Shown here: positions 1 to 64,000 of the stretch, one piece after another | Position numbering within the stretch: position 1 is the stretch's first letter | Layout of the letters: the number at the start of each line of letters is the position of its first letter | Source of the DNA: an uncultured Elusimicrobiales bacterium | Lineage (GTDB): Bacteria > Elusimicrobiota > Elusimicrobia > Elusimicrobiales > Elusimicrobiaceae | NCBI GenBank assembly: GCA_944327085.1 | Contig: CALVGG010000001.1 | Location: forward strand, 248,001 to 312,000 | Length of the DNA: 64,000 nt | Direction of reading: 5' to 3' | Notes under the pieces: generated by a model | Databases searched by the model: none | What the model saw: the letters and a program-made list of their open reading frames with translations, nothing else | What the model was told of the DNA's origin: nothing | Translations under genes and position numbers: made by a program

Positions 1-49
1 TGGAAAATATAGGCCGATTAATAAAAAATTTTGAAAACATATTTTCCCC

Positions 50-1396
50 TTATTTGCTCTTTTGGTCTTGAGCGGAGGGTTTGTCTTCCCCGGCAGTTTG
101 CGCGGTGGAAACAATGGAAGCCGCAATTTTGGCTTCCATTTCAGCGGTGTTTTGTTGGTCTTCCTCAGAAACCTGTTTCTTGGGAGCAAGCGACGCCGGC
201 AAAGCAAAATCCTGCAAATTCACCGTTACCTGCATGCCGGGTTTCATTTTAATCAACCCGCCGGAAACCACGGTTTCGCCCCCTTTTAAACCGTCCGTAA
301 TAATGTACATATTGTCCTGCAGTTCCCCCTGCACGGGGCGGGGCGTAACGGCGTTATTTTCGTCCACCACATATACAATTTTGCCGTTGGGCGTATTTAA
401 CACGGCAGAAGAAGGAATCAGCACCGCATTTTTATAGGTAGCCCCCACCAAACGCACACGCACAAACTGGCCGGGCATTAACAGGCGGCTGTTGTTGGGG
501 TTGGCAAATTGGGCCTTCATAGCCAGGCTGGATGTTTGGGTATTTTCGGAACTGTCAAAGAAAATTATTTTGCCTTTTTCCGGGTAAATTTTTCCGTTGG
601 ACATAACCACTTCCACATAAATAGGCGCCTTGGAAGGTTCCACCTGGCGGTAAACCTCCGGGTCAATGGCTTTGGCGGAATCTTCATTCCCCAGTACAAT
701 CTGGCCAGATACATACCCGCTGGCCAATTTTTCAAACTGGCGGCCGGGCATGGAGAAGTTTACCCATAAGGGGTCAATTTGCACCATGGTGGTAAGCAGG
801 CCGCTGTCCCCGGTGGGGGAAATCAAACTGCCTACGGACTGCGCCTCCCGCCCCGTAATGCCGGATATAGGCGCCGTTACCTTGGTATAACCCAAATTAA
901 TTTCCGCATTGGTTACTTCCGCCTCGGCCACTTGCACATCCGCCTGGGCGGCTTCATAAGCAGAAAGCGCGTCATCATAATTTTTCTGGCTGACGGCATT
1001 ATCCGCACGCAGGGTTTTCATACGGTTATATTCCCGCCGCGTGCTGCGCTCCTGTGCTTGTGCCTGAGCCAGCGCCCCTTTGGCTTTGGCCAGTGCGGCT
1101 TTGTATTCTTTATCATTAATCTGAAAAAGCTGGGTGCCTTCTTTTACATATTCCCCTTCATTAAACAGGCGCGATTCCAAAATTCCCCCCACTTGCGCAC
1201 GCACGCTGACCTGTAAAGAACCCGCCACCTGGGCAGGATATTCTATATTCCAGGGCAAATCCGTCTTTAATACCTTAACGGCATTTACCGTAACAGGCGC
1301 GGCAGCCCCACCGGATGTTTGGTTTTTGCAGCCGGCACTAAACAACACCCCGGCCAACAATAGAACCCCCAATAAATTTTTGCTTACATTTTGCAT
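50..1396 (-). CDS. RND efflux pump periplasmic adaptor lipoprotein (AcrA/MexA family)
   Basis: Periplasmic adaptor (membrane fusion protein) that would link an inner-membrane RND pump to an outer-membrane channel for drug or solute export. About 448 residues. The start at 1396 is chosen because GAGAGGAAA lies just upstream and the protein then opens with a lipoprotein signal ending LFSAGC (Cys at residue 23). Family order is visible: the first half of a biotinyl-lipoyl-like domain (VRAQVGGILESRLF), an alanine/glutamate-rich alpha-hairpin (about residues 90-160), the second lipoyl half (GYTKVTAPISG), then beta-barrel and membrane-proximal domains. The pump gene would be expected just beyond the left edge. 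The promoter carries a -10 TATAAT at 1433-1438 and a palindrome at 1459-1474 that overlaps the expected -35 position. Confidence 0.93.
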   Translation of the reverse strand: MQNVSKNLLGVLLLAGVLFSAGCKNQTSGGAAAPVTVNAVKVLKTDLPWNIEYPAQVAGSLQVSVRAQVGGILESRLFNEGEYVKEGTQLFQINDKEYKAALAKAKGALAQAQAQERSTRREYNRMKTLRADNAVSQKNYDDALSAYEAAQADVQVAEAEVTNAEINLGYTKVTAPISGITGREAQSVGSLISPTGDSGLLTTMVQIDPLWVNFSMPGRQFEKLASGYVSGQIVLGNEDSAKAIDPEVYRQVEPSKAPIYVEVVMSNGKIYPEKGKIIFFDSSENTQTSSLAMKAQFANPNNSRLLMPGQFVRVRLVGATYKNAVLIPSSAVLNTPNGKIVYVVDENNAVTPRPVQGELQDNMYIITDGLKGGETVVSGGLIKMKPGMQVTVNLQDFALPASLAPKKQVSEEDQQNTAEMEAKIAASIVSTAQTAGEDKPSAQDQKSK

Positions 1397-1458
1397 ATAA
1401 TTTCCTCTCGCATAAAAATAACGTACCATAAAATTATAGCAAGTTTTTGGGCTTTTTG

Positions 1459-1474
1459 TTTACCGCTCGGTAAA
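1459..1474. promoter_or_regulatory. Perfect 16-bp palindrome, TetR-type operator candidate
   Basis: TTTACCG-CT-CGGTAAA is a perfect inverted repeat with 7-bp arms and a 2-bp centre. It lies between the divergent efflux adaptor and acetyltransferase genes and overlaps the -35 position expected for the efflux promoter (-10 TATAAT on the minus strand at 1433-1438, inside TGCTATAAT). TetR/AcrR-type repressors commonly bind such palindromes next to efflux genes. No tetR gene lies in this window, so the regulator is inferred. Confidence 0.6.
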
Positions 1475-1523
1475 TAAATTTTTAATTACTGGTTTTTTTG
1501 TTAGTAATTGCTAAAATAAGTTT

Positions 1524-2081
1524 ATGAGCGAAAAACAAAATATGTTGGAAAGCCGCCCTTATAACGCGGCGGACCCGGAACTGGTGCAGGAAAGAAACCG
1601 CGCCAGGGAATTATTAAAACAATTAAATTTCACCTCTCCGCAGGATGGAGAGCTGCGCGCCCGGCTGCAAAAAGAACTTTTGCCCAACGCCGCCGAAGAT
1701 TTACATATAGAATATCCGTTCTTTTGCGATTACGGTGCCCAAATCTATACCGGAAAAAATGTCTTCATTAATTTTAACTGTACAATACTGGATTGTGCCC
1801 CCGTGGAAATTGGAGACAATACCCTCATCGGCCCCAGTGTACAAATTTACACTGCCACCCACCCACTCATGCCGCAAAAAAGGTTAGAAGGCCTGGAATC
1901 TGCGCAAAAAGTACGCATTGGTAAAAACGTATGGCTGGGCGGCGGCTGCATTATCCTGCCCGGTGTATGGGTGGGAGACAACGCTGTAGTGGCGGCCGGC
2001 GCCGTGGTAACGCGCGACGTGGCCCCCGGCACCGTGGTAGCCGGAAGCCCGGCAAAAGTAATCCGCCGGTTTTTAGTTTAA
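1524..2081 (+). CDS. Sugar O-acetyltransferase (maltose/galactoside acetyltransferase family)
   Basis: Left-handed beta-helix acetyltransferase of the Maa/LacA/NodL group, using acetyl-CoA to O-acetylate sugars in the cytoplasm. At 185 residues it matches the family. The N-terminal Maa helical region (MLESRPYNAADPEL) is followed by hexapeptide repeats from about residue 75. The conserved histidine is in TATHPL, and GSPAKVIR marks the usual C-terminal end of the helix. There is no Shine-Dalgarno sequence. A -10-like TAAAAT (1512-1517, extended by TG) ends six bases before the ATG, which suggests a leaderless mRNA. The physiological substrate cannot be read from the sequence. Confidence 0.92.
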   Translation: MSEKQNMLESRPYNAADPELVQERNRARELLKQLNFTSPQDGELRARLQKELLPNAAEDLHIEYPFFCDYGAQIYTGKNVFINFNCTILDCAPVEIGDNTLIGPSVQIYTATHPLMPQKRLEGLESAQKVRIGKNVWLGGGCIILPGVWVGDNAVVAAGAVVTRDVAPGTVVAGSPAKVIRRFLV

Positions 2082-2158
2082 GGGTAACACTTGCCCTGCC
2101 ACAGCTTCTGATACCGGGTGGGGCGGTATAGCCTGCCATAGCAAAGGCGGGAGGTTGT
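2082..2158 (+). ncRNA. Structured mRNA leader of cysK with alternative pairings over the RBS
   Basis: The 77 nt between the preceding stop and cysK fold strongly. ATACCG (2111-2116) pairs with CGGTAT (2124-2129) around the loop GGTGGGG (2117-2123). CCTGCC (2132-2137) pairs with GGCGGG (2146-2151), which overlaps the cysK ribosome-binding site GGGAGG (2149-2154). The heptamer CCTGCCA occurs twice (2095-2101 and 2132-2138), and each copy can pair with either GGTGGGG or GGCGGG, giving mutually exclusive folds. I do not recognise a known riboswitch family. The pairings are seen directly; regulatory function is inferred. Confidence 0.45.
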
Positions 2159-3073
2159 ATGCATATTGCAGAAAATTTGTCTGAATTAATAGGGCACACA
2201 CCTTTAGTGCGCATTAACAAATTAAACCCGGGGCCGGGGGCGATATATGCCAAATTGGAAATGTTTAACCCATACAGCATAAAAGACCGCGCCGCACAAA
2301 ATATGCTGGCCGCGGCCGAAAAACAGGGCCTGTTAAAACCCGGCGGGCATATTGTGGAACCCACCAGCGGGAATATGGGCATAGCACTGGCCTTTTTGGC
2401 GGCGGTAAAGGGTTATGCCATCACCCTTACCATGCCCGAAAATATGAGCCCGGAACGGGTAAAAATGCTTAAAGCGCTGGGGGCTAATATTGTGCTTACC
2501 CCCGCCCAAGCGGGTATGAAAGGCGCCATAGAAAAAGCCCAAGAAATACTGGCCCAAACGCCGGGGGCGTTTATGCCCTCTCAGTTTGAAAACCCCGCCA
2601 ACGCCCAGGCACACCGCCAAACCGCGCAGGAAATTTTAAACGCTTTAGACGGAAAAGTGGATACCCTGGTTTGCGGTGTAGGCACCGGCGGCACTTTAAC
2701 AGGCACCGCCACGGAACTAAAAAAACACTGCCCCCATTTGCATACCGTAGCCGTGGAACCGGCGGACAGCCCCGTCCTTTCCGGCGGGAAAGCGGGCCCC
2801 CATAAATTGCAGGGCATAGGGGCCGGGTTTATACCCAAAATTTTAGATACAAAATTAATAGACGAAATCATCCCCGTATCTGCCCAAGATGCCGGGCAAA
2901 CAGCCCGCGCCTTGGCAAAAATGGAAGGCATTTTAGCCGGCATCAGCTCCGGCGCGGCGTTATGGGCCGCACTGCAAGTGGCCGCACGCCAGGAAAGTGA
3001 CGAAAAAAACATTGTGGTTATCTTTCCAGACAGCGGGGAACGCTACCTAAGCACTTGGGAGTTTGAAGAATGA
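2159..3073 (+). CDS. cysK: Cysteine synthase (O-acetylserine sulfhydrylase)
   Basis: PLP enzyme that makes L-cysteine from O-acetylserine and sulfide in the cytoplasm. Length (304 residues) and motifs fit CysK/CysM: the PLP lysine in YSIKDRAAQ (about residue 42), substrate-binding PTSGNMGIALA, the phosphate-binding glycine loop GVGTGGTLTG, and a C-terminal IVVIFPDSGERYLST. The RBS GGGAGG lies five bases before the ATG and is covered by a hairpin in the leader, so translation could be regulated. The next gene starts within the stop codon (ATGA overlap), so the two are co-transcribed. CysK and CysM cannot be separated confidently from the sequence alone. Confidence 0.93.
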   Translation: MHIAENLSELIGHTPLVRINKLNPGPGAIYAKLEMFNPYSIKDRAAQNMLAAAEKQGLLKPGGHIVEPTSGNMGIALAFLAAVKGYAITLTMPENMSPERVKMLKALGANIVLTPAQAGMKGAIEKAQEILAQTPGAFMPSQFENPANAQAHRQTAQEILNALDGKVDTLVCGVGTGGTLTGTATELKKHCPHLHTVAVEPADSPVLSGGKAGPHKLQGIGAGFIPKILDTKLIDEIIPVSAQDAGQTARALAKMEGILAGISSGAALWAALQVAARQESDEKNIVVIFPDSGERYLSTWEFEE

Positions 3074-3915
3074 ACCTGAAAACCTGTGCCGCGTGTGTGC
3101 TGATGTGCCTGCCGGGGCTAAGTGCCTGGGCGGCAGAAGAAGATGTAATTGTGATAGAAATGGACGGGAACGATTTTGCGTCTTCTTCCGCCGGGCCCAC
3201 GGTGTCCGTCTGGCAAAACTCCGCCGCACAGCTTGAAAAACAATTTAAAAACAAAACGCTTTCCCAGGTGCTCACAATGGCTTCCAGCGTGCCAAGTATA
3301 CAAAAAACACTCACAGCCGCCAACGGCAAAAAATATGTTTTCCTGCGCTATGGGGATGAAGACTCCTTTCGCAAACTGTTATTTTCCAATCAAGCCACCC
3401 CAAAATTTTTGGCGGCTGCCGCCACCGTGCCTGAGGTTTTAAAACTGCAGCAAAAATACCAACTGGATATGACCGTCAGCCGTGCCGCCTTTGAAGCCGC
3501 TTACCCCCAGGCCACTTTTTTAAACGTAAGCGATTTAAAAAACAATACCACCCAGGCAGTCTTCCAATTGCAGCAAAACCCCAAAAAACCGGTTTATACT
3601 TATTATGTGTTTGAGGACGACCTTTTAACCCATACCTTTTTTGATGATGCCTCTTACAATGCCTATTTAAAGAAAATGTCTGACGCTAACAAAACCTATA
3701 CGCAAGAACAGGAAAAGAAACGCCAGGAAGAAGAAGCCGCCCGCCAAAAAGCCCTGCAAGAACAAGAAGAACAAAAACGCCGGGAAGCCGCCAAATGGCA
3801 GCGCGCCCTGGTGGAAGGCGGCACAACGGAACAATATTTATTCGGCCCCCGCTTAATAAAAGGCCCGCCTTTGGAACGCCGCAAAAAACAACAGGAAGAA
3901 CAAAACAAAAAATAG
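3070..3915 (+). CDS. Secreted protein of unknown function with a charged coiled-coil tail
   Basis: Overlaps the cysK stop by four bases. The first about 22 residues form a signal peptide (hydrophobic core, likely cut after LSAWA), so the 281-residue protein is exported. The middle region is mixed alpha/beta without a motif I recognise. From about residue 205 to 260 it becomes almost pure Glu/Lys/Gln/Arg (EQEKKRQEEEAARQ and similar), typical of a long single helix or coiled coil, and it ends in a basic tail. I assign no function. Translational coupling to cysK reflects operon structure and does not by itself imply a shared pathway. Confidence 0.8.
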   Translation: MNLKTCAACVLMCLPGLSAWAAEEDVIVIEMDGNDFASSSAGPTVSVWQNSAAQLEKQFKNKTLSQVLTMASSVPSIQKTLTAANGKKYVFLRYGDEDSFRKLLFSNQATPKFLAAAATVPEVLKLQQKYQLDMTVSRAAFEAAYPQATFLNVSDLKNNTTQAVFQLQQNPKKPVYTYYVFEDDLLTHTFFDDASYNAYLKKMSDANKTYTQEQEKKRQEEEAARQKALQEQEEQKRREAAKWQRALVEGGTTEQYLFGPRLIKGPPLERRKKQQEEQNKK

Positions 3916-4060
3916 TTTTACCCGGTCAATCCCCCGCTGTGTATGGCTTTATACATTTTTACGGAGGGGAAAACCTGTTTGCATGCCTGCCGCCGGCCTA
4001 TTAGCAAATCCGCACCGATGCCTAATTAATTTTTCCGCTTACTAAGCCCGGCATATTTCC

Positions 4061-4073
4061 TATAATGGGAATT
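4061..4073 (+). promoter_or_regulatory. -10 box TATAAT seven bases from the ATG (leaderless start)
   Basis: TATAAT at 4061-4066 is followed by seven bases and then the ATG at 4074. A transcript starting at the usual distance would begin at that ATG. The ATG at 4065 lies inside the -10 box and is therefore an unlikely start. Confidence 0.5.
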
Positions 4074-5513
4074 ATGCATATGGATCCTATATCTTTATCT
4101 TCGTTTGGTATCGCCGGGGTATTATACATTACCCTGCAAATCAGCGTTACCATACACATTTTGTTACATAAAGAAGAAGTCCACAGCGCCATTGGCTGGA
4201 TTGGGCTTATATGGCTTACGCCTTTACTGGGCACGGTATTATACGTGATACTGGGCATTAACCGCATACACCGCAAAGCGCTTTCTTTACGCAATACGGG
4301 GCCCAACCTGCTTACCGCCTCCAGCCAAATTACCGATGAAGAAAAACGCCATGTGCCGCCTTCTTTTATTCAGTTGCTTCGCCTGGGGCATAAAGTACAC
4401 CCCCAACATTTTGCTATAGGCAATACCATTACCCCTTATATTAACGGGGACAATGCCTACCCGGAAATGTGCCGCATGATTGAAAGCGCCCAAAAAGAAG
4501 TGTTAATCTCCAGCTATATTTTTAATAATGACAAAGCCGGCCACATGATTTTATCCGCCGCACAAACCGCCGTAAAAAACGGGGCCAAAGTAAAGATATT
4601 GGTGGACGGTGTGGGCTTAAACTATTCTAAACCCAACTTGGCCCATGCGGTAAAAAAATTAAAAGGCATTGAATTTAGCGTATTTCTGCCTTCCAAAAGC
4701 CCGGTTACCCTGCCTTTTGTGAACTTGCGCAACCACCGCAAAATTATGATTGTGGACGGGAAAGAGGCTTTCTTTGGCGGCATGAATATTGCCCAGGGCA
4801 ACCTGGTGGCCCAACACCCCAAAGAACCCATACAAGACACCACATTTAAAGTACAGGGCCCCGTGGTGGCGCAAATGCAGCGCGTGTTTGAAGAAGACTG
4901 GATTTTTTCAGGCAAGAAGCACTTTATCCCCTATACCGCACCAAAAAACACCCCCCTGCCCGGCCACACGCCGGCCCGCATTATACCCGACGGACCCGAC
5001 AGCGACTTTGGCAAAATACAAACCCTGGTAATGGGGGCGCTGGTGTGTGCGCAAAAGTCCATACACATTGTTACGCCGTACTTCCTGCCGGAAAGGGACG
5101 TGCTCAACGCCTTGGAACTGGCCAGCATGCGCGGGGTACATGTGGAAATTATCCTCCCATCCAAAAGCAACATATTTGGTATGGACTGGGCCATGCGGGC
5201 CAATTTCCCGCGGCTGCTTAAAAAAGGCGTAAAAATATACCTTACTCCGCCCCCGTTTGACCACAGCAAACTGCTGGTGGTGGACGAAGCCTGGACTTTT
5301 GCCGGCTCTGCCAACTGGGACGTGCGCAGCTTTAGGCTTAATTTTGAGTGCAATATAGAATGCTTGGGCCGGCATACGGCTTCGCAGGTGCTTAAAATTA
5401 TACACGCCAAAAAACAGGCAGCACGGGCAGAGGTATTCAACCCCAAGCAAAGGCCTTCCATTTTTGCTTTAATTAGAAACAATGCTTTTAAATTGTTAAC
5501 GCCTTATTATTAA
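4074..5513 (+). CDS. cls: Cardiolipin synthase (phospholipase D superfamily)
   Basis: Makes cardiolipin from phosphatidylglycerol at the inner membrane. Two N-terminal membrane segments (about residues 10-65) precede two phospholipase D catalytic motifs: HRKIMIVD followed by GGMN, and HSKLLVVD followed by GSANWD. Each has the HxKxxxxD pattern that forms the shared active site. Length (about 479 residues) matches ClsA-type enzymes. I take the ATG at 4074 because it follows a -10 box by seven bases; 4065 and 4080 are alternatives. The next gene starts two bases after the stop, so it is probably in the same operon. Confidence 0.92.
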   Translation: MHMDPISLSSFGIAGVLYITLQISVTIHILLHKEEVHSAIGWIGLIWLTPLLGTVLYVILGINRIHRKALSLRNTGPNLLTASSQITDEEKRHVPPSFIQLLRLGHKVHPQHFAIGNTITPYINGDNAYPEMCRMIESAQKEVLISSYIFNNDKAGHMILSAAQTAVKNGAKVKILVDGVGLNYSKPNLAHAVKKLKGIEFSVFLPSKSPVTLPFVNLRNHRKIMIVDGKEAFFGGMNIAQGNLVAQHPKEPIQDTTFKVQGPVVAQMQRVFEEDWIFSGKKHFIPYTAPKNTPLPGHTPARIIPDGPDSDFGKIQTLVMGALVCAQKSIHIVTPYFLPERDVLNALELASMRGVHVEIILPSKSNIFGMDWAMRANFPRLLKKGVKIYLTPPPFDHSKLLVVDEAWTFAGSANWDVRSFRLNFECNIECLGRHTASQVLKIIHAKKQAARAEVFNPKQRPSIFALIRNNAFKLLTPYY

Positions 5514-5515
5514 TT

Positions 5516-6256
5516 ATGTTTTATAAAAAACCGGGGAAAGGCCATATCCTTCTTTCCAAAGGGCAGGCGCAAAAAGAGTTTTTGGATAAGCGCTTCTCCC
5601 TTTGCGTATGGAACTTGCACAAATGCAAGGCCCGCAGCTGGAAAGAGGCCTTTGCCCACTATTGCCAACAAAGCGATTTGTTTTTAACGCAGGAAATTAT
5701 GTTCCTGCCTGAAAAAGAAAACTGCTTTGCCGATTGCGGCTTGGAATGGACGGCGGCCGTAAGCTTTTTTTCTTTCCTGCGCAGGGCGCCTATCGGCATA
5801 GCCACAGGCTGCCGGGCCCCGCTTATCCATGCCGACTACCGCGCCAATGTATTTGAACCTTTTGTTCAAACCCCCAAGATGACGCTCTCCACCCTTTACC
5901 CCACCGCAAAAGGCCCGCTGCTGGTTATTAACTTGCATGCCATTAATTTTACCGGCTTAAAACCGTTTAACCTACACATGGCCGCGGCGGCAGAACTGCT
6001 GCACGGGTTTGACGGGCCGGCTTTGGTAGCGGGGGATTTTAACGTGTGGAGCCAAAAACGCCTAAATGCCATGCGCCGCACGGCCCAAACACTGCACCTG
6101 CAGGAAATTGCCTTCACACCGGATAACCGCTCCCGCTTTTTTGGCAAACGGTTGGATTTTTTATTTACCCGCGGGCTGAAAGTAATACAGGCCCAGGCGG
6201 AAGTGTCCCACGCGTCCGACCATAACCCGCTTACCGCCGTGCTGGAGCTGGAGTAG
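5516..6256 (+). CDS. Endonuclease/exonuclease/phosphatase (EEP) family protein
   Basis: DNase I-like metal-dependent phosphoesterase fold. Visible signatures are VWNLHKC near the N-terminus, the catalytic glutamate in LTQEIMF, the AGDFNVW motif (Asp/Asn) and the C-terminal SDHNPL histidine motif. At 246 residues it matches a single-domain EEP protein with no signal peptide. It follows cls by two bases, so it is co-transcribed. By analogy with other EEP proteins paired with lipid genes it might act on phospholipid or nucleotide phosphodiesters, but the substrate is not determined here. Confidence 0.85.
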   Translation: MFYKKPGKGHILLSKGQAQKEFLDKRFSLCVWNLHKCKARSWKEAFAHYCQQSDLFLTQEIMFLPEKENCFADCGLEWTAAVSFFSFLRRAPIGIATGCRAPLIHADYRANVFEPFVQTPKMTLSTLYPTAKGPLLVINLHAINFTGLKPFNLHMAAAAELLHGFDGPALVAGDFNVWSQKRLNAMRRTAQTLHLQEIAFTPDNRSRFFGKRLDFLFTRGLKVIQAQAEVSHASDHNPLTAVLELE

Positions 6257-6311
6257 CCCCGCCCCCAAATATGCTAAAATATAAAAAATACCTTATTTTT
6301 ACGAAACAATT

Positions 6312-7793
6312 ATGAACACATCAGACAATAAAGCCGTATTTTTCAAACGTCAGGCCTTGCGTGAAGTAATTGAGGCCTTTGACCGGGGCGAACTGGAAAC
6401 CAACGCCTTTCGCATTCCTTTTAAAGTAATTCCGCCGGATTCCAAATCCGCCGTGCGTTGCTGTATTTATAAAGAACGGGCCGTCTTCCGCGCGCGCACC
6501 TTGGCCGCATTGGGCGGCAGTGTGGAACAGGACGACGAAGCCACCTCTTTAAACGAATACGCCAAACAGGCCCTTTTGCGTAAAGATATTCCCGCCACCC
6601 CGCTTACCGTGCTGGATATTGCCTGCAAAGGCTGCGTGAAAGCGCGCCATATCGTGACCGAAGCGTGCCAAGGCTGCTTGGCCCGCCCGTGCCAACAGGC
6701 CTGCAAATTTGGAGCCATATCGTTTGAAAACGGACGCTCCAAAATTGACCCGGACAAATGCAAAAACTGCGGCCAGTGCAAAGAAGCCTGCCCTTATAAC
6801 GCCATTACCTATGTGCCCGTTCCGTGCGAACAATCCTGCCCGGTAAACGCCATACACAAAGGGGAAAACGGCTTTGCGGAAATTGATTTTGACAAATGCA
6901 TTTCCTGCGGGCATTGTATGGACGCCTGCCCCTTCGGCGCCATTATGGAACGCAGCCAATTAATTGACATTTTAAGCAATATTAAAAGCGGCAAAAAAGT
7001 ATGCGCGATGATTGCCCCCTCCATTGTGGGCCAGTTTGACTGCACCCTCCCGCAGCTGATGACCGCCATCAAAAAAGCCGGTTTTACCAAAGTAACCGAA
7101 GTGGCCCTGGGGGCCGATGTTACCACCGCCCACGAAGCGGCCGAACTGGTGGAACGCCTGGAACGCGGGGATAAGTTTATGACTACGTCCTGCTGCTCTG
7201 CCTGGATACAGGCGGTAAAAAAACATTTACCCACGTTAAAACCTTTTGTGTCAGACACGCTGACCCCTATGGCCTACACGGCCGAAATTGAAAAGAAAAA
7301 CGGCTTTACCACCGTGTTTGTTGGCCCGTGTGTATCCAAGCGCGTGGAAGCAACCGAAAACCCCAATATAGATTATGTCATGACGTATGAAGAACTGGGC
7401 GCCATGCTGGACGCAAAAGGCATTAACCCGGCCGAATGTGAAGAAACCCCGCTGGATCCGTCTATCTCGGCCGAAGGCCGCTACTACGGTGTAACCGGCG
7501 GCGTGGCACAAGCGGTGGAACATGCCCTGCCCGGCCGCACCATTAAAAAAATGGCCATCAACGGGCTGGACAAAAAAGCCATGTTAATGCTGCAGGCTTA
7601 TGCCAAAGGGATTGGGGACTTTCAATTATTGGAAGTAATGAGCTGCAAAGGCGGCTGTATTGGCGGCCCGTGCACCCTTAAAAAACAGGCCCAGGTAATA
7701 AAACCCATTAAAGACCTGGTAGCCCAAAGCCCCAAAATAAAACCCGCCGTTTTGCACGAAAGCAAACAGGCAGATGATAAAGAAACAAAATAA
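6312..7793 (+). CDS. Monomeric [FeFe]-hydrogenase-like iron-sulfur protein
   Basis: Cytoplasmic 493-residue protein. The N-terminal half carries ferredoxin-type [4Fe-4S] motifs (CKNCGQCKEACP and CISCGHCMDACP, plus extra Cys clusters around residues 105-180). The C-terminal half is the H-cluster domain, with L1-type TSCCSAW, L2-type GPCVSKRVE and L3-type EVMSCKGGCIGG. The bridging cysteines for the H-cluster are all present, so hydrogen evolution/uptake or H2 sensing is possible. L1 has Ser where Pro is usual and L2 has GPC where group A enzymes have MPC, so it belongs outside classical group A. It is transcribed alone, with an extended -10 TGCTAAAAT at 6272-6280. No Shine-Dalgarno is visible. 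Confidence 0.85.
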   Translation: MNTSDNKAVFFKRQALREVIEAFDRGELETNAFRIPFKVIPPDSKSAVRCCIYKERAVFRARTLAALGGSVEQDDEATSLNEYAKQALLRKDIPATPLTVLDIACKGCVKARHIVTEACQGCLARPCQQACKFGAISFENGRSKIDPDKCKNCGQCKEACPYNAITYVPVPCEQSCPVNAIHKGENGFAEIDFDKCISCGHCMDACPFGAIMERSQLIDILSNIKSGKKVCAMIAPSIVGQFDCTLPQLMTAIKKAGFTKVTEVALGADVTTAHEAAELVERLERGDKFMTTSCCSAWIQAVKKHLPTLKPFVSDTLTPMAYTAEIEKKNGFTTVFVGPCVSKRVEATENPNIDYVMTYEELGAMLDAKGINPAECEETPLDPSISAEGRYYGVTGGVAQAVEHALPGRTIKKMAINGLDKKAMLMLQAYAKGIGDFQLLEVMSCKGGCIGGPCTLKKQAQVIKPIKDLVAQSPKIKPAVLHESKQADDKETK

Positions 7794-7800
7794 AATTGCC

Positions 7801-7844
7801 TTATAAAATACAAAACCCTCGCTTTTAATAAGCGGGGGTTTTTA
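7801..7844. terminator. Bidirectional terminator, copy 1 of a duplicated element
   Basis: AAACCCTCGCTT pairs with AAGCGGGGGTTT around a short A/T loop, with T-tracts on both strands. It serves both the hydrogenase gene and the convergent gene at 7860-8621. The 44-bp stretch is repeated at 8682-8725 with only two mismatches. Confidence 0.85.
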
Positions 7845-7859
7845 GTTTTCTCTAATGTC

Positions 7860-8621
7860 TTAATAAAACCACTGCAGCATACAATATTCTTTTTCCGTGC
7901 CTTTTTTAATATTCTGCACACATTTGGACATGCTGGGGTAGTACACGTTGTCCGGATATTTTTTAAGCACAACAGCCAAATGGTTTTCACAACGGGCAAC
8001 TCCTTCCATCAGCGTCCAAGGAGAACACCACAGTCTATATTTGATATAGTCCTTGTCTTCATCAGAAAAAGAAGAGAACTTAGCGTCACATTTTTCTACC
8101 GGTTCAGCTTCCAAGCACTGCATATAGGCCTGTTCTTGTTTTTGTTCTTTCTTTAGTGCTTTTTGCTCTTTTGCAAACTTGCGGATTAGCGCCGGAGGCA
8201 AAAGCCCTTTCTTGCTAAAATAGGTCTTTTGCATTTCCTTACTGATTTCGTTTTCGCTGAGGGCATAACACTTTTCTTCACCGTTTTCCTGCATACACAG
8301 AACCGCTTCTATATTACCCCAAATTTGGGCCCAACTGATATACATCTTTTTTAAGCTGCGCCCCTGCTGAGAAAAACCGGTCAAACTGGCGGGGATTTCA
8401 GACGAGGGCAAAAACGCCCACACCTGGCCATTCTCGTCTTCCGCACGGGCCACAACGCCTTCTTTGTCACGCAAGATATGTTTAAATTCAACAGGAAACG
8501 CCGCCAAAGACTCTGCTGCGGGGGCAGCTTCTTTATTCAGGTCATCTGCACTTGCCGCCAGAGCGGGAAACAAAAAAAGGCTTAAAAGTATTGCCATTAA
8601 TATATATTTCTCTTTTTTCAT
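7860..8621 (-). CDS. Secreted hypothetical protein, cysteine-containing
   Basis: 253 residues with a clear signal peptide (MKKEK then a hydrophobic core, likely cleaved after ALAASA). The RBS AAGGAAG lies ten bases before the ATG. The mature part has a short beta-rich N-terminal half, a Lys/Glu/Gln-rich helix (about residues 140-165) and a C-terminal third with several spaced cysteines that could form disulfides in the periplasm. I recognise no family. The gene sits exactly between two near-identical terminator repeats, as if it was gained or shuffled as a cassette. Confidence 0.75.
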   Translation of the reverse strand: MKKEKYILMAILLSLFLFPALAASADDLNKEAAPAAESLAAFPVEFKHILRDKEGVVARAEDENGQVWAFLPSSEIPASLTGFSQQGRSLKKMYISWAQIWGNIEAVLCMQENGEEKCYALSENEISKEMQKTYFSKKGLLPPALIRKFAKEQKALKKEQKQEQAYMQCLEAEPVEKCDAKFSSFSDEDKDYIKYRLWCSPWTLMEGVARCENHLAVVLKKYPDNVYYPSMSKCVQNIKKGTEKEYCMLQWFY

Positions 8622-8681
8622 TCATTTACTTCCTTAATAATCAATATAATAAAAACCCCATAAAAAGCAATACTTTTATAC

Positions 8682-8725
8682 TTATAAAATATAAAACCCC
8701 CGCTTTTAATAAGCGGGGGTTTTTA
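8682..8725 (-). terminator. Terminator, copy 2 of the duplicated element
   Basis: Perfect AACCCCCGCTT / AAGCGGGGGTT hairpin with a T-tract. It closes the minus-strand gene at 8738-9337 and matches 7801-7844 at 42 of 44 positions, including flanking A/T bases outside the stem. Confidence 0.85.
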
Positions 8726-8737
8726 ATTTAAAGCGGT

Positions 8738-9337
8738 TTAATTAAACGAGTCGTGCTCGCAATCATTTAGGCAAATATCTAGTATCTTTTCTTTTACTTC
8801 AAAACCCAGGCGGATTACGCGGTCTTCGCTCGTCCAATCTCTAAACCAAACATAAACCGTATTGCCTTTGCGTTCCACTTTATCGGCAAATTGGGTTTTA
8901 TGGTCAAAATCCAGCCTGAGCAACGCGCGCAACCGCAAAAAAGTGTCTTCACTCATTACAGAAAAATCTATCGGGTTTGCTGCGGCCACGGCATACGGGG
9001 CAAACAGCTTGCCGTTTTGGGCCTCCAGCTGCAGCCATTCGCGCCGGCCTTTTACCAAAGCATATAAAGCCGTTAACTGGTGTTCTGCTCCGCCGCCGTA
9101 TATTTCTTTGGTTTTTTGCACAAAGGGGCTTTCCGGCGTCATCATATCCTGGTAACAAAGGGAAATATATTTTTCCTCTTTGGCGTGGCGCACGGCATAC
9201 CAATGTTTGCTAAGCCCGGCCGGGAATAACTCCTGCTCCACGCGCCACACTTCATGTACCCACTGCGGATACCCCTGCGCCATGGAAGGAACAGCAAAAA
9301 ATAATACACAAGCTATTAATATAATTATTTTCTTCAT
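8738..9337 (-). CDS. Secreted hypothetical protein
   Basis: 199 residues starting at the ATG at 9337, which begins a typical signal peptide (MKKIIILIACVLFFAVPSMA). A longer upstream in-frame extension lacks coding character and is discounted. The mature protein has a tryptophan-rich start (YPQWVHEVWRVEQ) and a beta-rich C-terminus with two late cysteines. No family is recognised. There is no ribosome-binding site; a weak -10 (TATGCT, 9344-9349) ends six bases before the ATG, so the message may be leaderless. It reads in the same direction as the neighbouring secreted-protein gene. Confidence 0.7.
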   Translation of the reverse strand: MKKIIILIACVLFFAVPSMAQGYPQWVHEVWRVEQELFPAGLSKHWYAVRHAKEEKYISLCYQDMMTPESPFVQKTKEIYGGGAEHQLTALYALVKGRREWLQLEAQNGKLFAPYAVAAANPIDFSVMSEDTFLRLRALLRLDFDHKTQFADKVERKGNTVYVWFRDWTSEDRVIRLGFEVKEKILDICLNDCEHDSFN

Positions 9338-9426
9338 AGAATTAGCATACCAAAACGCCGGCGGCAAGACCAGGGCCCTTGGGCCTACACCCAGCCTAGG
9401 CCTTGCGAGGCCCTTTATGTTAAAAT

Positions 9427-9452
9427 AAAACCCCTCCAAACGGAGGGGTTTT
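9427..9452 (-). terminator. Rho-independent terminator of the rplM-rpsI operon
   Basis: CCCCTCC (9431-9437) pairs with GGAGGGG (9442-9448), flanked by A4 and T4. It lies about 32 bases downstream of the rpsI stop. Confidence 0.85.
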
Positions 9453-9484
9453 GTGTTGCTGCAAAACTTGGCTCTGCCAAACGA

Positions 9485-9880
9485 TTAACGTTTGGAGAAC
9501 TGGAAGCGTTTGCGGGCACCGGGCTGACCCGGTTTTTTGCGTTCTACCATTCTGGGATCGCGGGTTAAGAAACCGGCTTTCTTTACGGTTTTCTTAATAT
9601 CTTCGCTGATGTTAGCCAAGGAACGGGCAATGGCGTGGCGCACGGCGCCGGCCTGAGCGGCAACACCGCCCCCGTTTACTTTGGCTTTTACATCATATTC
9701 TTTATCCAAGTTGGTCAGCACCAGCGGAGCCTTTACGGCCGCTTTGTAGCGTTCGCAACCGCCAAAATAATCTTCCAAAGTTCTGGCATTGATGGTAATT
9801 TCGCCCTTGCCTTTTAAGAGTTCAACCTGGGCGACGGAGGTTTTTCTTCTTCCGGTTTTAAGTTCTTTGGTATTGTTCAT
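9485..9880 (-). CDS. rpsI: 30S ribosomal protein S9
   Basis: Small-subunit protein whose extended C-terminal tail reaches the P-site tRNA. At 131 residues it has the hallmark basic ending (KKPGQPGARKRFQFSKR, with Lys-Arg at the C-terminus) and the conserved GRRKTSVAQV start and GGGVAAQAGAVRHAIARSL core. It lies 14 bases downstream of rplM, the usual L13-S9 gene pair. Confidence 0.98.
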   Translation of the reverse strand: MNNTKELKTGRRKTSVAQVELLKGKGEITINARTLEDYFGGCERYKAAVKAPLVLTNLDKEYDVKAKVNGGGVAAQAGAVRHAIARSLANISEDIKKTVKKAGFLTRDPRMVERKKPGQPGARKRFQFSKR

Positions 9881-9894
9881 AAATAGTTTCCCTC

Positions 9895-10320
9895 TTATTT
9901 GCCAAAACGATGGCCAAAATCATGTTCCTCGCCGGCGTATAAGCGCAAGCGTTTCATTCTGGGGGCGCGCAGTCTGTTCACGTCCAACATTCTCTTAACC
10001 GCCAGTTCAATCACGCGGGTAGGATCTTTTTCCATCTGTCTTTTAAGCGGGGTTTCTTTGCCGCCTTTGGCATAACCGGAGTGGGAGAAATATACTTTCT
10101 GTTCCAGCTTGTTACCGGTAAAAGTTACTTTAGCAGCATTGGTTACTACAACAAAGTCGCCGCAATCCATGCTGGGGGTATAAGTTCTTTTATGTTTGCC
10201 CATAAGCAAAACGGCAATTTGGGTAGCCAATCTGCCTAAGGTCTGGCCGCTGGCGTCAATATGATGCCATTTGCGGGTGGTTTCAACTTCCTTTACGGAA
10301 GGCAAAAAAGTTTTTGTCAT
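9895..10320 (-). CDS. rplM: 50S ribosomal protein L13
   Basis: Large-subunit assembly protein, 141 residues. Conserved elements include WHHIDASGQTLGRLATQIA, LMGKHKRTYTP, GDFVVVTNA and the lysine/arginine-rich C-terminus with RLYAGEEHDFG. It is the first gene of the rplM-rpsI operon. A short structured leader and a good extended -10 box lie upstream. Confidence 0.98.
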   Translation of the reverse strand: MTKTFLPSVKEVETTRKWHHIDASGQTLGRLATQIAVLLMGKHKRTYTPSMDCGDFVVVTNAAKVTFTGNKLEQKVYFSHSGYAKGGKETPLKRQMEKDPTRVIELAVKRMLDVNRLRAPRMKRLRLYAGEEHDFGHRFGK

Positions 10321-10404
10321 GTTTGTTTCTACCTTTTGTAATTAATGCGCAGCGGAGTGGTGGCCGCTGTCTTAATGACTCGTGGTTTCCTATATATTAT
10401 AGCA
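10321..10404 (-). promoter_or_regulatory. rplM promoter and structured leader
   Basis: On the minus strand an extended -10 box TGCTATAAT lies at 10396-10404. The leader that follows contains an inverted repeat CAGCGG/CCGCTG (about 10350-10370, 8-nt loop) before the start of rplM. Ribosomal-protein leaders often serve autoregulation; that role is an inference here. Confidence 0.5.
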
Positions 10405-10444
10405 AAATCGTCAGGTTTTTTTACAGGTTTTTACAATACGAAAT

Positions 10445-11419
10445 TTAAATGGAGGCTAAAGCCTCTTTAAACAGGGCCTGCACCTGGGATAAAAGGTCCA
10501 ACCGCACAAATTTGCCGCGCACTTCGGCCGCGTTGGGAAAGTCCTTAATCCAATAACCGGCGGTTTTGCGGCTGCGGTTTATGCCTATGCGTTCCCCATA
10601 GTGGGCTACATTTTCCTCAATCAAAGCCAAATAGGTGCGCAAACGCTGGGCCGGCGTATGGGGTTGAGGCGCAAGGCCTTGCAATTCCCGGGCAATATCA
10701 CTAAAAATAAGCGGGTTACCCACCGCGCCGCGCCCAATCATTACCCCCGCGCAGCCGGCCTGCAAAAACTGTTTGGCATCCTGCGCGCATAATACGCCGC
10801 CGTTGCCTATCACCGGTATTTTTACTGCGCTGCACACTTCGGCCAAGGCCTCCACGTTGGGCGGGCCGCTGTGCACGTCCACCGCCGCGCGCGCGTGCAT
10901 AATAACCGCCGCCGCGCCGGCTTCCTGCGCCAAGCGGGCCAAGCGGGCGCCCAAAAACTCTTTATGGTTTAAGGCAATGCGCGTTTTAAGCGTAACCGGC
11001 ACTTTTACCGCTTGTACGGCCGCCTCTACCAAATGGGCCAGGTGGTCCGGGTCTTTCATCAGCACGCAGCCGGCACCGGCTTTATTTATTTTTTTAACCG
11101 GGCAGCCGGCATTTAAGTCCACAATATCGGCACCGGCCGCCTCGGCATTGCGGGCGGCCTGGGCGATGGTGTCCGCGTCGGACCCGAAAATTTGCATGGA
11201 AACCGGGTGCTCTTTCGGGCTCACCTGCAGCATACGCCCGCTGCGGGCATTGCCGTAATGTAAAGCATGGGCGGAAACCATCTCCGCACATACCAGCCCC
11301 GCGCCGCCCTTTAAACACAAAATGCGGAAAGGGGAATCGGTAATCCCGGCCATAGGCGCAAGCACCAAATTATTGGCGCAGGTAACACCGGCAATTTTAA
11401 GCGGGCGGATAAAATCCAT
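10445..11419 (-). CDS. tRNA-dihydrouridine synthase
   Basis: FMN-dependent enzyme that reduces uridine to dihydrouridine in tRNA D-loops. At 324 residues it shows the TIM-barrel start (APMAGITDSPFR), the catalytic cysteine in NAGCPVKKI, followed by GAGCVLMKDP, and phosphate-binding GNGGV and GVMIGRGAVGNP. Overall it is closest to the DusB type. It starts inside the stop codon of the upstream lipoprotein gene (TGATG), so the two are translationally coupled although functionally unrelated. Confidence 0.94.
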   Translation of the reverse strand: MDFIRPLKIAGVTCANNLVLAPMAGITDSPFRILCLKGGAGLVCAEMVSAHALHYGNARSGRMLQVSPKEHPVSMQIFGSDADTIAQAARNAEAAGADIVDLNAGCPVKKINKAGAGCVLMKDPDHLAHLVEAAVQAVKVPVTLKTRIALNHKEFLGARLARLAQEAGAAAVIMHARAAVDVHSGPPNVEALAEVCSAVKIPVIGNGGVLCAQDAKQFLQAGCAGVMIGRGAVGNPLIFSDIARELQGLAPQPHTPAQRLRTYLALIEENVAHYGERIGINRSRKTAGYWIKDFPNAAEVRGKFVRLDLLSQVQALFKEALASI

Positions 11420-12912
11420 CAGTTTTCCTTCTTCCAGCGCCCAAGCGGGGGCACATCCAGCTGTTTATATTTAATCAGGCAGGAGCGCATAACCTGGCGG
11501 GCTTCCACAAAAGTATTTTTAAATTCCAGGGCGTTGATAAACTCGTCATGTCCGAAACCGCCGGCCATGATATGGTCCGTCACCGCTACGCGGTAGGTAT
11601 CCTGCGGGCGCAGCACGCGGCCGCCGTCAAACACAATACGGGTGATTTTGGGCCCGTCCTTAGCGGTGGTTTTATACCAAACCGTCATACCGGAAATTTG
11701 CGGGAAATTATCCTTAGCCGCCAAAGACGCTTCCAACGCTTTTTGCAAGGCGCGGCCTTTAATGGTAACAAAGGTTACCGCGTCGCTATACGGGTACATG
11801 CGGTATACGTCATACTCGGTAATGCGGCCGGCAGGCAGCTCCGCGCGGATAGAGTCCGCATTCAGCACGGCCCCGTCCAGGCGGGACCATTTATGCAAAC
11901 AATCCGTTAAAATGTCCCCTAAGGTGGACTCCCCTTTTAAGCTGCCTTTTATGGCCTGCTGGGCGGAAGTTACGCGCGCGTTCATTTTGTGCTGGGTTTC
12001 TTTGCGCAGGGTTTCCGTGGCGGCCGCTATTTGGGCGTCCTCGCCAAAAGTATCTTTGGCCAGCAAAATGTCTTCAAATTCTATGTTGGAAAGTTGGTTA
12101 TCCTTATCAAATACCAAACGCACGCGGGCCAAACTGTCAAACTTGGCGCCGGGGTAAACAATAAACGTTTTGTTTATTTTGTCCGTTTCGGCGTTTTCGC
12201 GGTCCATATTGGAACTTAAAATCAAGTCAATGGAAGGGGCTTCTTCGGCCAGGGTGGCGTCACTAATGCCTTCTTTCTCGGGGGAGCCGACCGAACTTAA
12301 TAAAATCACCACCTGCACGCCTTTTTCTTTCAGGCGTTCGCTCATTTCTTTAGCGGCGGCTACCGGATCCGTTGCTTTCATACCGGTTAAACGGTGGGTG
12401 GTGTTGACGGGTTTAGGGTCCAGCAAAGCAAAGAGGCCTATTTTGATGCCGTTCACTTCCCTTATTAAATAATCGTGCGTGGGCCAGGGGTTTTTGCCGT
12501 CTATGGTTAAGTTGGAAATAATATACGGGTACGGCATTTTTTGAATTACCTGGCGCAGGGAAGGCCAACCGAATACTAAATCTTTATCGGCCACGGCCGC
12601 CGCCGTATACGGAATACTGCCCGCCAGCTGCGGCAAAAATGCCCCCTTAGACAAAAGCCCCTCCGGCGTTTGGCTGAACCAGTTTCCGCCGTCCAGCAAC
12701 AAATAAGGCTGTTTTTGCTTTTCCAAAAAGTTTTTTAATACGGCGTAGCCGCCCACGTCCCGGTTGCCGAAACGGGGCTCGGGCCGCGTCCAAAAAAAGC
12801 CTTGAATGTCCGACGTGTAGAACACGTCCACCGTTTTAAGGTCTTTTTTAAAACAGCCGCACGCCAATAAGCTGGCCGCCAACAGGTAAAATAAATAAAT
12901 TTTACGCTTCAT
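11419..12912 (-). CDS. 5'-nucleotidase-like lipoprotein with lost metal-binding motifs
   Basis: Lipoprotein (signal ending LLACGC, Cys at about residue 20) of 497 residues that aligns in layout with UshA/CpdB-type metallophosphatases: N-terminal phosphoesterase domain, then the 5'-nucleotidase C-domain (VLNADSIRAELPAG, MYPYSDAVTFV, GGFGHDEF). The metal-ligand motifs kept by its upstream neighbour are altered: TSDTHG is TSDIQG, the GD aspartate is in GGNWF, the GNHEFD block reads VADKDLVFG, and no GGHAH motif is visible. It is therefore probably a non-catalytic binding paralog. It follows the active-looking copy by two bases. Confidence 0.85.
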   Translation of the reverse strand: MKRKIYLFYLLAASLLACGCFKKDLKTVDVFYTSDIQGFFWTRPEPRFGNRDVGGYAVLKNFLEKQKQPYLLLDGGNWFSQTPEGLLSKGAFLPQLAGSIPYTAAAVADKDLVFGWPSLRQVIQKMPYPYIISNLTIDGKNPWPTHDYLIREVNGIKIGLFALLDPKPVNTTHRLTGMKATDPVAAAKEMSERLKEKGVQVVILLSSVGSPEKEGISDATLAEEAPSIDLILSSNMDRENAETDKINKTFIVYPGAKFDSLARVRLVFDKDNQLSNIEFEDILLAKDTFGEDAQIAAATETLRKETQHKMNARVTSAQQAIKGSLKGESTLGDILTDCLHKWSRLDGAVLNADSIRAELPAGRITEYDVYRMYPYSDAVTFVTIKGRALQKALEASLAAKDNFPQISGMTVWYKTTAKDGPKITRIVFDGGRVLRPQDTYRVAVTDHIMAGGFGHDEFINALEFKNTFVEARQVMRSCLIKYKQLDVPPLGRWKKEN

Positions 12913-12914
12913 AC

Positions 12915-14378
12915 TTATTTAATAATAATACGCCCCGTGGCAACAGGTTTTATGGGGCTGTTTTCTTCCAGGGCTTCTTCCATAATTTCCTGTATGGAAT
13001 CATCGCCTATTTGTTTTTTGTCTTTATCCGGGATTTCCTTAAACATCCAGCCTTCGCTGCCGCCGCCGGCAATATAAGAATTGGTGCCCACAATATACGT
13101 GGCGTTTTTATCCAGGGGTTTGCCGTTTACCCAAATTTTTAAATCCTGCACTTTGCCTTTGCGCAGTTTGTATTCTATCTTTAAACCGGAATACGAAAAC
13201 AAATTGCGCGGCGCAAGGCCGTATTTAACAAATTTTTCCAAAAATTTACCGCTTACTTTTACATTGGTAATGGTATTGCCGAAAGGGTGCATATTTACCA
13301 AATCACGCTTGGTAACGGTGCCTTTTTCCAAATCCACGCGGGTGCCGCCGTTGTTGTGAATAAAAACTTCCGCACCGCTGTAATCGCGGCAGATATCGGC
13401 CACCCAGTTGTTAAGGGGACTGTCGCCCTCATTTCCTTTTACCGGGGTGCGGGAAAGCTTGGCGCTGGCAAAACCCAGCACTTTGTCCATACCCGGCTCT
13501 TTTAACGCTTCCGCCAAAGCGGCCACCGGGGCGTATTGCCCGGTTTTGCTAATGTAAAGCGGTATTAATTCAGACTTGGCAGACACAAATTTGCCGGTTT
13601 TATCATCCGTTTCCACCGTTACGCGGCTTACGTTTTGCAGGTAGCAGCCGCTTTCCACAAATAAAATACCGTTGTGATATTCGTTTTGAATAATTTTATG
13701 CGCGTGCCCGCCCAAAACAATGTTAATATCCCCGCTGTGTTTGGTAGCCAGTTTTAACAGGCCGGAGTCCACCCCGTGTTTATCGTCGGCAATGGAGTTA
13801 TGGTCCAACAGTACAATCACATCCGGGTTTTGTTTTTTTACTTCTTCCAACACCTCTTTTAATACTTTGGAAGCTTTTAAAATTTTGTATTCCTTGGTTT
13901 CGTTGGTGGGATATTCGTGCCCCAAGCCAATTACCGCATATTTTACGCCGTCCACATCAAAAATGCGGTAAGCCTGTAAATAATCGGGCTGTTTGCCGCT
14001 TTTGCGCTGCACAAAATTGGCGGACAAAATGGGGAACTGCGCCGCACGCAGCATGGGTTCCACTGCCGGATCTTTAAAATCAAATTCGTGATTGCCCAGG
14101 GTGGAAGCATCATACCCCACCGCGTTCATCAAAAGCACGCTTTTAACCCCCTGGGAGTTTTTGGCCTCCACCGTGCCGTTGGAAAAATCGCCCGAGTCCA
14201 GCAAAATATACGGCAGTTTTTCCTGCTGTAAAAGCCCCGCCAAGGCCGCAAACCCGCCGCGGCCGTCTTTAGGATAATAAAAACCGTGCGTATCGCTGGT
14301 GTGATAGATCACCGTGGTTTTGCCCAATAAAGACAACGGAAACAATACGGTTATAAACAAAACGGCAAGTTTCTTCAT
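12915..14378 (-). CDS. Periplasmic 5'-nucleotidase / 2',3'-cyclic phosphodiesterase (UshA family)
   Basis: Exported 487-residue metallophosphatase that would dephosphorylate nucleotides in the periplasm. It has a signal peptide at residues 1-18. All calcineurin-type metal motifs are present: HTSDTHG, LLDSGDFS, LGNHEFDF, LLDHNS and LGGHAHK. The C-terminal substrate domain shows NNGGTRVD and NMHPFGNTI. The RBS GGGAGGT precedes the ATG closely. It is first in a tandem pair with a degenerate paralog immediately downstream. Confidence 0.92.
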   Translation of the reverse strand: MKKLAVLFITVLFPLSLLGKTTVIYHTSDTHGFYYPKDGRGGFAALAGLLQQEKLPYILLDSGDFSNGTVEAKNSQGVKSVLLMNAVGYDASTLGNHEFDFKDPAVEPMLRAAQFPILSANFVQRKSGKQPDYLQAYRIFDVDGVKYAVIGLGHEYPTNETKEYKILKASKVLKEVLEEVKKQNPDVIVLLDHNSIADDKHGVDSGLLKLATKHSGDINIVLGGHAHKIIQNEYHNGILFVESGCYLQNVSRVTVETDDKTGKFVSAKSELIPLYISKTGQYAPVAALAEALKEPGMDKVLGFASAKLSRTPVKGNEGDSPLNNWVADICRDYSGAEVFIHNNGGTRVDLEKGTVTKRDLVNMHPFGNTITNVKVSGKFLEKFVKYGLAPRNLFSYSGLKIEYKLRKGKVQDLKIWVNGKPLDKNATYIVGTNSYIAGGGSEGWMFKEIPDKDKKQIGDDSIQEIMEEALEENSPIKPVATGRIIIK

Positions 14379-14401
14379 ACAACCTCCCTGGGGTTTAAAA
14401 C

Positions 14402-14426
14402 AAAAGGACCGCGGGTTTACCCGCGG
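14402..14426 (-). terminator. Terminator of the nifU-nifS unit
   Basis: CCGCGGG (14409-14415) pairs with CCCGCGG (14420-14426) around TTTA, with a T-rich run following on the minus strand. It lies just after the nifS stop and before the ushA-like gene. Confidence 0.7.
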
Positions 14427-14434
14427 CCCGTAAA

Positions 14435-15604
14435 TTATGCGGCCAACCGGCTGAAAGGGGAAATCTTGCGCAGCTTTTCCACAATGCCGGGCATTACTTT
14501 AAGCACCAGGTCTATATCCTCTTGGGTGGTCTGGTCCGACAAAGAAAACCGTATAGACCCGTGTGCAAACTGAAACGGCACCCCCATGGCACGCAGCACG
14601 TGCGAAGGCTCCAGCGAGCCGGACGTACAGGCCGACCCGGAAGAAGCACAAATGCCGTAATCGTTTAAATACATCAAAATAGATTCCCCTTCAATATACC
14701 CAAAACTGATGTTGGTGGTATTGGGTACGCGCGCGGCGGGGTTGCCGTTTATTTTGGTATCGGCAATGGCGGAAGTAAGGCCTTTTTCCAGCGCGTCGCG
14801 CAAGGCGGCCACGCGTTTCATGGTACCGTCCTGCAGGCGGGTTTGGGCCAGCACCGCCGCTACGCCAAGCCCCACAATATAGGGCACGTTTTCCGTACCG
14901 GCGCGGCGGTGTTTTTCCTGATGGCCGCCCATTAAATAAGGCATAAAGCGCGTGCCGCGGCGCACATACAAAGCGCCCACGCCTTTTGGGCCGTGAAATT
15001 TATGCGCCGACAAAGACAGCATATCAATATCCGTATTTCCTACCTGAACGGGTATCTTGCCTACGGCCTGTACGGCGTCCGTATGAAAGAGGGCGTCTTT
15101 TTGTTTGGTAAGGCAGGCGATTTCTTCTATAGGGAAAATGGTGCCCGTTTCGCTGTTGGCCCACATAACGGAAACCAATGCGGTGTCTTCGTCCAGCACT
15201 TCTTTAAAGCGGGCCATATCAAAATTGCCTTTTTCATCCACGCCGATAAAGTCCACCCGGTAGCCTTGGCTTTCCAAATATTTATAAGGTTCCATAATGG
15301 CCGGGTGCTCCACGGCGGAGGTAATGATGTGTTTCTTTTTGGGCTGCGTGCGCACGGCGGAGAAAATGGCCGTGTTGTCACTCTCGGACGCGCAGGACGT
15401 AAAAATAATTTCGTCGGCATATTCCGCGCCGATTAAGTCCGCCACTTGCTGGCGGGCAATGTCAATGGCTTTGCGGTTAGAGCCGCCAAACGTGTGCATG
15501 CTGGAAGCGTTGCCGTATTTTTCGCCAAAGTACGGCAACATGGCGTCTATTACTTCCTTTGCGCATTGGGTGGTGGCGTTGTTATCCAAGTAAACCGTTT
15601 TCAT
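14435..15604 (-). CDS. nifS: Cysteine desulfurase (NifS/IscS family)
   Basis: PLP enzyme that releases sulfur from cysteine as a protein persulfide for Fe-S assembly. 389 residues. Motifs are VYLDNNATT at the N-terminus, the PLP lysine in SLSAHKFHGPKG, and the active cysteine in SSGSACTSGS. It lies ten bases downstream of nifU with RBS AAGGTA. The pairing with a full-length NifU supports the NifS name, although no nitrogenase genes are present and general Fe-S assembly (hydrogenase, ferredoxins, NifU itself) is the likely use. Confidence 0.95.
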   Translation of the reverse strand: MKTVYLDNNATTQCAKEVIDAMLPYFGEKYGNASSMHTFGGSNRKAIDIARQQVADLIGAEYADEIIFTSCASESDNTAIFSAVRTQPKKKHIITSAVEHPAIMEPYKYLESQGYRVDFIGVDEKGNFDMARFKEVLDEDTALVSVMWANSETGTIFPIEEIACLTKQKDALFHTDAVQAVGKIPVQVGNTDIDMLSLSAHKFHGPKGVGALYVRRGTRFMPYLMGGHQEKHRRAGTENVPYIVGLGVAAVLAQTRLQDGTMKRVAALRDALEKGLTSAIADTKINGNPAARVPNTTNISFGYIEGESILMYLNDYGICASSGSACTSGSLEPSHVLRAMGVPFQFAHGSIRFSLSDQTTQEDIDLVLKVMPGIVEKLRKISPFSRLAA

Positions 15605-15614
15605 AAAATGTACC

Positions 15615-16466
15615 TTAAATATGCTCCACGGTTAAAGAAGGGTCTACCTTCTCTTTTAATGCTTTTTCCACCAGGTTTTTAATGGTGCCCGCGGCGCCCA
15701 TACACCCGCTGCACATACCCAGCAGGCGCACTTTAACCAGGGTGCCGTCCAAATCCACCAGCTCCACGGAGCCGCCGTCCATATTTAATTTGGGGCGGAC
15801 GTCTTCTTCCAGCACTTTTTCTATACGGCGGATTTTTTCCACCATTGTCATTTTGGGAAAATCTTTTTCTTCCGCTTTCGGCGTGGTGATTTGGCAGGCG
15901 TTTACTTTATCCAAAATTTTCTGTATTTCGCCTTTGCAGCGCCCGCAGCCGCCGCCGGCTTTGGTAAAGTGGGTTACGTCTTCCACCGTGGTTAAGTGGT
16001 TGGCGCGTATGGCTTTGATGATGGCTTCTTCCGACACGTTAAAACAATGGCAGACGATTTTTTCCTCTTCCTGTTCAAACGTTACGGGTTTGCCGCCCTG
16101 GCGGTAGCTTTTAACAGCCGCTTCCAGTGCTTCCATACCCATGACGGAGCAGTGCATCTTTTCCGCCGGCAGGGTGCCTAAAGCGTCGGCAATGTCCTGG
16201 TTGGTAATTTTGGAAGCCTCGGCAATGGTTTTGCCTTTAATCATTTCCGTTAACATAGAAGAAGATGCAATGGCGCTCGCGCAGCCGAACGTTTCAAACT
16301 TGGCGTCTTCAATCACGTCGGTTTCTTTATTTACTTTAATGGTCAGCTTCAGCGCGTCTCCGCAAACCAGGCTGCCTACCTGGCCGGTACCGTCCGCATT
16401 GGGGATAGCCCCCACATTGCGCGGATTTTTAAAATGGTCCATTACTTTATCGGTATAATCCCACAT
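15615..16466 (-). CDS. nifU: NifU Fe-S cluster scaffold, three domains
   Basis: Scaffold on which Fe-S clusters are built. The start at 16466 is fixed by an upstream GAGAGG and by homology (MWDYTDKVMDHFKNPRN). The 283 residues hold an IscU-like domain (cysteines in LVCGDALK, FGCASAIA and MHCSVMG), a central BFD-like [2Fe-2S] domain (CHCF...GCGRC) and a C-terminal Nfu domain (MCSGCMGAAGT). This full NifU layout is typical of nitrogen fixers and some anaerobes using NIF-type assembly as their main system. Confidence 0.95.
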   Translation of the reverse strand: MWDYTDKVMDHFKNPRNVGAIPNADGTGQVGSLVCGDALKLTIKVNKETDVIEDAKFETFGCASAIASSSMLTEMIKGKTIAEASKITNQDIADALGTLPAEKMHCSVMGMEALEAAVKSYRQGGKPVTFEQEEEKIVCHCFNVSEEAIIKAIRANHLTTVEDVTHFTKAGGGCGRCKGEIQKILDKVNACQITTPKAEEKDFPKMTMVEKIRRIEKVLEEDVRPKLNMDGGSVELVDLDGTLVKVRLLGMCSGCMGAAGTIKNLVEKALKEKVDPSLTVEHI

Positions 16467-16577
16467 ATAAAAACCTCTCTTTATTATTAGGTATATTATA
16501 CCATTTTGGGCACCGCGCGCCCCGGCCCAAAAGGGCCTAAAAGCGGGGTGTATAATATTTGCTAAAATAAAGGAACT

Positions 16578-17420
16578 ATGAAATTTAAGCGTGCCGTTAT
16601 TTTCTACAATGCTTTTAAAACCCATAACCGCCCGCTGGCCGAGGAGCTTTTGGCCCTGGCCCGGGGCAAAGGCGTGGCCGCCGATATACTGACGGACCTT
16701 TCCCAACTGCCTGCCCAGAGCGGGGCGGACTTGGTCATCTGCCTGGGTGGGGACGGTTCCACCCTGCACGCGGCGCGCGCGGCGGCCCCGCTGGGCCTGC
16801 CTGTATTTAGCATTAACTGCGGCACACTGGGCTTTTTATCCGGCTGCGAAGTGCAAAACTGCCGCCAAGCACTGGAAGACGTGCTGGAAGGAAAGGGCAT
16901 TATCAACCAACGCTTTATGCTGCACACCGCCGTAAAAAACGCCGCCGGCACTTTAATAGGGGAAGGGCTGGCTTTTAACGACTGTGTCATCCGCTCCGCC
17001 CAGGCCCGCGCTTTTTCTTTGGAAACCGATTTTAACGGCCGTGAGCTGCAAAATTATTTTGGGGACGGCATTATCGTATCCACCCCCACCGGCTCCACGG
17101 CGTATTCTTTGGCGGCCGGCGGGCCGATTATCGCCCCGGAGGTGGACGTATTTTTGCTTACGCCCATTTGCCCCCACTCTTTGGGCCAGCGCCCGCTTAT
17201 CTTACCGGCGGACGGCGCCCTTACCTTTGCCCCCGCATTCAAATATCCGGGGGACCAAGCCACCGCCAGCCTGGACGGGCAAATTAATTTCCCGCTGGAA
17301 GCAGGCAGCCGCGTGATTATTTCCCGCAGCCCGGTGCGCGCGCGTTTGATTACTTTGCCGGGGCGTGATTTTTTTAACATTTTAAGCCAAAAATTAAAAT
17401 GGGGTAACCGCGCATGTTAA
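16578..17420 (+). CDS. nadK: NAD kinase
   Basis: Phosphorylates NAD to NADP in the cytoplasm. At 280 residues it has the catalytic CLGGDGSTLHAAR motif, the NAD-binding TPTGSTAYSLAAGGP block, and the conserved FNDCVI and DGQ segments. An extended -10 (TTGCTAAAAT, 16559-16568) and an AAGGA ribosome site precede the ATG. It overlaps recN by seven bases, a nadK-recN order also seen in many other bacteria. Confidence 0.96.
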   Translation: MKFKRAVIFYNAFKTHNRPLAEELLALARGKGVAADILTDLSQLPAQSGADLVICLGGDGSTLHAARAAAPLGLPVFSINCGTLGFLSGCEVQNCRQALEDVLEGKGIINQRFMLHTAVKNAAGTLIGEGLAFNDCVIRSAQARAFSLETDFNGRELQNYFGDGIIVSTPTGSTAYSLAAGGPIIAPEVDVFLLTPICPHSLGQRPLILPADGALTFAPAFKYPGDQATASLDGQINFPLEAGSRVIISRSPVRARLITLPGRDFFNILSQKLKWGNRAC

Positions 17421-19084
17421 ACAAGCTTACCGTGCAAAACTTTGCCATTATTTCCAACTTAACCTTGCAGTTTGGGCCGGGGCTGAATGTCTTTTCGGGC
17501 GAAACGGGGGCCGGCAAATCCATTGTTATAGAAGCACTGGGTTTTGTGCTGGGCGCCCGGGGCGACGCGGACGCCATTAAAGACGGCGCGCAAAAAATGA
17601 CCGTCAGCGCGGAATTTTCCACCGATATGCTGCCCGAGGCCGTACGACGGGAACGCCAACTGACCGGAGAAACCTTTACCCTTAAAAGAGAGCTGGACCG
17701 CAACGGCAAAGGCAAAGCCTTTATAAACGGCAAACCGGTTACCGTTTCGGCCCTGGCGCAAATTGGCCGGTATTTGGTGGACTTTCACGGCCAGCACGAA
17801 CACCAAAGCTTAATGCATCCTTCCGTGCATTTAACGCTGCTGGATAAATTTTCCAAGCAGGAAACGCTTTTGCAAAAAGTGCATGACGCGTACACCCGCT
17901 TAAAAAATATTGAAGAGCGCCTAAACGCGGCTGCTTTGTCCGAGCAGGAAAAAGAACGCCTGCGGGATTTATGCTCCTACCAATTAAAAGAAATTGAAGA
18001 CGTAAACCCCACCGCGGACGAAGACCTGGAACTGGAGCAAAACCTGCCCAAAATGAAAAACGCCGGCCGCCTGCTGGAGCTGGCCCAAACCGCCTACAGT
18101 GAGCTGTATGAAGAGGAAGGCTCCGCTACCGAGCGCGCCGGCAAAGCCGCCCGCTGCGTGGAAGACATGGCCCAGCTGGACGAAAACGCCGCCGAACTGG
18201 CCGAAAATTTAAACTCCGCCCTGGCCGCGTTGGAAGACGCCGCCTCCTCGCTGGCGGCCTATAAAGACGACATCAACCTGGACCCGCAAGCCTTAGACGA
18301 TATGCTTTCGCGCCACGAAAAAATCAAACGCTTAAAAAGCAAATACGGCCCCGGCATTGAAGACGTTTTAAAAACCGCGCAGGATTTAAAACAACGCCTG
18401 CACGCGCTGGACCACCAAAACGAGGAAGAAGAGCTCCTTCGCAAAGAGTGGGACAAACAACACGCCGAACTTTTACACCTTTCCCAGCAAATGCACGACA
18501 AACGCATGCAAGCGGCGGAAAAACTTTCCCAATTATTGTGTGAACAAATCCGCCCGCTGGGCTTTAACGCGGTGCGTTTCCGCGCCAGTGTGGAAATGGA
18601 CGAAGAAAACCTGGGCCCCACCGGGGCGGACAAGGTGGAGTTTTTATTCTCCCCCAACCCCGGCCAAGCGCTCAGGCCTTTAAAAGACATTGCCTCCGGC
18701 GGGGAAATTTCCCGAGTGATGCTGGGCTTAAAAACCGTTTTGGCCCCCACCGTGCCCGTTATGGTGTTTGACGAGGTGGACGCCGGAATCGGCGGCGAGA
18801 CCGCCCTCCTGGTGGGAGAAAAGTTAAAAGCCGTTTCCAAGGGGCGCCAGGTGCTGTGCGTTACCCACCTGGCGCAAGTGGCGGCCCAGGCGGATGAAAA
18901 CTTTCATGTTGCCAAATCCGCCAAAAAAGACAGCACCGAAGTATCCATCACCCCGCTCACCGGTGAGCGGCTAACGGCCGAAATTGCCCGCATGCTGGGC
19001 GGCAATGCAGACCCCAAATCCGCCGCGTATACACACGCGCAGGAACTGTTAAAACAAGCCGGGAGAAAAAATGAAAATAAATAA
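17414..19084 (+). CDS. recN: DNA repair protein RecN
   Basis: SMC-like ATPase that binds 3' ends in double-strand break repair. 556 residues: Walker A GETGAGKS near residue 35, a long central coiled coil (Glu/Lys/Leu-rich, about residues 150-385), then the C-terminal ATPase half with signature SGGEISRVMLGLK, Walker B VMVFDEVDAGIGG and CVTHLAQVAA. It overlaps nadK at its start and a small membrane-protein gene at its end, so the three form one unit. Confidence 0.96.
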   Translation: MLNKLTVQNFAIISNLTLQFGPGLNVFSGETGAGKSIVIEALGFVLGARGDADAIKDGAQKMTVSAEFSTDMLPEAVRRERQLTGETFTLKRELDRNGKGKAFINGKPVTVSALAQIGRYLVDFHGQHEHQSLMHPSVHLTLLDKFSKQETLLQKVHDAYTRLKNIEERLNAAALSEQEKERLRDLCSYQLKEIEDVNPTADEDLELEQNLPKMKNAGRLLELAQTAYSELYEEEGSATERAGKAARCVEDMAQLDENAAELAENLNSALAALEDAASSLAAYKDDINLDPQALDDMLSRHEKIKRLKSKYGPGIEDVLKTAQDLKQRLHALDHQNEEEELLRKEWDKQHAELLHLSQQMHDKRMQAAEKLSQLLCEQIRPLGFNAVRFRASVEMDEENLGPTGADKVEFLFSPNPGQALRPLKDIASGGEISRVMLGLKTVLAPTVPVMVFDEVDAGIGGETALLVGEKLKAVSKGRQVLCVTHLAQVAAQADENFHVAKSAKKDSTEVSITPLTGERLTAEIARMLGGNADPKSAAYTHAQELLKQAGRKNENK

Positions 19085-19364
19085 AAACATCTTTATTCCC
19101 CACCGCTGGATAGGCTTAAAAGGCCTTACGCGCTTTTTTATTTTTTTATTTTACATACCCTTTATTATCTTTTTATATAGTGCCACACAATGGATAATGG
19201 CCCTGCTTACCCCGGCCGAAAAGCTGGCTACATACTCAGCCCCCATTAAACAATTATGGGCCGGCGCCGCCGTGCAAAGTTTACTTTTGGCCGTGTTGTT
19301 GTGCACCGTAATAGCCGTGTTAAAAACACTGGCGGACACGGCCAAATACACCCTTAAAAAATAA
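19071..19364 (+). CDS. Small two-helix membrane protein
   Basis: 97 residues with two hydrophobic helices (about residues 19-45 and 60-85), a basic N-terminus and a basic C-terminus. It starts inside recN with GGGAG just upstream. Its opening, PHRWIGLKGLTRFFIFLFY, lines up with the beginning of the next gene (PHNWLCLKHLYYVFIALFY), so the two look like tandem paralogs. The function is unknown. Confidence 0.7.
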   Translation: MKINKNIFIPHRWIGLKGLTRFFIFLFYIPFIIFLYSATQWIMALLTPAEKLATYSAPIKQLWAGAAVQSLLLAVLLCTVIAVLKTLADTAKYTLKK

Positions 19365-19377
19365 CCCTTACTTATCC

Positions 19378-19405
19378 TTTACACAGTGCTTCTTTTTGAT
19401 ACAAT
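19378..19405 (+). promoter_or_regulatory. Promoter for the small membrane protein gene at 19469
   Basis: TTTACA (-35, 19378-19383), a 16-bp spacer and TACAAT (-10, 19400-19405, preceded by TG) form a near-consensus sigma70-type promoter. Confidence 0.6.
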
Positions 19406-19468
19406 ATGAATATAAGGTTCCGCCGGGGGTTGTTTAAGGCGCACCTTTAATAAAACAGGAGGAAAGTT

Positions 19469-19816
19469 ATGTCTAAATGCTGCAAATGCGCCAAATGGTG
19501 GCCGCACAACTGGCTTTGCCTGAAACACTTGTATTATGTGTTTATTGCGCTGTTCTATCTTACGTTAGTTTCCGCGCTGTATTTCTTTATCAGCGCCATG
19601 TTGGTTCCCGCCGGAGTATTTGAAAATGCCGGCCAGAACAAATGGTTCTTTATCTTAAACACCATTACGCCCATTTTGCTGGGTATGATTATGAGCTTAA
19701 CTTTGGCCAAAATCATCAAAGTTTTGCGCAAAATCAAACACGCCGTTGCCCCGTGCGCCTGCACGGCTGCGCCGGAAGTAACCACCGAAGAAGTAGTGGA
19801 AAAAGAATCCAAATAA
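19469..19816 (+). CDS. Small cysteine-containing membrane protein
   Basis: 115 residues with a strong RBS (AGGAGG). The N-terminus has closely spaced cysteines (KCCKCAKWW), then two hydrophobic helices (about residues 22-48 and 60-82), and a cytoplasmic-looking tail with a second Cys pair (CACT) and many Glu. The Cys clusters might bind a metal; this is only suggestive. It shares a PHxWxxLKxL...LFY opening with the preceding gene. It has its own promoter and terminator. Confidence 0.75.
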   Translation: MSKCCKCAKWWPHNWLCLKHLYYVFIALFYLTLVSALYFFISAMLVPAGVFENAGQNKWFFILNTITPILLGMIMSLTLAKIIKVLRKIKHAVAPCACTAAPEVTTEEVVEKESK

Positions 19817-19821
19817 TCTAA

Positions 19822-19855
19822 ACGCGGCGGGGCTTACGGCTCCGCCGCGTTTTTT
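19822..19855 (+). terminator. Rho-independent terminator
   Basis: ACGCGGCGG (19822-19830) pairs with CCGCCGCGT (19842-19850), followed by a T-tract. It lies between the small membrane protein gene and the outer-membrane protein gene. Confidence 0.85.
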
Positions 19856-19867
19856 AAGAGAGGTTGC

Positions 19868-21193
19868 ATGAAAAGAAGTTTCGCCTTATTTGCCGCGTTG
19901 TTTGCGTCTGTTGCCCTGCAAGCGGAAAGCATTAAACTCAAAGACGGCACCATTTTAAGCGGGTCCATTTTAAGCCAAACACAATACACCTTAAACCTGG
20001 CTACATCTTACGGCACCGTTACCCTCAACCAAAAAGAAATTGAACAGATTTTGCCGGACAAGCACCGCATTTTACTTAAAGGCGGAACGCAACTCGTCGG
20101 CGTTATTTTAGATTTGGACGAATTTAACCTTAAACTGCAAACGGACAGCGGGGTAGTAAATATTGATATGCCCCAAATTGCCAATATTGAAGTATATGAT
20201 TATGACCAGGGCCAAAAACAACAACAGCAATATGTGGAGCAGAAAATAGAAACCGCCGCACAAGCCGCGCAAAAACAGGAACAAGTGGCCCAAACCGGCA
20301 AGGTGGAAGCGGCCGGCGGGTTATCGTTTGATTCAGACATTGACAAAGTTTTTGACGCTCAAAACGCCACCGTGGTGGGCGGGCGCGTGGTAACCACTAC
20401 CCCCACCGCTCCAGTGCAGGCCACCCCGCAAAACCCGCAACTGCTAAGTGATGAAGAAGCTTTTTTAAAAGGGGTTAAATCCGGCACGGTAAGCCAGCAG
20501 GAATATGCAGCCGCCGCTAAGACGCAACTGGCTTCCAAAAAATCGGCCAAAAAAGAAACCTCCGCCAAAAAAGAAAAAGACTTTAATAAATCTTTATCTC
20601 TTCAGTTAGGCGTAATGCCCTTGGATTTAAAATTAAACGTAAGCGGCATAAACGGTTTTCAAAAAGAGACCGACCTGAAAGACGTTGGCGGCACCAGCAT
20701 TGCCGTTTCCGGTAAATTTTTATGGCGCGTGATGGACGGCAATTTTTGGCTGGGCCCCACCCTGGGCATAGCCAATATTGACGGAGCCTCCTTCCCGGAT
20801 TTAGACCCGGACGTAGCCGCTGCCAATGATACAGCCGCCTCCTCCGGGAAACCCATTCCCTACCCGGACCCTACCGTAAAAACCAGCGGGCAGATTTTAA
20901 ACTTTGGTTTATCGGCCAATTATTACATCAACCCGCAAAGTTTATTTTCTTTTTACTTAACGGCCAATGCCGGCTATGAAATGCTAACGTTAAATTACAG
21001 AGGGACCGAAAAAAGCCAAAGCTTTAAGTCTAACGGCATTGCCGGCGGCGCCGGCGTTGGGGTGGAAACCCGCATAGATGACTTGTACTTAGGGTTGGAA
21101 GTACGCCAACAGTTTGCCGCCCGAAGCGACGAGCTGGAAGATTCTTCCGCCACCAACACGGTATTTAGCTTACAGGCTAACTGGAAGTTTTAA
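19868..21193 (+). CDS. Outer-membrane beta-barrel protein with two N-terminal Sm-like repeats
   Basis: 441 residues with a signal peptide (about 20 residues, ending ALQA). The mature N-terminus has two tandem units of the same pattern (KDGTILSGSI...YGTVTLNQKEIEQI and KGGTQLVGVI...SGVVNIDMPQIANI), resembling Sm/SH3-like small barrels. A Gln/Ala/Lys-rich linker follows (about residues 115-235). The C-terminal about 200 residues alternate as beta-strands and end in phenylalanine (NWKF), the usual outer-membrane insertion signal. Function is unknown; a porin-like or structural role is possible. Confidence 0.8.
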   Translation: MKRSFALFAALFASVALQAESIKLKDGTILSGSILSQTQYTLNLATSYGTVTLNQKEIEQILPDKHRILLKGGTQLVGVILDLDEFNLKLQTDSGVVNIDMPQIANIEVYDYDQGQKQQQQYVEQKIETAAQAAQKQEQVAQTGKVEAAGGLSFDSDIDKVFDAQNATVVGGRVVTTTPTAPVQATPQNPQLLSDEEAFLKGVKSGTVSQQEYAAAAKTQLASKKSAKKETSAKKEKDFNKSLSLQLGVMPLDLKLNVSGINGFQKETDLKDVGGTSIAVSGKFLWRVMDGNFWLGPTLGIANIDGASFPDLDPDVAAANDTAASSGKPIPYPDPTVKTSGQILNFGLSANYYINPQSLFSFYLTANAGYEMLTLNYRGTEKSQSFKSNGIAGGAGVGVETRIDDLYLGLEVRQQFAARSDELEDSSATNTVFSLQANWKF

Positions 21194-22296
21194 TGCATAT
21201 ACTGGCTTTGCCCAACGCGTTTAAAGGCTCTTTAAGCGCGTTGCAAACGGCACGTATTTTACAGAAAGAATTATCCCCCCGCTACCGGGTGACGGCTATC
21301 CCCGTTTCTGACGGAGGGGACGGATTTATAGATTTTTTTAAATATCTTTATCCCGCCTCCCGCACGGTGCGCCTGCGCGCAAAAAACGCATTTAACAAAA
21401 CCCAAAATACCTCTTATCTGCTTTTGCCCGACGGCAAAACCGCCATTATAGAAACCGCCCGCATTTGCGGCCTGGGCAGCGCCAAAAAGAGCGAGCTGGA
21501 CCCTTTAAACGCCACTTCTTACGGAGTGGGGCAGGCTATGTTAAACGCGGTTAAGCGCGGCGTTAAAACCATTTATATAGGCCTGGGCGGCGTGGCGTGT
21601 AATGACGGCGGAAGCGGAGCCGCAGCAGCCTGCGGCAGTTTGCTCACAGATAAACAAGGCCGCCTCTTGCCGCTGGGAGCCGCACCGCTTTTAAACTTGG
21701 CTCATATTAACAACCAAACACTTACCAAACATTTTAAAGGAGTGCGCGTGTTTGCCGTGGCGGACGTTACCAACCCGCTGTTAGGGCCCAAAAGCTCGGC
21801 CAAAGTGTTTGGCCCGCAAAAAGGTGCTACCCCCGCACAGGTAAAACTGCTGGACCGTGCCATGGCCGTTTATGCCCGCTGTATAAAGAAAGATTTAGGC
21901 AAAAGCGTTGCCCACACTCCTTCCACCGCGGCGGCCGGGGCCATCTGCGCGGGGTTGTACGGTTTGTTTAACGCACAGATTTTACTGGGGGCCGATTTTT
22001 TATTTGAAAAAGCCCACTTTAACCAATACGCCCAAAAGGCAGACTTAATTATTACGGCCGAAGGCAAGCTGGACAGCCAAACCTTTGGCGGCAAAGCGCC
22101 GCTGGCCGTTATGAAACTGGCTAAAAAATACAAAAAGCCCGTTTTGTTTATTTGCGGCAAGCTGGAGGAAAACATACTCAAACATAAACACTTCCTGCCC
22201 ACCCGCATAGCCGTACTGAGCGATTTTGCCCCCAACGAGGACGACTGCCGCCAACATGCCGCCAAATATTTAAAACGCCTGTGCAAAGCGCTGTAA
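21193..22296 (+). CDS. Glycerate kinase
   Basis: Phosphorylates D-glycerate to 2- or 3-phosphoglycerate. The 367-residue protein belongs to the GarK/GlxK family: LPNAFKGSLSALQTARI at the N-terminus, PVSDGGDGFIDFF, the glycine-rich GLGGVACNDGGSGAA and the C-terminal TAEGKLDSQTFGGKAP. The start codon overlaps the preceding stop (TAATG). It is the last gene before an AT-rich insertion. Confidence 0.94.
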   Translation: MHILALPNAFKGSLSALQTARILQKELSPRYRVTAIPVSDGGDGFIDFFKYLYPASRTVRLRAKNAFNKTQNTSYLLLPDGKTAIIETARICGLGSAKKSELDPLNATSYGVGQAMLNAVKRGVKTIYIGLGGVACNDGGSGAAAACGSLLTDKQGRLLPLGAAPLLNLAHINNQTLTKHFKGVRVFAVADVTNPLLGPKSSAKVFGPQKGATPAQVKLLDRAMAVYARCIKKDLGKSVAHTPSTAAAGAICAGLYGLFNAQILLGADFLFEKAHFNQYAQKADLIITAEGKLDSQTFGGKAPLAVMKLAKKYKKPVLFICGKLEENILKHKHFLPTRIAVLSDFAPNEDDCRQHAAKYLKRLCKAL

Positions 22297-22510
22297 CCCA
22301 CTCTCTAATTATTATTTTCTAAATCCACTCTCAGAATCTTTATCATTAATCAAGAAATCTTCAATAGCATAAGAGTAAAAGGGAATTTCATATTCTATCT
22401 CTCGTTCCATCTTATTACATAGCATATATTATTTATATCTACACAATATAATATAATTATATCTTAGGAACAAATGACTATATGAAATGTTAGAGAGGAG
22501 ATAAACAAAC
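22297..22510. other. AT-rich junction before the restriction gene
   Basis: Base composition drops abruptly after the glycerate kinase stop. A 37-codon open frame runs on the minus strand (22312-22425, starting MLCNKMEREIEYEI) without a ribosome site. It may be a remnant of a displaced gene or noise. Confidence 0.4.
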
Positions 22511-24211
22511 ATGGGCTTTTCCAACACCAACTTTACCAATTTGAGTGAGATTATAAATTCCAATGAATATTATAATATTCCCGATTATCAAAGGCCTTAT
22601 TCTTGGAACCAAGAGCAAGTAGACACGTTACTATCTGATTTGCTGGAAGATTATCAAGAAAACAACCCTAATCACTATTTTTGTGGTTCAATTGTCCTTT
22701 TAAAGCCCAGCATTCAAAATTCAAGATATGATATTATCGACGGGCAACAACGTTTAACTACCTTTATTATCTTACTTGCGGTTTTAAAGCATCAGTATGG
22801 TGACCAGATGACCCCAGTATCTAAAGGGCAAATAAAAGAGTCCATCTGGGGACGTTATGATAATGGAAGTAGAATTCAAAAACTCAAGCTAATGCCGAAT
22901 AAATCTAAATATATAGAATTCGATAAAACACTACAATCTCTAGCAAAAGACTCCACCTCTGATAGTGAAGAGTATTCTTTAAATGAAACTTTATTAAATT
23001 TAGATTTTAAAACATCCCAAAAAAATAATAAATATTGGCAAAACGCAAAAACTATAAGAGATTTCTTAGTTGAGGAAGAAGCTTTTAAAAATATCGACAT
23101 CAATGACTTTGTCAAATACCTTTTTGAAAAAATTGATTTTGTTGTTATATTAGTTGACGGCTTAGACAATGCCATGAAAATATTCAATGTCCTTAATGAC
23201 AGAGGCCTAGCTTTAAAACCTGCTGATATCTTAAAAAGCTTAATGATGGCAGAAATTAAATCCAAAGAACAACGAGAAGTTTTTGAAAAGGCTTGGCAAA
23301 ATCTTTATACCAAACTAGATAATGATAACGATTTATTAGATAAAGTTTTGAATTATTACACTTTCTATACAATTACAGAAAACCCAGGACAAAGATATGA
23401 CAAAATATTAATTAATAAATTCAGACACAGTGACATGTTAGATAGAATCAATGAAATAGAAAAATTTACCGACACATATAAACAAGTAATGAATGAGTCT
23501 AATACAAGAATTTATTCACTAAAATATTTTAAATGGAATTATTGTTTACCAATGGCTATAATTGCCAAATATGTAAATTACCCTCAATTTAACGAATTAT
23601 TAGACATCTTAGTAGCATATTATTTTCAGCACCTGATAGCTGGGCACACACTCACAAAGGTTAAACAAACATCTTTTCAGATTATGAAGGCAATAAAGAA
23701 CAAAAAACCGTTGGAAGAAATAAAAGTTATGTGCAAAAATAATTTGGATAAAGACAATACAACCAAATTATTTCAAACAAATCTTGAAGGAGCTGTAGAC
23801 AACAAAAAATGGATTAAACCTTTGCTTCTCATGTTAGAATATGCTAAATGGGAAGAAGGACGTGGATTTATAGAAATCAATAACAAATTACACTTAGAAC
23901 ACATACTCCCCCAAACTATTCGGGAAAAAGACAAAACCCCAACTCCATGGTGTTCTTCTTTTGATGATGAAAAACATCAGAAATTTCTCCATAGACTAGG
24001 AAACTTAACAATATTATCGTTAAAGAAAAATGAAGAAATAAAAAACTTTGACTTTAATCGAAAGAAAGAAGCCTATTATTCAAAACAAGCCTCTAATATT
24101 CTGCTCAATCACGAAATATCGGAATACTCAACGTGGTTGGATAGTGATATTATTCAAAGAGAAAATGATCTAAAGAAAAGAATTCTAAAGAAATTAGATA
24201 TCTTTAAATAG
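22511..24211 (+). CDS. GmrSD-type modification-dependent restriction protein (DUF262-DUF1524 fusion)
   Basis: Single-chain type IV restriction/phage defence protein of 566 residues. The N-terminal DUF262 domain shows PDYQRPYSWNQEQV, the nucleotide-binding IIDGQQRLTT and NDRGLALKPADIL. The C-terminal DUF1524 domain carries the HNH-like nuclease signature LEHILPQ followed by HRLGNLTILS. The family cuts DNA with modified (glucosylated hydroxymethyl) cytosines. The RBS GAGAGGAG is good. Codon use is strongly AT-biased and unlike both neighbours, a sign of recent horizontal transfer into the gap between two core units. Confidence 0.9.
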   Translation: MGFSNTNFTNLSEIINSNEYYNIPDYQRPYSWNQEQVDTLLSDLLEDYQENNPNHYFCGSIVLLKPSIQNSRYDIIDGQQRLTTFIILLAVLKHQYGDQMTPVSKGQIKESIWGRYDNGSRIQKLKLMPNKSKYIEFDKTLQSLAKDSTSDSEEYSLNETLLNLDFKTSQKNNKYWQNAKTIRDFLVEEEAFKNIDINDFVKYLFEKIDFVVILVDGLDNAMKIFNVLNDRGLALKPADILKSLMMAEIKSKEQREVFEKAWQNLYTKLDNDNDLLDKVLNYYTFYTITENPGQRYDKILINKFRHSDMLDRINEIEKFTDTYKQVMNESNTRIYSLKYFKWNYCLPMAIIAKYVNYPQFNELLDILVAYYFQHLIAGHTLTKVKQTSFQIMKAIKNKKPLEEIKVMCKNNLDKDNTTKLFQTNLEGAVDNKKWIKPLLLMLEYAKWEEGRGFIEINNKLHLEHILPQTIREKDKTPTPWCSSFDDEKHQKFLHRLGNLTILSLKKNEEIKNFDFNRKKEAYYSKQASNILLNHEISEYSTWLDSDIIQRENDLKKRILKKLDIFK

Positions 24212-24305
24212 GCTTTCAGTTTATTTTTCATCAGGAAGAATTACTACCGATAGTAAAATAAAAAATATTGCTACTGTGTGATAGATAACAAAAGCCCCGT
24301 TTAGA

Positions 24306-24340
24306 AAAAACCGCCCGGCCATTATTTAGCCGGGCGGTTT
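24306..24340 (-). terminator. Terminator of the antiporter gene
   Basis: AACCGCCCGGC (24309-24319) pairs with GCCGGGCGGTT (24329-24339), with a T-run on the minus strand. It marks the right edge of the AT-rich insertion. Confidence 0.85.
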
Positions 24341-24354
24341 ATATTAAGAGGTTT

Positions 24355-25665
24355 TTACTGCGCCTGTACATCAGACGGGGGGACATCCCCTTGCGGCTGC
24401 GGCCCTGCTTGCGGGGCGGCGGGGGCCGCTTCCTGCGGGGCCGGGTCGTGCCGGGTGAAGGCTCCGTCCGCCAGCCACTTCATGCCGCCTTTTTCTATCC
24501 GAAAGGAAATAAAGTTGGAAAACAACACGCTAAAGAAAATGACGGAATAAATCACATCTTGCACTGCGCTGCCGTCCCCCGGCAATTGCTGGGCCACCAT
24601 GGCCGCCAACACGGCACTGACCAGCCCGTTGGGGCACATGGCCAGTAAAACAGACGCGTCCGTTCGGGATATTTTTTTAGAGGTGCAAAAATCCACCACC
24701 GGCCAGCGCACCAAAAGTTTAATAACGCTTAGCATAGCGCCTGCCGCCACAAACCGCCATTCCCCCACGCGCATGCAAATGCCCATATACACAAAAAACA
24801 ACGTTTTAAAAATAAATCCCACTTCATCAAAAAACACGCGTTCTTCGGCATTTAAGGCAAAACCTTTAAACTCAAATTTGCGCAGCCACATGCGGCTAAA
24901 CAAACGTATATTTCCCGCCACAATGCCAAAGGTAAGCGTGGCGATGGCGCCGTCTCCCCCCAACAGCTCGCTGGCTCCATAGACAAGCAACACAAAAGCA
25001 AACGTAAGGGATACGGCATTTTCCATACGGCGGATGCGGTTTAAAACGCCCATCCAAAACAGCCCCGCCGCCAACGCAAACAAAATGCCAATACCAAAGG
25101 ATTTAACAATCTGCAGCCCCACCAGTCCGGCGGATACGGCTTCCCCTTTCACCAAAACCCCCAGCAAAGCCAACGCCACCACAATGGAGTATACGCCCGT
25201 TAAGTTGGCTTCCAAAAAAAGAATGGTTTTGGTATTATCGGCAATTTTCAACTTGGCAAGCATAGGCACAATAATAGCGGCGGAATTATTCGCCACAATG
25301 GATCCGATAATAAAAGAGGCCATCAGCGGCAGGCCCAGCGTCCAGTGTGCGGCAAACGCCACTACGAGCCCCGCCAACACAAAGCACACCGTGGTAAGCA
25401 AAAGCCCCTGCCCCACGGCACCGCGCAAGGAAGAAACTTTAAAATCAATCCCGCTCTTAAACAGCACCACAATCAGGGCCAGCGTGGTAAAAATTTCCCC
25501 GGCCGAACCAAACATATCCGGCGTAACCACCTGTAACCCGGGGCCGATAATCATGCCCAAAACCATTAAAGGCAAAACATCCGGCAGGCGGGTTTTTTCA
25601 AACAAGAAAGAAAACATTTGCCCCAAAAACAGTACAGAGCCGATAAATAGAATGGCGTAAGTCAT
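24355..25665 (-). CDS. Cation:proton antiporter (CPA superfamily)
   Basis: Inner-membrane protein of about 436 residues with 11-13 hydrophobic helices. Features fit Na+(K+)/H+ exchangers of the CPA family: LPLMVLGMIIGPGLQ early, KSGIDFK, NNSAAIIVPMLAKLK and a central GGDGAIATLTFGIVAGN. The C-terminal about 40 residues are Pro/Ala/Gln-rich and cytoplasmic. I start at 25665 (MTYAILFIGSV) because TATAAT on the minus strand (25672-25677) ends six bases upstream and no RBS exists; an upstream extension would put a charged stretch before the first helix. Confidence 0.88.
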   Translation of the reverse strand: MTYAILFIGSVLFLGQMFSFLFEKTRLPDVLPLMVLGMIIGPGLQVVTPDMFGSAGEIFTTLALIVVLFKSGIDFKVSSLRGAVGQGLLLTTVCFVLAGLVVAFAAHWTLGLPLMASFIIGSIVANNSAAIIVPMLAKLKIADNTKTILFLEANLTGVYSIVVALALLGVLVKGEAVSAGLVGLQIVKSFGIGILFALAAGLFWMGVLNRIRRMENAVSLTFAFVLLVYGASELLGGDGAIATLTFGIVAGNIRLFSRMWLRKFEFKGFALNAEERVFFDEVGFIFKTLFFVYMGICMRVGEWRFVAAGAMLSVIKLLVRWPVVDFCTSKKISRTDASVLLAMCPNGLVSAVLAAMVAQQLPGDGSAVQDVIYSVIFFSVLFSNFISFRIEKGGMKWLADGAFTRHDPAPQEAAPAAPQAGPQPQGDVPPSDVQAQ

Positions 25666-25728
25666 AAAATTATTATATGAAAATTTGTCCTTGCGCCGGG
25701 GCACAATATTTCATTTAATACAAGTAAT

Positions 25729-26661
25729 ATGGAACACAATGCAAAAATTTTACTGGCGGACGATTCCCCCACCCTGCGTTTTTTAGTGGCCGAAGTGCTA
25801 ACCGAGGCCGGTTTTACCGTAGTGGAAGCCGAAGACGGCCAAGACGCCGTGGAAAAAACCTATAAAGAAAACCCCGATTTGTTAATTTTAGATTATGATA
25901 TGCCCCGCAAAACCGGTTTTGAAGTAGTGCGCGAAATCCGCAGCCGCACCGGTTATTTGCATACACCCATTATTATTTTTACGGCAGACACGCACAAATC
26001 CACCAAAATGGAAGGCCTTGGCTTGGATATTGACGACTACTTAAACAAACCGGCTGACGGGGATGAGATTGTGGCCCGCGTAAAACTTTTGTTAAAACGC
26101 AACAAACAAAAGATGGACAGCAACCCCTTAACCCGCCTTCCGGGCAACCCTTCCATACAGGCGCGGGTGGAAAGCGAAATTGCTTCCAAGCGCCCATTTG
26201 CCGTATTGTATTGTGATTTAAACAACTTTAAAGCCTATAACGACAAATACGGCTTTGCCGCGGGGGACCGCGTACTCACGGCAGTGGCCAATATCATTGT
26301 AACGGCCGCCAGGCAGGATAAAACGGCCTTTGTGGGGCATATAGGCGGGGATGATTTTATTGTCGTATGCGCTTTTGATAAAGCCCAAGCCATCGCCCAA
26401 AGCATTATCACCCAGTTGGACGCCGCCGCCCCCGCTTTTTATAACGAGGCGGACCGCGCCCAAGGCTTTATGGAATCCGTCAACCGCAAAGGGGAAAAGG
26501 AACGCTTTAAATTTTTATCCGTTGGTATTGGCATTGTGCACAACACCCAGCGCCCGCTGACCTCGTTTGCCATGGTAAGCAATATTGGCAGCGAGCTAAA
26601 GTGCCTGGCCAAACGCCACGAAGGCGCCAGCTATTTTGTGCTGGACCGCCGCACCGCTTAA
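25729..26661 (+). CDS. Response regulator with a GGDEF (diguanylate cyclase-type) domain
   Basis: 310 residues. The receiver domain (1-120) has the acidic pair in LLADDSPT, the phospho-acceptor in LILDYDMP, the Thr in FTADTH and Lys in LNKPAD. The second domain is GGDEF-like, with the metal site in YCDLNNFKAYNDKYGFAAGD and the signature GGDDF in place of GGDEF. No upstream RxxD inhibitory site is visible. It could make cyclic di-GMP in response to a kinase; activity is uncertain because of the Asp substitution. It is divergent from the antiporter and ends at a bidirectional terminator. Confidence 0.88.
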   Translation: MEHNAKILLADDSPTLRFLVAEVLTEAGFTVVEAEDGQDAVEKTYKENPDLLILDYDMPRKTGFEVVREIRSRTGYLHTPIIIFTADTHKSTKMEGLGLDIDDYLNKPADGDEIVARVKLLLKRNKQKMDSNPLTRLPGNPSIQARVESEIASKRPFAVLYCDLNNFKAYNDKYGFAAGDRVLTAVANIIVTAARQDKTAFVGHIGGDDFIVVCAFDKAQAIAQSIITQLDAAAPAFYNEADRAQGFMESVNRKGEKERFKFLSVGIGIVHNTQRPLTSFAMVSNIGSELKCLAKRHEGASYFVLDRRTA

Positions 26662-26668
26662 CCCCATA

Positions 26669-26700
26669 AAAAAAGCCCTCCTTTATTAGGAGGGCTTTTT
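26669..26700. terminator. Bidirectional terminator between convergent genes
   Basis: AAAAAGCCCTCCT pairs with AGGAGGGCTTTTT around a short loop, with A- and T-tracts on both sides. It serves the response regulator (plus) and crcB (minus). Confidence 0.88.
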
Positions 26701-26712
26701 ATTAAATATCGC

Positions 26713-27075
26713 TTAAAACACCCGGTGCAGTTTAAAACCAAACCAAACAAAAGCCAAGCAAACCGCTACATTTAAAAACACATTTAACAGGGCCAGGCCC
26801 GTTTCTTTTCCGTTTAACAGCGTAAGCGTATCCAAAGAGAAGCTGGAAAACGTGGTAAACCCGCCCAGCACCCCCACGACCAAAAACAAGCGGGCCGGGT
26901 GAGAAGGGGACTCAAAATACGGGGCCAAAAAACCAATTAACAAACTGCCTAGTGCATTTACGGTTAACGTGGCCCAATGCCCCCGCCACATAAGGGCAGC
27001 CGTACCCAAGGTAACCCCATAACGAAGCGCCGCTCCCACAAAACCGCCCAAACCTACATATAAAAAAGCTGCCAT
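26713..27075 (-). CDS. crcB: Fluoride channel CrcB/Fluc
   Basis: Small inner-membrane fluoride exporter, 120 residues with four hydrophobic helices. Conserved motifs are GGFVGAALRYG, the asparagine in TVNALGSLLIG and the GGFTTFSSFS phenylalanine/threonine track. It is probably active as a dual-topology dimer. There is no fluoride riboswitch upstream: the gene follows gph by about 33 bases in the same direction. Confidence 0.95.
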   Translation of the reverse strand: MAAFLYVGLGGFVGAALRYGVTLGTAALMWRGHWATLTVNALGSLLIGFLAPYFESPSHPARLFLVVGVLGGFTTFSSFSLDTLTLLNGKETGLALLNVFLNVAVCLAFVWFGFKLHRVF

Positions 27076-27108
27076 ATTTCTTTTTGCAACTCCCTATAGC
27101 CCGCCTAA

Positions 27109-27759
27109 TTATATAGCGGCCAAAATGTCGTCCGGCCGTTCGGCCCAGCAGGCCGGGTGATACGGCTCCAGCTGCGTGCGGGAGCGGAAACCCCACAGCA
27201 CCGCACACGCCCGCAAAGAAGCGTTCTTCGCCGTTTGCATATCCACATCACTGTCCCCCACATATAAAACATTTTCTTCGGGGATACGGGCCAGCTGTAA
27301 AATATCTGCCACTACCTGTGGGTTTGGTTTTACCGGCACGCCTTCGCGCGCGCCAAACACACAGCAAAAAGGAATTTGCGGAAAATAATGTTTAATTAGT
27401 TTTTCCGTAGCGCTTTGGTATTTATTGGAGGCCACCGCCAGTTTAATGCCACGCGCGTTTAGGGTTTCCAATACAGCGCTTACGCCCGGGTATACGCTGG
27501 TGGCGTCTGTGTTGTGGGCGTCGTAATGGGTTTGAAAAACCGCACGCATTTTTTCTATATTTTCAGGCGTTTTGGCGCCTTCGGGCAAGGCGCGTTCCAA
27601 CAGTTTCGTAACGCCGTTGCCCACGAACGAGCGGCATTCCTCTTCTTTACGCAAAGGAAACCCCAATGTTTTTAAAGCATAATTGGCCGAGGCCGCCAAA
27701 TCCGCAATGGTATTTAACAGGGTTCCGTCCAAATCAAAAATAACTAAACCGGTAGTCAT
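27109..27759 (-). CDS. gph: HAD-family phosphatase, phosphoglycolate phosphatase-like
   Basis: 216-residue HAD hydrolase: catalytic IFDLDGTLLNT, helical cap (about 20-90), motif II in VASNKYQ, lysine in VKPNP and acidic motif YVGDSDVDM. This arrangement matches Gph-type phosphoglycolate phosphatases. The ATG at 27759 is preferred because GAGAGGTG lies eight bases before it. The gene symbol is by family; other small sugar phosphates are possible substrates. Confidence 0.85.
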   Translation of the reverse strand: MTTGLVIFDLDGTLLNTIADLAASANYALKTLGFPLRKEEECRSFVGNGVTKLLERALPEGAKTPENIEKMRAVFQTHYDAHNTDATSVYPGVSAVLETLNARGIKLAVASNKYQSATEKLIKHYFPQIPFCCVFGAREGVPVKPNPQVVADILQLARIPEENVLYVGDSDVDMQTAKNASLRACAVLWGFRSRTQLEPYHPACWAERPDDILAAI

Positions 27760-27782
27760 ACAAAAAACACCTCTCATATAAA

Positions 27783-27801
27783 AGCCGCCTGGCAGGCGGC
27801 T
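27783..27801 (-). terminator. Terminator hairpin after the alpha/beta-hydrolase gene
   Basis: AGCCGCCT (27783-27790) pairs with AGGCGGCT (27794-27801) with a 3-nt loop, followed by a short T-run on the minus strand. Confidence 0.65.
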
Positions 27802-27817
27802 GGTTGAAAATGGCCGT

Positions 27818-28711
27818 TTATAAATAACGGCGGAAAAAATCGCTCATGCGCTGTTTGTATTCAAAACCGCCCACTTCCGCGCACTTATTGTGTTTGGCAC
27901 CGGGCACCAGCCAAATTTCTTTGGGTTCACCCGCTTGTTTAAAAAGCAGTTTGGCCTGAGCGGCGGGGACAATATTGTCATACCGCCCGTGTATAATAAA
28001 CACCGGGCGCGGTGAAATTTTGCCGATATTGTATTTGGGGCTGTAGCGCTCCGGGTTTACGCGCAGGTAACGCCGTATATAGTGCAGCACAATCGGGATC
28101 ACCGGGAAAGACGGCACCTTATGGTGCACCCACGCCCAGCGCGAAACCACCCTTCTAAAAGAATAGTAGGACGCTTCCGCCACCACGCAGTTAATTTCCG
28201 GGTTGGAGGCGCCTTCACAAATGGCCACCATCGCCCCCATGGAAAGCCCGTACAAACCGATTTTTTTGCAGCTTTCGGGCCGGGTTTCTTTTAAATATTT
28301 GATAGCGGCGCGCACATCGCGCGTTTCCAGGTAGCCGATGGAGCTTACCTTCCCGCCGCTTTCACCCAAGGCGCGGAAATCAAAATACAACAAGTTAAAA
28401 CCCAAATCATGCAGGAAATAGGTATTTTTTAAAATGTCGGAGCGGTTCATCCCCCAACCGTGCATTAAAATAATGGTCTTGTCTGACCCGTCATACGGGA
28501 TAAACCAGCCTTTAATGTTTACTTTGTCTTCGGTGGTAAAGTATACATTGTCATACGGCATTTTGTATTCGTCCGGCCATACATAGAGCGCCTTGCGTTT
28601 GGAAACGGGGTGCAATACTTTTTTAACCGTATACGCGCACAGCCACACAAGCCCCAAACCAAATGCGGCCAGCACACACAAAACAATTAGCAATATATAC
28701 CACCACTGCAT
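27818..28711 (-). CDS. Membrane-anchored alpha/beta hydrolase
   Basis: 297 residues with one N-terminal transmembrane helix (about 5-30) followed by an alpha/beta-hydrolase domain. The oxyanion region is LMHGWGMN, the nucleophile serine is in GLSMGAM, the acid is in HGRYDNIVP and the histidine is in PGAKHNKC. A substrate (lipid, ester or peptide) cannot be inferred. The RBS AAGGAC precedes the ATG. It follows nnrD by 12 bases in a long same-strand run. Confidence 0.85.
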   Translation of the reverse strand: MQWWYILLIVLCVLAAFGLGLVWLCAYTVKKVLHPVSKRKALYVWPDEYKMPYDNVYFTTEDKVNIKGWFIPYDGSDKTIILMHGWGMNRSDILKNTYFLHDLGFNLLYFDFRALGESGGKVSSIGYLETRDVRAAIKYLKETRPESCKKIGLYGLSMGAMVAICEGASNPEINCVVAEASYYSFRRVVSRWAWVHHKVPSFPVIPIVLHYIRRYLRVNPERYSPKYNIGKISPRPVFIIHGRYDNIVPAAQAKLLFKQAGEPKEIWLVPGAKHNKCAEVGGFEYKQRMSDFFRRYL

Positions 28712-28723
28712 AAACAGTCCTTT

Positions 28724-29611
28724 TTATTTTAATACCTGGCTGAAGGCGTCGGGCAGATAGTCCAGCAAGTCCCCCGCCAGCACGCAATAATCTGTTAAAT
28801 CTTCGGCGGCTAAATCACCGCACAGTCCGTGCAAGTATACGGCGCAGGCGGCCGCTTTTTGGGCGCTGGCAATGCTAAAACCTTCCGCCATGCCCAGCTG
28901 AGCCCACAAACCAGCCAAAATGCCGCACAGCACGTCTCCCGTGCCGGCTTTGGCTAAAGCGGGCCCGCCGGTGGGGTTTTGCCATAAATCATCGCCGGCG
29001 CAAAGCAAAGTTCCTTTGCCTTTTAACAAGCATACCGCGCCTGTTTTTTCTTTTAAAGAGCGGACTTGCTGCTCACGCGTTTTTTTATCACGCGCAATAT
29101 CGGTTTTTAACAGGCGGGCCATTTCACCGGGGTGTGGGGTAAGCACGGTTACCTGCTCGCGCGGGAACAAACTATCCAGACCGCTGGCGGACAGGCGGTT
29201 TAACGCGTCCGCATCCGCCACCAAAGGCAGGCGGCATTGTTTCATAAACGGCACCGCCGCGGGGGAAGCCCCCAGCCCGGGCCCGATTACGGCCAAACAC
29301 GGCTTAAAAGCTTTTATAACGGCTTCCAGCACGCCCAAGGCGCGCAAATCAATCACGCCGTCCGTTTCCGGCAAGGGCACGGTAATCACTTCCGGCAGGG
29401 CGGCAATGGCGGCCGCCTGGCGGCTTTGCGGCAGGGCCAGCACCACCAGCCCCGCACCGGCTTTTAATACGCTTTTGGCGCACAATACGGCGGCGCCCGT
29501 CATGGTATTGGAGCCCGCCACCACTAATACACGCCCAAAAGTGCCTTTGTTAGAGTCGGCACCTCTTTGGGGTAAAAAAGATTTTACGGTTTTACGTTTA
29601 ATTTCACGCAT
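28724..29611 (-). CDS. nnrD: ADP/ATP-dependent NAD(P)H-hydrate dehydratase
   Basis: Metabolite-repair enzyme that dehydrates the hydrated form of NAD(P)H. 295 residues, corresponding to the YjeF C-terminal (carbohydrate kinase-like) domain alone: GRVLVVAGS, ADALN, LTPHPGEMARLL and the catalytic NPTGGPALAKAGTGDVLCGIL. The start at 29611 overlaps the end of acpS (ATG within AAAATGCGTGA). The epimerase half (NnrE) is not fused here. Confidence 0.93.
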   Translation of the reverse strand: MREIKRKTVKSFLPQRGADSNKGTFGRVLVVAGSNTMTGAAVLCAKSVLKAGAGLVVLALPQSRQAAAIAALPEVITVPLPETDGVIDLRALGVLEAVIKAFKPCLAVIGPGLGASPAAVPFMKQCRLPLVADADALNRLSASGLDSLFPREQVTVLTPHPGEMARLLKTDIARDKKTREQQVRSLKEKTGAVCLLKGKGTLLCAGDDLWQNPTGGPALAKAGTGDVLCGILAGLWAQLGMAEGFSIASAQKAAACAVYLHGLCGDLAAEDLTDYCVLAGDLLDYLPDAFSQVLK

Positions 29612-29954
29612 TTTCCACCACCGCAGTAGCCACGGCATAATTTTGGGTGTGGGACAGGCTAATTAACACCCGCAAGTTTTTACAGCGCTCGTCCGCAATA
29701 TCCACCCGGGGCTGCCCGTCCGGCCCGTTATGCACGGCTATATTTTTAAAAGCCACCCCGCCAAAAGGCAAGGCTTTGTAAACGGCTTCCTTGGCGGCAA
29801 AACGCACCGCCAAATGTTCAAAACAATTTTTGCGCGCACGGCAATAGGCAATTTCTTCGGCAGAAAAAATCCGCTCCAGCGCGCCCGGCTTGGCGGCAAA
29901 CGCCGCTATGCGCGCCACTTCCACAATATCCGTGCCTATTCCCACCAGCGCCAT
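29604..29954 (-). CDS. acpS: Holo-[acyl-carrier-protein] synthase
   Basis: Transfers 4'-phosphopantetheine from CoA to acyl carrier protein. 116 residues with the Mg-binding aspartate in IGTDIVEVARI and glutamate in FAAKEAVYKAL, and the C-terminal LSHTQNYAVATAVVE. It overlaps glmS by one base upstream and nnrD downstream. The acpS-nnrD adjacency is common in bacteria. Confidence 0.95.
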   Translation of the reverse strand: MALVGIGTDIVEVARIAAFAAKPGALERIFSAEEIAYCRARKNCFEHLAVRFAAKEAVYKALPFGGVAFKNIAVHNGPDGQPRVDIADERCKNLRVLISLSHTQNYAVATAVVENA

Positions 29955-31795
29955 TATTCCACCGTAACGCTTTTGGCCAGGTTGCGGGGTTGGTCAATCT
30001 CGCACCCCAGGCGCTTGGCCGTCCAGTATGCAAAATACTGCAAGGCCACCACGTTAAGCACCGGCTGCAAAAGTTCGCCTGCGTAAGGCAAAATAATGGT
30101 TTTGTCCACACTGTTTTTAGCCAGGCGGGCGCCTTCTTTGGTGGTAACGGCTATAACAAACGCGCCGCGCGCACGGCATTCCTGGCAGGCGGAAAGCATT
30201 TTTTCAAACAAAGAATCCGCCGGCATAAGCACAATGGTGGGGGTGCCCTTTTCAATAATAGAAATGGGCCCGTGTTTTATTTCACCCGCGGCAAAACCTT
30301 CCGCGCTGCGGTAAGAAATTTCTTTTAATTTTAAAGCCCCTTCCAGCGCAATCGGAAAGTTCACATTGCGCCCCAAAAACAAAAAGTGCGGTGCTTTGTA
30401 AACTTTTTTGGTAATATGGCGCACGTCGTACTCTATTTTTACGGCCTCGGCCATAAATTTGGAAAGGGTTAACAGCTCTTTATATAAATTATTAAAAGCC
30501 GCTTCGCTGATGTTGCCTTTGGCTTTGCCCAAAAACAGCGCAAGCGCGTATAAAGAAGTTAACTGGCTGGTAAACGCTTTGGTGGAGGCCACGCTGATTT
30601 CCGGCCCGCAATGGGTGTAGAAAGTGGCGTCACACACGCGGGTAAGCGTGGAAGCCAGCACATTGCAAATGGCCAAAGTTTTAAAGCCCAAATCTTTGGC
30701 TTTGCGTATGGCGCCGATGGTATCGGCCGTCTCGCCCGATTGGCTGACCGCAATAGCCAGCGTGTGCGGCGTGCGCGGCACGCAGCGGTATTTATATTCG
30801 CTGGCTAAATCCACCGTTACGGGAATGCCGGCAAAATTTTCAATATAATATTTGGCCACCAACCCCGCGTGATACGCCGTGCCGCAGGCAATGATGTGCA
30901 CGTTTTGCAAGGCGCGCAATTCCGCCGTGTTTAAATTAAGCAGTTTGCCAAAGTCCGTCCGCACGGTGCGCAGGGTGTCTTCAATGGCTTGGGGCTGGTC
31001 GTAAATTTCTTTGAGCATAAAATGCTCGTAGCCGCCTTTTTCGGCGGTTTTTTGGTCCCAATTAATTTTAACGGGTTTAAAGGCTTTTTCCGCACCGGTT
31101 TTATCCAGCAGTTTTACGCCGTCGGCCGTCAGTTCGGCCATTTCGCCGTCTTCCAAAAACAATACTTTATTGGTGTGTTTTAAGAAAGCGGGCACGTCAG
31201 AAGCCAAAAAATTTTCTCCTTTCCCAAGCCCCACTACCATCGGGCTCTGGTTTTTTACGCCCAGCAAAAACCCGGGCGCCTGCGCCCACAACACGCCATA
31301 AGCGTACGCGCCGGAAATTTCTCCGTTGGTTTTGCGTACGGCGTTGATTAAACGCTCTTTGGGGGTGGCACCGGGAACGGTTTTTAAATTTTCTTCAATT
31401 AAATGGGCAATTACTTCGGTGTCCGTTTCGCTTTTAAAGCGGTGGCCGAGGGAAGAGAGTTTCTCCCGCAGGGTTAAAAAGTTTTCAATAATGCCGTTAT
31501 GCACCACAACAATTTCGCCGGTGCAATCGGTATGCGGGTGGGAGTTTTCTTCACTGGGTTTGCCGTGGGTGGCCCAACGGGTGTGGCCGATGCCGCATTC
31601 CCCTTTGGGGTTGGCCAGCAGGGCGGCTTTTTCCAGCTCCGCCACTTTGCCCACGGCGCGCACGGTAACCAATTTACCGTCCTGCAGGATAGAAATACCG
31701 GCGGAATCATACCCGCGGTATTCCAGTTTTTTAAGTCCGTCTATAATAAAAGGAACGCTGTTTTTCTTACCGACGTAGCCGATAATACCACACAT
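29954..31795 (-). CDS. glmS: Glutamine--fructose-6-phosphate aminotransferase
   Basis: Makes glucosamine-6-phosphate, the first step to UDP-GlcNAc for peptidoglycan and LPS. 613 residues: N-terminal glutaminase with Cys as residue 2 (MCGIIGYVG), then two SIS isomerase domains (ACGTAYHAG, SQSGETADTIGAI, LGRNVNFPIALEGALKLKE), ending in the conserved KSVTVE. The RBS GAGGA sits seven bases upstream. No glmS ribozyme precedes it. It belongs to the same run as glmM, the next enzyme in the pathway. Confidence 0.97.
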   Translation of the reverse strand: MCGIIGYVGKKNSVPFIIDGLKKLEYRGYDSAGISILQDGKLVTVRAVGKVAELEKAALLANPKGECGIGHTRWATHGKPSEENSHPHTDCTGEIVVVHNGIIENFLTLREKLSSLGHRFKSETDTEVIAHLIEENLKTVPGATPKERLINAVRKTNGEISGAYAYGVLWAQAPGFLLGVKNQSPMVVGLGKGENFLASDVPAFLKHTNKVLFLEDGEMAELTADGVKLLDKTGAEKAFKPVKINWDQKTAEKGGYEHFMLKEIYDQPQAIEDTLRTVRTDFGKLLNLNTAELRALQNVHIIACGTAYHAGLVAKYYIENFAGIPVTVDLASEYKYRCVPRTPHTLAIAVSQSGETADTIGAIRKAKDLGFKTLAICNVLASTLTRVCDATFYTHCGPEISVASTKAFTSQLTSLYALALFLGKAKGNISEAAFNNLYKELLTLSKFMAEAVKIEYDVRHITKKVYKAPHFLFLGRNVNFPIALEGALKLKEISYRSAEGFAAGEIKHGPISIIEKGTPTIVLMPADSLFEKMLSACQECRARGAFVIAVTTKEGARLAKNSVDKTIILPYAGELLQPVLNVVALQYFAYWTAKRLGCEIDQPRNLAKSVTVE

Positions 31796-31824
31796 AAAAA
31801 ATCCTCAAGTTGTCTGTCTGTTGA

Positions 31825-32541
31825 TTATAACAGCTCTTTCATTTCCGCCACTGCGGAAGGAAGCCCCACTTCTAACGAGCGGGCAATAATGGAAAAACCG
31901 ATATTCATGCAAGCCATGCCGCCAATATCAGCCACTGCCAGCACGTTGTTGTAATCCAACCCGTGCCCGGCGTGCACTTCAAGCCCCAGTTCTTTGGCAA
32001 GCAGGGTGGAGAGTGCCAAATCCTGCAATAATTTTTGGGCTTGTTTTTTGGTGGCAGCTTCGCTATAGTCGCGCGTGCACAGCTCCACAATATCCGCCCC
32101 CAGTTTGGCGGCAGCGCGGATGTCGGCCGCTTCCGGGCTGACAAACAGGCTTACTTTAATGCCTTTTTTATGCAGGGCCTGCGTCATTTCTCCCACGCGT
32201 TTTTGTACGGCCGGCGTAAATTTCAAGCCGCCGGTGGTGGTTACTTCGCCCGGCAGTTCCGGCACGATGCACACGGAATAAGGTTTGTATTTTAAGGCCG
32301 CTTCCTGCATTTGCGGCGTGTAGGAACATTCTAAATGGATTTGCTTGCGGAACTTTTTGCACAGGCGGGCCAAATCGTGTTCTTGTATATGGCGGCGGTC
32401 TCTGCGCAGGTGCACCACAATATAATCGGCCCCGCAGGCCAAAGCCAAAGAAGCAAAAGCCAGCGGATCCGGAAACCCGGCCCGGCGCGCCTGGCGCAGG
32501 GTGGCTATATGGTCAATATTTACCCCTAAAGCTAAACTCAT
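31825..32541 (-). CDS. pdxJ: Pyridoxine 5'-phosphate synthase
   Basis: Closes the pyridoxine ring in DXP-dependent vitamin B6 synthesis. 238 residues with LGVNIDHIATLRQARR, the VHLRRDRRHIQ phosphate site, and the C-terminal HAGHGLDYNNV and NIGFSIIARSLEVGL. It starts within the stop codon of glmM (TGATG), so it is translationally coupled. Confidence 0.96.
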   Translation of the reverse strand: MSLALGVNIDHIATLRQARRAGFPDPLAFASLALACGADYIVVHLRRDRRHIQEHDLARLCKKFRKQIHLECSYTPQMQEAALKYKPYSVCIVPELPGEVTTTGGLKFTPAVQKRVGEMTQALHKKGIKVSLFVSPEAADIRAAAKLGADIVELCTRDYSEAATKKQAQKLLQDLALSTLLAKELGLEVHAGHGLDYNNVLAVADIGGMACMNIGFSIIARSLEVGLPSAVAEMKELL

Positions 32542-33890
32542 CAGTGAACCTCCGCTTTGCTTAAATATAATTTTTCCACTTCGTCGGCAATCTTGGCCAC
32601 TAAGGGTTCATCTTCCCCTTCTACCAAAATGCGCAGCTTGGGCTCTGTTCCGCTGTAGCGCACAATAATGCGCCCGCGGCCTTGCATTTGTTTTTCCAGC
32701 TCGGCCACGGCCGGCAGAAAACCCTCCAGCGTATCCAACGCCGGTTTGGATGTTACCGCCACCGCGCGCAAAAGGCTGGGGTATTTTTTCCACTGTTTGC
32801 CAAACCAGCTGAGCGGCTTGCCCGCTTTTTTGGCACATTGCAAAAATTGCAAGGCAGAAAGCAGGCCGTCCCCCGTGTTGGAAAATTCCCTAAAAATAAT
32901 ATGGCCGGAGGTTTCCCCCCCAATGGAAAGGTCTTCCTTTTCCAAGGCTTCAGACACGTACTTATCGCCCACTTTGGTCAGCTCCACCCCAATGCCGTTT
33001 TGTTTTAAATAATTGATACAGCCCAAATTGGCCATAATGGTCAGCACGGCTTTGTTGCCGTGCAGGCGGCCTTCCTGCTTTAAGCACAGGGCGGAAGAAG
33101 CGATAATATTGTCCCCGTCCAGCTGGCGGCCGTTCTCGTCCGAGGCAATCACCCGGTCCGCGTCGCCGTCAAAGCTGAAACCGGCAAAGGCTTTTTCTTT
33201 GGCGGTTAAATCCTGCATAAATTGAGTGTGCAGGGCGCCTACGCCGCGGTTAATGTTGGTGCCGTCCGGCTTGGCGCCGGTAACCACCAAATCCATCCCT
33301 AAATCGTGAAACACTTTTGCGGCAATTTTATAGCTGGCGCCGTTGGCGCAATCCAACACCACCTTGGTGCCTTTGAGTAAAGACGCGTCCACCGTGGACT
33401 TTAAAAAGTTTTCATACAAATCAATTAAACTTTCGTCTTCTTTATATGCGGCGGCAGAGGCAGGAACGGCCGTGCAGGCGTCTATGCGCGATTCTATTTT
33501 GCTTTCCAGCGCCTCAGGCAGTTTGGTGCCGTGATTGGTAAAAAATTTGATACCGTTAAATTCAGCCGGGTTATGGCTGGCGGAGATAACCACCCCGCAC
33601 AGGCTGCCCGTTTGGCGCACGATATTGGCCACGGCCGGCGTAGGGGCAATCCCCACACTAATGACGTTTACACCGGCGGCGCGAATGCCCTTTTGCAAAG
33701 CCTGCAAAATGGAAGGCCCCGAAGCGCGGGAATCCTGCGCGATAATTACCTGGTTTTTTAAACCTTCGGCCTGGGCGTATTTTTTAATTTCGTCCAATGC
33801 GCACCAGCCCAATTTTTCAATAAACTCACTGGTTAACGGAAACGTACCCGCTACGGCGCGGATGCCGTCCGTTCCAAAATATTTTCCCAT
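32541..33890 (-). CDS. glmM: Phosphoglucosamine mutase
   Basis: Converts glucosamine-6-phosphate to glucosamine-1-phosphate. 449 residues. The start at 33890 is set by homology (MGKYFGTDGIRAVAG) and an AGGAC site. The active phosphoserine is in VVISASHNPAEFNG, the metal-binding loop is FDGDADRV, the sugar-binding loop is GGETSGHI, and the phosphate-binding RYSGTEPKLRI is near the C-terminus. It lies between ftsH and pdxJ in one run with glmS further on. Confidence 0.96.
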   Translation of the reverse strand: MGKYFGTDGIRAVAGTFPLTSEFIEKLGWCALDEIKKYAQAEGLKNQVIIAQDSRASGPSILQALQKGIRAAGVNVISVGIAPTPAVANIVRQTGSLCGVVISASHNPAEFNGIKFFTNHGTKLPEALESKIESRIDACTAVPASAAAYKEDESLIDLYENFLKSTVDASLLKGTKVVLDCANGASYKIAAKVFHDLGMDLVVTGAKPDGTNINRGVGALHTQFMQDLTAKEKAFAGFSFDGDADRVIASDENGRQLDGDNIIASSALCLKQEGRLHGNKAVLTIMANLGCINYLKQNGIGVELTKVGDKYVSEALEKEDLSIGGETSGHIIFREFSNTGDGLLSALQFLQCAKKAGKPLSWFGKQWKKYPSLLRAVAVTSKPALDTLEGFLPAVAELEKQMQGRGRIIVRYSGTEPKLRILVEGEDEPLVAKIADEVEKLYLSKAEVH

Positions 33891-33963
33891 ACTAAGTCCT
33901 TGTGTGCACGGGCCATACGGCAGCCTAGGCACGGGTAATACCCGGACGCGCAAAAACTTACCT

Positions 33964-35919
33964 TTAGAAAAGCTCCGCCTGTTTTGCCTCCGGCTGCACA
34001 GCTTTCGGCGCCTTCGGTTGCTCTTCTTGGGGTTTGTCCTGCACGGGCTCGCGCGAAGAAGAAGCCCCGTTATCATCTTGCGGGGGTTCCTCTTTCACGG
34101 CGGGTTTCAAGCCCAAAATAGCGTCTATCTCGGCCGCTTCCACCACTTCTTTTTCAAGCAGTGTTTGCACCAGTTTATCAAACGCGGCGCGGTTGGTTAA
34201 AATAATCTCCTGCGCGCGTTCGTAAGACGATTTAATCAAATCCACAATTTCCGCATCAATGCTGCGGGCCATCTCTTCGGAATACATTTTATGGCGGGAC
34301 AAATCACGCCCTAAAAACACTTCGCCTTCGTCTCCGTTAGGCAAAGCAATAGGGCCGATTTTGTCGCTCATGCCCAGCTCCATCACCATTTTGCGCGCGT
34401 AAGCGGTGGCTTTGTTTAAGTCGTCGCTGGCGCCGGAGGTGATTTCGCCAAATACAATCTGCTCGGCCGCGCGGCCGGCCAGTAAAATGCAAATCTTGTC
34501 CAAAATTTCCGATTTGCTGGTTAAAAATTTATCTTCCAGCGGCAGCTGCAGGGTATAGCCCAGCGCCTGCCCGCGGGGGATAATGGTTACTTTGTGTACC
34601 GGGTCGGAATGGTTGGTCAGGCGGGCAACCACGGTGTGGCCCACTTCGTGCGCGGCAATAATTTCCCGTTCTTTTTTGGAAATAATGCGGCTTTTCTTTT
34701 GCGGGCCGGCAATCACGCGTTCCACCGCTTCGTCCAAGTCGTTGCGGTCCACGGCTTCTTTATCGGCACGGGCGGCCAGGATGGCGGCCTCGTTAATTAC
34801 ATTGGCCAAATCCGCCCCTACAAAGCCGGGGGTGCCTTTGGCAATGGTTTTTAAATCCACGTCTTTAGCCAGTTTTACTTTTTTGGCGTGTACGGCCAGG
34901 ATTTCCTCACGGCCTTTTAAATCCGGCGCGGGGACGGAAATGTGGCGGTCAAAACGGCCGGGGCGGATGAGGGCCGGATCCAACACGTCCGGGCGGTTGG
35001 TGGAGGCCATTAAAATAATGCCCTGTTTGCTTTCAAAACCGTCCAGTTCAATAAGCAGCTGGTTGAGGGTTTGTTCGCGTTCGTCATGCCCGCCGCCGAT
35101 ACCGGCAAAACGCCGGCGGCCTACCGCGTCCAGCTCATCAATAAAAATAATGGCGGGGGAATTCTTTTTGGCTTGGTCAAACAAGTCGCGCACGCGCGCC
35201 GCGCCCACGCCCACAAACATTTCCACAAATTCAGAAGCGGAAGCGGAAAAGAACGCCACGCCCGCTTCCCCGGCAACGGCCTTGGCCAGCAGGGTTTTAC
35301 CCGTGCCCGGCGCTCCGTAAAGCAAAACCCCTTTGGGCAGTTTGCCGCCTAATTTTTGGAATTTTTTGGGATTTTTTAAAAATTTAATAACGTCTTCCAA
35401 CTCTTCTTTGGCTTCTTCGCAGCCGGCTACGTCTTTAAACGTAACCGTTTGTTGGGAAGGATCCTGCATTTTGGCTTTGCTGCGCGCAAAGTTCATGGCG
35501 CTTTTTCCGTCGCTTCTTTGCGGGCGGATAAACACAAACCACCAAAACCCGATCAGCAGTACAATCCACAATACGTTAAATAAAATATTGCTGATCCAGC
35601 TGTTGTCCTGCTCGGCCTTGAATTTGATTTTACCGGCGGAAAGTTCTTCCACCAGTTTAGGGTCTTCCATACGGACGGTTTTAAATTTGGCAAACTCGCC
35701 TTTTTCGTTCTTATACAACCCGCTGATGACGCCGGGGGCTACCGTTAAGTCAGACACTTCCCCCACGGCTACTTTCTGTTTAAAGTCGGAATAATCCAAC
35801 ACGGCCGGCTTGGCCCCCGGATTATTAAAAAAGAATACGGCCGCCGCAAAAATAATCACCCAAACCATAATCTGGCCGACGGATACGATTCTGCGGTTGT
35901 TTGTGTTTTTGTTCTTCAT
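33964..35919 (-). CDS. ftsH: ATP-dependent zinc metalloprotease FtsH
   Basis: Membrane-bound AAA+ protease for quality control of membrane and short-lived proteins. 651 residues: two transmembrane helices (about 12-28 and 108-130) around a periplasmic domain, AAA module with Walker A GAPGTGKT, Walker [12 protein letters not shown] and the SRH ([17 protein letters not shown]), then the zinc protease motif [10 protein letters not shown] with a downstream ligand in [10 protein letters not shown]. The tail after about residue 610 is Pro/Glu/Gln-rich. Its start overlaps the hpt stop. Confidence 0.97.
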
Positions 35920-36446
35920 TATTTCTTAAATACCCCAATATATGGTAAATTGCGGTACAGTTCGTTATAATCCAAACCATACCCGATTACAAATTCATTT
36001 TCTACGGTAAAACCCACATATTTCGGGTGGATATCCGCCTTGCGGTTGCAGGGTTTATCCAGCAGACAGCAAATTTCCAGGCTGGCGGCGCCGCGGCTTT
36101 TTAAATTGGCGGTTAAATAATCCAGCGTTAAGCCGGTGTCCACAATATCTTCCACAATCACCACATGGCGGCCTTTAATGCTTTCGCGCAAGTCCAGCAT
36201 GGTGCGCACCTGGCCGGTGCTGTTGGTGCCCGCGTAAGAGGAAAGACACATAAAATCCATATTGCAGTCCACGCTGATATTTTTCATCAAATCGGCATAA
36301 AACATAATACATCCGCGCAAAATACCTACAAACAACGGCATTTTGCCGCGGTAATCGGCCGATATTTGGCGGCCCAATTCGGCCGTGCGTTTGGCCAATT
36401 GCTCTTCAGAAAATAATACACGTTCCAAAACGGGGTTTTCAGGCAT
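35919..36446 (-). CDS. hpt: Hypoxanthine phosphoribosyltransferase
   Basis: Purine salvage enzyme making IMP/GMP from hypoxanthine/guanine and PRPP. 175 residues with the PRPP-binding [17 protein letters not shown] and the LFVGILRGC and [18 protein letters not shown] segments. The RBS GGAGGG is strong. It heads the minus-strand run; the hpt-ftsH order is also common in Gram-positive bacteria. Confidence 0.95.
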
Positions 36447-36565
36447 AAGCCCTCCAATAGAAAATATATATACAGGATACCTTTTTTTTGCCTAACAGAA
36501 AAGCCCTTTCCCCCTTTGCAATGCCCCCTGTAGAAACTACTGCTGGAAAATATGGGTAAAAAGGT

Positions 36566-36578
36566 TATAATATATATT
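36566..36578 (+). promoter_or_regulatory. -10 box TATAAT seven bases from the ATG (leaderless start)
   Basis: TATAAT at 36566-36571, seven bases, then the ATG at 36579 that begins a good signal peptide. An upstream in-frame ATG at 36552 lies before the -10 and would not be in this transcript. Confidence 0.5.
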
Positions 36579-37844
36579 ATGAAAAAACTTATTTCCCTTA
36601 TATTTTCGTTATTATTCTTTTATCCAGTTACCGCGCAAAATATAGGCCAAAAACTGGACGATGTTTTGCAGGCCCAAACTAACAAGGCGCACCTGTCCAT
36701 ACAAAAAAAGCCCTATGTGGTGCTGGACCCGATTATAAAAGACTTGCAGAACGAGCCGCTTACCCGCTTGTCTTGGCAAGATTTTTTAACCAGAAATCAA
36801 CACGCCAAAGAAGTGGAAATGGCATCCCTCAGGGTGAACAACCAAGCCTCTCTGTTAGGGGCCCAGCAGATAGACGGATCCTTAATGGACTTTATGAATG
36901 TGGAAACCCAGGTACCGCCTTATGAACAGATGGCTAAAGGGCAACGCTTTGTTTTTATAGCTGAAGCGGTTAACCACGAAACGCCAGACGCCATAAACGA
37001 AGCCGCCGCCATTATTCAAGCCGTCAGAAAGGCCAACCCCGAGGCCCGCATTTTACTGGCCAGTGAATTTTTGGTTTGGATGGGAGACCCACAGTGCTCT
37101 TTATTGCAAAAAGCCGACGAAAAACCCTGCCTGGCCGCACTCCCTCCCTATGCCCCCGTATTTAAATCCGCACAAAAGGCCGGGGTGGATATGCTGGCGC
37201 TGGATGATTTTATTTGCATGCACTATTTAGACAATTACAGCGGCGTTAAAATCGGGAAGTTTGTCGTTTTTGTAAATCCTAAAGACAAAGTGCCTTCTTT
37301 AAACTTATCACAAGACCCCCAAGATGATTTACTCCTCTCGGCGGAGCAGTTAATTGCGGTATCCCCCTGGGGCGCGCGGGAACGCACCCACCAATGGGCG
37401 CGCCGTATTAAGGCCTTGCAGCCTTTTTATGATATCATCCTGGTACACGCGGGAGACGGGCACATCAATACCACCTATTCTTTAGATTTGGCACCCATGC
37501 TGAAAATAAAGAATTATTTATTAATTACGCTTGTGCCGTTTAAAGAATTACCGCCGGATGTAGCGCAAGAATATGAACACCGCGCAGAAATAACCGAACA
37601 ATACAATTGGGAGCCAAACACGGCTTATTCGGCCGAAGAGCAAAAAACGTTTGAGCAGTTAACAGAAAAAAAGATTGGATCTGAAAAATGGAAGAAGAAG
37701 GATTCTCCCACTGTACAAAAACTGTGGATATATTCTGACATGGGAAAAATCATGCAAGAATACCAGCAGTCAAAAGAACTGCAAAGGCTAGATAAGCTCT
37801 TGCCGTACAGCACAAGAAATGTAGTAACAGTGCTGTTAAAGTAA
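36579..37844 (+). CDS. Secreted protein, possibly ChaN/Tiki-like fold
   Basis: 421 residues with a signal peptide (MKKLISLIFSLLFFYPVTAQ). Segments such as FIAEAVNHETPDAINEAAAII, ARILLASEFLVW and RERTHQWARRIKALQPFYDIILVHAGDGHI recall the haem-binding ChaN/TraB (Tiki) superfamily, where an N-terminal Glu-xx-His and a C-terminal Gly-xx-His lie close in space. That assignment is tentative. It stands alone, divergent from hpt, with its own terminator. Confidence 0.7.
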   Translation: MKKLISLIFSLLFFYPVTAQNIGQKLDDVLQAQTNKAHLSIQKKPYVVLDPIIKDLQNEPLTRLSWQDFLTRNQHAKEVEMASLRVNNQASLLGAQQIDGSLMDFMNVETQVPPYEQMAKGQRFVFIAEAVNHETPDAINEAAAIIQAVRKANPEARILLASEFLVWMGDPQCSLLQKADEKPCLAALPPYAPVFKSAQKAGVDMLALDDFICMHYLDNYSGVKIGKFVVFVNPKDKVPSLNLSQDPQDDLLLSAEQLIAVSPWGARERTHQWARRIKALQPFYDIILVHAGDGHINTTYSLDLAPMLKIKNYLLITLVPFKELPPDVAQEYEHRAEITEQYNWEPNTAYSAEEQKTFEQLTEKKIGSEKWKKKDSPTVQKLWIYSDMGKIMQEYQQSKELQRLDKLLPYSTRNVVTVLLK

Positions 37845-37875
37845 CCCCGATACCAAGCGTAAAAACGATCAAACA

Positions 37876-37897
37876 AAACCCCGCTTAAAGCGGGGTT
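37876..37897 (+). terminator. Terminator after the secreted-protein gene
   Basis: AAACCCCGCTT pairs with AAGCGGGGTTT with almost no loop. It lies about 30 bases after the stop. Confidence 0.75.
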
Positions 37898-37930
37898 TGT
37901 TATGCAACAAAATTGACGTATCTGCTTTAT

Positions 37931-37959
37931 AATAAACCCGCCTTTACGGCGGGTTTATT
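37931..37959 (-). terminator. Terminator of the mutS-mutL-EFR1 run
   Basis: AATAAACCCGCC (37931-37942) pairs with GGCGGGTTTATT (37948-37959); T-rich on the minus strand. Confidence 0.8.
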
Positions 37960-37962
37960 GTG

Positions 37963-38745
37963 TTAAATAAAAACTTCCAAATCGCGGCGTTTGCCGTATT
38001 TTAACAAGAACGCCTTTTCCGCCAGCCACAAAGCTCCTTTGGGGGTAATGCTGCGCGCGTGGGAAGGGCATATTTTTATGCAGGCCATACAGGCTATACA
38101 GGCAGATTTATCGGTTGTATCCGGCGCGTTTTTAGGGATGGCCCCCACCGGGCAATGGGCCGCGCAGGCCCCGCAATGCACGCACGCCTTGGACACCTGC
38201 GGCTTAAAAGGCACCCCGCCAAATTTTTTATAGGGAAAATTACCCGGCACCTGCGGCACGGCCTGGGGGCAAAGGGTCGTCAAATCACCCAGTTTTTCCC
38301 ACACTTGGCGGGCAAAAGCCTGCAATTTGTATGCGTCTTCTGCGTCCGGCCGGCCGGCGGCTACGCGCGGCATTAAGGAATGCTGTGCCACGGGCGCGCC
38401 AAACGCCACCGGCACAAAACCCGCATTTTGTACCAGGTTTTTCATTTCAAGCAAAGCGTCGTCATAATCCCGGTTGCCGTATACGGCCAGGCACACGGCC
38501 GGCGTGTTTTGCCCTTTTAATAAAGCAAAACGCTCCGCAGCCGGGGCCGGCAAAATGCCGCCATATACAGGTGCGGCAAATACCACCAGCTCATCCGGGC
38601 CGAAAACATGCGCCTTGTCTGATGTATACGGCGTAAGATTGAGTTTTTCGGCCGCCACCGGCAGGCCGGATAGAAACAAATCCGCCACTTTTTGCGTAAG
38701 CCCGGTGGCACTAAAAAATACACAGGTTACTTTGGAAATATTCAT
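37963..38745 (-). CDS. EFR1-family flavodoxin-ferredoxin fusion
   Basis: 260 residues. The N-terminal half is flavodoxin-like (FFSATGLTQKVAD for FMN phosphate binding, VVFAAPVYGGILPAPA). The C-terminal half has two [4Fe-4S] motifs (CVHCGACAAHCPVGAI and CIACMACIKICP). Such proteins act as small electron carriers in anaerobes. RBS AAGGGG. It lies 11 bases after mutL. The redox partner is unknown; the hydrogenase is a possible but unproven one. Confidence 0.9.
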   Translation of the reverse strand: MNISKVTCVFFSATGLTQKVADLFLSGLPVAAEKLNLTPYTSDKAHVFGPDELVVFAAPVYGGILPAPAAERFALLKGQNTPAVCLAVYGNRDYDDALLEMKNLVQNAGFVPVAFGAPVAQHSLMPRVAAGRPDAEDAYKLQAFARQVWEKLGDLTTLCPQAVPQVPGNFPYKKFGGVPFKPQVSKACVHCGACAAHCPVGAIPKNAPDTTDKSACIACMACIKICPSHARSITPKGALWLAEKAFLLKYGKRRDLEVFI

Positions 38746-38756
38746 TATTTTTCCCC

Positions 38757-40613
38757 TTAACGGCCAAATAATTTGCCAATGTTTTTAATGTGTAACTGCG
38801 CCACGCATGCGCGCCCGTGCGGGCAGTGCATGCCGTCTTTACATTTTTTCATATTTTCCAACAGGGCCTCGGCTTCGGCCGGGGTCATGGCGTCATGGGC
38901 TTTTACGGCTTTTTTACAGGCCAGCATGGCCACCATTTTGCGTTTTAAAGTATCGGTGGATTTGGCAGGGTCCCCCACCACGGCGGCTAAAGACTCTATA
39001 AAACTTTTCATTTCGTCTTCTTTAAAGCGCACCACATAAGGCATGGTTTTTACCTGCACGCTGCGCGGGGAAAAGCGCTCCAATTCAAAACCGGCCGTTT
39101 TGAGCCACGGGGCCCAGCTCATTAAACTTTCCACATTGCTGGGGGTTAAATCCACATGGATAGGAAACATCAGCTCCTGCACTTTCACATCGTGCTTTTC
39201 AAACGCGTCCATATATTTTTCAAACAGCACGCGCTCCTGCGCGGCGTGCTGGTCTATCAGCACCAGTCCGTCCGGGTTTTCAAACAGTAAATAGCTGCGC
39301 TGCAGCTGACCCAAATAATGATACGGCCCCTGGTACCAGGCAGGGCTTTGTTCCTGCGGCAAGGCCTCTTCGGGCTTAGCGGGCTGCGCTTCTTGCGCGG
39401 CATTATAACTAACAGGTTCTTCACTCTCGCGCGCCATAAAATGCGGGGCCGGCGCAGGGGCAAAAATATCCGTTACCGGCAGGGGTTGCTCCTGCTGTTT
39501 GGCGGGCGCCGGGGCCACAGCCTGTTTAACTTGGAATAACTGCTGGGCCGCCGGGCGGGCCTGAAGGCTTAAATCAATCGCGGGAACGGCGGGCAAAGGC
39601 TTTGCCTCTACCGGGCGGGAATTGCCAAAAGCCGCCTCCGCCGCGCTGTTTAAAATAAAACCAAAAACGCGGTTTTCATCCACAAAGCGTATTTCCCTTT
39701 TTTGCGGATGAATGTTTACGTCAAAATCGGCTGGGTCCAACGTCATATACACAATAAAAGCGGGGTGGCGGTCTTTGGGGCGCACGTTTTGCAGGGCTTT
39801 GTAAATAGCCTGCTGAACGGTTTTGGATTCAATCGGCCGGCGGTTTACAAACACAAACTGAAAGTCCCTCACCGTTACCAACTTATCGGGCGGGGTTAAA
39901 AACAGTTTTAAACCCAAAGGCTCAAACTCTTTAAACACAAAACTTTCCGCCACGGCGGGGCCTAAAATTTCCGCCGCGCGGGCGCGCACGGCGCTTTCCA
40001 GCGGGCCGGTTTGGGCAGGCAGGTTATACACTTCCCGCCCGCCTATGCGCACGCGGTAGCTTACGCGCAAGTTGGCCAGGGCGCTTTCTTCCACCACTTT
40101 TAGCAGGCAGGCGCGCTCGTAAGAATCACTCTTTAAAAATTTGCGCCGGGCGGGAGTATTAAAAAATAAATCGCGTATTTCCACGGTGGTGCCGGGTATG
40201 GCCGGAGCCGGGGAACGCAAAACAATATTGCCGCCTTTGGCTTCTATACGGTGGCCTTCCCCCTGGGCCGTGCAGCTGGTAATGCTAAGGCAAGAGACGG
40301 CCGCCACGGAAAATAACGCCTCCCCGCGAAAACCAAACGTATGCAGGTGGTTTAAATCGTCAAACGTGCGTATTTTGCTGGTAGCGTGGCGGACTACGCT
40401 CAGCTCCAGGTCTTCTTGGTCCATACCGCAGCCGTTATCGTTAATGCGTATTAAGGTTTTGCCGGCGCCTTCAATATCAATATTAACGGCGGTGGCGCCG
40501 GCGTCAACGGCGTTTTCCAGCAGTTCTTTTAACACGCCGGCGGGGCGTTCAATCACCTCGCCCGCGGCGATTTTGCTGGCAGTGGCAGGATCTAAAACGG
40601 TAATTTTACTCAT
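38757..40613 (-). CDS. mutL: DNA mismatch repair protein MutL (endonuclease type)
   Basis: 618 residues. The GHKL ATPase N-terminus shows [17 protein letters not shown] and [14 protein letters not shown] Pro/Ala/Gln-rich linker spans about 340-430. The C-terminal domain has [12 protein letters not shown], matching the DQHAxxExxxxE endonuclease motif, plus [10 protein letters not shown] and CPHGR. It therefore probably nicks DNA itself, consistent with a MutH-independent repair system. It overlaps mutS by eight bases. Confidence 0.96.
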
Positions 40614-43170
40614 TGATACGTTTCTTCCATTCGCAAATAAGCTGTAACGCGGCCAGCGGGGTTAGGCTGTCCGTATCGGCCATTTTTATCTCTTCCACAA
40701 TGGGGGAGGAGAACAAATCTTTTACCATATCTTTTTCTTTGGCGGATATTTTGGTACCGCCTTTTTTGGCTTCCAAATCTTTTAACACTTTGCGCGCGCG
40801 CAGCGTGCAGGCCGCGGGCAGGCCGGCAATTTCCGCCACGTGGATGCCGTAGGACTGGTCCGCCGCGCCGGGCAAAATTTGATACAAAAACGCCAGTTTG
40901 CTTTGGCCTTCTTCGTCCTTATATTCTTTGGCCTGTACGTGATAGTTTTTTACACTGGGGTATTTGTTTTCCAAATCCGTTAGTTCAAAATAGTGCGTAG
41001 CAAACAGCACCTTGGGGCCGCCGTGGGGTTTGTATAAATATTCCACAATGGCCCAGGCAATGGAAATGCCGTCAAAGGTGGAGGTGCCGCGGCCCACTTC
41101 GTCAAGCAAAATAAGGCTTTTGGGCGTCATGGAGGCTAGTATGTGGGCGGTTTCGTTCATTTCCACCATAAAGGTAGAATTACCGCGCGAAAGCGCGTCA
41201 TGCGCGCCGATACGCGTCATAATCCGGTCCACCACGCCCACATGCGCTTCTTGCGCGGGGACGAAAGACCCCATCTGCGCCAGAATAACCAAAATGGCCG
41301 TTTGTTTTAAAAACACGCTTTTGCCGCCCATGTTGGGGCCGGTGATAAGCATAATTTGGTTATCGGTGGAGTTGATGTTTAAATCGTTCGGCACGAAACT
41401 GCCGGGCGGGAGCATACTTTCCACAATGGGGTGGCGCCCGCCTTTATAAGAAAGCACGTCCGAATTATCCACCACCGGGCGCACATACCCGTTTTGCGCG
41501 GCCGTTTGCGCCAGGGAGGCGTACACGTCCAATTGTGCGGCAATGCGCGCAAAAGTTTTTAAGGCATGGGTTTGGCCGGCCAGGGTTTTGCGCACTTCGT
41601 CAAAAAGGGCGCTTTCCAGGCGAAGGATTTTTTGGTCCGCGTTTAAAATTTTGTTTTCCAGGTCCTTTAATTCTTCGGTAATATAGCGCTCTGCATTGGT
41701 AAGCGTTTGCTTGCGCACATAGTGATAAGGCACCTTGGATAAATGCACTTTGGTAACTTCAAAATAATAACCGAAAACGGAGTTGAAGCCCACCTTCATG
41801 GAGGGGATGCCTGTTTTTTCCCGCTCGCGCGCGCAAATTTCTTCCAGCGTTTTGCCGCTGTTGTGGCGCAGGGAGCGCAGTTCATCCAAATCGGCATTGT
41901 AGCCTTCGCGTATGATGTTGCCGTCGCTAATGCGAAGGGGCGGGTCCTCATTAATGGCGCTGTAAAGCAGGCGGCTCATATCCTGCAGCTGGGCGAAGGA
42001 TTTTTCAAACTCCTGCGTTAGCTGCGGGGCCACCTGGGCAAATTTTTCAAACCAGCGGTGCAGAGGCTCCGCATTTAATAAAGAGCGCCTAAGGCCGGAC
42101 ATATCCCGCGGGGACGCCGTGCCCGTAGCCGTGCGGGTGGTAATGCGTTCCACATCGGAAATATTTTTAAGTATGGCCTGCAGTTCTTCCACCGCCTGCG
42201 GGGTTTTGATAAACCCCTCCACGCTGTTTTGACGAACGGCAATATCCTGCGGGTTTAAAAGCGGGTGCAAAATCCACTCTTTTAACATACGGCTCCCGCC
42301 GGAAGTTTGGGTTTTGTCCAGCAAGTCCCACAGGCTGCCTTTGCGCCCGCCTTCCTGGGTTTGCACCAGTTCCAGGGCGTTTACGGCATTTTCGTCAATA
42401 ATCAGGGTTTCTTTTAATTCCCGGTAACTGGGGATTAAAGTTTCTTTAAAGCTGGGTTCGGTAACATTAATATAGCGCATGACCTGCAAAGCGCAGGACA
42501 AGGCGGCGCGTTTGCCTTCCCACGCGCCCAAAGCGGGCCAAGTGGCGGGGAGGGTATAGTCCCCGTCAAAAGCGGGGCGGGTGGTTAGCCCGAAACCGGC
42601 CGGAATAACCACTTTTGCCTGTAAATCTTTTAAGGAGGCCTGGTCCCCCGCGATTTCTGCGGGGTTAATGGCGGCCAGGGCGGCGGCTAAGTTCATTAAA
42701 GAGGGGTCTTTATCGTTTTGGGTAACCCAAAACTCACCGGTGGATACATCCACACACGCCAGCGCCCAACCGTTTTTATGCACCATTACATACACTAAAT
42801 AGTTGGACTGATTGGCCGTAAGCAAAGTGTCTTCCATCACCGTGCCGGGGGTGATGACGCGTATTACCTTGCGTTCAAACAGTTTGGTATTGTTTTCCGC
42901 CGCGGAGCCCACCTGCTCGCAAATGGCAATTTTTTTACCCGCTTTCAACAGGCGCACAATATAGTTATTGGCCGCGTGATACGGAATGCCGCACATGGGC
43001 GTACCGTGCCGGGCGGTAAGCGTAAGGCCTAAAAGGGAGCTTACTTCGCGGGCCTGTTCGTCAAACATTTCATAAAAATCCCCCAGGCGGAAAAACAAAA
43101 TAACGCCCGGGTTTTTGGCCTTGATATCCTGGTATTGCTTCATCAGCGGGGTGGTGGTTTGATTTTGCAT
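40606..43170 (-). CDS. mutS: DNA mismatch repair protein MutS
   Basis: Recognises mismatches and recruits MutL. About 854 residues: N-terminal mismatch-binding domain ([11 protein letters not shown], where the usual FYE triad is present), connector, lever and clamp domains, then the ABC ATPase with [25 protein letters not shown] and FATHYFEL. I start at 43170 rather than the upstream ATG at 43176 because a TGCTAAAAT extended -10 (43177-43185) abuts 43176; transcription would begin at 43170. Confidence 0.96.
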
Positions 43171-43288
43171 AGCCATATTTTAGCAATTTAACGCTTGCCT
43201 TTAAACAGGTTTAAACGGTTATTTTTCCCCGTAGGTTTTCGTATTAAAAAGCACAAAAACGGAAGGCGAACACACTTTTTATTTTTTT

Positions 43289-43342
43289 TGCTATAATATA
43301 TGTACCTAGTTGTTTAAGTAAAGCCGGGGTGAGAACCTCGGC
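43289..43342 (+). promoter_or_regulatory. tRNA-Tyr promoter and 5' leader hairpin
   Basis: An extended -10 TGCTATAAT ends at 43297. The leader before the tRNA contains a hairpin GCCGGGGT (43323-43330) / ACCTCGGC (43335-43342) with a GAGA tetraloop, probably part of the precursor removed by RNase P. Confidence 0.5.
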
Positions 43343-43354
43343 AAAAATTTGTAC

Positions 43355-43441
43355 GGTAGGATGGCTGAGCGGTCAAAAGCAACGGTCTGTAAAACCGTCG
43401 GGCTACGCCCTACATAGGTTCGAATCCTATTCCTACCACCA
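43355..43441 (+). tRNA. tRNA-Tyr (GTA)
   Basis: 87 nt class II tRNA with CCA encoded. Acceptor GGTAGGA pairs with TCCTACC, the anticodon stem-loop is ACGGT-CTGTAAA-ACCGT (anticodon GTA), a long variable arm (CGGGCTACGCCC) is typical of bacterial tRNA-Tyr, and the T arm is ATAGG-TTCGAAT-CCTAT. Confidence 0.97.
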
Positions 43442-43443
43442 TT

Positions 43444-43481
43444 TAAACCCCGTGTTTACCCTTGCGGCAGGCGCGGGGTTT
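43444..43481 (+). terminator. Terminator after tRNA-Tyr
   Basis: TAAACCCCG (43444-43452) pairs with CGGGGTTTA (43473-43481) around a longer loop that contains further G/C pairing. Confidence 0.65.
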
Positions 43482-43706
43482 ATTATTGCCAAGCAAACCA
43501 GCCCAAACGCCCACAGCCCGGAATATTTAAAAGGCCCTCTTGTGTTTTGAGTGTTCCAAAGGGCAGTAAACAAAAACCGCTCCGCTAATCCGCCCCAAAA
43601 CGGCCCCAATTTATCTGCCGCGCAATTTTTGCGGCGGGTTTTATACCCTTTCTATTTATCAAAACATCCACGGGGCCAGCCGCCGTTTTTTAGTTAAAAG
43701 GGCATT
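43482..43706. other. Intergenic stretch without a gene
   Basis: About 225 bases between the tRNA terminator and the alaS terminator. No open frame with coding character is visible. One imperfect hairpin (about 43616-43637, CCGCGCAA against TTGCGGCGG) followed by T-rich sequence could be a second, weaker terminator. Confidence 0.5.
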
Positions 43707-43733
43707 AAAAACCCCTCCTTGCGGAGGGGTTTA
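43707..43733 (-). terminator. Terminator of alaS
   Basis: CCCCTCC (43712-43718) pairs with GGAGGGG (43723-43729) around TTGC, flanked by A- and T-runs. It lies immediately after the alaS stop on the minus strand. Confidence 0.85.
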
Positions 43734-43735
43734 TT

Positions 43736-46345
43736 TTATAAGGTTTCTTTTAACTGGCCCACCAATTCCTGCCAGGGGCGTTTGGCTTCGCCGCCGCCTT
43801 GGGCAAAATCCGGCCGGCCGCCGGCGCGGCCGTTTAAGTCCGCCGCGATTTGCTTGGCCACGGTTACCGCGTCCGTATTAGGCAGTTTGCCGGCCATTTT
43901 TACCACAAAGGAGCGTTTGCCTTCTTTGTCGCACGTTACAATGACCAAAGCCTGTTGGTATTTTTGGGCTACCGTATCGGCAATGGCGCGCAGTTCTTTG
44001 GGTTGGGCGTCATCAGCTTGGCGGATGACCAACGAAGAGCCGTTTTTCATCGTAAACGTCATTTCGTTCATACCGCCGGCCGCCATGGTTTTCTCGCGGA
44101 ATTGGGTGTAGCGTTTTTTAACTTCTTTTAATTCGTCCATAATCCCGTTCACGCGGGTGAAAACGTCTTTCACCGGCACCATTAAACGGGCGCTTAAATT
44201 TTCGGTGTCTTTATAGACAGATTTTAAATAATCCAGCGCGGCCGGGCCGGCTACGCCTTCTATACGGCGCACACCCGCAGAAACGGAGGCTTCTTTAAGC
44301 ACCAAAATGGTAATTACGTCCGCCGTGTTGTGCACGTGCGTGCCGGCACAGAGCTCCAGGCTGTACTTTTGTTCCGGCGCTTCAAACGAGCCGCCCATCA
44401 TTACAAAGCGGGCCGGGTCCGCATAGGTTTCACCCAAGAGGGTAACGGCGCCTAATTTATCGGCATCCGCCAGCGGGCGCACCTGGCAATTTACGGGCAG
44501 GGCGTTTTCAACCGCTTGGTTGGCAATGGCCCAGGCGCGCTGCAATTCTTCCGCCTTGGGCGTGCGGGAAAGGGTATAGTCAAAGCGGAAACGGTCCGCC
44601 GATACAAAGGACCCGCTTTGATGCACCCCCGTGCCAAATACCTGGCGCAGGGCCGCGTTTACCAAGTGGATGGCGCTGTGGTTGGCCATGCAGCGTTTGC
44701 GCACGGAGGCGTTTACGCTAAGGGTTACTTCCTGCCCTTGGGCCAGCCGGCCGTTTACTTTGTGCAAATATACTTTGCCCAGCGGTTTTTGTACGTCCAG
44801 TACCTGGGCAACGGAATTGCCTTGGGAGAGTACTTCACCCACGTCCCCCACCTGGCCGCCGGATTCGGCATAAAAAGAGGTTTTATCAAACACCGCGTAA
44901 CCTTCCCCCTGCAAACTTTCGCACGGTTCCAACGCGGCCGTAAACAGGGCCAGCACCCGGGCGTTTTGCGTAAGCGTATCATACCCCGTAAACACCGTGG
45001 CGGGATATTTGTTTTCTATACGCTGCAGCATAACCGCTTTGCCTTTGGAAAGTTCATCGGCGTAAGAGCGGCTTTTGGCCTGGGCTTCTTCTTTGGCGGC
45101 TTCATAGCCGGCTTCGTCCACTTCCACCCCTTTGGTGCGGGCAATTTCTTTGGTCAGCTCCAGCGGGAAGCCAAATGTTTCGTGCAAATGAAAAGCGTCC
45201 TGCCCGGAAATTTTACCCTTGCCCTGGGCAAGCAGCGCGGCCAGTTTTTCTTCCCCGGTTACCAAGGTTTTTAAGAAGGTGGTTTCTTCCATCTTCAGCA
45301 CGTCTTGGATGTGGGACATGTTTTTGTCAATTTCCGGGTATAAGCCGGCAAAAATTTCTTTCACTTTGGGGGCCAGCGTGTACAAATACGGTTTATCGGC
45401 ACCCATCAAACGCGCGTAACGCGCCGCACGGCGGATTAAACGGCGCAAAATGTAGCCGCGGCCCTCGTTGGAAGGCAAAATGCCTTCCGCAATTAAAAAG
45501 CTGGAGCTGCGCACATGGTCCGCAATGATGCGAAGGGCGGAAATTTCTTCCTTGGTTTCACCCTTTAAATGCAAATCCTGTTTGGCTTGGTTGATGATGG
45601 GGGTGAAAAGGTCCGTCTCAAATACGTTTTTAACGTTTTGCATCACCATGCAAAGGCGTTCCAAACCCATGCCCGTATCAATGTTGTTGTGCGGGAGGGG
45701 TTTAAAGGAGCCGTCTTCCTGGCGGTTATAGCTTTCAAAAACGATGTTCCAAATTTCCACAAAGCGGCCGCAGTCGCAAGTGATGTCGCAATGCGGGTTG
45801 GTGCAGCCTTTGGGGCCGAAGTCGTAATAAATTTCGGTACAGGGGCCGCAGGGGCCGGTGGGGCCCATGGTCCAGAAGTTATCGGCTTCGTCCAATTCAA
45901 AAATGCGGTCCGCCGGTACATATTTACGCCAAGCTTCATAGGCTTCGGCGTCACGCGGGGCAATGCCGCCTTTGTAAATGCTGACGTAGAGTTTATCGGC
46001 CGGGATACCCAACGTTTTGGTTAAATATTCCCAGGCCCAGTCAATGGCTTCCTTTTTAAAATAATCGCCAAAAGAGAAGTTACCCAACATTTCAAAAAAC
46101 GTGAGGTGGCGTTCCGTAAAGCCCACGCTGTCTATATCCGTGGTGCGCACGCATTTTTGGCAGGTGGTTGCGTTTTTGAGGGAATTGTCTATCCCTAAAA
46201 AATTGGCCTTAAACTGCACCATGCCGGCAGAAGTAAAAAGGAGGGTAGGGTCCGAATGGGGAATAAGCGAGCTGGACGCAATAACCGGCAGGCCTTTGGA
46301 ATGGAAAAACTGCAAAAAACCGTTTCTAATTTCAGTGCTTTTCAT
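43736..46345 (-). CDS. alaS: Alanine--tRNA ligase
   Basis: 869 residues, full length for the family. The N-terminal class II aminoacylation domain begins with EIRNGFLQFFHSKGL and includes LLFTSAGMVQFK. The editing domain carries the zinc-type motifs NHSAIHLVNAALR and CAGTHVHNTADV, followed by the C-Ala (DHHA1) domain with ARAGGRPDFAQGGG-type sequence. An AGGTAATC ribosome site lies before the ATG. It is transcribed alone. Confidence 0.97.
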   Translation of the reverse strand: MKSTEIRNGFLQFFHSKGLPVIASSSLIPHSDPTLLFTSAGMVQFKANFLGIDNSLKNATTCQKCVRTTDIDSVGFTERHLTFFEMLGNFSFGDYFKKEAIDWAWEYLTKTLGIPADKLYVSIYKGGIAPRDAEAYEAWRKYVPADRIFELDEADNFWTMGPTGPCGPCTEIYYDFGPKGCTNPHCDITCDCGRFVEIWNIVFESYNRQEDGSFKPLPHNNIDTGMGLERLCMVMQNVKNVFETDLFTPIINQAKQDLHLKGETKEEISALRIIADHVRSSSFLIAEGILPSNEGRGYILRRLIRRAARYARLMGADKPYLYTLAPKVKEIFAGLYPEIDKNMSHIQDVLKMEETTFLKTLVTGEEKLAALLAQGKGKISGQDAFHLHETFGFPLELTKEIARTKGVEVDEAGYEAAKEEAQAKSRSYADELSKGKAVMLQRIENKYPATVFTGYDTLTQNARVLALFTAALEPCESLQGEGYAVFDKTSFYAESGGQVGDVGEVLSQGNSVAQVLDVQKPLGKVYLHKVNGRLAQGQEVTLSVNASVRKRCMANHSAIHLVNAALRQVFGTGVHQSGSFVSADRFRFDYTLSRTPKAEELQRAWAIANQAVENALPVNCQVRPLADADKLGAVTLLGETYADPARFVMMGGSFEAPEQKYSLELCAGTHVHNTADVITILVLKEASVSAGVRRIEGVAGPAALDYLKSVYKDTENLSARLMVPVKDVFTRVNGIMDELKEVKKRYTQFREKTMAAGGMNEMTFTMKNGSSLVIRQADDAQPKELRAIADTVAQKYQQALVIVTCDKEGKRSFVVKMAGKLPNTDAVTVAKQIAADLNGRAGGRPDFAQGGGEAKRPWQELVGQLKETL

Positions 46346-46428
46346 AAGATTACCTAAAATACCTCTATAAAACTGTATAATTAAAGTATATCAAATACAG
46401 AGAGGGAACGCCTCTTCAAGCACCGAAT

Positions 46429-47136
46429 ATGCAACCCCATTTAACACATATTAAAACCATTTTTTTTGATGCCGACGACACCCTTTGGCAAAATGAAACC
46501 CATTACCGCCAAACGGAAAAACAACTTTTTGCCCTCCTGGGTTTAAACGAAAAAGACGGCACCCGTGAACTTTTACAAACGGAAATGCAAAACCTGCCCC
46601 TGTACGGCTACGGGGCCAAAGGGTTTACGCTTTCCATGCTGGAAACGGCCCAGCGCGTACTGGGCCCGCAAAAAGCGGCCGCGGTTACCGGCCCCGTGCT
46701 GGAACTGGGCAAAAAATTAATTGGCGCGCCGATGGAACTGCTCCCCGGTGTGCGGCAAACCCTGCAGGAGCTGGCCCCGTTTTACACTCTGGCCGTTGCC
46801 ACCAAAGGGGATTTGCTGGACCAGCAGCGCAAATTAAAAAACTCCGGCTTGGAAAGCTTCTTTGCCCATGCGGAAATTATGACGGACAAAACCCCCCAAG
46901 CCTATTTAAGCCTGTGCCAAAAATTGGCCGCGCGCCCGCAGGAAACGCTAATGGTGGGCAATTCCCTGCGCTCGGACATTCTGCCCCCGCTGGAAGCCGG
47001 CCTGCAGGCCGTATACATCCCCTGTAAGGACGGGTGGATACACGAAGAAGTGCATAATACTCCCCTGCCGGATTTTATTACACTGCAAAATATACAGCAA
47101 CTGCCTGATTTATTAAAAGGAGAAACCAATGCATAA
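46429..47136 (+). CDS. HAD-superfamily hydrolase
   Basis: 235 residues with HAD motif I FFDADDTLWQNE (DxDxT), a helical cap, motif II in AVATKG, the lysine region MTDKTPQ and motif III-like MVGNSLRSDI. It resembles YjjG/PfkB-unrelated phosphatases of nucleotides or small sugar phosphates; the substrate is open. No good RBS is visible. The upstream leader has a small AGAGG/CCTCT hairpin. It overlaps the following small membrane gene by eight bases. Confidence 0.85.
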   Translation: MQPHLTHIKTIFFDADDTLWQNETHYRQTEKQLFALLGLNEKDGTRELLQTEMQNLPLYGYGAKGFTLSMLETAQRVLGPQKAAAVTGPVLELGKKLIGAPMELLPGVRQTLQELAPFYTLAVATKGDLLDQQRKLKNSGLESFFAHAEIMTDKTPQAYLSLCQKLAARPQETLMVGNSLRSDILPPLEAGLQAVYIPCKDGWIHEEVHNTPLPDFITLQNIQQLPDLLKGETNA

Positions 47137-47482
47137 AATTTTAGGTTATTTACTGCTTTGCGCAGGGCTGTTTTTAATTTTCTTTGCGTGCGTGGGCATG
47201 TATAAAACATTTATTTTAAAAGCCCCCGTTACCCAAATTGTAAAAATGAGCAGTATTACCGCCCAAACCGCCCAAGGCCATCAAGTACAAATACCCATGG
47301 ACGGCGTAAACCAACTGGCAAATACCGCCCTTTTTGCCCTGTTAATGGTGTTTTTGGCCGGGGCCGGCGGGCGTGTGGCAGGGGCCGGTATTAATTTGCT
47401 TAAAGTGGAACGCATTTACGACGCTTTAAGCGAGCTGGACCTGCAGAAAAAAGAAGATTTGGAAACCTTAAAAAAAGTATGA
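47129..47482 (+). CDS. Small membrane protein
   Basis: 117 residues with two transmembrane helices (about 5-25 and 63-85), a short exported loop and a charged cytoplasmic tail (LSELDLQKKEDLETLKK). RBS AAGGAG. It is coupled on both sides by overlaps with the HAD hydrolase and the lipid kinase genes. No family is recognised; it might help anchor its neighbours at the membrane (speculative). Confidence 0.75.
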   Translation: MHKILGYLLLCAGLFLIFFACVGMYKTFILKAPVTQIVKMSSITAQTAQGHQVQIPMDGVNQLANTALFALLMVFLAGAGGRVAGAGINLLKVERIYDALSELDLQKKEDLETLKKV

Positions 47483-48360
47483 AAATATTATTTATTATTA
47501 ACCCCAAAAGCGGCAAAGGGCGCGACCCCCGCGAAACAATTGACTGCATACAGCTAAACTTTCCGGCCGCCTCCTGGGCGCTGACAGAAGCCCCCGGCCA
47601 CGCCACCCAGCTGGCTCAAAAAGCCGTGGAACAAGGCTACAACGCCGTGGTGGCCATCGGCGGGGACGGCACCATCAACGAAACCGCCCGCGCCCTGGTG
47701 CATACCCAAACCGCCTTAGGGGTGGTGCCAAACGGGTCTGGCAACGGCCTGGCGCGGGAAATGGGGATGCCTCTTTCTATTGAGGAATCCCTCCTTCGCC
47801 TGCAAACGGCTCACGCCGTTCGGTGTGACGCGGGCAAAGCCAACGGAGAAATTTTCTTAAATTTAGCCGGGGTTGGAATAGAAGCCCAAATTGCCTATGA
47901 CTTTATGCAATACGGCAAAAGCGGCAAACGCGGCATGTGGCCCTATTTTAAACTGGGCGCCAAAGACGTGCTGACTTACCGCCCCCAACCCTTGGAGCTG
48001 GAGCTGGACGGCAAAAAATCCACCGTCAGCCCCCTTTCCGTTGCGTTTGCCAATGGCACCCAATACGGAAGCAACTTTAAAATAGCCCCCCAAGCCAGCT
48101 TAACCGACGGCTGGCTGGAATGCGTACTAATTAAAGACGAAAGCAAATTAAAACTGCTTTGCGCCCTGCCCAGTTTTTTTGGGAACGACCCCTCCCATAA
48201 AGGCGTTACCCAAACCACGCAGGTAAAAAAAGCCGTACTGCGCAAAGCGGGTGAAATTATCTATCACCTGGATGGCGAACCCAAAACCACACAAGACCGG
48301 CTGGAAATTACCATAGAACCCGGCGCTTTAAATTTATTGCTGCCCGTTAAGGCTCATTAA
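47479..48360 (+). CDS. Diacylglycerol/lipid kinase family protein
   Basis: 293 residues of the DAGK catalytic fold (YegS/DgkB/BmrU group): FIINPKSGKGRDP, nucleotide-binding AIGGDGTINETA, PNGSGNGLAREMG and late DGEP segments. It would phosphorylate a membrane lipid such as diacylglycerol. The ATG overlaps the stop of the small membrane gene (ATGA). It probably returns diacylglycerol to phospholipid synthesis. Confidence 0.88.
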   Translation: MKILFIINPKSGKGRDPRETIDCIQLNFPAASWALTEAPGHATQLAQKAVEQGYNAVVAIGGDGTINETARALVHTQTALGVVPNGSGNGLAREMGMPLSIEESLLRLQTAHAVRCDAGKANGEIFLNLAGVGIEAQIAYDFMQYGKSGKRGMWPYFKLGAKDVLTYRPQPLELELDGKKSTVSPLSVAFANGTQYGSNFKIAPQASLTDGWLECVLIKDESKLKLLCALPSFFGNDPSHKGVTQTTQVKKAVLRKAGEIIYHLDGEPKTTQDRLEITIEPGALNLLLPVKAH

Positions 48361-48362
48361 TT

Positions 48363-48861
48363 ATGGGAAAAAGAAAAACAAAACGCCTCCCCTTTCGGCT
48401 CCGTTCCAATAGGCGGTTTTGGGCATCGCTTATTACGGCCGCTATTTTGCTCTTTTTACAACAGCATGGCCAACCCATTAACCAAAACCATCCCTTGCCG
48501 GGGGAAGAAACGTTAGAAGGAGCGGACATCGCTTCCGTATATGACGGAGATACTTTTAAAATTAATTTAAACGTTCGCTGGCGATATACTGTGAAAAAGT
48601 TCCCGTGCGCGCGGGGTGGACTACCCGGAAATGAAAGGAAAAGCCGCCAAAGAAAAACGTTTGGCCCGGCAGGCTAAAGCTTTTACCAAAGACTTTTTAT
48701 CCCAGCTGTCCATTACACTCACTCACTGCGGGTGGGACAAATATTTCCGACTGCTTTGTGATGTAAGTAACTCCCAAGGAGAGGATTTGGCCCAAGTACT
48801 TATCCAGCGCGGGCTGGGTTATGCGTACGACGGCGGGACAAAATCAGATGTGTTTAAGTAA
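48363..48861 (+). pseudogene. Frameshifted thermonuclease (SNase-like) gene
   Basis: The 5' part encodes a basic N-terminus, one hydrophobic helix and the SNase start VYDGDTFKINLN. The 3' part, in another frame, encodes VDYPEMKGKAAKEKR, LTHCGWDKYFRLLCDV and LIQRGLGYAYDGG, all typical of SNase. In between, the conserved CEKVPVRARGVDYPE block is spread over three frames (about 48586-48630), so at least two indels are needed, one of them in a GC repeat. It is a recent pseudogene unless the assembly is wrong. Confidence 0.8.
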
Positions 48862-48889
48862 TTTTATTTTGCAAGAAACTCACCTCTCT

Positions 48890-49039
48890 CTATAACAAAT
48901 ACATTCCAACAAAAGAAGCCTTGTTATTGCAGGCGGTAAGCGGAAGCGCTACCGCGGCCAATGTGCCAATAATTAACACTACTACCAAAAGTTCAATAAG
49001 CGTAAACCCACTTAATCGGCCCGCAGAAAGGTTTTTCAT
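48890..49039 (-). pseudogene. Truncated type IV pilin-like gene
   Basis: A good RBS (AGAGGTG) and a typical prepilin leader and helix (SGFTLIELLVVVLIIGTLAAVALP, residues 10-33) are followed by only 16 unrelated residues and a stop. The usual globular domain is missing. An internal deletion or frameshift is likely. It sits just downstream of the long cysteine-rich pilin gene on the same strand. Confidence 0.7.
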
Positions 49040-49118
49040 AAACACCTCTTTTTTTGATTTCATTTTGTTTCTAACAAAATTTATCAAAAAAAAGCAAGCC
49101 CTTTTTACATTAATACAT

Positions 49119-49147
49119 AAACCCCCCCGCTAGAAAGCGGGGGGGTT
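49119..49147 (-). terminator. Terminator of the cysteine-rich pilin gene
   Basis: ACCCCCCCGCT pairs with AGCGGGGGGGT around AGAA, with T-rich flank on the minus strand. Confidence 0.8.
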
Positions 49148-49178
49148 TACAAACAACTCACAACGGTATGTTTAGATA

Positions 49179-50753
49179 TTACTCAACAACCTGACACGTA
49201 TAGTTTTCTTTACAATAGGTGGTGCAACCTAAATTCGGGTCACATCCTCCACCAGTACCGGCAGACAGCTTCCAGCAAGATCTTCCCATTGTACTGCGGT
49301 TGCATGTAAAATCACTGCACCGAGTGCCGCCGCCGGGCAAATGGAAATCACAATCCGTTTGGCTAGACCATACCAAGCCCATTTTTTTGCAAACACCATT
49401 GCTGGAAACAAGTGTATCCGGGCAGTTGCAGAAGCAACTGCTGTCAGACCAGGTGCCTCCAGAATTTTGACACGCAGTCCGTTTAGAATCTGCATTATCA
49501 CAAGCAGGAGGAGTAAATGGAGTACAAGGCTCTGCCGCTATACACGAGCAAGAACAATCCATTGTACCGCCTGCACGGTTGCAGTCTTCTTCAGCATTAG
49601 CATCACACTTTCTGTTAGGACAAGAAGAAAGATCTACACAATCTTTTTGACACACACAATTATCATCTAAAATGCCACCTTGGGCTTGACATGCCTCTTC
49701 CGTTGCTCTTGAGCACACACACTCTCCATTTATAAATTCTTTTCCTTCTGGGCAGGGTTTTTGACACACACAGTTTTCATCCAAAGTTCCTCCCTGGGAA
49801 TGACACTCTTCATCTACCGCTCTAGGGCACACACACTCTCCATTCCACAATTCTTTACCGTCTGGACAAGCCGCCGGGCATTCTTTATCCCAGTTTCCCG
49901 CCGTCCACACATTGTTCACACAGGAATAAGCTTTCGTACGTACGGTCTTCCCGTCCGAACACGTTTCCGTTATGTCCGCCGGCTTGGCCGGACATTCGGG
50001 AAAGGCTCCCTGTACCCACTCATAATTCGTGGAAGCATCGCATTTATACGATGCTTTTACCGTTCCGCAGTCGCACTGCTTTATGGCATCTGCAGGCCGC
50101 GTCCCGCTGCATTCGGGGGCCGGCGCACATTCTTCCGCCGTTTTGGAGCAGGAACCTAAACTGTTTACCCATTTTCCCCCTACGCATTTCTGCGTGGTTT
50201 GCGTGCCGCACCCGTTGCAAGACTGGCTGCCTTGCACGGCCCCGTCAGAACATTCAGGCTCTTCCGGTTCCCCTGGTGTTGGTTCCGTCCCGGGCGGGGT
50301 TACTGCCCCTTCCACCCCCGCACAAACAGAAGCGGGAAAGCTTAACGTGGCGCAATCCGGGTAGTTTTTGTTTAATTTCTTACAACCCGCACCTGTGCAG
50401 CAATAGCTGCCGTCTTCGTAAGACAAAATTTTAAGCGTATAGTCCCCGCTGTTGCTCTTGGCCGAGATACCCTGAGACTGCAAACTATACGTGTAGTTTT
50501 TGGTATTGTTGGACGCAATCACATCAGACAAACTGTCAAAATTTGTCGTGTAATTTTGGTCTAAGGAGCAGCGTCTTTCCTGCTCCGTTCTAACCGCGGA
50601 CATCATCTCCTCCGCTTCTGTTACTTTGCGGTTTTCTATCACGCGGTTGAATTTGGGCAATGTAACGGCGGACAATACGCCTATTACAATTACCACAATT
50701 AACAGCTCTGTAAGCGTAAAAGCACGCTTACGCCGTATGCAACTGGTTTTCAC
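49179..50753 (-). CDS. Type IV pilin-like protein with a very long cysteine-rich tail
   Basis: 524 residues. I start at GTG 50753 because AAGGAGG lies directly before it. The class III prepilin signal (RRKRA-FTLTELLIVVIVIG) and N-terminal pilin domain (to about residue 110) are followed by about 400 residues with some 53 cysteines. These include EGF/TIL-like repeats of the form CPxGKE-xNGECVC-RA-EExC-QGG-LD-NCVCQ. It would be cut by prepilin peptidase and assembled at, or displayed from, the envelope, with the tail needing extensive disulfide formation. An adhesive or structural role is plausible but not shown. Confidence 0.85.
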   Translation of the reverse strand: MKTSCIRRKRAFTLTELLIVVIVIGVLSAVTLPKFNRVIENRKVTEAEEMMSAVRTEQERRCSLDQNYTTNFDSLSDVIASNNTKNYTYSLQSQGISAKSNSGDYTLKILSYEDGSYCCTGAGCKKLNKNYPDCATLSFPASVCAGVEGAVTPPGTEPTPGEPEEPECSDGAVQGSQSCNGCGTQTTQKCVGGKWVNSLGSCSKTAEECAPAPECSGTRPADAIKQCDCGTVKASYKCDASTNYEWVQGAFPECPAKPADITETCSDGKTVRTKAYSCVNNVWTAGNWDKECPAACPDGKELWNGECVCPRAVDEECHSQGGTLDENCVCQKPCPEGKEFINGECVCSRATEEACQAQGGILDDNCVCQKDCVDLSSCPNRKCDANAEEDCNRAGGTMDCSCSCIAAEPCTPFTPPACDNADSKRTACQNSGGTWSDSSCFCNCPDTLVSSNGVCKKMGLVWSSQTDCDFHLPGGGTRCSDFTCNRSTMGRSCWKLSAGTGGGCDPNLGCTTYCKENYTCQVVE

Positions 50754-50843
50754 GAGACCTCCTTGCACTACTTCGTATTATTTAAATATAACAACAAATC
50801 TTTATATAGTATAGCCGAAAAAGAGCAAAAAAACACTCTTTTT

Positions 50844-51401
50844 TTATGCTTCTAATCCATCCTGCGGGTAATGTAATTTATACCATTGCAGGGTAATAAT
50901 GGTCTTGGCGTCCGTAATTTTGCCGGTTTCTATCATGCGGTAAGCCGTTTTTAAAGGAAAACACTTTACGTTTAAAAATTCATCTTCATCGGGGCAGTCT
51001 TTCCCGCGGGTTAAACCGGTGGCCAAATACAAATGCTGTATTTCGTTGGAAAAAGCATTGCAGGGATGGAAAACGATGATCTGTTTTAAACTTTTGGCGG
51101 TTAGGCCTGTTTCCTGCTTTAATTCCGCCCGCGCGCAGGATAAAAAGGTTTGGGTTTTCTCCCTTTTTCCGGCGGGGATTTCCCAGGTGGGGGCCCCAAT
51201 GGGGTAGCGGTACTGCTGCACCAAATATACATGCCCGTCTTCCACCGGCAAAATACCGCTGGCGCCGTGATGATCCAAATACAAGCGGGAAGACGTACGC
51301 CCGTTTAACAGGCGCACCCCGTCTAACTTCACCGTCAGGACACCTTTATATAATGTTTTGCTGGAAATTTTTGTTTCTTTTAATTTACTATAATGTTTCA
51401 T
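50844..51401 (-). CDS. NUDIX hydrolase, ADP-ribose pyrophosphatase-like
   Basis: 185 residues resembling NudF-type ADP-sugar pyrophosphatases: LVQQYRYPIGAPTWEIPAGK and HPCNAFSNEIQHLYLATGL. The Nudix box (Gx5Ex7REUxEExGU) is degenerate, reading Gx5Q...AELKQETGL: two Glu are Gln and the Arg is Ala, while the key Glu pair members AE and QE remain. Activity may be altered. No RBS exists; TATTAT (51409-51414) ends seven bases before the ATG at 51401 (51410 is an alternative start). Confidence 0.8.
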   Translation of the reverse strand: MKHYSKLKETKISSKTLYKGVLTVKLDGVRLLNGRTSSRLYLDHHGASGILPVEDGHVYLVQQYRYPIGAPTWEIPAGKREKTQTFLSCARAELKQETGLTAKSLKQIIVFHPCNAFSNEIQHLYLATGLTRGKDCPDEDEFLNVKCFPLKTAYRMIETGKITDAKTIITLQWYKLHYPQDGLEA

Positions 51402-51496
51402 ATAGTTCATAATATAATATTTTGGCCCCGGCGGGGCCTTTGGCCCACACAAACTGTTTACCCACAGCGGCCCGTTTACCAAAAGGATTTTACACC

Positions 51497-54400
51497 ATGG
51501 CGGAATTTGTCCAACTGCACAACCACAGCGAATACTCTTTGTTGGACGGTATGCTTCGCATATCGGAAAACCACAAACCGTCCAAATTTTTAAAAGGACT
51601 GGCCGAACAGGGCATTAAAGCCATGGGGCTGACGGACCACGGCAACATGTACGGCGCCCTGGATTTTTATGACTCCGCCAACGCAGCCGGCATTAAACCC
51701 ATTGTAGGGTGCGAGTTTTACATTACCGAAGGAAAATATAACGAGAAAGACAAATCCCGCACCGGCCACCTGACCCTGCTTGCCAAAAACCACGAAGGGT
51801 ATTTAAACTTAATGAAGTTAAATTCCCTGGCATGGGTGGACGGCTTTTACTATCACCCGCGTATAGACAAAGAAATTTTGGCCGCACACGCAGGAGGGCT
51901 TATTTGTCTGTCCGGCTGTTTAAAAGGTTTTTTATCCCAATACACACGGGAAAAAACTTTTGAACAATGCTGCGCACTGGCCAAAGAGTATGAAGACATC
52001 TTTGGCAAAGGCAACTATTATATAGAACTTATGGACCACGGCATTAAAGAAGAAGTGGAATCCATCCCCGTTTTAAAAGACATTGCCAAACACACCGGCA
52101 TAGAACTGGTAGCCACGAACGACTGCCACTACGAAAAAAAGGAAGACTGGGAAGCGCACGACGTGCACGTTTGTATCGCTACGGGCAAAACCCTGGCGGA
52201 CCAGAGCCGTATGAAAATGTCGCACGAGCTGTATTTTAAATCGCCGGAAGAAATGTGTGCTTTGTTTTCCCACACACCGCAGGCGTGTTCCAACACCCTG
52301 GCCATTGCCGAAAAGTGTGACCTGCAGTTTCCCAAACACGGTTTTATTTTGCCTAATTTTGAAATTCCGCCCCAATACCCCAATTCGGCCGAGTATTTTA
52401 AAGACCTGTGCCGCAAAGGCTTAACCAAAAAAATGCACGGCAATGTGCCGGAAGCCTATTGGAAACAGCTGGAGTTTGAGTTTAACGTAATTATCACCAT
52501 GGGGTTTGACTGCTACTTCCTCATCGTGCAGGATTTTATTAACTGGGCCCGCGCGCACGATATTCCCATAGGCCCCGGGCGCGGTTCGGGTGCCGGTTCT
52601 CTGGTGGCTTACAGCCTGGACATTACCCGTGTGGACCCCATACAAAATAAACTGCTTTTTGAACGTTTCTTAAACCCGGACCGCGTAAGCATGCCCGATT
52701 TGGATATTGATATGTCCGACGCCGGGCGCGGACGCGTGATTGATTACGTACGCAACAAATACGGGCATGACCGGGTATCCCAAATCATCACCTTTGGTAC
52801 CATGAAGGCCAAGCTGGCGTTAAAAGACGTAGCCCGCGCCATGGGCGTGCCGGTGGCCGAGGCCAACCGCATTGCCAAGATGATCCCCAACGACCCTAAA
52901 ATGACGTTGGAAAAAGCCCTGGAAGTAAACGAACTTAAAAACGAAATTGACAAAAACCCCCAAAGCAAACGCCTCTTTGAAATGGCCCAAAAGCTGGAAG
53001 GCCTCAAACGCCACACGGGTATACACGCGGCCGGGGTGCTGATTACGAAGGACGCCGTGTCCGAATATGTGCCGCTGGCCCGCGGTGCCAAGGATGCCAT
53101 AACCACCCAATTTGAAGGGGAGCCGTGCTCCAACCTGGGGCTTTTAAAGATGGACTTTTTGGGCCTGCGCACTTTAACCGTTATTGATAATGCCGAAAAA
53201 CTCATCCGCAAGCGCCACGATCCCCATTTTAATATTAACGACATTCCGTTAGATGATAAAAAGACGTATGACCTGCTTTCCTCCTGCAAAACGCTGGGTA
53301 TATTCCAGCTGGAAAGCGGCGGCATGAGAGACTTAATCAAAAAACTCCAGCCCTCTAAATTTAGCGACGTTTCCGCCCTGGTGGCCCTGTACCGCCCGGG
53401 GCCGATGGAATCCGGCATGATGGATATGTTTGTGCGGCGCAAAAACGGGCAGGAAAAAATTAAATACGAAACCCCGCTTTTGGAATCCGTCCTGCAAGAC
53501 ACTTATGGCTGTATGGTGTACCAGGAACAGATTATGGAAATATCCAAAAAGCTGGGCGGGTTCACCCCCGGTGAAGCCGATACCCTGCGCAAAGCCATGG
53601 GTAAAAAGAAGCTGGAAGTGATGGAAAAATTCGGCGTGAAATTTGTGGAAGGCTGCAAACAGCACAATATCCCGGAAAAAACCGCCCAGCATATTTACGA
53701 GCAGATGAAAGCCTTTGCCGGATACGGCTTTAACAAATCCCACTCATACGCCTATGCATTGGTGTCTTACCAAACGGCATATTTAAAAGCCAATTACCCC
53801 ATTGAATTTATGTGCGCTGCGCTGACCAACGAAATCGGCCACAATGCCATCGGCGCGGACGACAAAGAAAACAAAATTGTTACCTATTTGGAAGAAGCCC
53901 GCAGTATGGGTTTTGAAATTTTGCCGCCGGACGTAAACGCCTCCCAGCCGGAATTTTCCGTAGAGGAGAAAGACGGCAAAGAATACATCCGCTTTGCGTT
54001 GGAAGCCATTAAAAACGCGGGGGAAGAAGGTTGTATTTCCATTGTAAAAGAACGCGAAAAAGACGGCCCTTATAAATCCTTAACCGATTTATGCAACCGG
54101 GTAGACATTTTCCAAGCCAACAAAAAAACCATTGAAAGCTTAATCAAAGCCGGCGCTATGGACAGCCTAATGCCCGACAAAGACCCCAAAGAAGCCCGCG
54201 CCGCCCTGCTGGCCAGCATGGAAGACGCCGTGGACATTGCCCATATGGTTGCCAAAGAAAAACAAAACCATACCGCCAGTTTGTTTGGGGACGATTTATC
54301 CACCGTCATGAGCGTAAAGAAAACGGAAGAAAAGAAAAACATCCGCCCGCTTACCCAAAGCGAATTGTTAAATTATGAAAAGGAAGTGCTGGGTTTGTAT

Positions 54401-54988
54401 TTCAGCGGGCACCCCATGGCCAAATATCAGCCGCATTTAAAACAGCTGCACTGCACACCCATTATTAATATTTTGGAAGGCAAAGCCACCGGGCATTTAA
54501 ACGTACTGGGGATTATTACCCTATTTAAAAAACGCCAAAACAAACAAAAGAAAGAATGGGCCCAGTTTGTGATAGAAGACTGCACCGGCTCCCTGCCCGT
54601 AAACGCTTTTGCCAGGGCTTATGAAACCATGTCCCACAAATTGGGGCCAAACACCATTTTGAACTTTACGGGCGATATACGCGTGGATGACGAAAGCGCC
54701 CGCTGCGAGCTGAACTTGCAATCCGTCAGCAGCGTAACGGATTTGCTGGGCACGGCCGCCAAGGAATTTACCATTGAGCTTCCCGCCAAATACACCAAAG
54801 ACCAACTGCAAAAATTAAATTCTTATCTGGACATGACCAAAGGCGTTACCCAGGTGTTTTTGGAAGTCCCCTCCAAAGAGGACCCGCACAAAATGCTGCG
54901 CGTGCGCACGCACAAGCGCATTTTCCTACACCGGGCCTTGTTGGAATTTATAGAAAACACCTTGGGAACCAGCTGGTCCTTTCAATAA
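51497..54988 (+). CDS. dnaE: DNA polymerase III subunit alpha
   Basis: Replicative polymerase, 1163 residues, DnaE type. The PHP domain is at the N-terminus (LHNHSEYSLLDGM), the polymerase core has GPGRGSGAGSLVAY and catalytic PDLDIDMSD, then the HhH region (FAGYGFNKSHSYAYALVSYQTAYLK) and an OB-fold near residues 1010-1090. The ATG at 51497 follows AAAGGA; an upstream in-frame extension is not conserved-looking. A strong GC hairpin (GGCCCC/GGGGCC, about 51424-51438) lies in the upstream region. Confidence 0.97.
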   Translation: MAEFVQLHNHSEYSLLDGMLRISENHKPSKFLKGLAEQGIKAMGLTDHGNMYGALDFYDSANAAGIKPIVGCEFYITEGKYNEKDKSRTGHLTLLAKNHEGYLNLMKLNSLAWVDGFYYHPRIDKEILAAHAGGLICLSGCLKGFLSQYTREKTFEQCCALAKEYEDIFGKGNYYIELMDHGIKEEVESIPVLKDIAKHTGIELVATNDCHYEKKEDWEAHDVHVCIATGKTLADQSRMKMSHELYFKSPEEMCALFSHTPQACSNTLAIAEKCDLQFPKHGFILPNFEIPPQYPNSAEYFKDLCRKGLTKKMHGNVPEAYWKQLEFEFNVIITMGFDCYFLIVQDFINWARAHDIPIGPGRGSGAGSLVAYSLDITRVDPIQNKLLFERFLNPDRVSMPDLDIDMSDAGRGRVIDYVRNKYGHDRVSQIITFGTMKAKLALKDVARAMGVPVAEANRIAKMIPNDPKMTLEKALEVNELKNEIDKNPQSKRLFEMAQKLEGLKRHTGIHAAGVLITKDAVSEYVPLARGAKDAITTQFEGEPCSNLGLLKMDFLGLRTLTVIDNAEKLIRKRHDPHFNINDIPLDDKKTYDLLSSCKTLGIFQLESGGMRDLIKKLQPSKFSDVSALVALYRPGPMESGMMDMFVRRKNGQEKIKYETPLLESVLQDTYGCMVYQEQIMEISKKLGGFTPGEADTLRKAMGKKKLEVMEKFGVKFVEGCKQHNIPEKTAQHIYEQMKAFAGYGFNKSHSYAYALVSYQTAYLKANYPIEFMCAALTNEIGHNAIGADDKENKIVTYLEEARSMGFEILPPDVNASQPEFSVEEKDGKEYIRFALEAIKNAGEEGCISIVKEREKDGPYKSLTDLCNRVDIFQANKKTIESLIKAGAMDSLMPDKDPKEARAALLASMEDAVDIAHMVAKEKQNHTASLFGDDLSTVMSVKKTEEKKNIRPLTQSELLNYEKEVLGLYFSGHPMAKYQPHLKQLHCTPIINILEGKATGHLNVLGIITLFKKRQNKQKKEWAQFVIEDCTGSLPVNAFARAYETMSHKLGPNTILNFTGDIRVDDESARCELNLQSVSSVTDLLGTAAKEFTIELPAKYTKDQLQKLNSYLDMTKGVTQVFLEVPSKEDPHKMLRVRTHKRIFLHRALLEFIENTLGTSWSFQ

Positions 54989-55036
54989 AACCCGCCGCCG
55001 GGCGAAATATCGGCCGGGGCCCCATAGTATTTATCA

Positions 55037-55070
55037 AACACCCCCTTTGCTTTACGCAAAAGGGGTGTTG
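55037..55070 (+). terminator. Terminator of dnaE
   Basis: AACACCCCCTTTGC (55037-55050) pairs with GCAAAAGGGGTGTT (55056-55069), then a T-rich stretch. Confidence 0.85.
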
Positions 55071-55114
55071 TTATTAAAAACGAAAATAGCCTCAAACATA
55101 CGGCTATTGGCGGT

Positions 55115-55660
55115 TTATTGCGGTTCTGCCGCCTGTTTGGGAGCGGCCGAACGATAATCCGCCAAGGCCCGGTTTAACAAATCACACACGGCGTTAATAT
55201 CCGCCACCAGCGTGCTGTTAATATTTAATACTTTTACGCCGTTATTATGCCGCTGCCACAACTCCACCGCGGCGCCCATGCCGGCGTTATTCGTATTCAC
55301 CATTTTTTTGCCATGCCCCAGGGCCACAATACACGTTAAATGCCGCGAGCGCCAAACAACAAATTTTTCCACTTCCGCATAAGATACGGTTTCATAACGG
55401 TTTTTGATGGGGAGGAAACTTTCCGCCCGGTCCGCGTGTATCCACACAAGCGGCTTGTGCAAAAACCGCAGTGCCAAAAACCATCCCCCGGCCACCAACC
55501 CCGCCACGCCCATTGCCAGGCAGAGCCACGCCAGCCACCTGTGCCCAAGCTCCGGCCGCGTAAAAACCACTAACCACAAACCCAAAAACAGCAACGAGCC
55601 TAATAAAATAAACAAACATTTAAAAATGCCGGGGTAAACGGCTATGGGATATTGTTTCAT
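55115..55660 (-). CDS. Membrane protein with a PH-like cytoplasmic domain
   Basis: 181 residues. Two adjacent transmembrane helices (about 13-35 and 43-66) are followed by a compact alpha/beta region (about 75-160) that resembles the PH-like domains of small bacterial membrane proteins. The tail is Ala/Pro/Gln-rich. RBS AGAGGT. It is the downstream gene of a two-gene unit with the ankyrin lipoprotein. No specific function is assigned. Confidence 0.75.
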   Translation of the reverse strand: MKQYPIAVYPGIFKCLFILLGSLLFLGLWLVVFTRPELGHRWLAWLCLAMGVAGLVAGGWFLALRFLHKPLVWIHADRAESFLPIKNRYETVSYAEVEKFVVWRSRHLTCIVALGHGKKMVNTNNAGMGAAVELWQRHNNGVKVLNINSTLVADINAVCDLLNRALADYRSAAPKQAAEPQ

Positions 55661-55683
55661 ATATAAAGCAACCTCTACTGGGT

Positions 55684-56409
55684 TTATTTTCTTGCGCCGG
55701 CTTTTTGCAAGGTGCTGATAATATTTTTATAGCCTTTTTGGCTGGCCAACTCTAAAGCGGTAATCCCGTCCGGCGTAGTTAAATTGGGGTCTGCCCCGGC
55801 GGCAAGCAAAGTTTTCACAATATTCAAATAACCTTCCTGGCTGGCTATCATCAGCGGGGTAACGCCGTCTTTACGTGCCAAATTGGGTTTGGCCCCGGCC
55901 TGCAGCAATGTTTTAACAATATTTAAATACCCGTTTTGGCTGGCTATAAACAAAGCGGTTGTGCCATTGGCCCCCTGCACATTTGGTTTAGCCCCGGCCG
56001 GAAGCAAAACCTGCACCACATTTAAATAACCTTCCTGGCTGGCCATAAACAAGGGCGTTACCCCATCCTTACGGGAAAGATTCGGGTCCGCCCCGGCGTG
56101 CAGCAGAAACTGCACAATATCCGCCGCCCCGTTAAAACTGGCCGCCACCAGGGCGCTGTCCCCCTCCGGGGTTAAAGTGTTGGGGTTTATGCCGCCCTGC
56201 AACAAAAACATAACCTGTTCTGCCTCTTTATTACGCACGGCATTCATTAAGAGCAAGGTATTTCTTTGTGTATTTTGTGTATTTGTCTTTGCAACCGGCT
56301 GTACGGCCGTTTGCACCAATGGCTCAGTGGCTTGCGCAGGCTGCGGCTCCGTTTTATAAGAACAGCCGGCCAACAGCAGTAAACTTAAAATATAGCCCAA
56401 TAAATGCAT
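55684..56409 (-). CDS. Ankyrin-repeat lipoprotein
   Basis: 241 residues. Lipoprotein signal with lipobox LLAGC (Cys at about residue 16), a Thr/Gln/Ala-rich linker, then at least five 33-35-residue ankyrin repeats (pattern DGxTPLxxASQxGYLNIVxxLLxAGAxPN). The central repeats are very similar at DNA level too, suggesting recent internal duplication. It would be a periplasmic or outer-membrane protein-binding lipoprotein. RBS AGAGGAAG. Confidence 0.9.
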   Translation of the reverse strand: MHLLGYILSLLLLAGCSYKTEPQPAQATEPLVQTAVQPVAKTNTQNTQRNTLLLMNAVRNKEAEQVMFLLQGGINPNTLTPEGDSALVAASFNGAADIVQFLLHAGADPNLSRKDGVTPLFMASQEGYLNVVQVLLPAGAKPNVQGANGTTALFIASQNGYLNIVKTLLQAGAKPNLARKDGVTPLMIASQEGYLNIVKTLLAAGADPNLTTPDGITALELASQKGYKNIISTLQKAGARK

Positions 56410-56650
56410 ATTTAGTTTCTTCCTCTAATTGTGTGCTACTTTATATTACAAATTTTGAATGGAGAACCAAAGACTTCTTGGTAAACCCCATATATGGCTT
56501 TGCACACACAGCCGCTTGCCCGCCGCTTATTTGGATATGAATATATTTATATACATATATATATTGCGTAAGCACGGCGGATTGCTTTCCCCGTATGTTG
56601 GGGAAAAGATAAACACTTATTTCCCGCACAAGCAAGAATTAAAAAGCAGT
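56410..56650. other. AT-rich intergenic stretch before tRNA-Val
   Basis: About 240 bases, with runs of TATA repeats near 56535-56565 and no convincing coding frame. It probably holds the promoter of the ankyrin gene on the minus strand. Confidence 0.5.
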
Positions 56651-56679
56651 TTCCAACCCCAACAGAGATTTGTTATAAT
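56651..56679 (+). promoter_or_regulatory. tRNA-Val promoter
   Basis: TTCCAA (-35-like, 56651-56656), a 17-bp spacer and TATAAT (-10, 56674-56679) lie about 25 bases before the tRNA. Confidence 0.6.
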
Positions 56680-56704
56680 AAAATAAATATTAAGCCCGTT
56701 TTAA

Positions 56705-56779
56705 GCCCAGTTGGCGCAGCGGTAGCGCGTTCCCTTGACATGGGAAAGGTCACAGGTTCAATCCCTGTACTGGGCACCA
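56705..56779 (+). tRNA. tRNA-Val (GAC)
   Basis: 75 nt with CCA encoded. Acceptor GCCCAGT pairs with ACTGGGC, the anticodon stem-loop is TTCCC-TTGACAT-GGGAA (anticodon GAC), and the T arm is ACAGG-TTCAATC-CCTGT. It is the last normal-looking gene before a decayed AT-rich element, so it is a candidate integration site. Confidence 0.97.
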
Positions 56780-56784
56780 TTTCA

Positions 56785-56812
56785 AATCCCCGTTTTTCGA
56801 CGGGGATTTTTT
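56785..56812 (+). terminator. Terminator after tRNA-Val
   Basis: AATCCCCGT (56785-56793) pairs with ACGGGGATT (56800-56808), followed by TTTT. Confidence 0.85.
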
Positions 56813-56821
56813 ATTTTCTCC

Positions 56822-57265
56822 CTATTTTAAGGCTGTGTAGTCCAAAGCCCCTAAACGGTCTTTTTTGCTATTTTTTGCAGGTTTTTGTAGTTTTATTGGC
56901 AAGATTTTGGCAATATTCTTAGCTATACATTGTGCACCGGTTATTTTGAGTACAATAGCAGATAAACTTTTGTAAACTATGCTCTCAAATAGGAAGCCGT
57001 CCTTAATAACTTCCACTTCATAGTGCGCCTTTATAAGATCGGATAAACTTTGTGCCGACTTCATACAAAATTTCCTCTCTGTGTAAAGCGCTGCCGTCTT
57101 CGGTTTTTTCTAAGACTTTTTCTAATAGAATATTTTGGCACACTTGCTGATGCCAGAAGATATGTTTTATAAGTGTAGATTTCCCAAGTTTTAGAATAGG
57201 TGTTTTTCTATATGTTTGCCATGGGAGTTGATTTTAGTTAGTGATAACTTAGACAAGTTTTCCAT
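56822..57265 (-). pseudogene. Frameshifted DUF2924 gene (recombinase-associated phage protein)
   Basis: Reading the minus strand across frames reconstructs a DUF2924 protein: MENLSKLSLTKINS from 57265, then WQTYRKTPILKLGKSTLIKHI and VGTKFIRSYKGA in a second frame (ending at 57018), then HYEVEVIKDGFLFE and YKSLSAI in a third (56822-57064). The family pattern of GTxxxRxYKGxxYEVxVxxDGFxYxGxxYxSLSAIAxxITG is clear. DUF2924 genes often lie next to serine recombinases; none survives here. Its 3' end points at tRNA-Val. Confidence 0.7.
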
Positions 57266-57497
57266 TTCCCCAGCAAAACATTAAACTAGGAATTATTCGT
57301 AAACTAGGTAATATTGAGGAATATATAGTATTATGACTGTGAAAGAAGGCGAAGAATTGAGTTCAGAAATACAAAAATTAACATTAATTTAACCAAAAAA
57401 CAATGAGCTGGGAGTGTGTGCCCTAGCACAATTTATAGTTAACAAAATGACACTTGAAATATTAGACGAAGCGCCTGTTTCTTATAAGGAGATATAT
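57266..57497. other. Remnant-rich gap
   Basis: No intact gene. A 19-codon frame (from about 57342, MTVKEGEELSSEI) and an in-frame extension upstream of the helicase gene (from GTG 57414) look like small leftovers of phage genes. Confidence 0.4.
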
Positions 57498-58319
57498 ATG
57501 ATAAATAAAAATAATTCTGTAACCCCTACAGGATTCAAAAACATAGACCAAAAAATAAGCGGATTGAGCCGCGGAATATTACATATTCTAGGCACAAGAC
57601 CCGCTCAAGGAAAAACAGCATTTGGACTTAGCATCATTTATAAAACTTGTTGCCATGGAGGAAACAATATATTATTATTCTCGCTTGAAATGCCAAAAGA
57701 AAGCATTTATAAACGCTTGTATGCAATGCAAGAAAAGCTTGTTCTATCGAACATTTGTAATTCAGAAAAAGAAATATCTTGGGATAATCTCCATATAAAA
57801 TCACAGCTTTTTATAAACGATAAGCCTGGAATTACCATTACTGAAATTATTTCTTATGCAAAAGAGGTTATCACAGAATTAGAAAATAAAAAACAAAGTC
57901 TGGATTTGATAGTAGTTGATTATTTAAACTTGATTCGCACTGTAGCGCCATCCGAGAGTCGCTTGCAACGACCACATCCAGTAGAAGTATTTGAAAATCG
58001 TAAGGAAGCTGTGGAAAATATATTAAAACATTTAAGACAATTTGCCAAAGATGTGAATATACCAATACTTTTACTAGCTCAATTGTCCCGAGAGGCTAAG
58101 ACTCCTGAGCCCGGTCTGTCAGATTTGAGAGAGTTTTCTGATACTGCTTTATCCGAGCTGGATAGCATTTGGATGATTCACCGTGAGGAGACCTCTCAAA
58201 AAGAAGATGCTTCTTTAAAAAACGAAGCAACTCTTATAGTCCACCGATCTATAAACGGGGTTACGGGAAAGATTGGATTAGCGTTTAATCCGGAAACTGT
58301 AAGCTTTGAAGACAAATGA
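57498..58319 (+). CDS. DnaB-type helicase C-terminal domain protein (phage-like)
   Basis: 273 residues starting at the ATG with AAGGAG six bases upstream. It contains only the RecA-like hexameric helicase domain: P-loop GTRPAQGKTAF (about 32-42), SLEMPKESI, Walker B LIVVDYLNLI, LLAQLSREAK and GLSDLREFSD. The N-terminal DnaG-interacting domain of full DnaB is absent. Such short forms occur in phages and plasmids. The reading frame is intact and AT-biased, in contrast to its decayed neighbours. Confidence 0.85.
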   Translation: MINKNNSVTPTGFKNIDQKISGLSRGILHILGTRPAQGKTAFGLSIIYKTCCHGGNNILLFSLEMPKESIYKRLYAMQEKLVLSNICNSEKEISWDNLHIKSQLFINDKPGITITEIISYAKEVITELENKKQSLDLIVVDYLNLIRTVAPSESRLQRPHPVEVFENRKEAVENILKHLRQFAKDVNIPILLLAQLSREAKTPEPGLSDLREFSDTALSELDSIWMIHREETSQKEDASLKNEATLIVHRSINGVTGKIGLAFNPETVSFEDK

Positions 58320-58496
58320 ATCAAACAGCTTTCTATCAGAAAAAAGATTATATCGGTTGGATTAAATAAAGAAAATATTATATTTCGCAGTGCCCTGCAC
58401 TATACAACTTCCCCCATTGCGCTTAATAAAATATTTCAAGATGAAGGGTGGGTTTTTAATGTAACAGAATGTAGTGTTAAAGTATAAGAGAGATAT
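58320..58496. other. Non-coding remnant sequence
   Basis: Short open stretches only: AFYQKKDYIGWIK at 58330-58368 faintly recalls the C-terminus of YdeI-like proteins, and a 46-codon frame follows in another phase. Too little remains to name. Confidence 0.3.
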
Positions 58497-58512
58497 CGAC
58501 ATCGGAGTGTCG
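58497..58512. promoter_or_regulatory. Inverted repeat upstream of the WYL regulator remnant
   Basis: CGACA-6 nt-TGTCG lies 18 bases before the start of the decayed regulator. Its size and position suggest the operator for autoregulation by that HTH-WYL protein; this is an inference. Confidence 0.4.
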
Positions 58513-58530
58513 CGCGTATGGGAGACTTGT

Positions 58531-59430
58531 ATGAATGAAGAAATACGAAGCGAAATAATTCGTATTTTATATTTTCTTAACGAATTTGATAGAGGAACTA
58601 TACATCTTGCCACTCAGACCCAAAATCTTGGTTTTACTACATGCACAGTGTAAAGAGATAGTAAGGCCATAGAAGAAGCAGCTTTTCCACTTTATTGCCC
58701 TAACCCTGGCTTATACGCATTTGAGGAAAATTTTTCTTAAGCATAATGAAGATCTCTAATAAAGAAACATTCTTGCTTGTTTTTATCTCAAAAACAGCAG
58801 TAGGACTAGGGAAAGACATTGCAAATTCTTTTTCTGCACTACAACAAAAGTTTATAAATATATATAAGGGAAATCTCTTTTATAAAAAGGCCTTCTGGGG
58901 GACAATGCAATAACACCGAAATTACAAAGGCTATTGAAGATGCTATTAAAGATCAAGAAATTATAAGCATTTATTATATGGGTGGCAGAAAGCCAAGATA
59001 CTATAAACTATAAAATAGCGTGCTATGAAGGTTTTTTGTATTTGGTTGGGGAAAGGGAATAATGATGTGCTTTTTGAACTTAAGATTGAAAAAATAATAA
59101 AAATAAGACCTTTAGGAAACACGTTTAAATACTCTGGTGATATAAATTTATAAAAGAAAGAGTTAATGTATAGTTTTCAGAAAAAAGAATTCTTGAAACG
59201 GAGTTAAAATATCGAAGGAAATAGCACTATAATTTAAGAAGAAAGAATATGTTCCATTACAAAAAATTAAAAAGAGAACAGCCTAATAACCACAGGCAAG
59301 GCTTCAAACTTTGCGGAAATAATATCCTCAGTTTTAAGTTGGTTGCCCCATAAACAGTCCGCTCTCCAAAGAACTTTGCCGAAGATAAAAGCAAAAAACA
59401 TCTTGAATGATTAAAACAAGCTAACAAACT
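58531..59430 (+). pseudogene. Heavily decayed HTH-WYL domain transcriptional regulator
   Basis: Reading across frames reconstructs a YafY-type regulator: MNEEIRSEIIRILYFLNEFDRGT...FTTCTV-stop-RDSKAIEEAAFPLYC, with TAA (58651-58653) replacing the usual Gln codon of the TVQRD helix. A second stop is at 58738. Later blocks SALQQKFINIYKG, ITKAIEDAIKDQEIISIYYMGG (the WYL-position motif), KIACYEGFLYLVGERE, NDVLFELKIEKI and EIISSVLSWLPH fall in different frames. At least five lesions are needed, so the gene is dead. It faces the nuclease gene tail to tail. Confidence 0.7.
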
Positions 59431-59516
59431 TTCTCACATCTCTTTCCCATCGAGTAATTTAATTAATTCGTTAATTTTTTCCTGCATAGCGTTAACAATG
59501 TCCGCCCCGCCTTCTG

Positions 59517-60575
59517 CTATAGAAACAAAAGCGTCTTTATCCCAAATACGGTATTTTGGTAAATCCATAGGTCGATATAGGGGCCACAAAGGGCTGTGTT
59601 TATAAGAGTTCTGTCCAGAAAAAAAGTTTTCAAAGTTTCTGGGCAGGCATTACATTGAAATCCATAAATAAACTCTTTAAAATTTTCACCTTGGAACTCA
59701 AAACGTATTTTAAGAAAATTCCAAGATTTGTTATAAAAAGTAAATCCAAGATACTTTTTAAAAGGGGTGTCAAAGGGGTCTGATAAAAACTCAAATCCTT
59801 CTTTATTTGCGAAATTTTTTAAAGCAGGGATAAGGCTTTCTCGTACAAGACAGGTCTTTGCCTTTGCTAAATACTTCTCAACATCAAATGCCGCAGCAAT
59901 ATTTTCTTTACTTTTAGTTAAAACTTTTAGAATTTCATCACTCATTTTATTCCTCTCAGATTGTCCCGTTAAGTTTTTAATTAGAACAATATATTGCGCA
60001 AGAGTTTCTCGTAGAAACGGCATATCAGCGGTTTCCTTATAACACTCATTAAGCCACTCCAGTATATCTCCCCGATAAGACAATCGTATATATTCATTTT
60101 CGTCCAAGCTGTCCAAACTCTCTTTAGACGCATTCCTCCCATCCAAGGTGAGATAGGCTAATTTTCTCAATTTCTTTGAGTACTCCTTATTCAAATAGTC
60201 ATAATATCTTTTGAGTTGTTTGTCTTGGTCGTTAGCATAAATTTTATTTTCAATCACCAAGGCAAAATTTTTGGCCTCTATTAATATATCTATCCTGCCA
60301 TTCTCTATAGATTTTTCACAAGACACTTTGGCATCTTCAATTCCCAAATCTATGCCTGGACAAATAATATTTAGAAATTTTTTAAGAAAAATACTGCCTT
60401 TTCCATGGGAGCCCTTAGGAGATAAAAGTTCACTTAAAAAAGCAGAGTGGGAAAGTTCACAAACAGATACATCGAGAATATTGAAAATATTGAAATTAGC
60501 ACCACTTTGGAACGTCAATTCTTCAAAACGTTTGTTGATTGCATAAATATTATTTAAAAGCAGCTCCAGATTCAT
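59517..60575 (-). CDS. PD-(D/E)XK nuclease family protein, C-terminus frameshifted
   Basis: 352 residues. The N-terminal region matches PD-(D/E)XK superfamily proteins often found in defence contexts: HSAFLSELLSPKGSHG, then the catalytic set in GRIDILIEAKNFALVIENKIYANDQDKQL (Asp, Glu, Asn-Lys). After about residue 335 the frame ends early. In another frame the natural-looking tail WPLYRPMDLPKYRIWDKDAF continues to a stop at 59434-59436, so a small insertion near 59585 shifted the end. The nuclease core is intact. RBS GAGGA. Confidence 0.75.
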   Translation of the reverse strand: MNLELLLNNIYAINKRFEELTFQSGANFNIFNILDVSVCELSHSAFLSELLSPKGSHGKGSIFLKKFLNIICPGIDLGIEDAKVSCEKSIENGRIDILIEAKNFALVIENKIYANDQDKQLKRYYDYLNKEYSKKLRKLAYLTLDGRNASKESLDSLDENEYIRLSYRGDILEWLNECYKETADMPFLRETLAQYIVLIKNLTGQSERNKMSDEILKVLTKSKENIAAAFDVEKYLAKAKTCLVRESLIPALKNFANKEGFEFLSDPFDTPFKKYLGFTFYNKSWNFLKIRFEFQGENFKEFIYGFQCNACPETLKTFFLDRTLINTALCGPYIDLWIYQNTVFGIKTLLFL

Positions 60576-60712
60576 TTTTACATTCCTCGGTGAGAGTTTG
60601 CGACGTTATTAGCTATATTATATAATAACGCAAATTGTTTTATATTTGAATTAAACGGCAAGCGCAAGTCGGAAATTTTATGTAGAATAAAAAAGCATTA
60701 GGGAGGTAGAAT

Positions 60713-61018
60713 ATGGCAATATCAGATGTGGAATTAAAAAATAATTACTATAGGGTGTTAGATGAAAATAATAAAAAAATTTCCGAGAAACCTGCATCAT
60801 TTGTAGGAGAGCTGCAAGGATTTAATTCTGAATACATGGTTTTTTATAAAAACCATTACTTTACTGTTTATAATGAAACGTTTGGCAAAATCAAAGAAAA
60901 ACCTGAATCAGAATTAGGGGAGTTTAGAAATATTGGAAGCACTATAAATTTTGAAAAAAATAATTATATTATTTCTTATGATGAAAGATTTTCAAAATTA
61001 TCACAGCGCCATGTGTGA
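60713..61018 (+). CDS. Small three-repeat protein of unknown function
   Basis: 101 residues with a strong RBS (GGGAGGT). The sequence is three imperfect repeats of about 33-37 residues with the pattern Y-x-V-Y/L-D-E-x-F-x-K-I-x-E-K-P-x-S-x-x-G-E-F/L, each with alternating strand-like stretches, suggesting a small beta structure. No signal peptide. No family recognised. It overlaps no plus-strand neighbour, and its end abuts the remnant terminase on the other strand. Confidence 0.6.
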   Translation: MAISDVELKNNYYRVLDENNKKISEKPASFVGELQGFNSEYMVFYKNHYFTVYNETFGKIKEKPESELGEFRNIGSTINFEKNNYIISYDERFSKLSQRHV

Positions 61019-61021
61019 TTT

Positions 61022-61395
61022 TTAATTATAAGGCCTAATCTTGGTAACTGGATTTGTTAAGCACAGAGGGCTACCCTTGATGAGTAGCCCTCTTTTGATT
61101 TCATCTCTTAGTAGACTGCTTCCAATCTCTAACGTATAACACGTTCTACCTTTATTTAAGCAAGTTAAACCTTGGATTAAAGCGTCGGCCGGGTCATCAT
61201 ACTTGCCGTTCGGGAAAACAAATAACTCTCTTAATAATGGCTCAACCCATGGCGTTATGGTTGAAATTGCTTCTTTAACGTATATAGCACAGTCTTTATT
61301 AGCACGATAGGCAATGAGCCTAAGAAATAATAAGCCTAGTTTGCCTATGGCACGTAAAAAGACCTGTAAAATCTTAATCAGGGCAATTTGTTTTG
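61022..61395 (-). pseudogene. Phage terminase large subunit, C-terminal fragment
   Basis: The minus strand encodes TPWVEPLLRELFVFPNGKYDD followed by PADALIQGLTCLN, then a tail ending at the stop 61022-61024. The E-x-L-x-x-FPNGKxDDxxDAL pattern is the conserved end of TerL nuclease domains. Upstream the same frame continues (LRLIAYRANKDC) to about 61395 without a start. The ATPase half is missing or scrambled. Confidence 0.65.
61065..61097 (+). terminator. Hairpin terminator after the small repeat protein
   Basis: AGAGGGCTAC (61065-61074) pairs with GTAGCCCTCT (61084-61093), then TTTT. It lies inside the terminase remnant, so it may have become a terminator by chance or secondarily. Confidence 0.6.
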
Positions 61396-61879
61396 ATTAT
61401 AACATTTGACATATTCCCGCACAATAAACCCACTATCTTCGGCCTGTAGATTCTGCTGACTTAACAGGCAAAATTTTTACTACCAATATCATCCTTTATC
61501 TTCTTTAATATAGTTTCATCTTCTCCGGCTGAGATAGAGCTTGACAAGGGTATCTTATGAACACTTTAACTACATCAGTCACCCTATTTCTAATACCCCT
61601 TGTTTTTTCATCTATGGTTATTGCAGATAAAATCTGCCCCACTTTCAAGAAAATATCCCAAAAAGTCAATTTGATGCGTGCGCTGCATTATCATAATTGT
61701 TTTGCTTTCCTTTACATGTTCACGGATGACATTGTACTTTTCATCATCCGCTTTAATAAGGTCAGCTATAATAATATATTCTGCTTTGCAGCATGTAAGC
61801 ACACTGCTAGCAGAAATGGCAAAACTCCCACTCCCATGGGTTGTGGCGAAGTTATTGGTAGCCTTTTGCTATTATCAAT
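61396..61879. other. Decayed region with an unassigned minus-strand fragment
   Basis: No intact gene. A minus-strand open stretch (61608-61802, MLTCCKAEYIIIADLIKADDE at its start, ending near LGYFLESGADFIC) has coding-like composition and may be another piece of the same phage gene cluster. A plus-strand frame covering 61557-62003 is largely its shadow plus the autotransporter fragment. Confidence 0.4.
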
Positions 61880-62410
61880 ACGTGTTGTTATTGCATACGA
61901 CACAACGATTAATGAAAGTGGCAACCCATCTATATTAGAAGGAGGCAAAGCTTCTAGCCCTGAAATAAACGGCATACACAAGATGTGTCTGTGGAAGCAA
62001 TAAGAAGCATCATTAATAATGGTGGCTCGCAAACTGTATCTAGTGCTAGCATCGTAACAAATACTATCATCAATGAAGGTGGAACGAGAAATATATCTCA
62101 CGGAGAGTTTTTCTCTAAAACATTGATTGTGGAGAGCACTCAAAACATCTTGTCTGGAGGAAATTCCATTGATACAACTGTTTCATCTGATACGGTCAAC
62201 CTGCATAAAGACGGCAATATCAGCGGTTTTAATGGCCCAGGAGGTCAGCTGAATTACTATGGAGACAATAGTTTAGCGGGTAATACTGTTCTTGCTAATG
62301 GAGCGCTCGTCAATATCGTTCACAATAGAAGAGTAATGAACTGATTTCTGGAACACCTTAAAGCTAATAATACCGTATTTAATATGAACGTAGACTTAGC
62401 CACAGCATGA
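61880..62410 (+). pseudogene. AIDA-type autotransporter passenger fragment
   Basis: Two overlapping frames together give the AIDA-I repeat pattern: TTINESGNPSILEGGKASSPEI, then after a shift IINNGGSQTVSSASIVTNTIINEGGTRNIS and later STQNILSGGNSIDTTVSS, LHKDGNISGF, and past an in-frame stop (62342-62344) ANNTVFNMNVDLATA. The 19-residue GG...TxIxxGGxQ repeats are characteristic of surface adhesin passengers. Both the signal peptide and the beta-barrel are missing. Confidence 0.65.
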
Positions 62411-62551
62411 AAACAAAAAATGTTTACTGTAGCCCATCGCCTCATAAAGTCCCCATAATCATCCTAACAGGCAAATTTGGAAACCCTTTAGTCTTTCTAA
62501 AAAGGGACTCCTTCTTTTGACGGAAATCTAGGTCTTGAAAATTATTAATAC
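62411..62551. other. Spacer without a gene
   Basis: About 140 bases between the autotransporter remnant and hipB. Nothing coding is visible. Confidence 0.4.
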
Positions 62552-62570
62552 ATAATATATTATATGTTAT
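62552..62570 (+). promoter_or_regulatory. hipB promoter and palindrome
   Basis: ATAATATATTAT (62552-62563) is a perfect 12-bp palindrome that includes a -10-like TATTAT (62558-62563) seven bases before the hipB ATG. HipB antitoxins usually bind operators at their own promoter; that role is inferred. The message may be leaderless. Confidence 0.4.
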
Positions 62571-62918
62571 ATGGCTAATAACAATTTAACAAATAATATA
62601 TTAGTTTCTAATTTAATAGAAGATTTTAATCCTCAGGCCTTAGCAGAAGGGATTGCTAAGCGCGTACGGGCCAGACGGCTGGAACTAAACCTTACGCAAC
62701 AGGCTCTTGCTAAGCGCTCCGGGGTTAGTTTGGGTTCTTTACAACGCTTTGAAAACCAAGCGGAAATATCCCTTAAATCGCTTTTGAAACTGGCAGTAGC
62801 GCTGAATGCTACGGCTGAGTTTAAGCAGTTGTTTAGCGTGGTTAATTATCAACACATTGACGAAGTAATTGATAGCCAACAACACAAAACCCGCCAAAGG
62901 GGGCGCAAAAATGATTAA
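62571..62918 (+). CDS. hipB: HipB-type HTH antitoxin
   Basis: 115 residues. An XRE-type helix-turn-helix lies at about residues 30-85 (RVRARRLELNLTQQALAKRSGVSLGSLQRFEN). The C-terminal tail is polar and basic. It overlaps the toxin gene by eight bases, the standard HipB-HipA order, in which HipB neutralises HipA and represses the operon. No Shine-Dalgarno sequence is present. Confidence 0.88.
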   Translation: MANNNLTNNILVSNLIEDFNPQALAEGIAKRVRARRLELNLTQQALAKRSGVSLGSLQRFENQAEISLKSLLKLAVALNATAEFKQLFSVVNYQHIDEVIDSQQHKTRQRGRKND

Positions 62919-63987
62919 ACCCGTTCAATCTTTACAGGTATTTTATAATGGGCAATTAGTCGGCACATTAGCCTTGCGCCGGGATAACTTATGCGCTTTT
63001 GAATATAGTGCCCAGTGGCTGGAAGAAGGCTTTTCTATTTCTCCCTTGCTGCTTCCGCTCAAACCGGGTGTTTTTACCAGCAAATGGGACCCTTTTGACG
63101 GTTTATTTGGGGTGTTTAATGATAGTTTACCGGACGGCTGGGGACGTCTGCTAATAGACAGGCTCCTACGCCAGCAGGGTATTAATCCGGCCACTTTATC
63201 ACCCTTAGATTGGCTTTGTATCGTGGGGCCTAAAACAATGGGGGCTCTTACCTATCACCCCACGCACCCCATCGGGCAAGATGACCAAGATAAAACGCTT
63301 GCTCACCTAGAACAAGAAACCCAAAAAGTATTGCACGATGAACCTACTAAAGACCTTCCTTTACTTGCGGCCAAGGGTGGCAGTTCCGGCGGGGCCCGCC
63401 CCAAGGTCTTGCTTACTATTGACGGGGAAGAATGGCTGATTAAGTTCCGTAATACCCAGGATCCGGCTAATATAGGCGAAATAGAGTACAAATACTCGCA
63501 ACTGGCGCGTAAAGCGGGGTTTATTATGCCTGAAACACGCTTATTTGAAGGCAAGTATTTTGGAGTAAAACGCTTTGACAGGCAAGGAAACAAGCGTATC
63601 CATATGCATACAGCGGCCGGCCTGCTCCAGGCGGATTTCCGCATTCCGTCACTGGACTATAAAACTTTGGTTGAAACGACCCTGTTTTTAACACGAGATG
63701 TGCAGGAAGCGGAAAAGATGTTCCGCCTAATGGCATTTAATGTAATTGGGCAGAATAAAGACGACCACGCCAAAAATTTCTCATTTGTATATGAAAATAA
63801 CCGCTGGCAGGTCTCTCCGGCGTATGATTTAGTGCCGTCTGAAGGGTTTAACGGCCAGCATACCACCACGGTGCTGGGCCAGGGGCTGCCGACCGAAGCA
63901 GATATGCTGGAACTGGCTCAAAAAACGGGTTTAGACCGTAAGCACGCCGTACAAATTATTGAACAGGTAAAAAGTGCCTTTGAGTAA
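62911..63987 (+). CDS. hipA: HipA-type serine/threonine kinase toxin
   Basis: 358 residues. N-terminal HipA domain (VFYNGQLVGTLALRRDNLCAFEYS), then the kinase: glycine-rich AAKGGSSGGARPKVLL, ATP-lysine in EEWLIKFRN, catalytic loop NVIGQNKDDHAKNFSF and metal-binding AYDLVPS. HipA toxins phosphorylate aminoacyl-tRNA synthetases (GltX in E. coli) and cause persistence. The start at 62911 follows AAAGGGGG and overlaps the hipB stop. All catalytic residues are present, so the toxin looks functional. Confidence 0.93.
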   Translation: MIKPVQSLQVFYNGQLVGTLALRRDNLCAFEYSAQWLEEGFSISPLLLPLKPGVFTSKWDPFDGLFGVFNDSLPDGWGRLLIDRLLRQQGINPATLSPLDWLCIVGPKTMGALTYHPTHPIGQDDQDKTLAHLEQETQKVLHDEPTKDLPLLAAKGGSSGGARPKVLLTIDGEEWLIKFRNTQDPANIGEIEYKYSQLARKAGFIMPETRLFEGKYFGVKRFDRQGNKRIHMHTAAGLLQADFRIPSLDYKTLVETTLFLTRDVQEAEKMFRLMAFNVIGQNKDDHAKNFSFVYENNRWQVSPAYDLVPSEGFNGQHTTTVLGQGLPTEADMLELAQKTGLDRKHAVQIIEQVKSAFE

Positions 63988-64000
63988 GGGTAAAGAAGCC

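What the first reader, a model, noticed from the sequence alone, without database searches (positions are those of the whole stretch)
49179..50753. Pilin fused to a giant cysteine-rich repeat tail
A genuine prepilin leader and pilin helix lead into about 400 residues with some 53 cysteines, including EGF/TIL-like repeats. Minor pilins usually end within 200 residues. Such a tail would need a strong oxidative folding system and might act as a rigid adhesin or protease-resistant tip. It could represent an undescribed class of pilin-displayed cysteine-rich proteins.
Basis: partly seen in the sequence, partly recalled or inferred. Interest (0 to 1): 0.65.

Follow-up and report, generated by a model that had tools for sequence, protein, structure and literature searches.

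The report
Pilins with swappable cysteine-rich tails
A gut bacterium of the phylum Elusimicrobiota carries a small family of hair-protein (type IV pilin) genes in which a shared pilin-plus-stalk front end is joined to long, cysteine-packed tails that differ from copy to copy and species to species, apparently disulfide-bonded although the usual disulfide-making enzymes were not found.

Summary
On the MINUS strand, 49179-50753 is one 524-codon gene: leader MKTSCIRRKRA, a type IV pilin domain (AlphaFold2 pLDDT mostly above 90; PAK pilin Z 8.7), a Pro/Gly/Glu linker, a cysteine-rich rod and a cysteine-rich tail, with 54 Cys in the 513-residue mature chain. It is not a lone oddity: by my tally 29 of 37 species sampled from its genus carry a member with an open frame of 300 aa or more, often in several dispersed copies. 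Each close copy is a conserved 5' module (pilin + rod, about 282 mature residues) that ends sharply at 'WDKECP', followed by a tail that differs between copies. At loci with conserved flanks the tail has been replaced between species, whereas modules within one genome resemble each other more than their positional orthologs (concerted evolution). Cys counts are even in 43 of 49 members (p=3e-8), implying disulfides, yet DsbA, DsbB and VKOR were not found in this genome; a thioredoxin(CVHC)-CcdA-like fusion beside other pilin genes is a candidate catalyst. Best reading: modular type IV pilins displaying exchangeable disulfide-rich adhesin tails. The architecture is a variant of known modular pilins; the function is inferred.

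The parts
49179..50753 (-). Modular type IV pilin gene, 524 codons plus stop
50758..50764 (-). Ribosome binding site AAGGAGG before GTG start
   Evidence: sequence
50721..50753 (-). Class III leader MKTSCIRRKRA, Ala at -1 (cleavage site inferred)
   Evidence: N_methyl over cut-off
50331..50720 (-). Pilin domain, mature residues 1-130
   Evidence: AlphaFold2 pLDDT mostly above 90; PAK pilin Z 8.7, 117 aligned, 2.3 A
50250..50330 (-). Pro/Gly/Glu-rich linker, mature residues 131-157
   Evidence: sequence; low pLDDT
49875..50249 (-). Cys-rich rod, mature residues 158-282, last part of the conserved module
   Evidence: module ends at 'WDKECP' in ten close copies; pLDDT about 90
49182..49874 (-). 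Variable Cys-rich tail, mature residues 283-513
   Evidence: no DNA similarity to tails of other copies, also at the same locus
49644..49868 (-). Two tandem Cys-rich units (114-bp period, 77% identical), the part called EGF/TIL-like
   Evidence: Pfam gives no EGF/TIL match
49118..49149 (-). Hairpin after the stop codon (14-bp perfect stem, 4-nt loop), probable terminator
   Evidence: not listed by the pattern scan

Best explanation
The gene encodes a modular type IV pilin. Its N-terminal pilin domain is processed by a prepilin peptidase and built into the cell's type IV pilus (inferred), and it carries a folded, disulfide-stabilised rod that presents a variable Cys-rich C-terminal tail, most likely an adhesin or receptor-binding region for host mucosa, plant fibre or other microbes (inferred). 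The genome keeps several dispersed copies. Homologous recombination (gene conversion) homogenises the 5' pilin+rod module, while the 3' tail, bounded by 'ECP' upstream and the stop codon downstream, diverges or is replaced at conserved loci (the sequence pattern is shown; the process is inferred). The cysteines are disulfide-paired (strong statistical inference). The catalyst is not the known DsbA/DsbB/VKOR route as far as found; a thioredoxin-CcdA-like fusion beside other pilin genes is a candidate.
For: Leader and N_methyl over cut-off; pilin fold with PAK pilin Z 8.7 and gonococcal pilin Z 8.1; PilM/N/O-like, secretin, PilB, PilC and pilin-like genes in the genome. Family in the genus, matches in the other family of the order confined to the pilin end. 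Sharp module boundary. Same locus, different tails: locus A in G000, bin78/bin129 and G035; 3' flank D with three tails. Within-genome modules 97/88/98% versus positional orthologs 90/88/69%; nearest pilin domain from the same genome for 26 of 37 copies. Even Cys in 43 of 49 members and 44 of 49 pilins of the genome. No DsbA/DsbB/VKOR match; thioredoxin-CcdA-like ORF next to pilin genes in three genomes.
Against: No expression, localisation or binding data. The cleavage site has Ala, not Gly, at -1. Prepilin peptidase was not searched for. The tails match no adhesin domain. All genomes appear to be draft assemblies, and repeats in the module can cause chimeric joins. Some tails are stable positional orthologs (bin78 and bin129 locus A, 82%), so exchange is not frequent at all loci. 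Parity counts of related sequences are not independent. Profile searches can miss a divergent DsbA.
Confidence: 0.68

Rival explanations
1. A structural or sheath-like surface protein: the Cys-rich tails cross-link into a protease-resistant coat or stiff fibre, and tail diversity is largely neutral, kept Cys-rich but otherwise unconstrained.
For: High Cys content, repeats with changing number and order, little sequence conservation in tails.
Against: Even Cys parity fits intramolecular pairing better than open cross-linking; the last stretches of tails are diverse and not simple repeats; abrupt tail replacement at fixed loci.
Confidence: 0.15
2. The protein is a pseudopilin of a type II-like secretion system, not a pilus subunit; the tail acts in the periplasm or as a secreted-substrate adaptor.
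For: Pilins and pseudopilins cannot be told apart from the leader; GspG/GspH models match weakly, far below cut-off; a second ATPase and secretin pair lies on contig C5.
Against: Best fold matches are type IVa pilins; the best-scoring ATPase and secretin are in a PilM/N/O/Q/B/C-like cluster.
Confidence: 0.08
3. The tails are metal-binding or free-thiol domains, not disulfide-bonded, as might be expected in an anaerobe without DsbA/DsbB/VKOR.
For: The oxidative enzymes were not found; obligate anaerobes are said to avoid exported cysteines (PMC12453122).
Against: Even-Cys bias in family members and in the genome's pilins; the spacing is that of small disulfide-rich beta modules and the nearest, though weak, fold likenesses are such modules.
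Confidence: 0.09

Closest known systems
Modular type IV pilins (Streptococcus sanguinis PilB/PilC class, PMC8179133)
   Same: N-terminal pilin module plus a long extra C-terminal module in one protein; thought to be displayed by the filament; 264 architectures listed there.
   Different: The extra part here is a Cys-rich rod plus variable tail with no recognised domain; it is a multi-copy family with homogenised module and replaceable tails.
PilV shufflon of R64-type plasmid pili (from my own knowledge)
   Same: Constant pilin N-terminus with alternative C-terminal tails that set binding specificity.
   Different: Here the alternatives are complete genes at dispersed loci; no inverted tail segments were seen in the gene; a recombinase was not looked for systematically.
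Neisserial pilin variation by gene conversion (from my own knowledge)
   Same: Pilin genes changed by homologous recombination between copies.
   Different: Here the pilin part is homogenised and the tail varies, across complete dispersed genes; one 5'-truncated copy was seen (L067) but no bank of silent cassettes.
VWC, CCP, TSP1 and fibronectin type I modules of animal proteins
   Same: Small disulfide-rich beta modules in a row.
   Different: Fold matches are weak (best Foldseek E 0.014; rod alone best Z 2.8), TSP1 is a sequence impression only, so this is a likeness, not kinship.

Membership tests
Type IV pilin | Class III leader followed by a hydrophobic helix with Glu5 | tested here: met
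   N_methyl over cut-off, FTLTELLIVV; TIGR02532 over cut-off; -1 residue is Ala, not the usual Gly
Type IV pilin | Pilin fold (long N-terminal helix packed on a beta sheet) | tested here: met
   AlphaFold2 model residues 1-130; PAK pilin Z 8.7, 117 aligned, rmsd 2.3
Type IV pilin | Assembly machinery in the same genome | tested here: met
   ATPase, secretin and PilM/N/O/C-like genes; prepilin peptidase was not searched for
Type IV pilin | Presence in an extracellular filament | not testable with these tools
   needs mass spectrometry or electron microscopy
Modular pilin (PMC8179133) | Pilin module and an additional C-terminal module in one polypeptide | tested here: met
   single frame; rod folded apart from the pilin; same layout in 49 members
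Modular pilin (PMC8179133) | Extra module is a known functional domain not specific to pili | tested here: inconclusive
   no EGF/TIL, lectin or vWA Pfam match in 47 members; fold matches of the rod are weak
EGF or TIL repeat protein | Match to an EGF or TIL profile | tested here: not met
   none in Pfam for this protein or 46 relatives at E 0.01
PilV-type shufflon | Invertible tail segments with an adjacent site-specific recombinase | tested here: inconclusive
   no inverted tail segments in the gene region; neighbouring genes were not searched for a recombinase
Exportome oxidised by DsbA with DsbB or VKOR | Even-Cys bias in exported proteins | tested here: met
   43 of 49 members; 44 of 49 pilins of the genome
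Exportome oxidised by DsbA with DsbB or VKOR | DsbA and DsbB or VKOR present | tested here: not met
   no PF01323, PF02600, PF07884 or PF13462 match in this genome; no DsbB, and no VKOR above cut-off, in 41 genus genomes

The most novel reading that the evidence does not exclude
An anaerobic gut lineage runs a chromosome-wide system of recombining pilin-rod modules with replaceable disulfide-rich binding tails, folded by a disulfide pathway without DsbA/DsbB/VKOR that uses a pilin-linked thioredoxin-CcdA-like membrane protein.
Probability: 0.3. Interest if true: 0.82.

Novelty: new variant of a known kind. Interest (0 to 1): 0.6.

Why it matters
Elusimicrobiota are gut bacteria whose means of holding on to hosts or particles is open; this gives concrete candidate adhesins across a genus. 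The literature says obligate anaerobes tend to avoid cysteines in exported proteins and that even-Cys exportomes go with DsbA plus DsbB/VKOR (PMC12453122). Here pilins with up to 68 cysteines and a strong even-Cys bias occur where those enzymes were not found, which makes an alternative oxidative folding route directly testable. That the lineage is strictly anaerobic is from my knowledge of Elusimicrobium, not tested here. The constant-module, replaceable-tail layout is also a natural experiment in how bacteria change binding specificity.

Tried and rejected
EGF/TIL by profile: no Pfam match. Known fold of the rod: only weak likeness to VWC, CCP and FnI; no sequence match in solved structures. 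Polymorphic-toxin layout (constant N-terminus, toxic tail, immunity gene): set aside, because the tails are Cys-rich and 3'-flank similarity restarts about at the stop codon at locus D, leaving no room for a travelling immunity gene. Phase variation by slippage: L081 and L087 have frameshifts and L067 lacks its normal 5' end, but only L087's lies in a short A run and assembly error is possible. Recent transfer between G016 and G008 (identical modules): rejected, the whole 2.2 kb with flank is 99.8% identical, so probably mis-binning or one strain. Tail shared by bin78 L058 and bin129 L065 was not used as proof of exchange, because L058 may be a chimera across the repeat (its contig ends 77 bp after the gene). 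Literature searches found no paper in the held library describing this family; the Elusimicrobium minutum genome paper, which I recall as reporting many pilin genes, did not appear among the results. Relatives outside the order were not searched with a family profile.

Full report
What was checked. The finding's coordinates hold one gene, on the minus strand. GTG at 50753 is preceded by AAGGAGG; the stop is at 49179-49181, and a hairpin with a 14-bp perfect stem follows at 49118-49149. The product is 524 aa: an 11-residue leader with Ala at -1, a pilin domain, a linker, a Cys-rich rod and a Cys-rich tail. The mature 513-residue chain has 54 Cys, 49 of them after residue 124.

Where it comes from. 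The genome has 1.67 Mb in 12 contigs and is 95.5% complete. Most of the named close relatives are MAGs titled 'uncultured Elusimicrobiales bacterium'. The genome has 52 N_methyl matches. A type IV pilus cluster (PilM/N/O-like proteins, secretin, PilB, PilC and a run of pilin-like ORFs; names from reading the ORFs) lies on contig 2; in all there are four PF00437 ATPase and two secretin matches. The prepilin peptidase was not searched for.

A family, not a one-off. All 61 genomes searched have some match, but in the 24 genomes of the other family of the order the listed matches are confined to the pilin end. In the window's genus (37 genomes with our own), by my count from the rows, 29 hold a match with an open frame of 300 aa or more. 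In 49 distinct complete members the length after the leader runs from 147 to 710 aa and Cys from 6 to 68. Nearly all have Ala at -1, while most other pilins of the genome show the usual Gly.

Two-part gene. Compared with the closest copies, DNA similarity covers residues from the end of the leader to about mature residue 282, and in ten copies it stops within a few bases at 'WDKECP'. Beyond it the tails differ. At locus A (ours) both flanks match bin78 L061 and, more distantly, G035 L086; the 5' flank matches bin129 L059. The bin78 and bin129 tails there are 82% identical in DNA, but ours is unrelated to them (38%). At 3' flank D, G000, bin69 and bin129 carry three different tails, and similarity restarts about at the stop codon. 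With flanks at about 80-89% identity, a tail with no similarity means replacement, not slow drift. Other tails (L034/L066, L030/L031) are recognisable between species at matching flanks, so replacement is occasional.

Modules evolve in concert. Identity in residues 1-64 / 65-130 / 131-286 is 97/88/98% between two loci of bin78, but 90/88/69% between bin78 and bin129 at the same 5' locus B. It is 93/93/86% between two loci of bin129, but 83/77/80% between bin129 and bin78 at locus A. For 26 of 37 copies in multi-copy genomes the nearest pilin domain is in the same genome (shuffled labels: mean 1.5, maximum 11). In several well-assembled genomes contig ends fall in the module, as expected of near-identical repeats. 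Because the loci are shared between species by their flanks, recent duplication alone does not explain this; gene conversion is the inference.

Structure. AlphaFold2 gives a confident pilin domain that matches PAK and gonococcal pilins (Z 8.7 and 8.1). The rod plus first tail repeats, folded alone, reach mean pLDDT 82 but match no solved structure clearly; VWC, CCP and FnI modules are the nearest likeness. The last ~78 residues of the tail are not predicted with confidence.

Cysteines and disulfides. Even Cys counts occur in 43 of 49 family members (p=2.9e-8) and in 44 of 49 pilins of this genome (p=3.8e-9), against 28 even to 13 odd for the window's other genes (Fisher p=0.016). Relatedness inflates the first two p values, but the tails differ strongly. 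No match was found for DsbA, DsbB or VKOR in this genome, for DsbB in 41 genus genomes, or for VKOR above cut-off in them. Thioredoxin_4 matches appear in 23 of 41. The one read in full (P0002, G016) has a signal peptide, a thioredoxin domain with CVHC, and a membrane part whose NPC and CTGQVYLP motifs look like CcdA/DsbD (my reading; Pfam names only the thioredoxin part). G000 has an ortholog at 72% identity. It lies directly beside a pilin gene in G000, G016 and G033; none was seen in the short flanks held for G008 and G036. CcdA/DsbD relatives usually carry electrons outward for reduction or isomerisation (general knowledge), so its role here is a guess.

Reading. The gene is a modular type IV pilin (known class, PMC8179133) of a new variant. 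That it sits in a pilus, that the tail binds something, and that tails are exchanged for a selective reason are inferences. Draft assembly is the main technical caveat; the tail-to-3'-flank joins relied on here are not inside the repeated module.

Noticed in passing
window 48890-49039, minus strand: A 49-codon pilin remnant (MKNLSAGRLSGFTLIELLVVVLIIGTLAAVALPLTACNNK...) just downstream: a pilin start that stops early; its 5' region is about 80% identical to the starts of other pilins.
   Followed up: partly
window 48363-48861, plus strand: Two overlapping ORFs that together look like a thermonuclease-like (SNase) gene split by a frameshift; identified by eye only.
   Followed up: no
whole genome G000: 52 prepilin-leader matches in 1.67 Mb, many near-identical in the first 25 residues and scattered over contigs; nearly all with an even number of Cys.
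   Followed up: partly
L121 (G000:C1:17755-18891), L111, L113: Thioredoxin(CVHC)-CcdA-like membrane fusion encoded directly beside pilin genes in three genomes; candidate disulfide hub.
   Followed up: partly
L054 (G033:C51), ORF residues 460-494: The tail of this family member at a locus-A-like site ends in a DHHA1 (alanyl-tRNA synthetase C-terminus) fragment; alaS also lies near our locus (window 43736-46345). Rearrangement or assembly error.
   Followed up: no
L067 (bin69) near 5985: A family copy that has lost its start codon and leader, joined to other sequence at the start of the helix; silent copy or pseudogene.
   Followed up: partly
L041 (G008) and L091 (G016): 2.2 kb 99.8% identical between two genomes held as different species, probably mis-binning.
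   Followed up: yes
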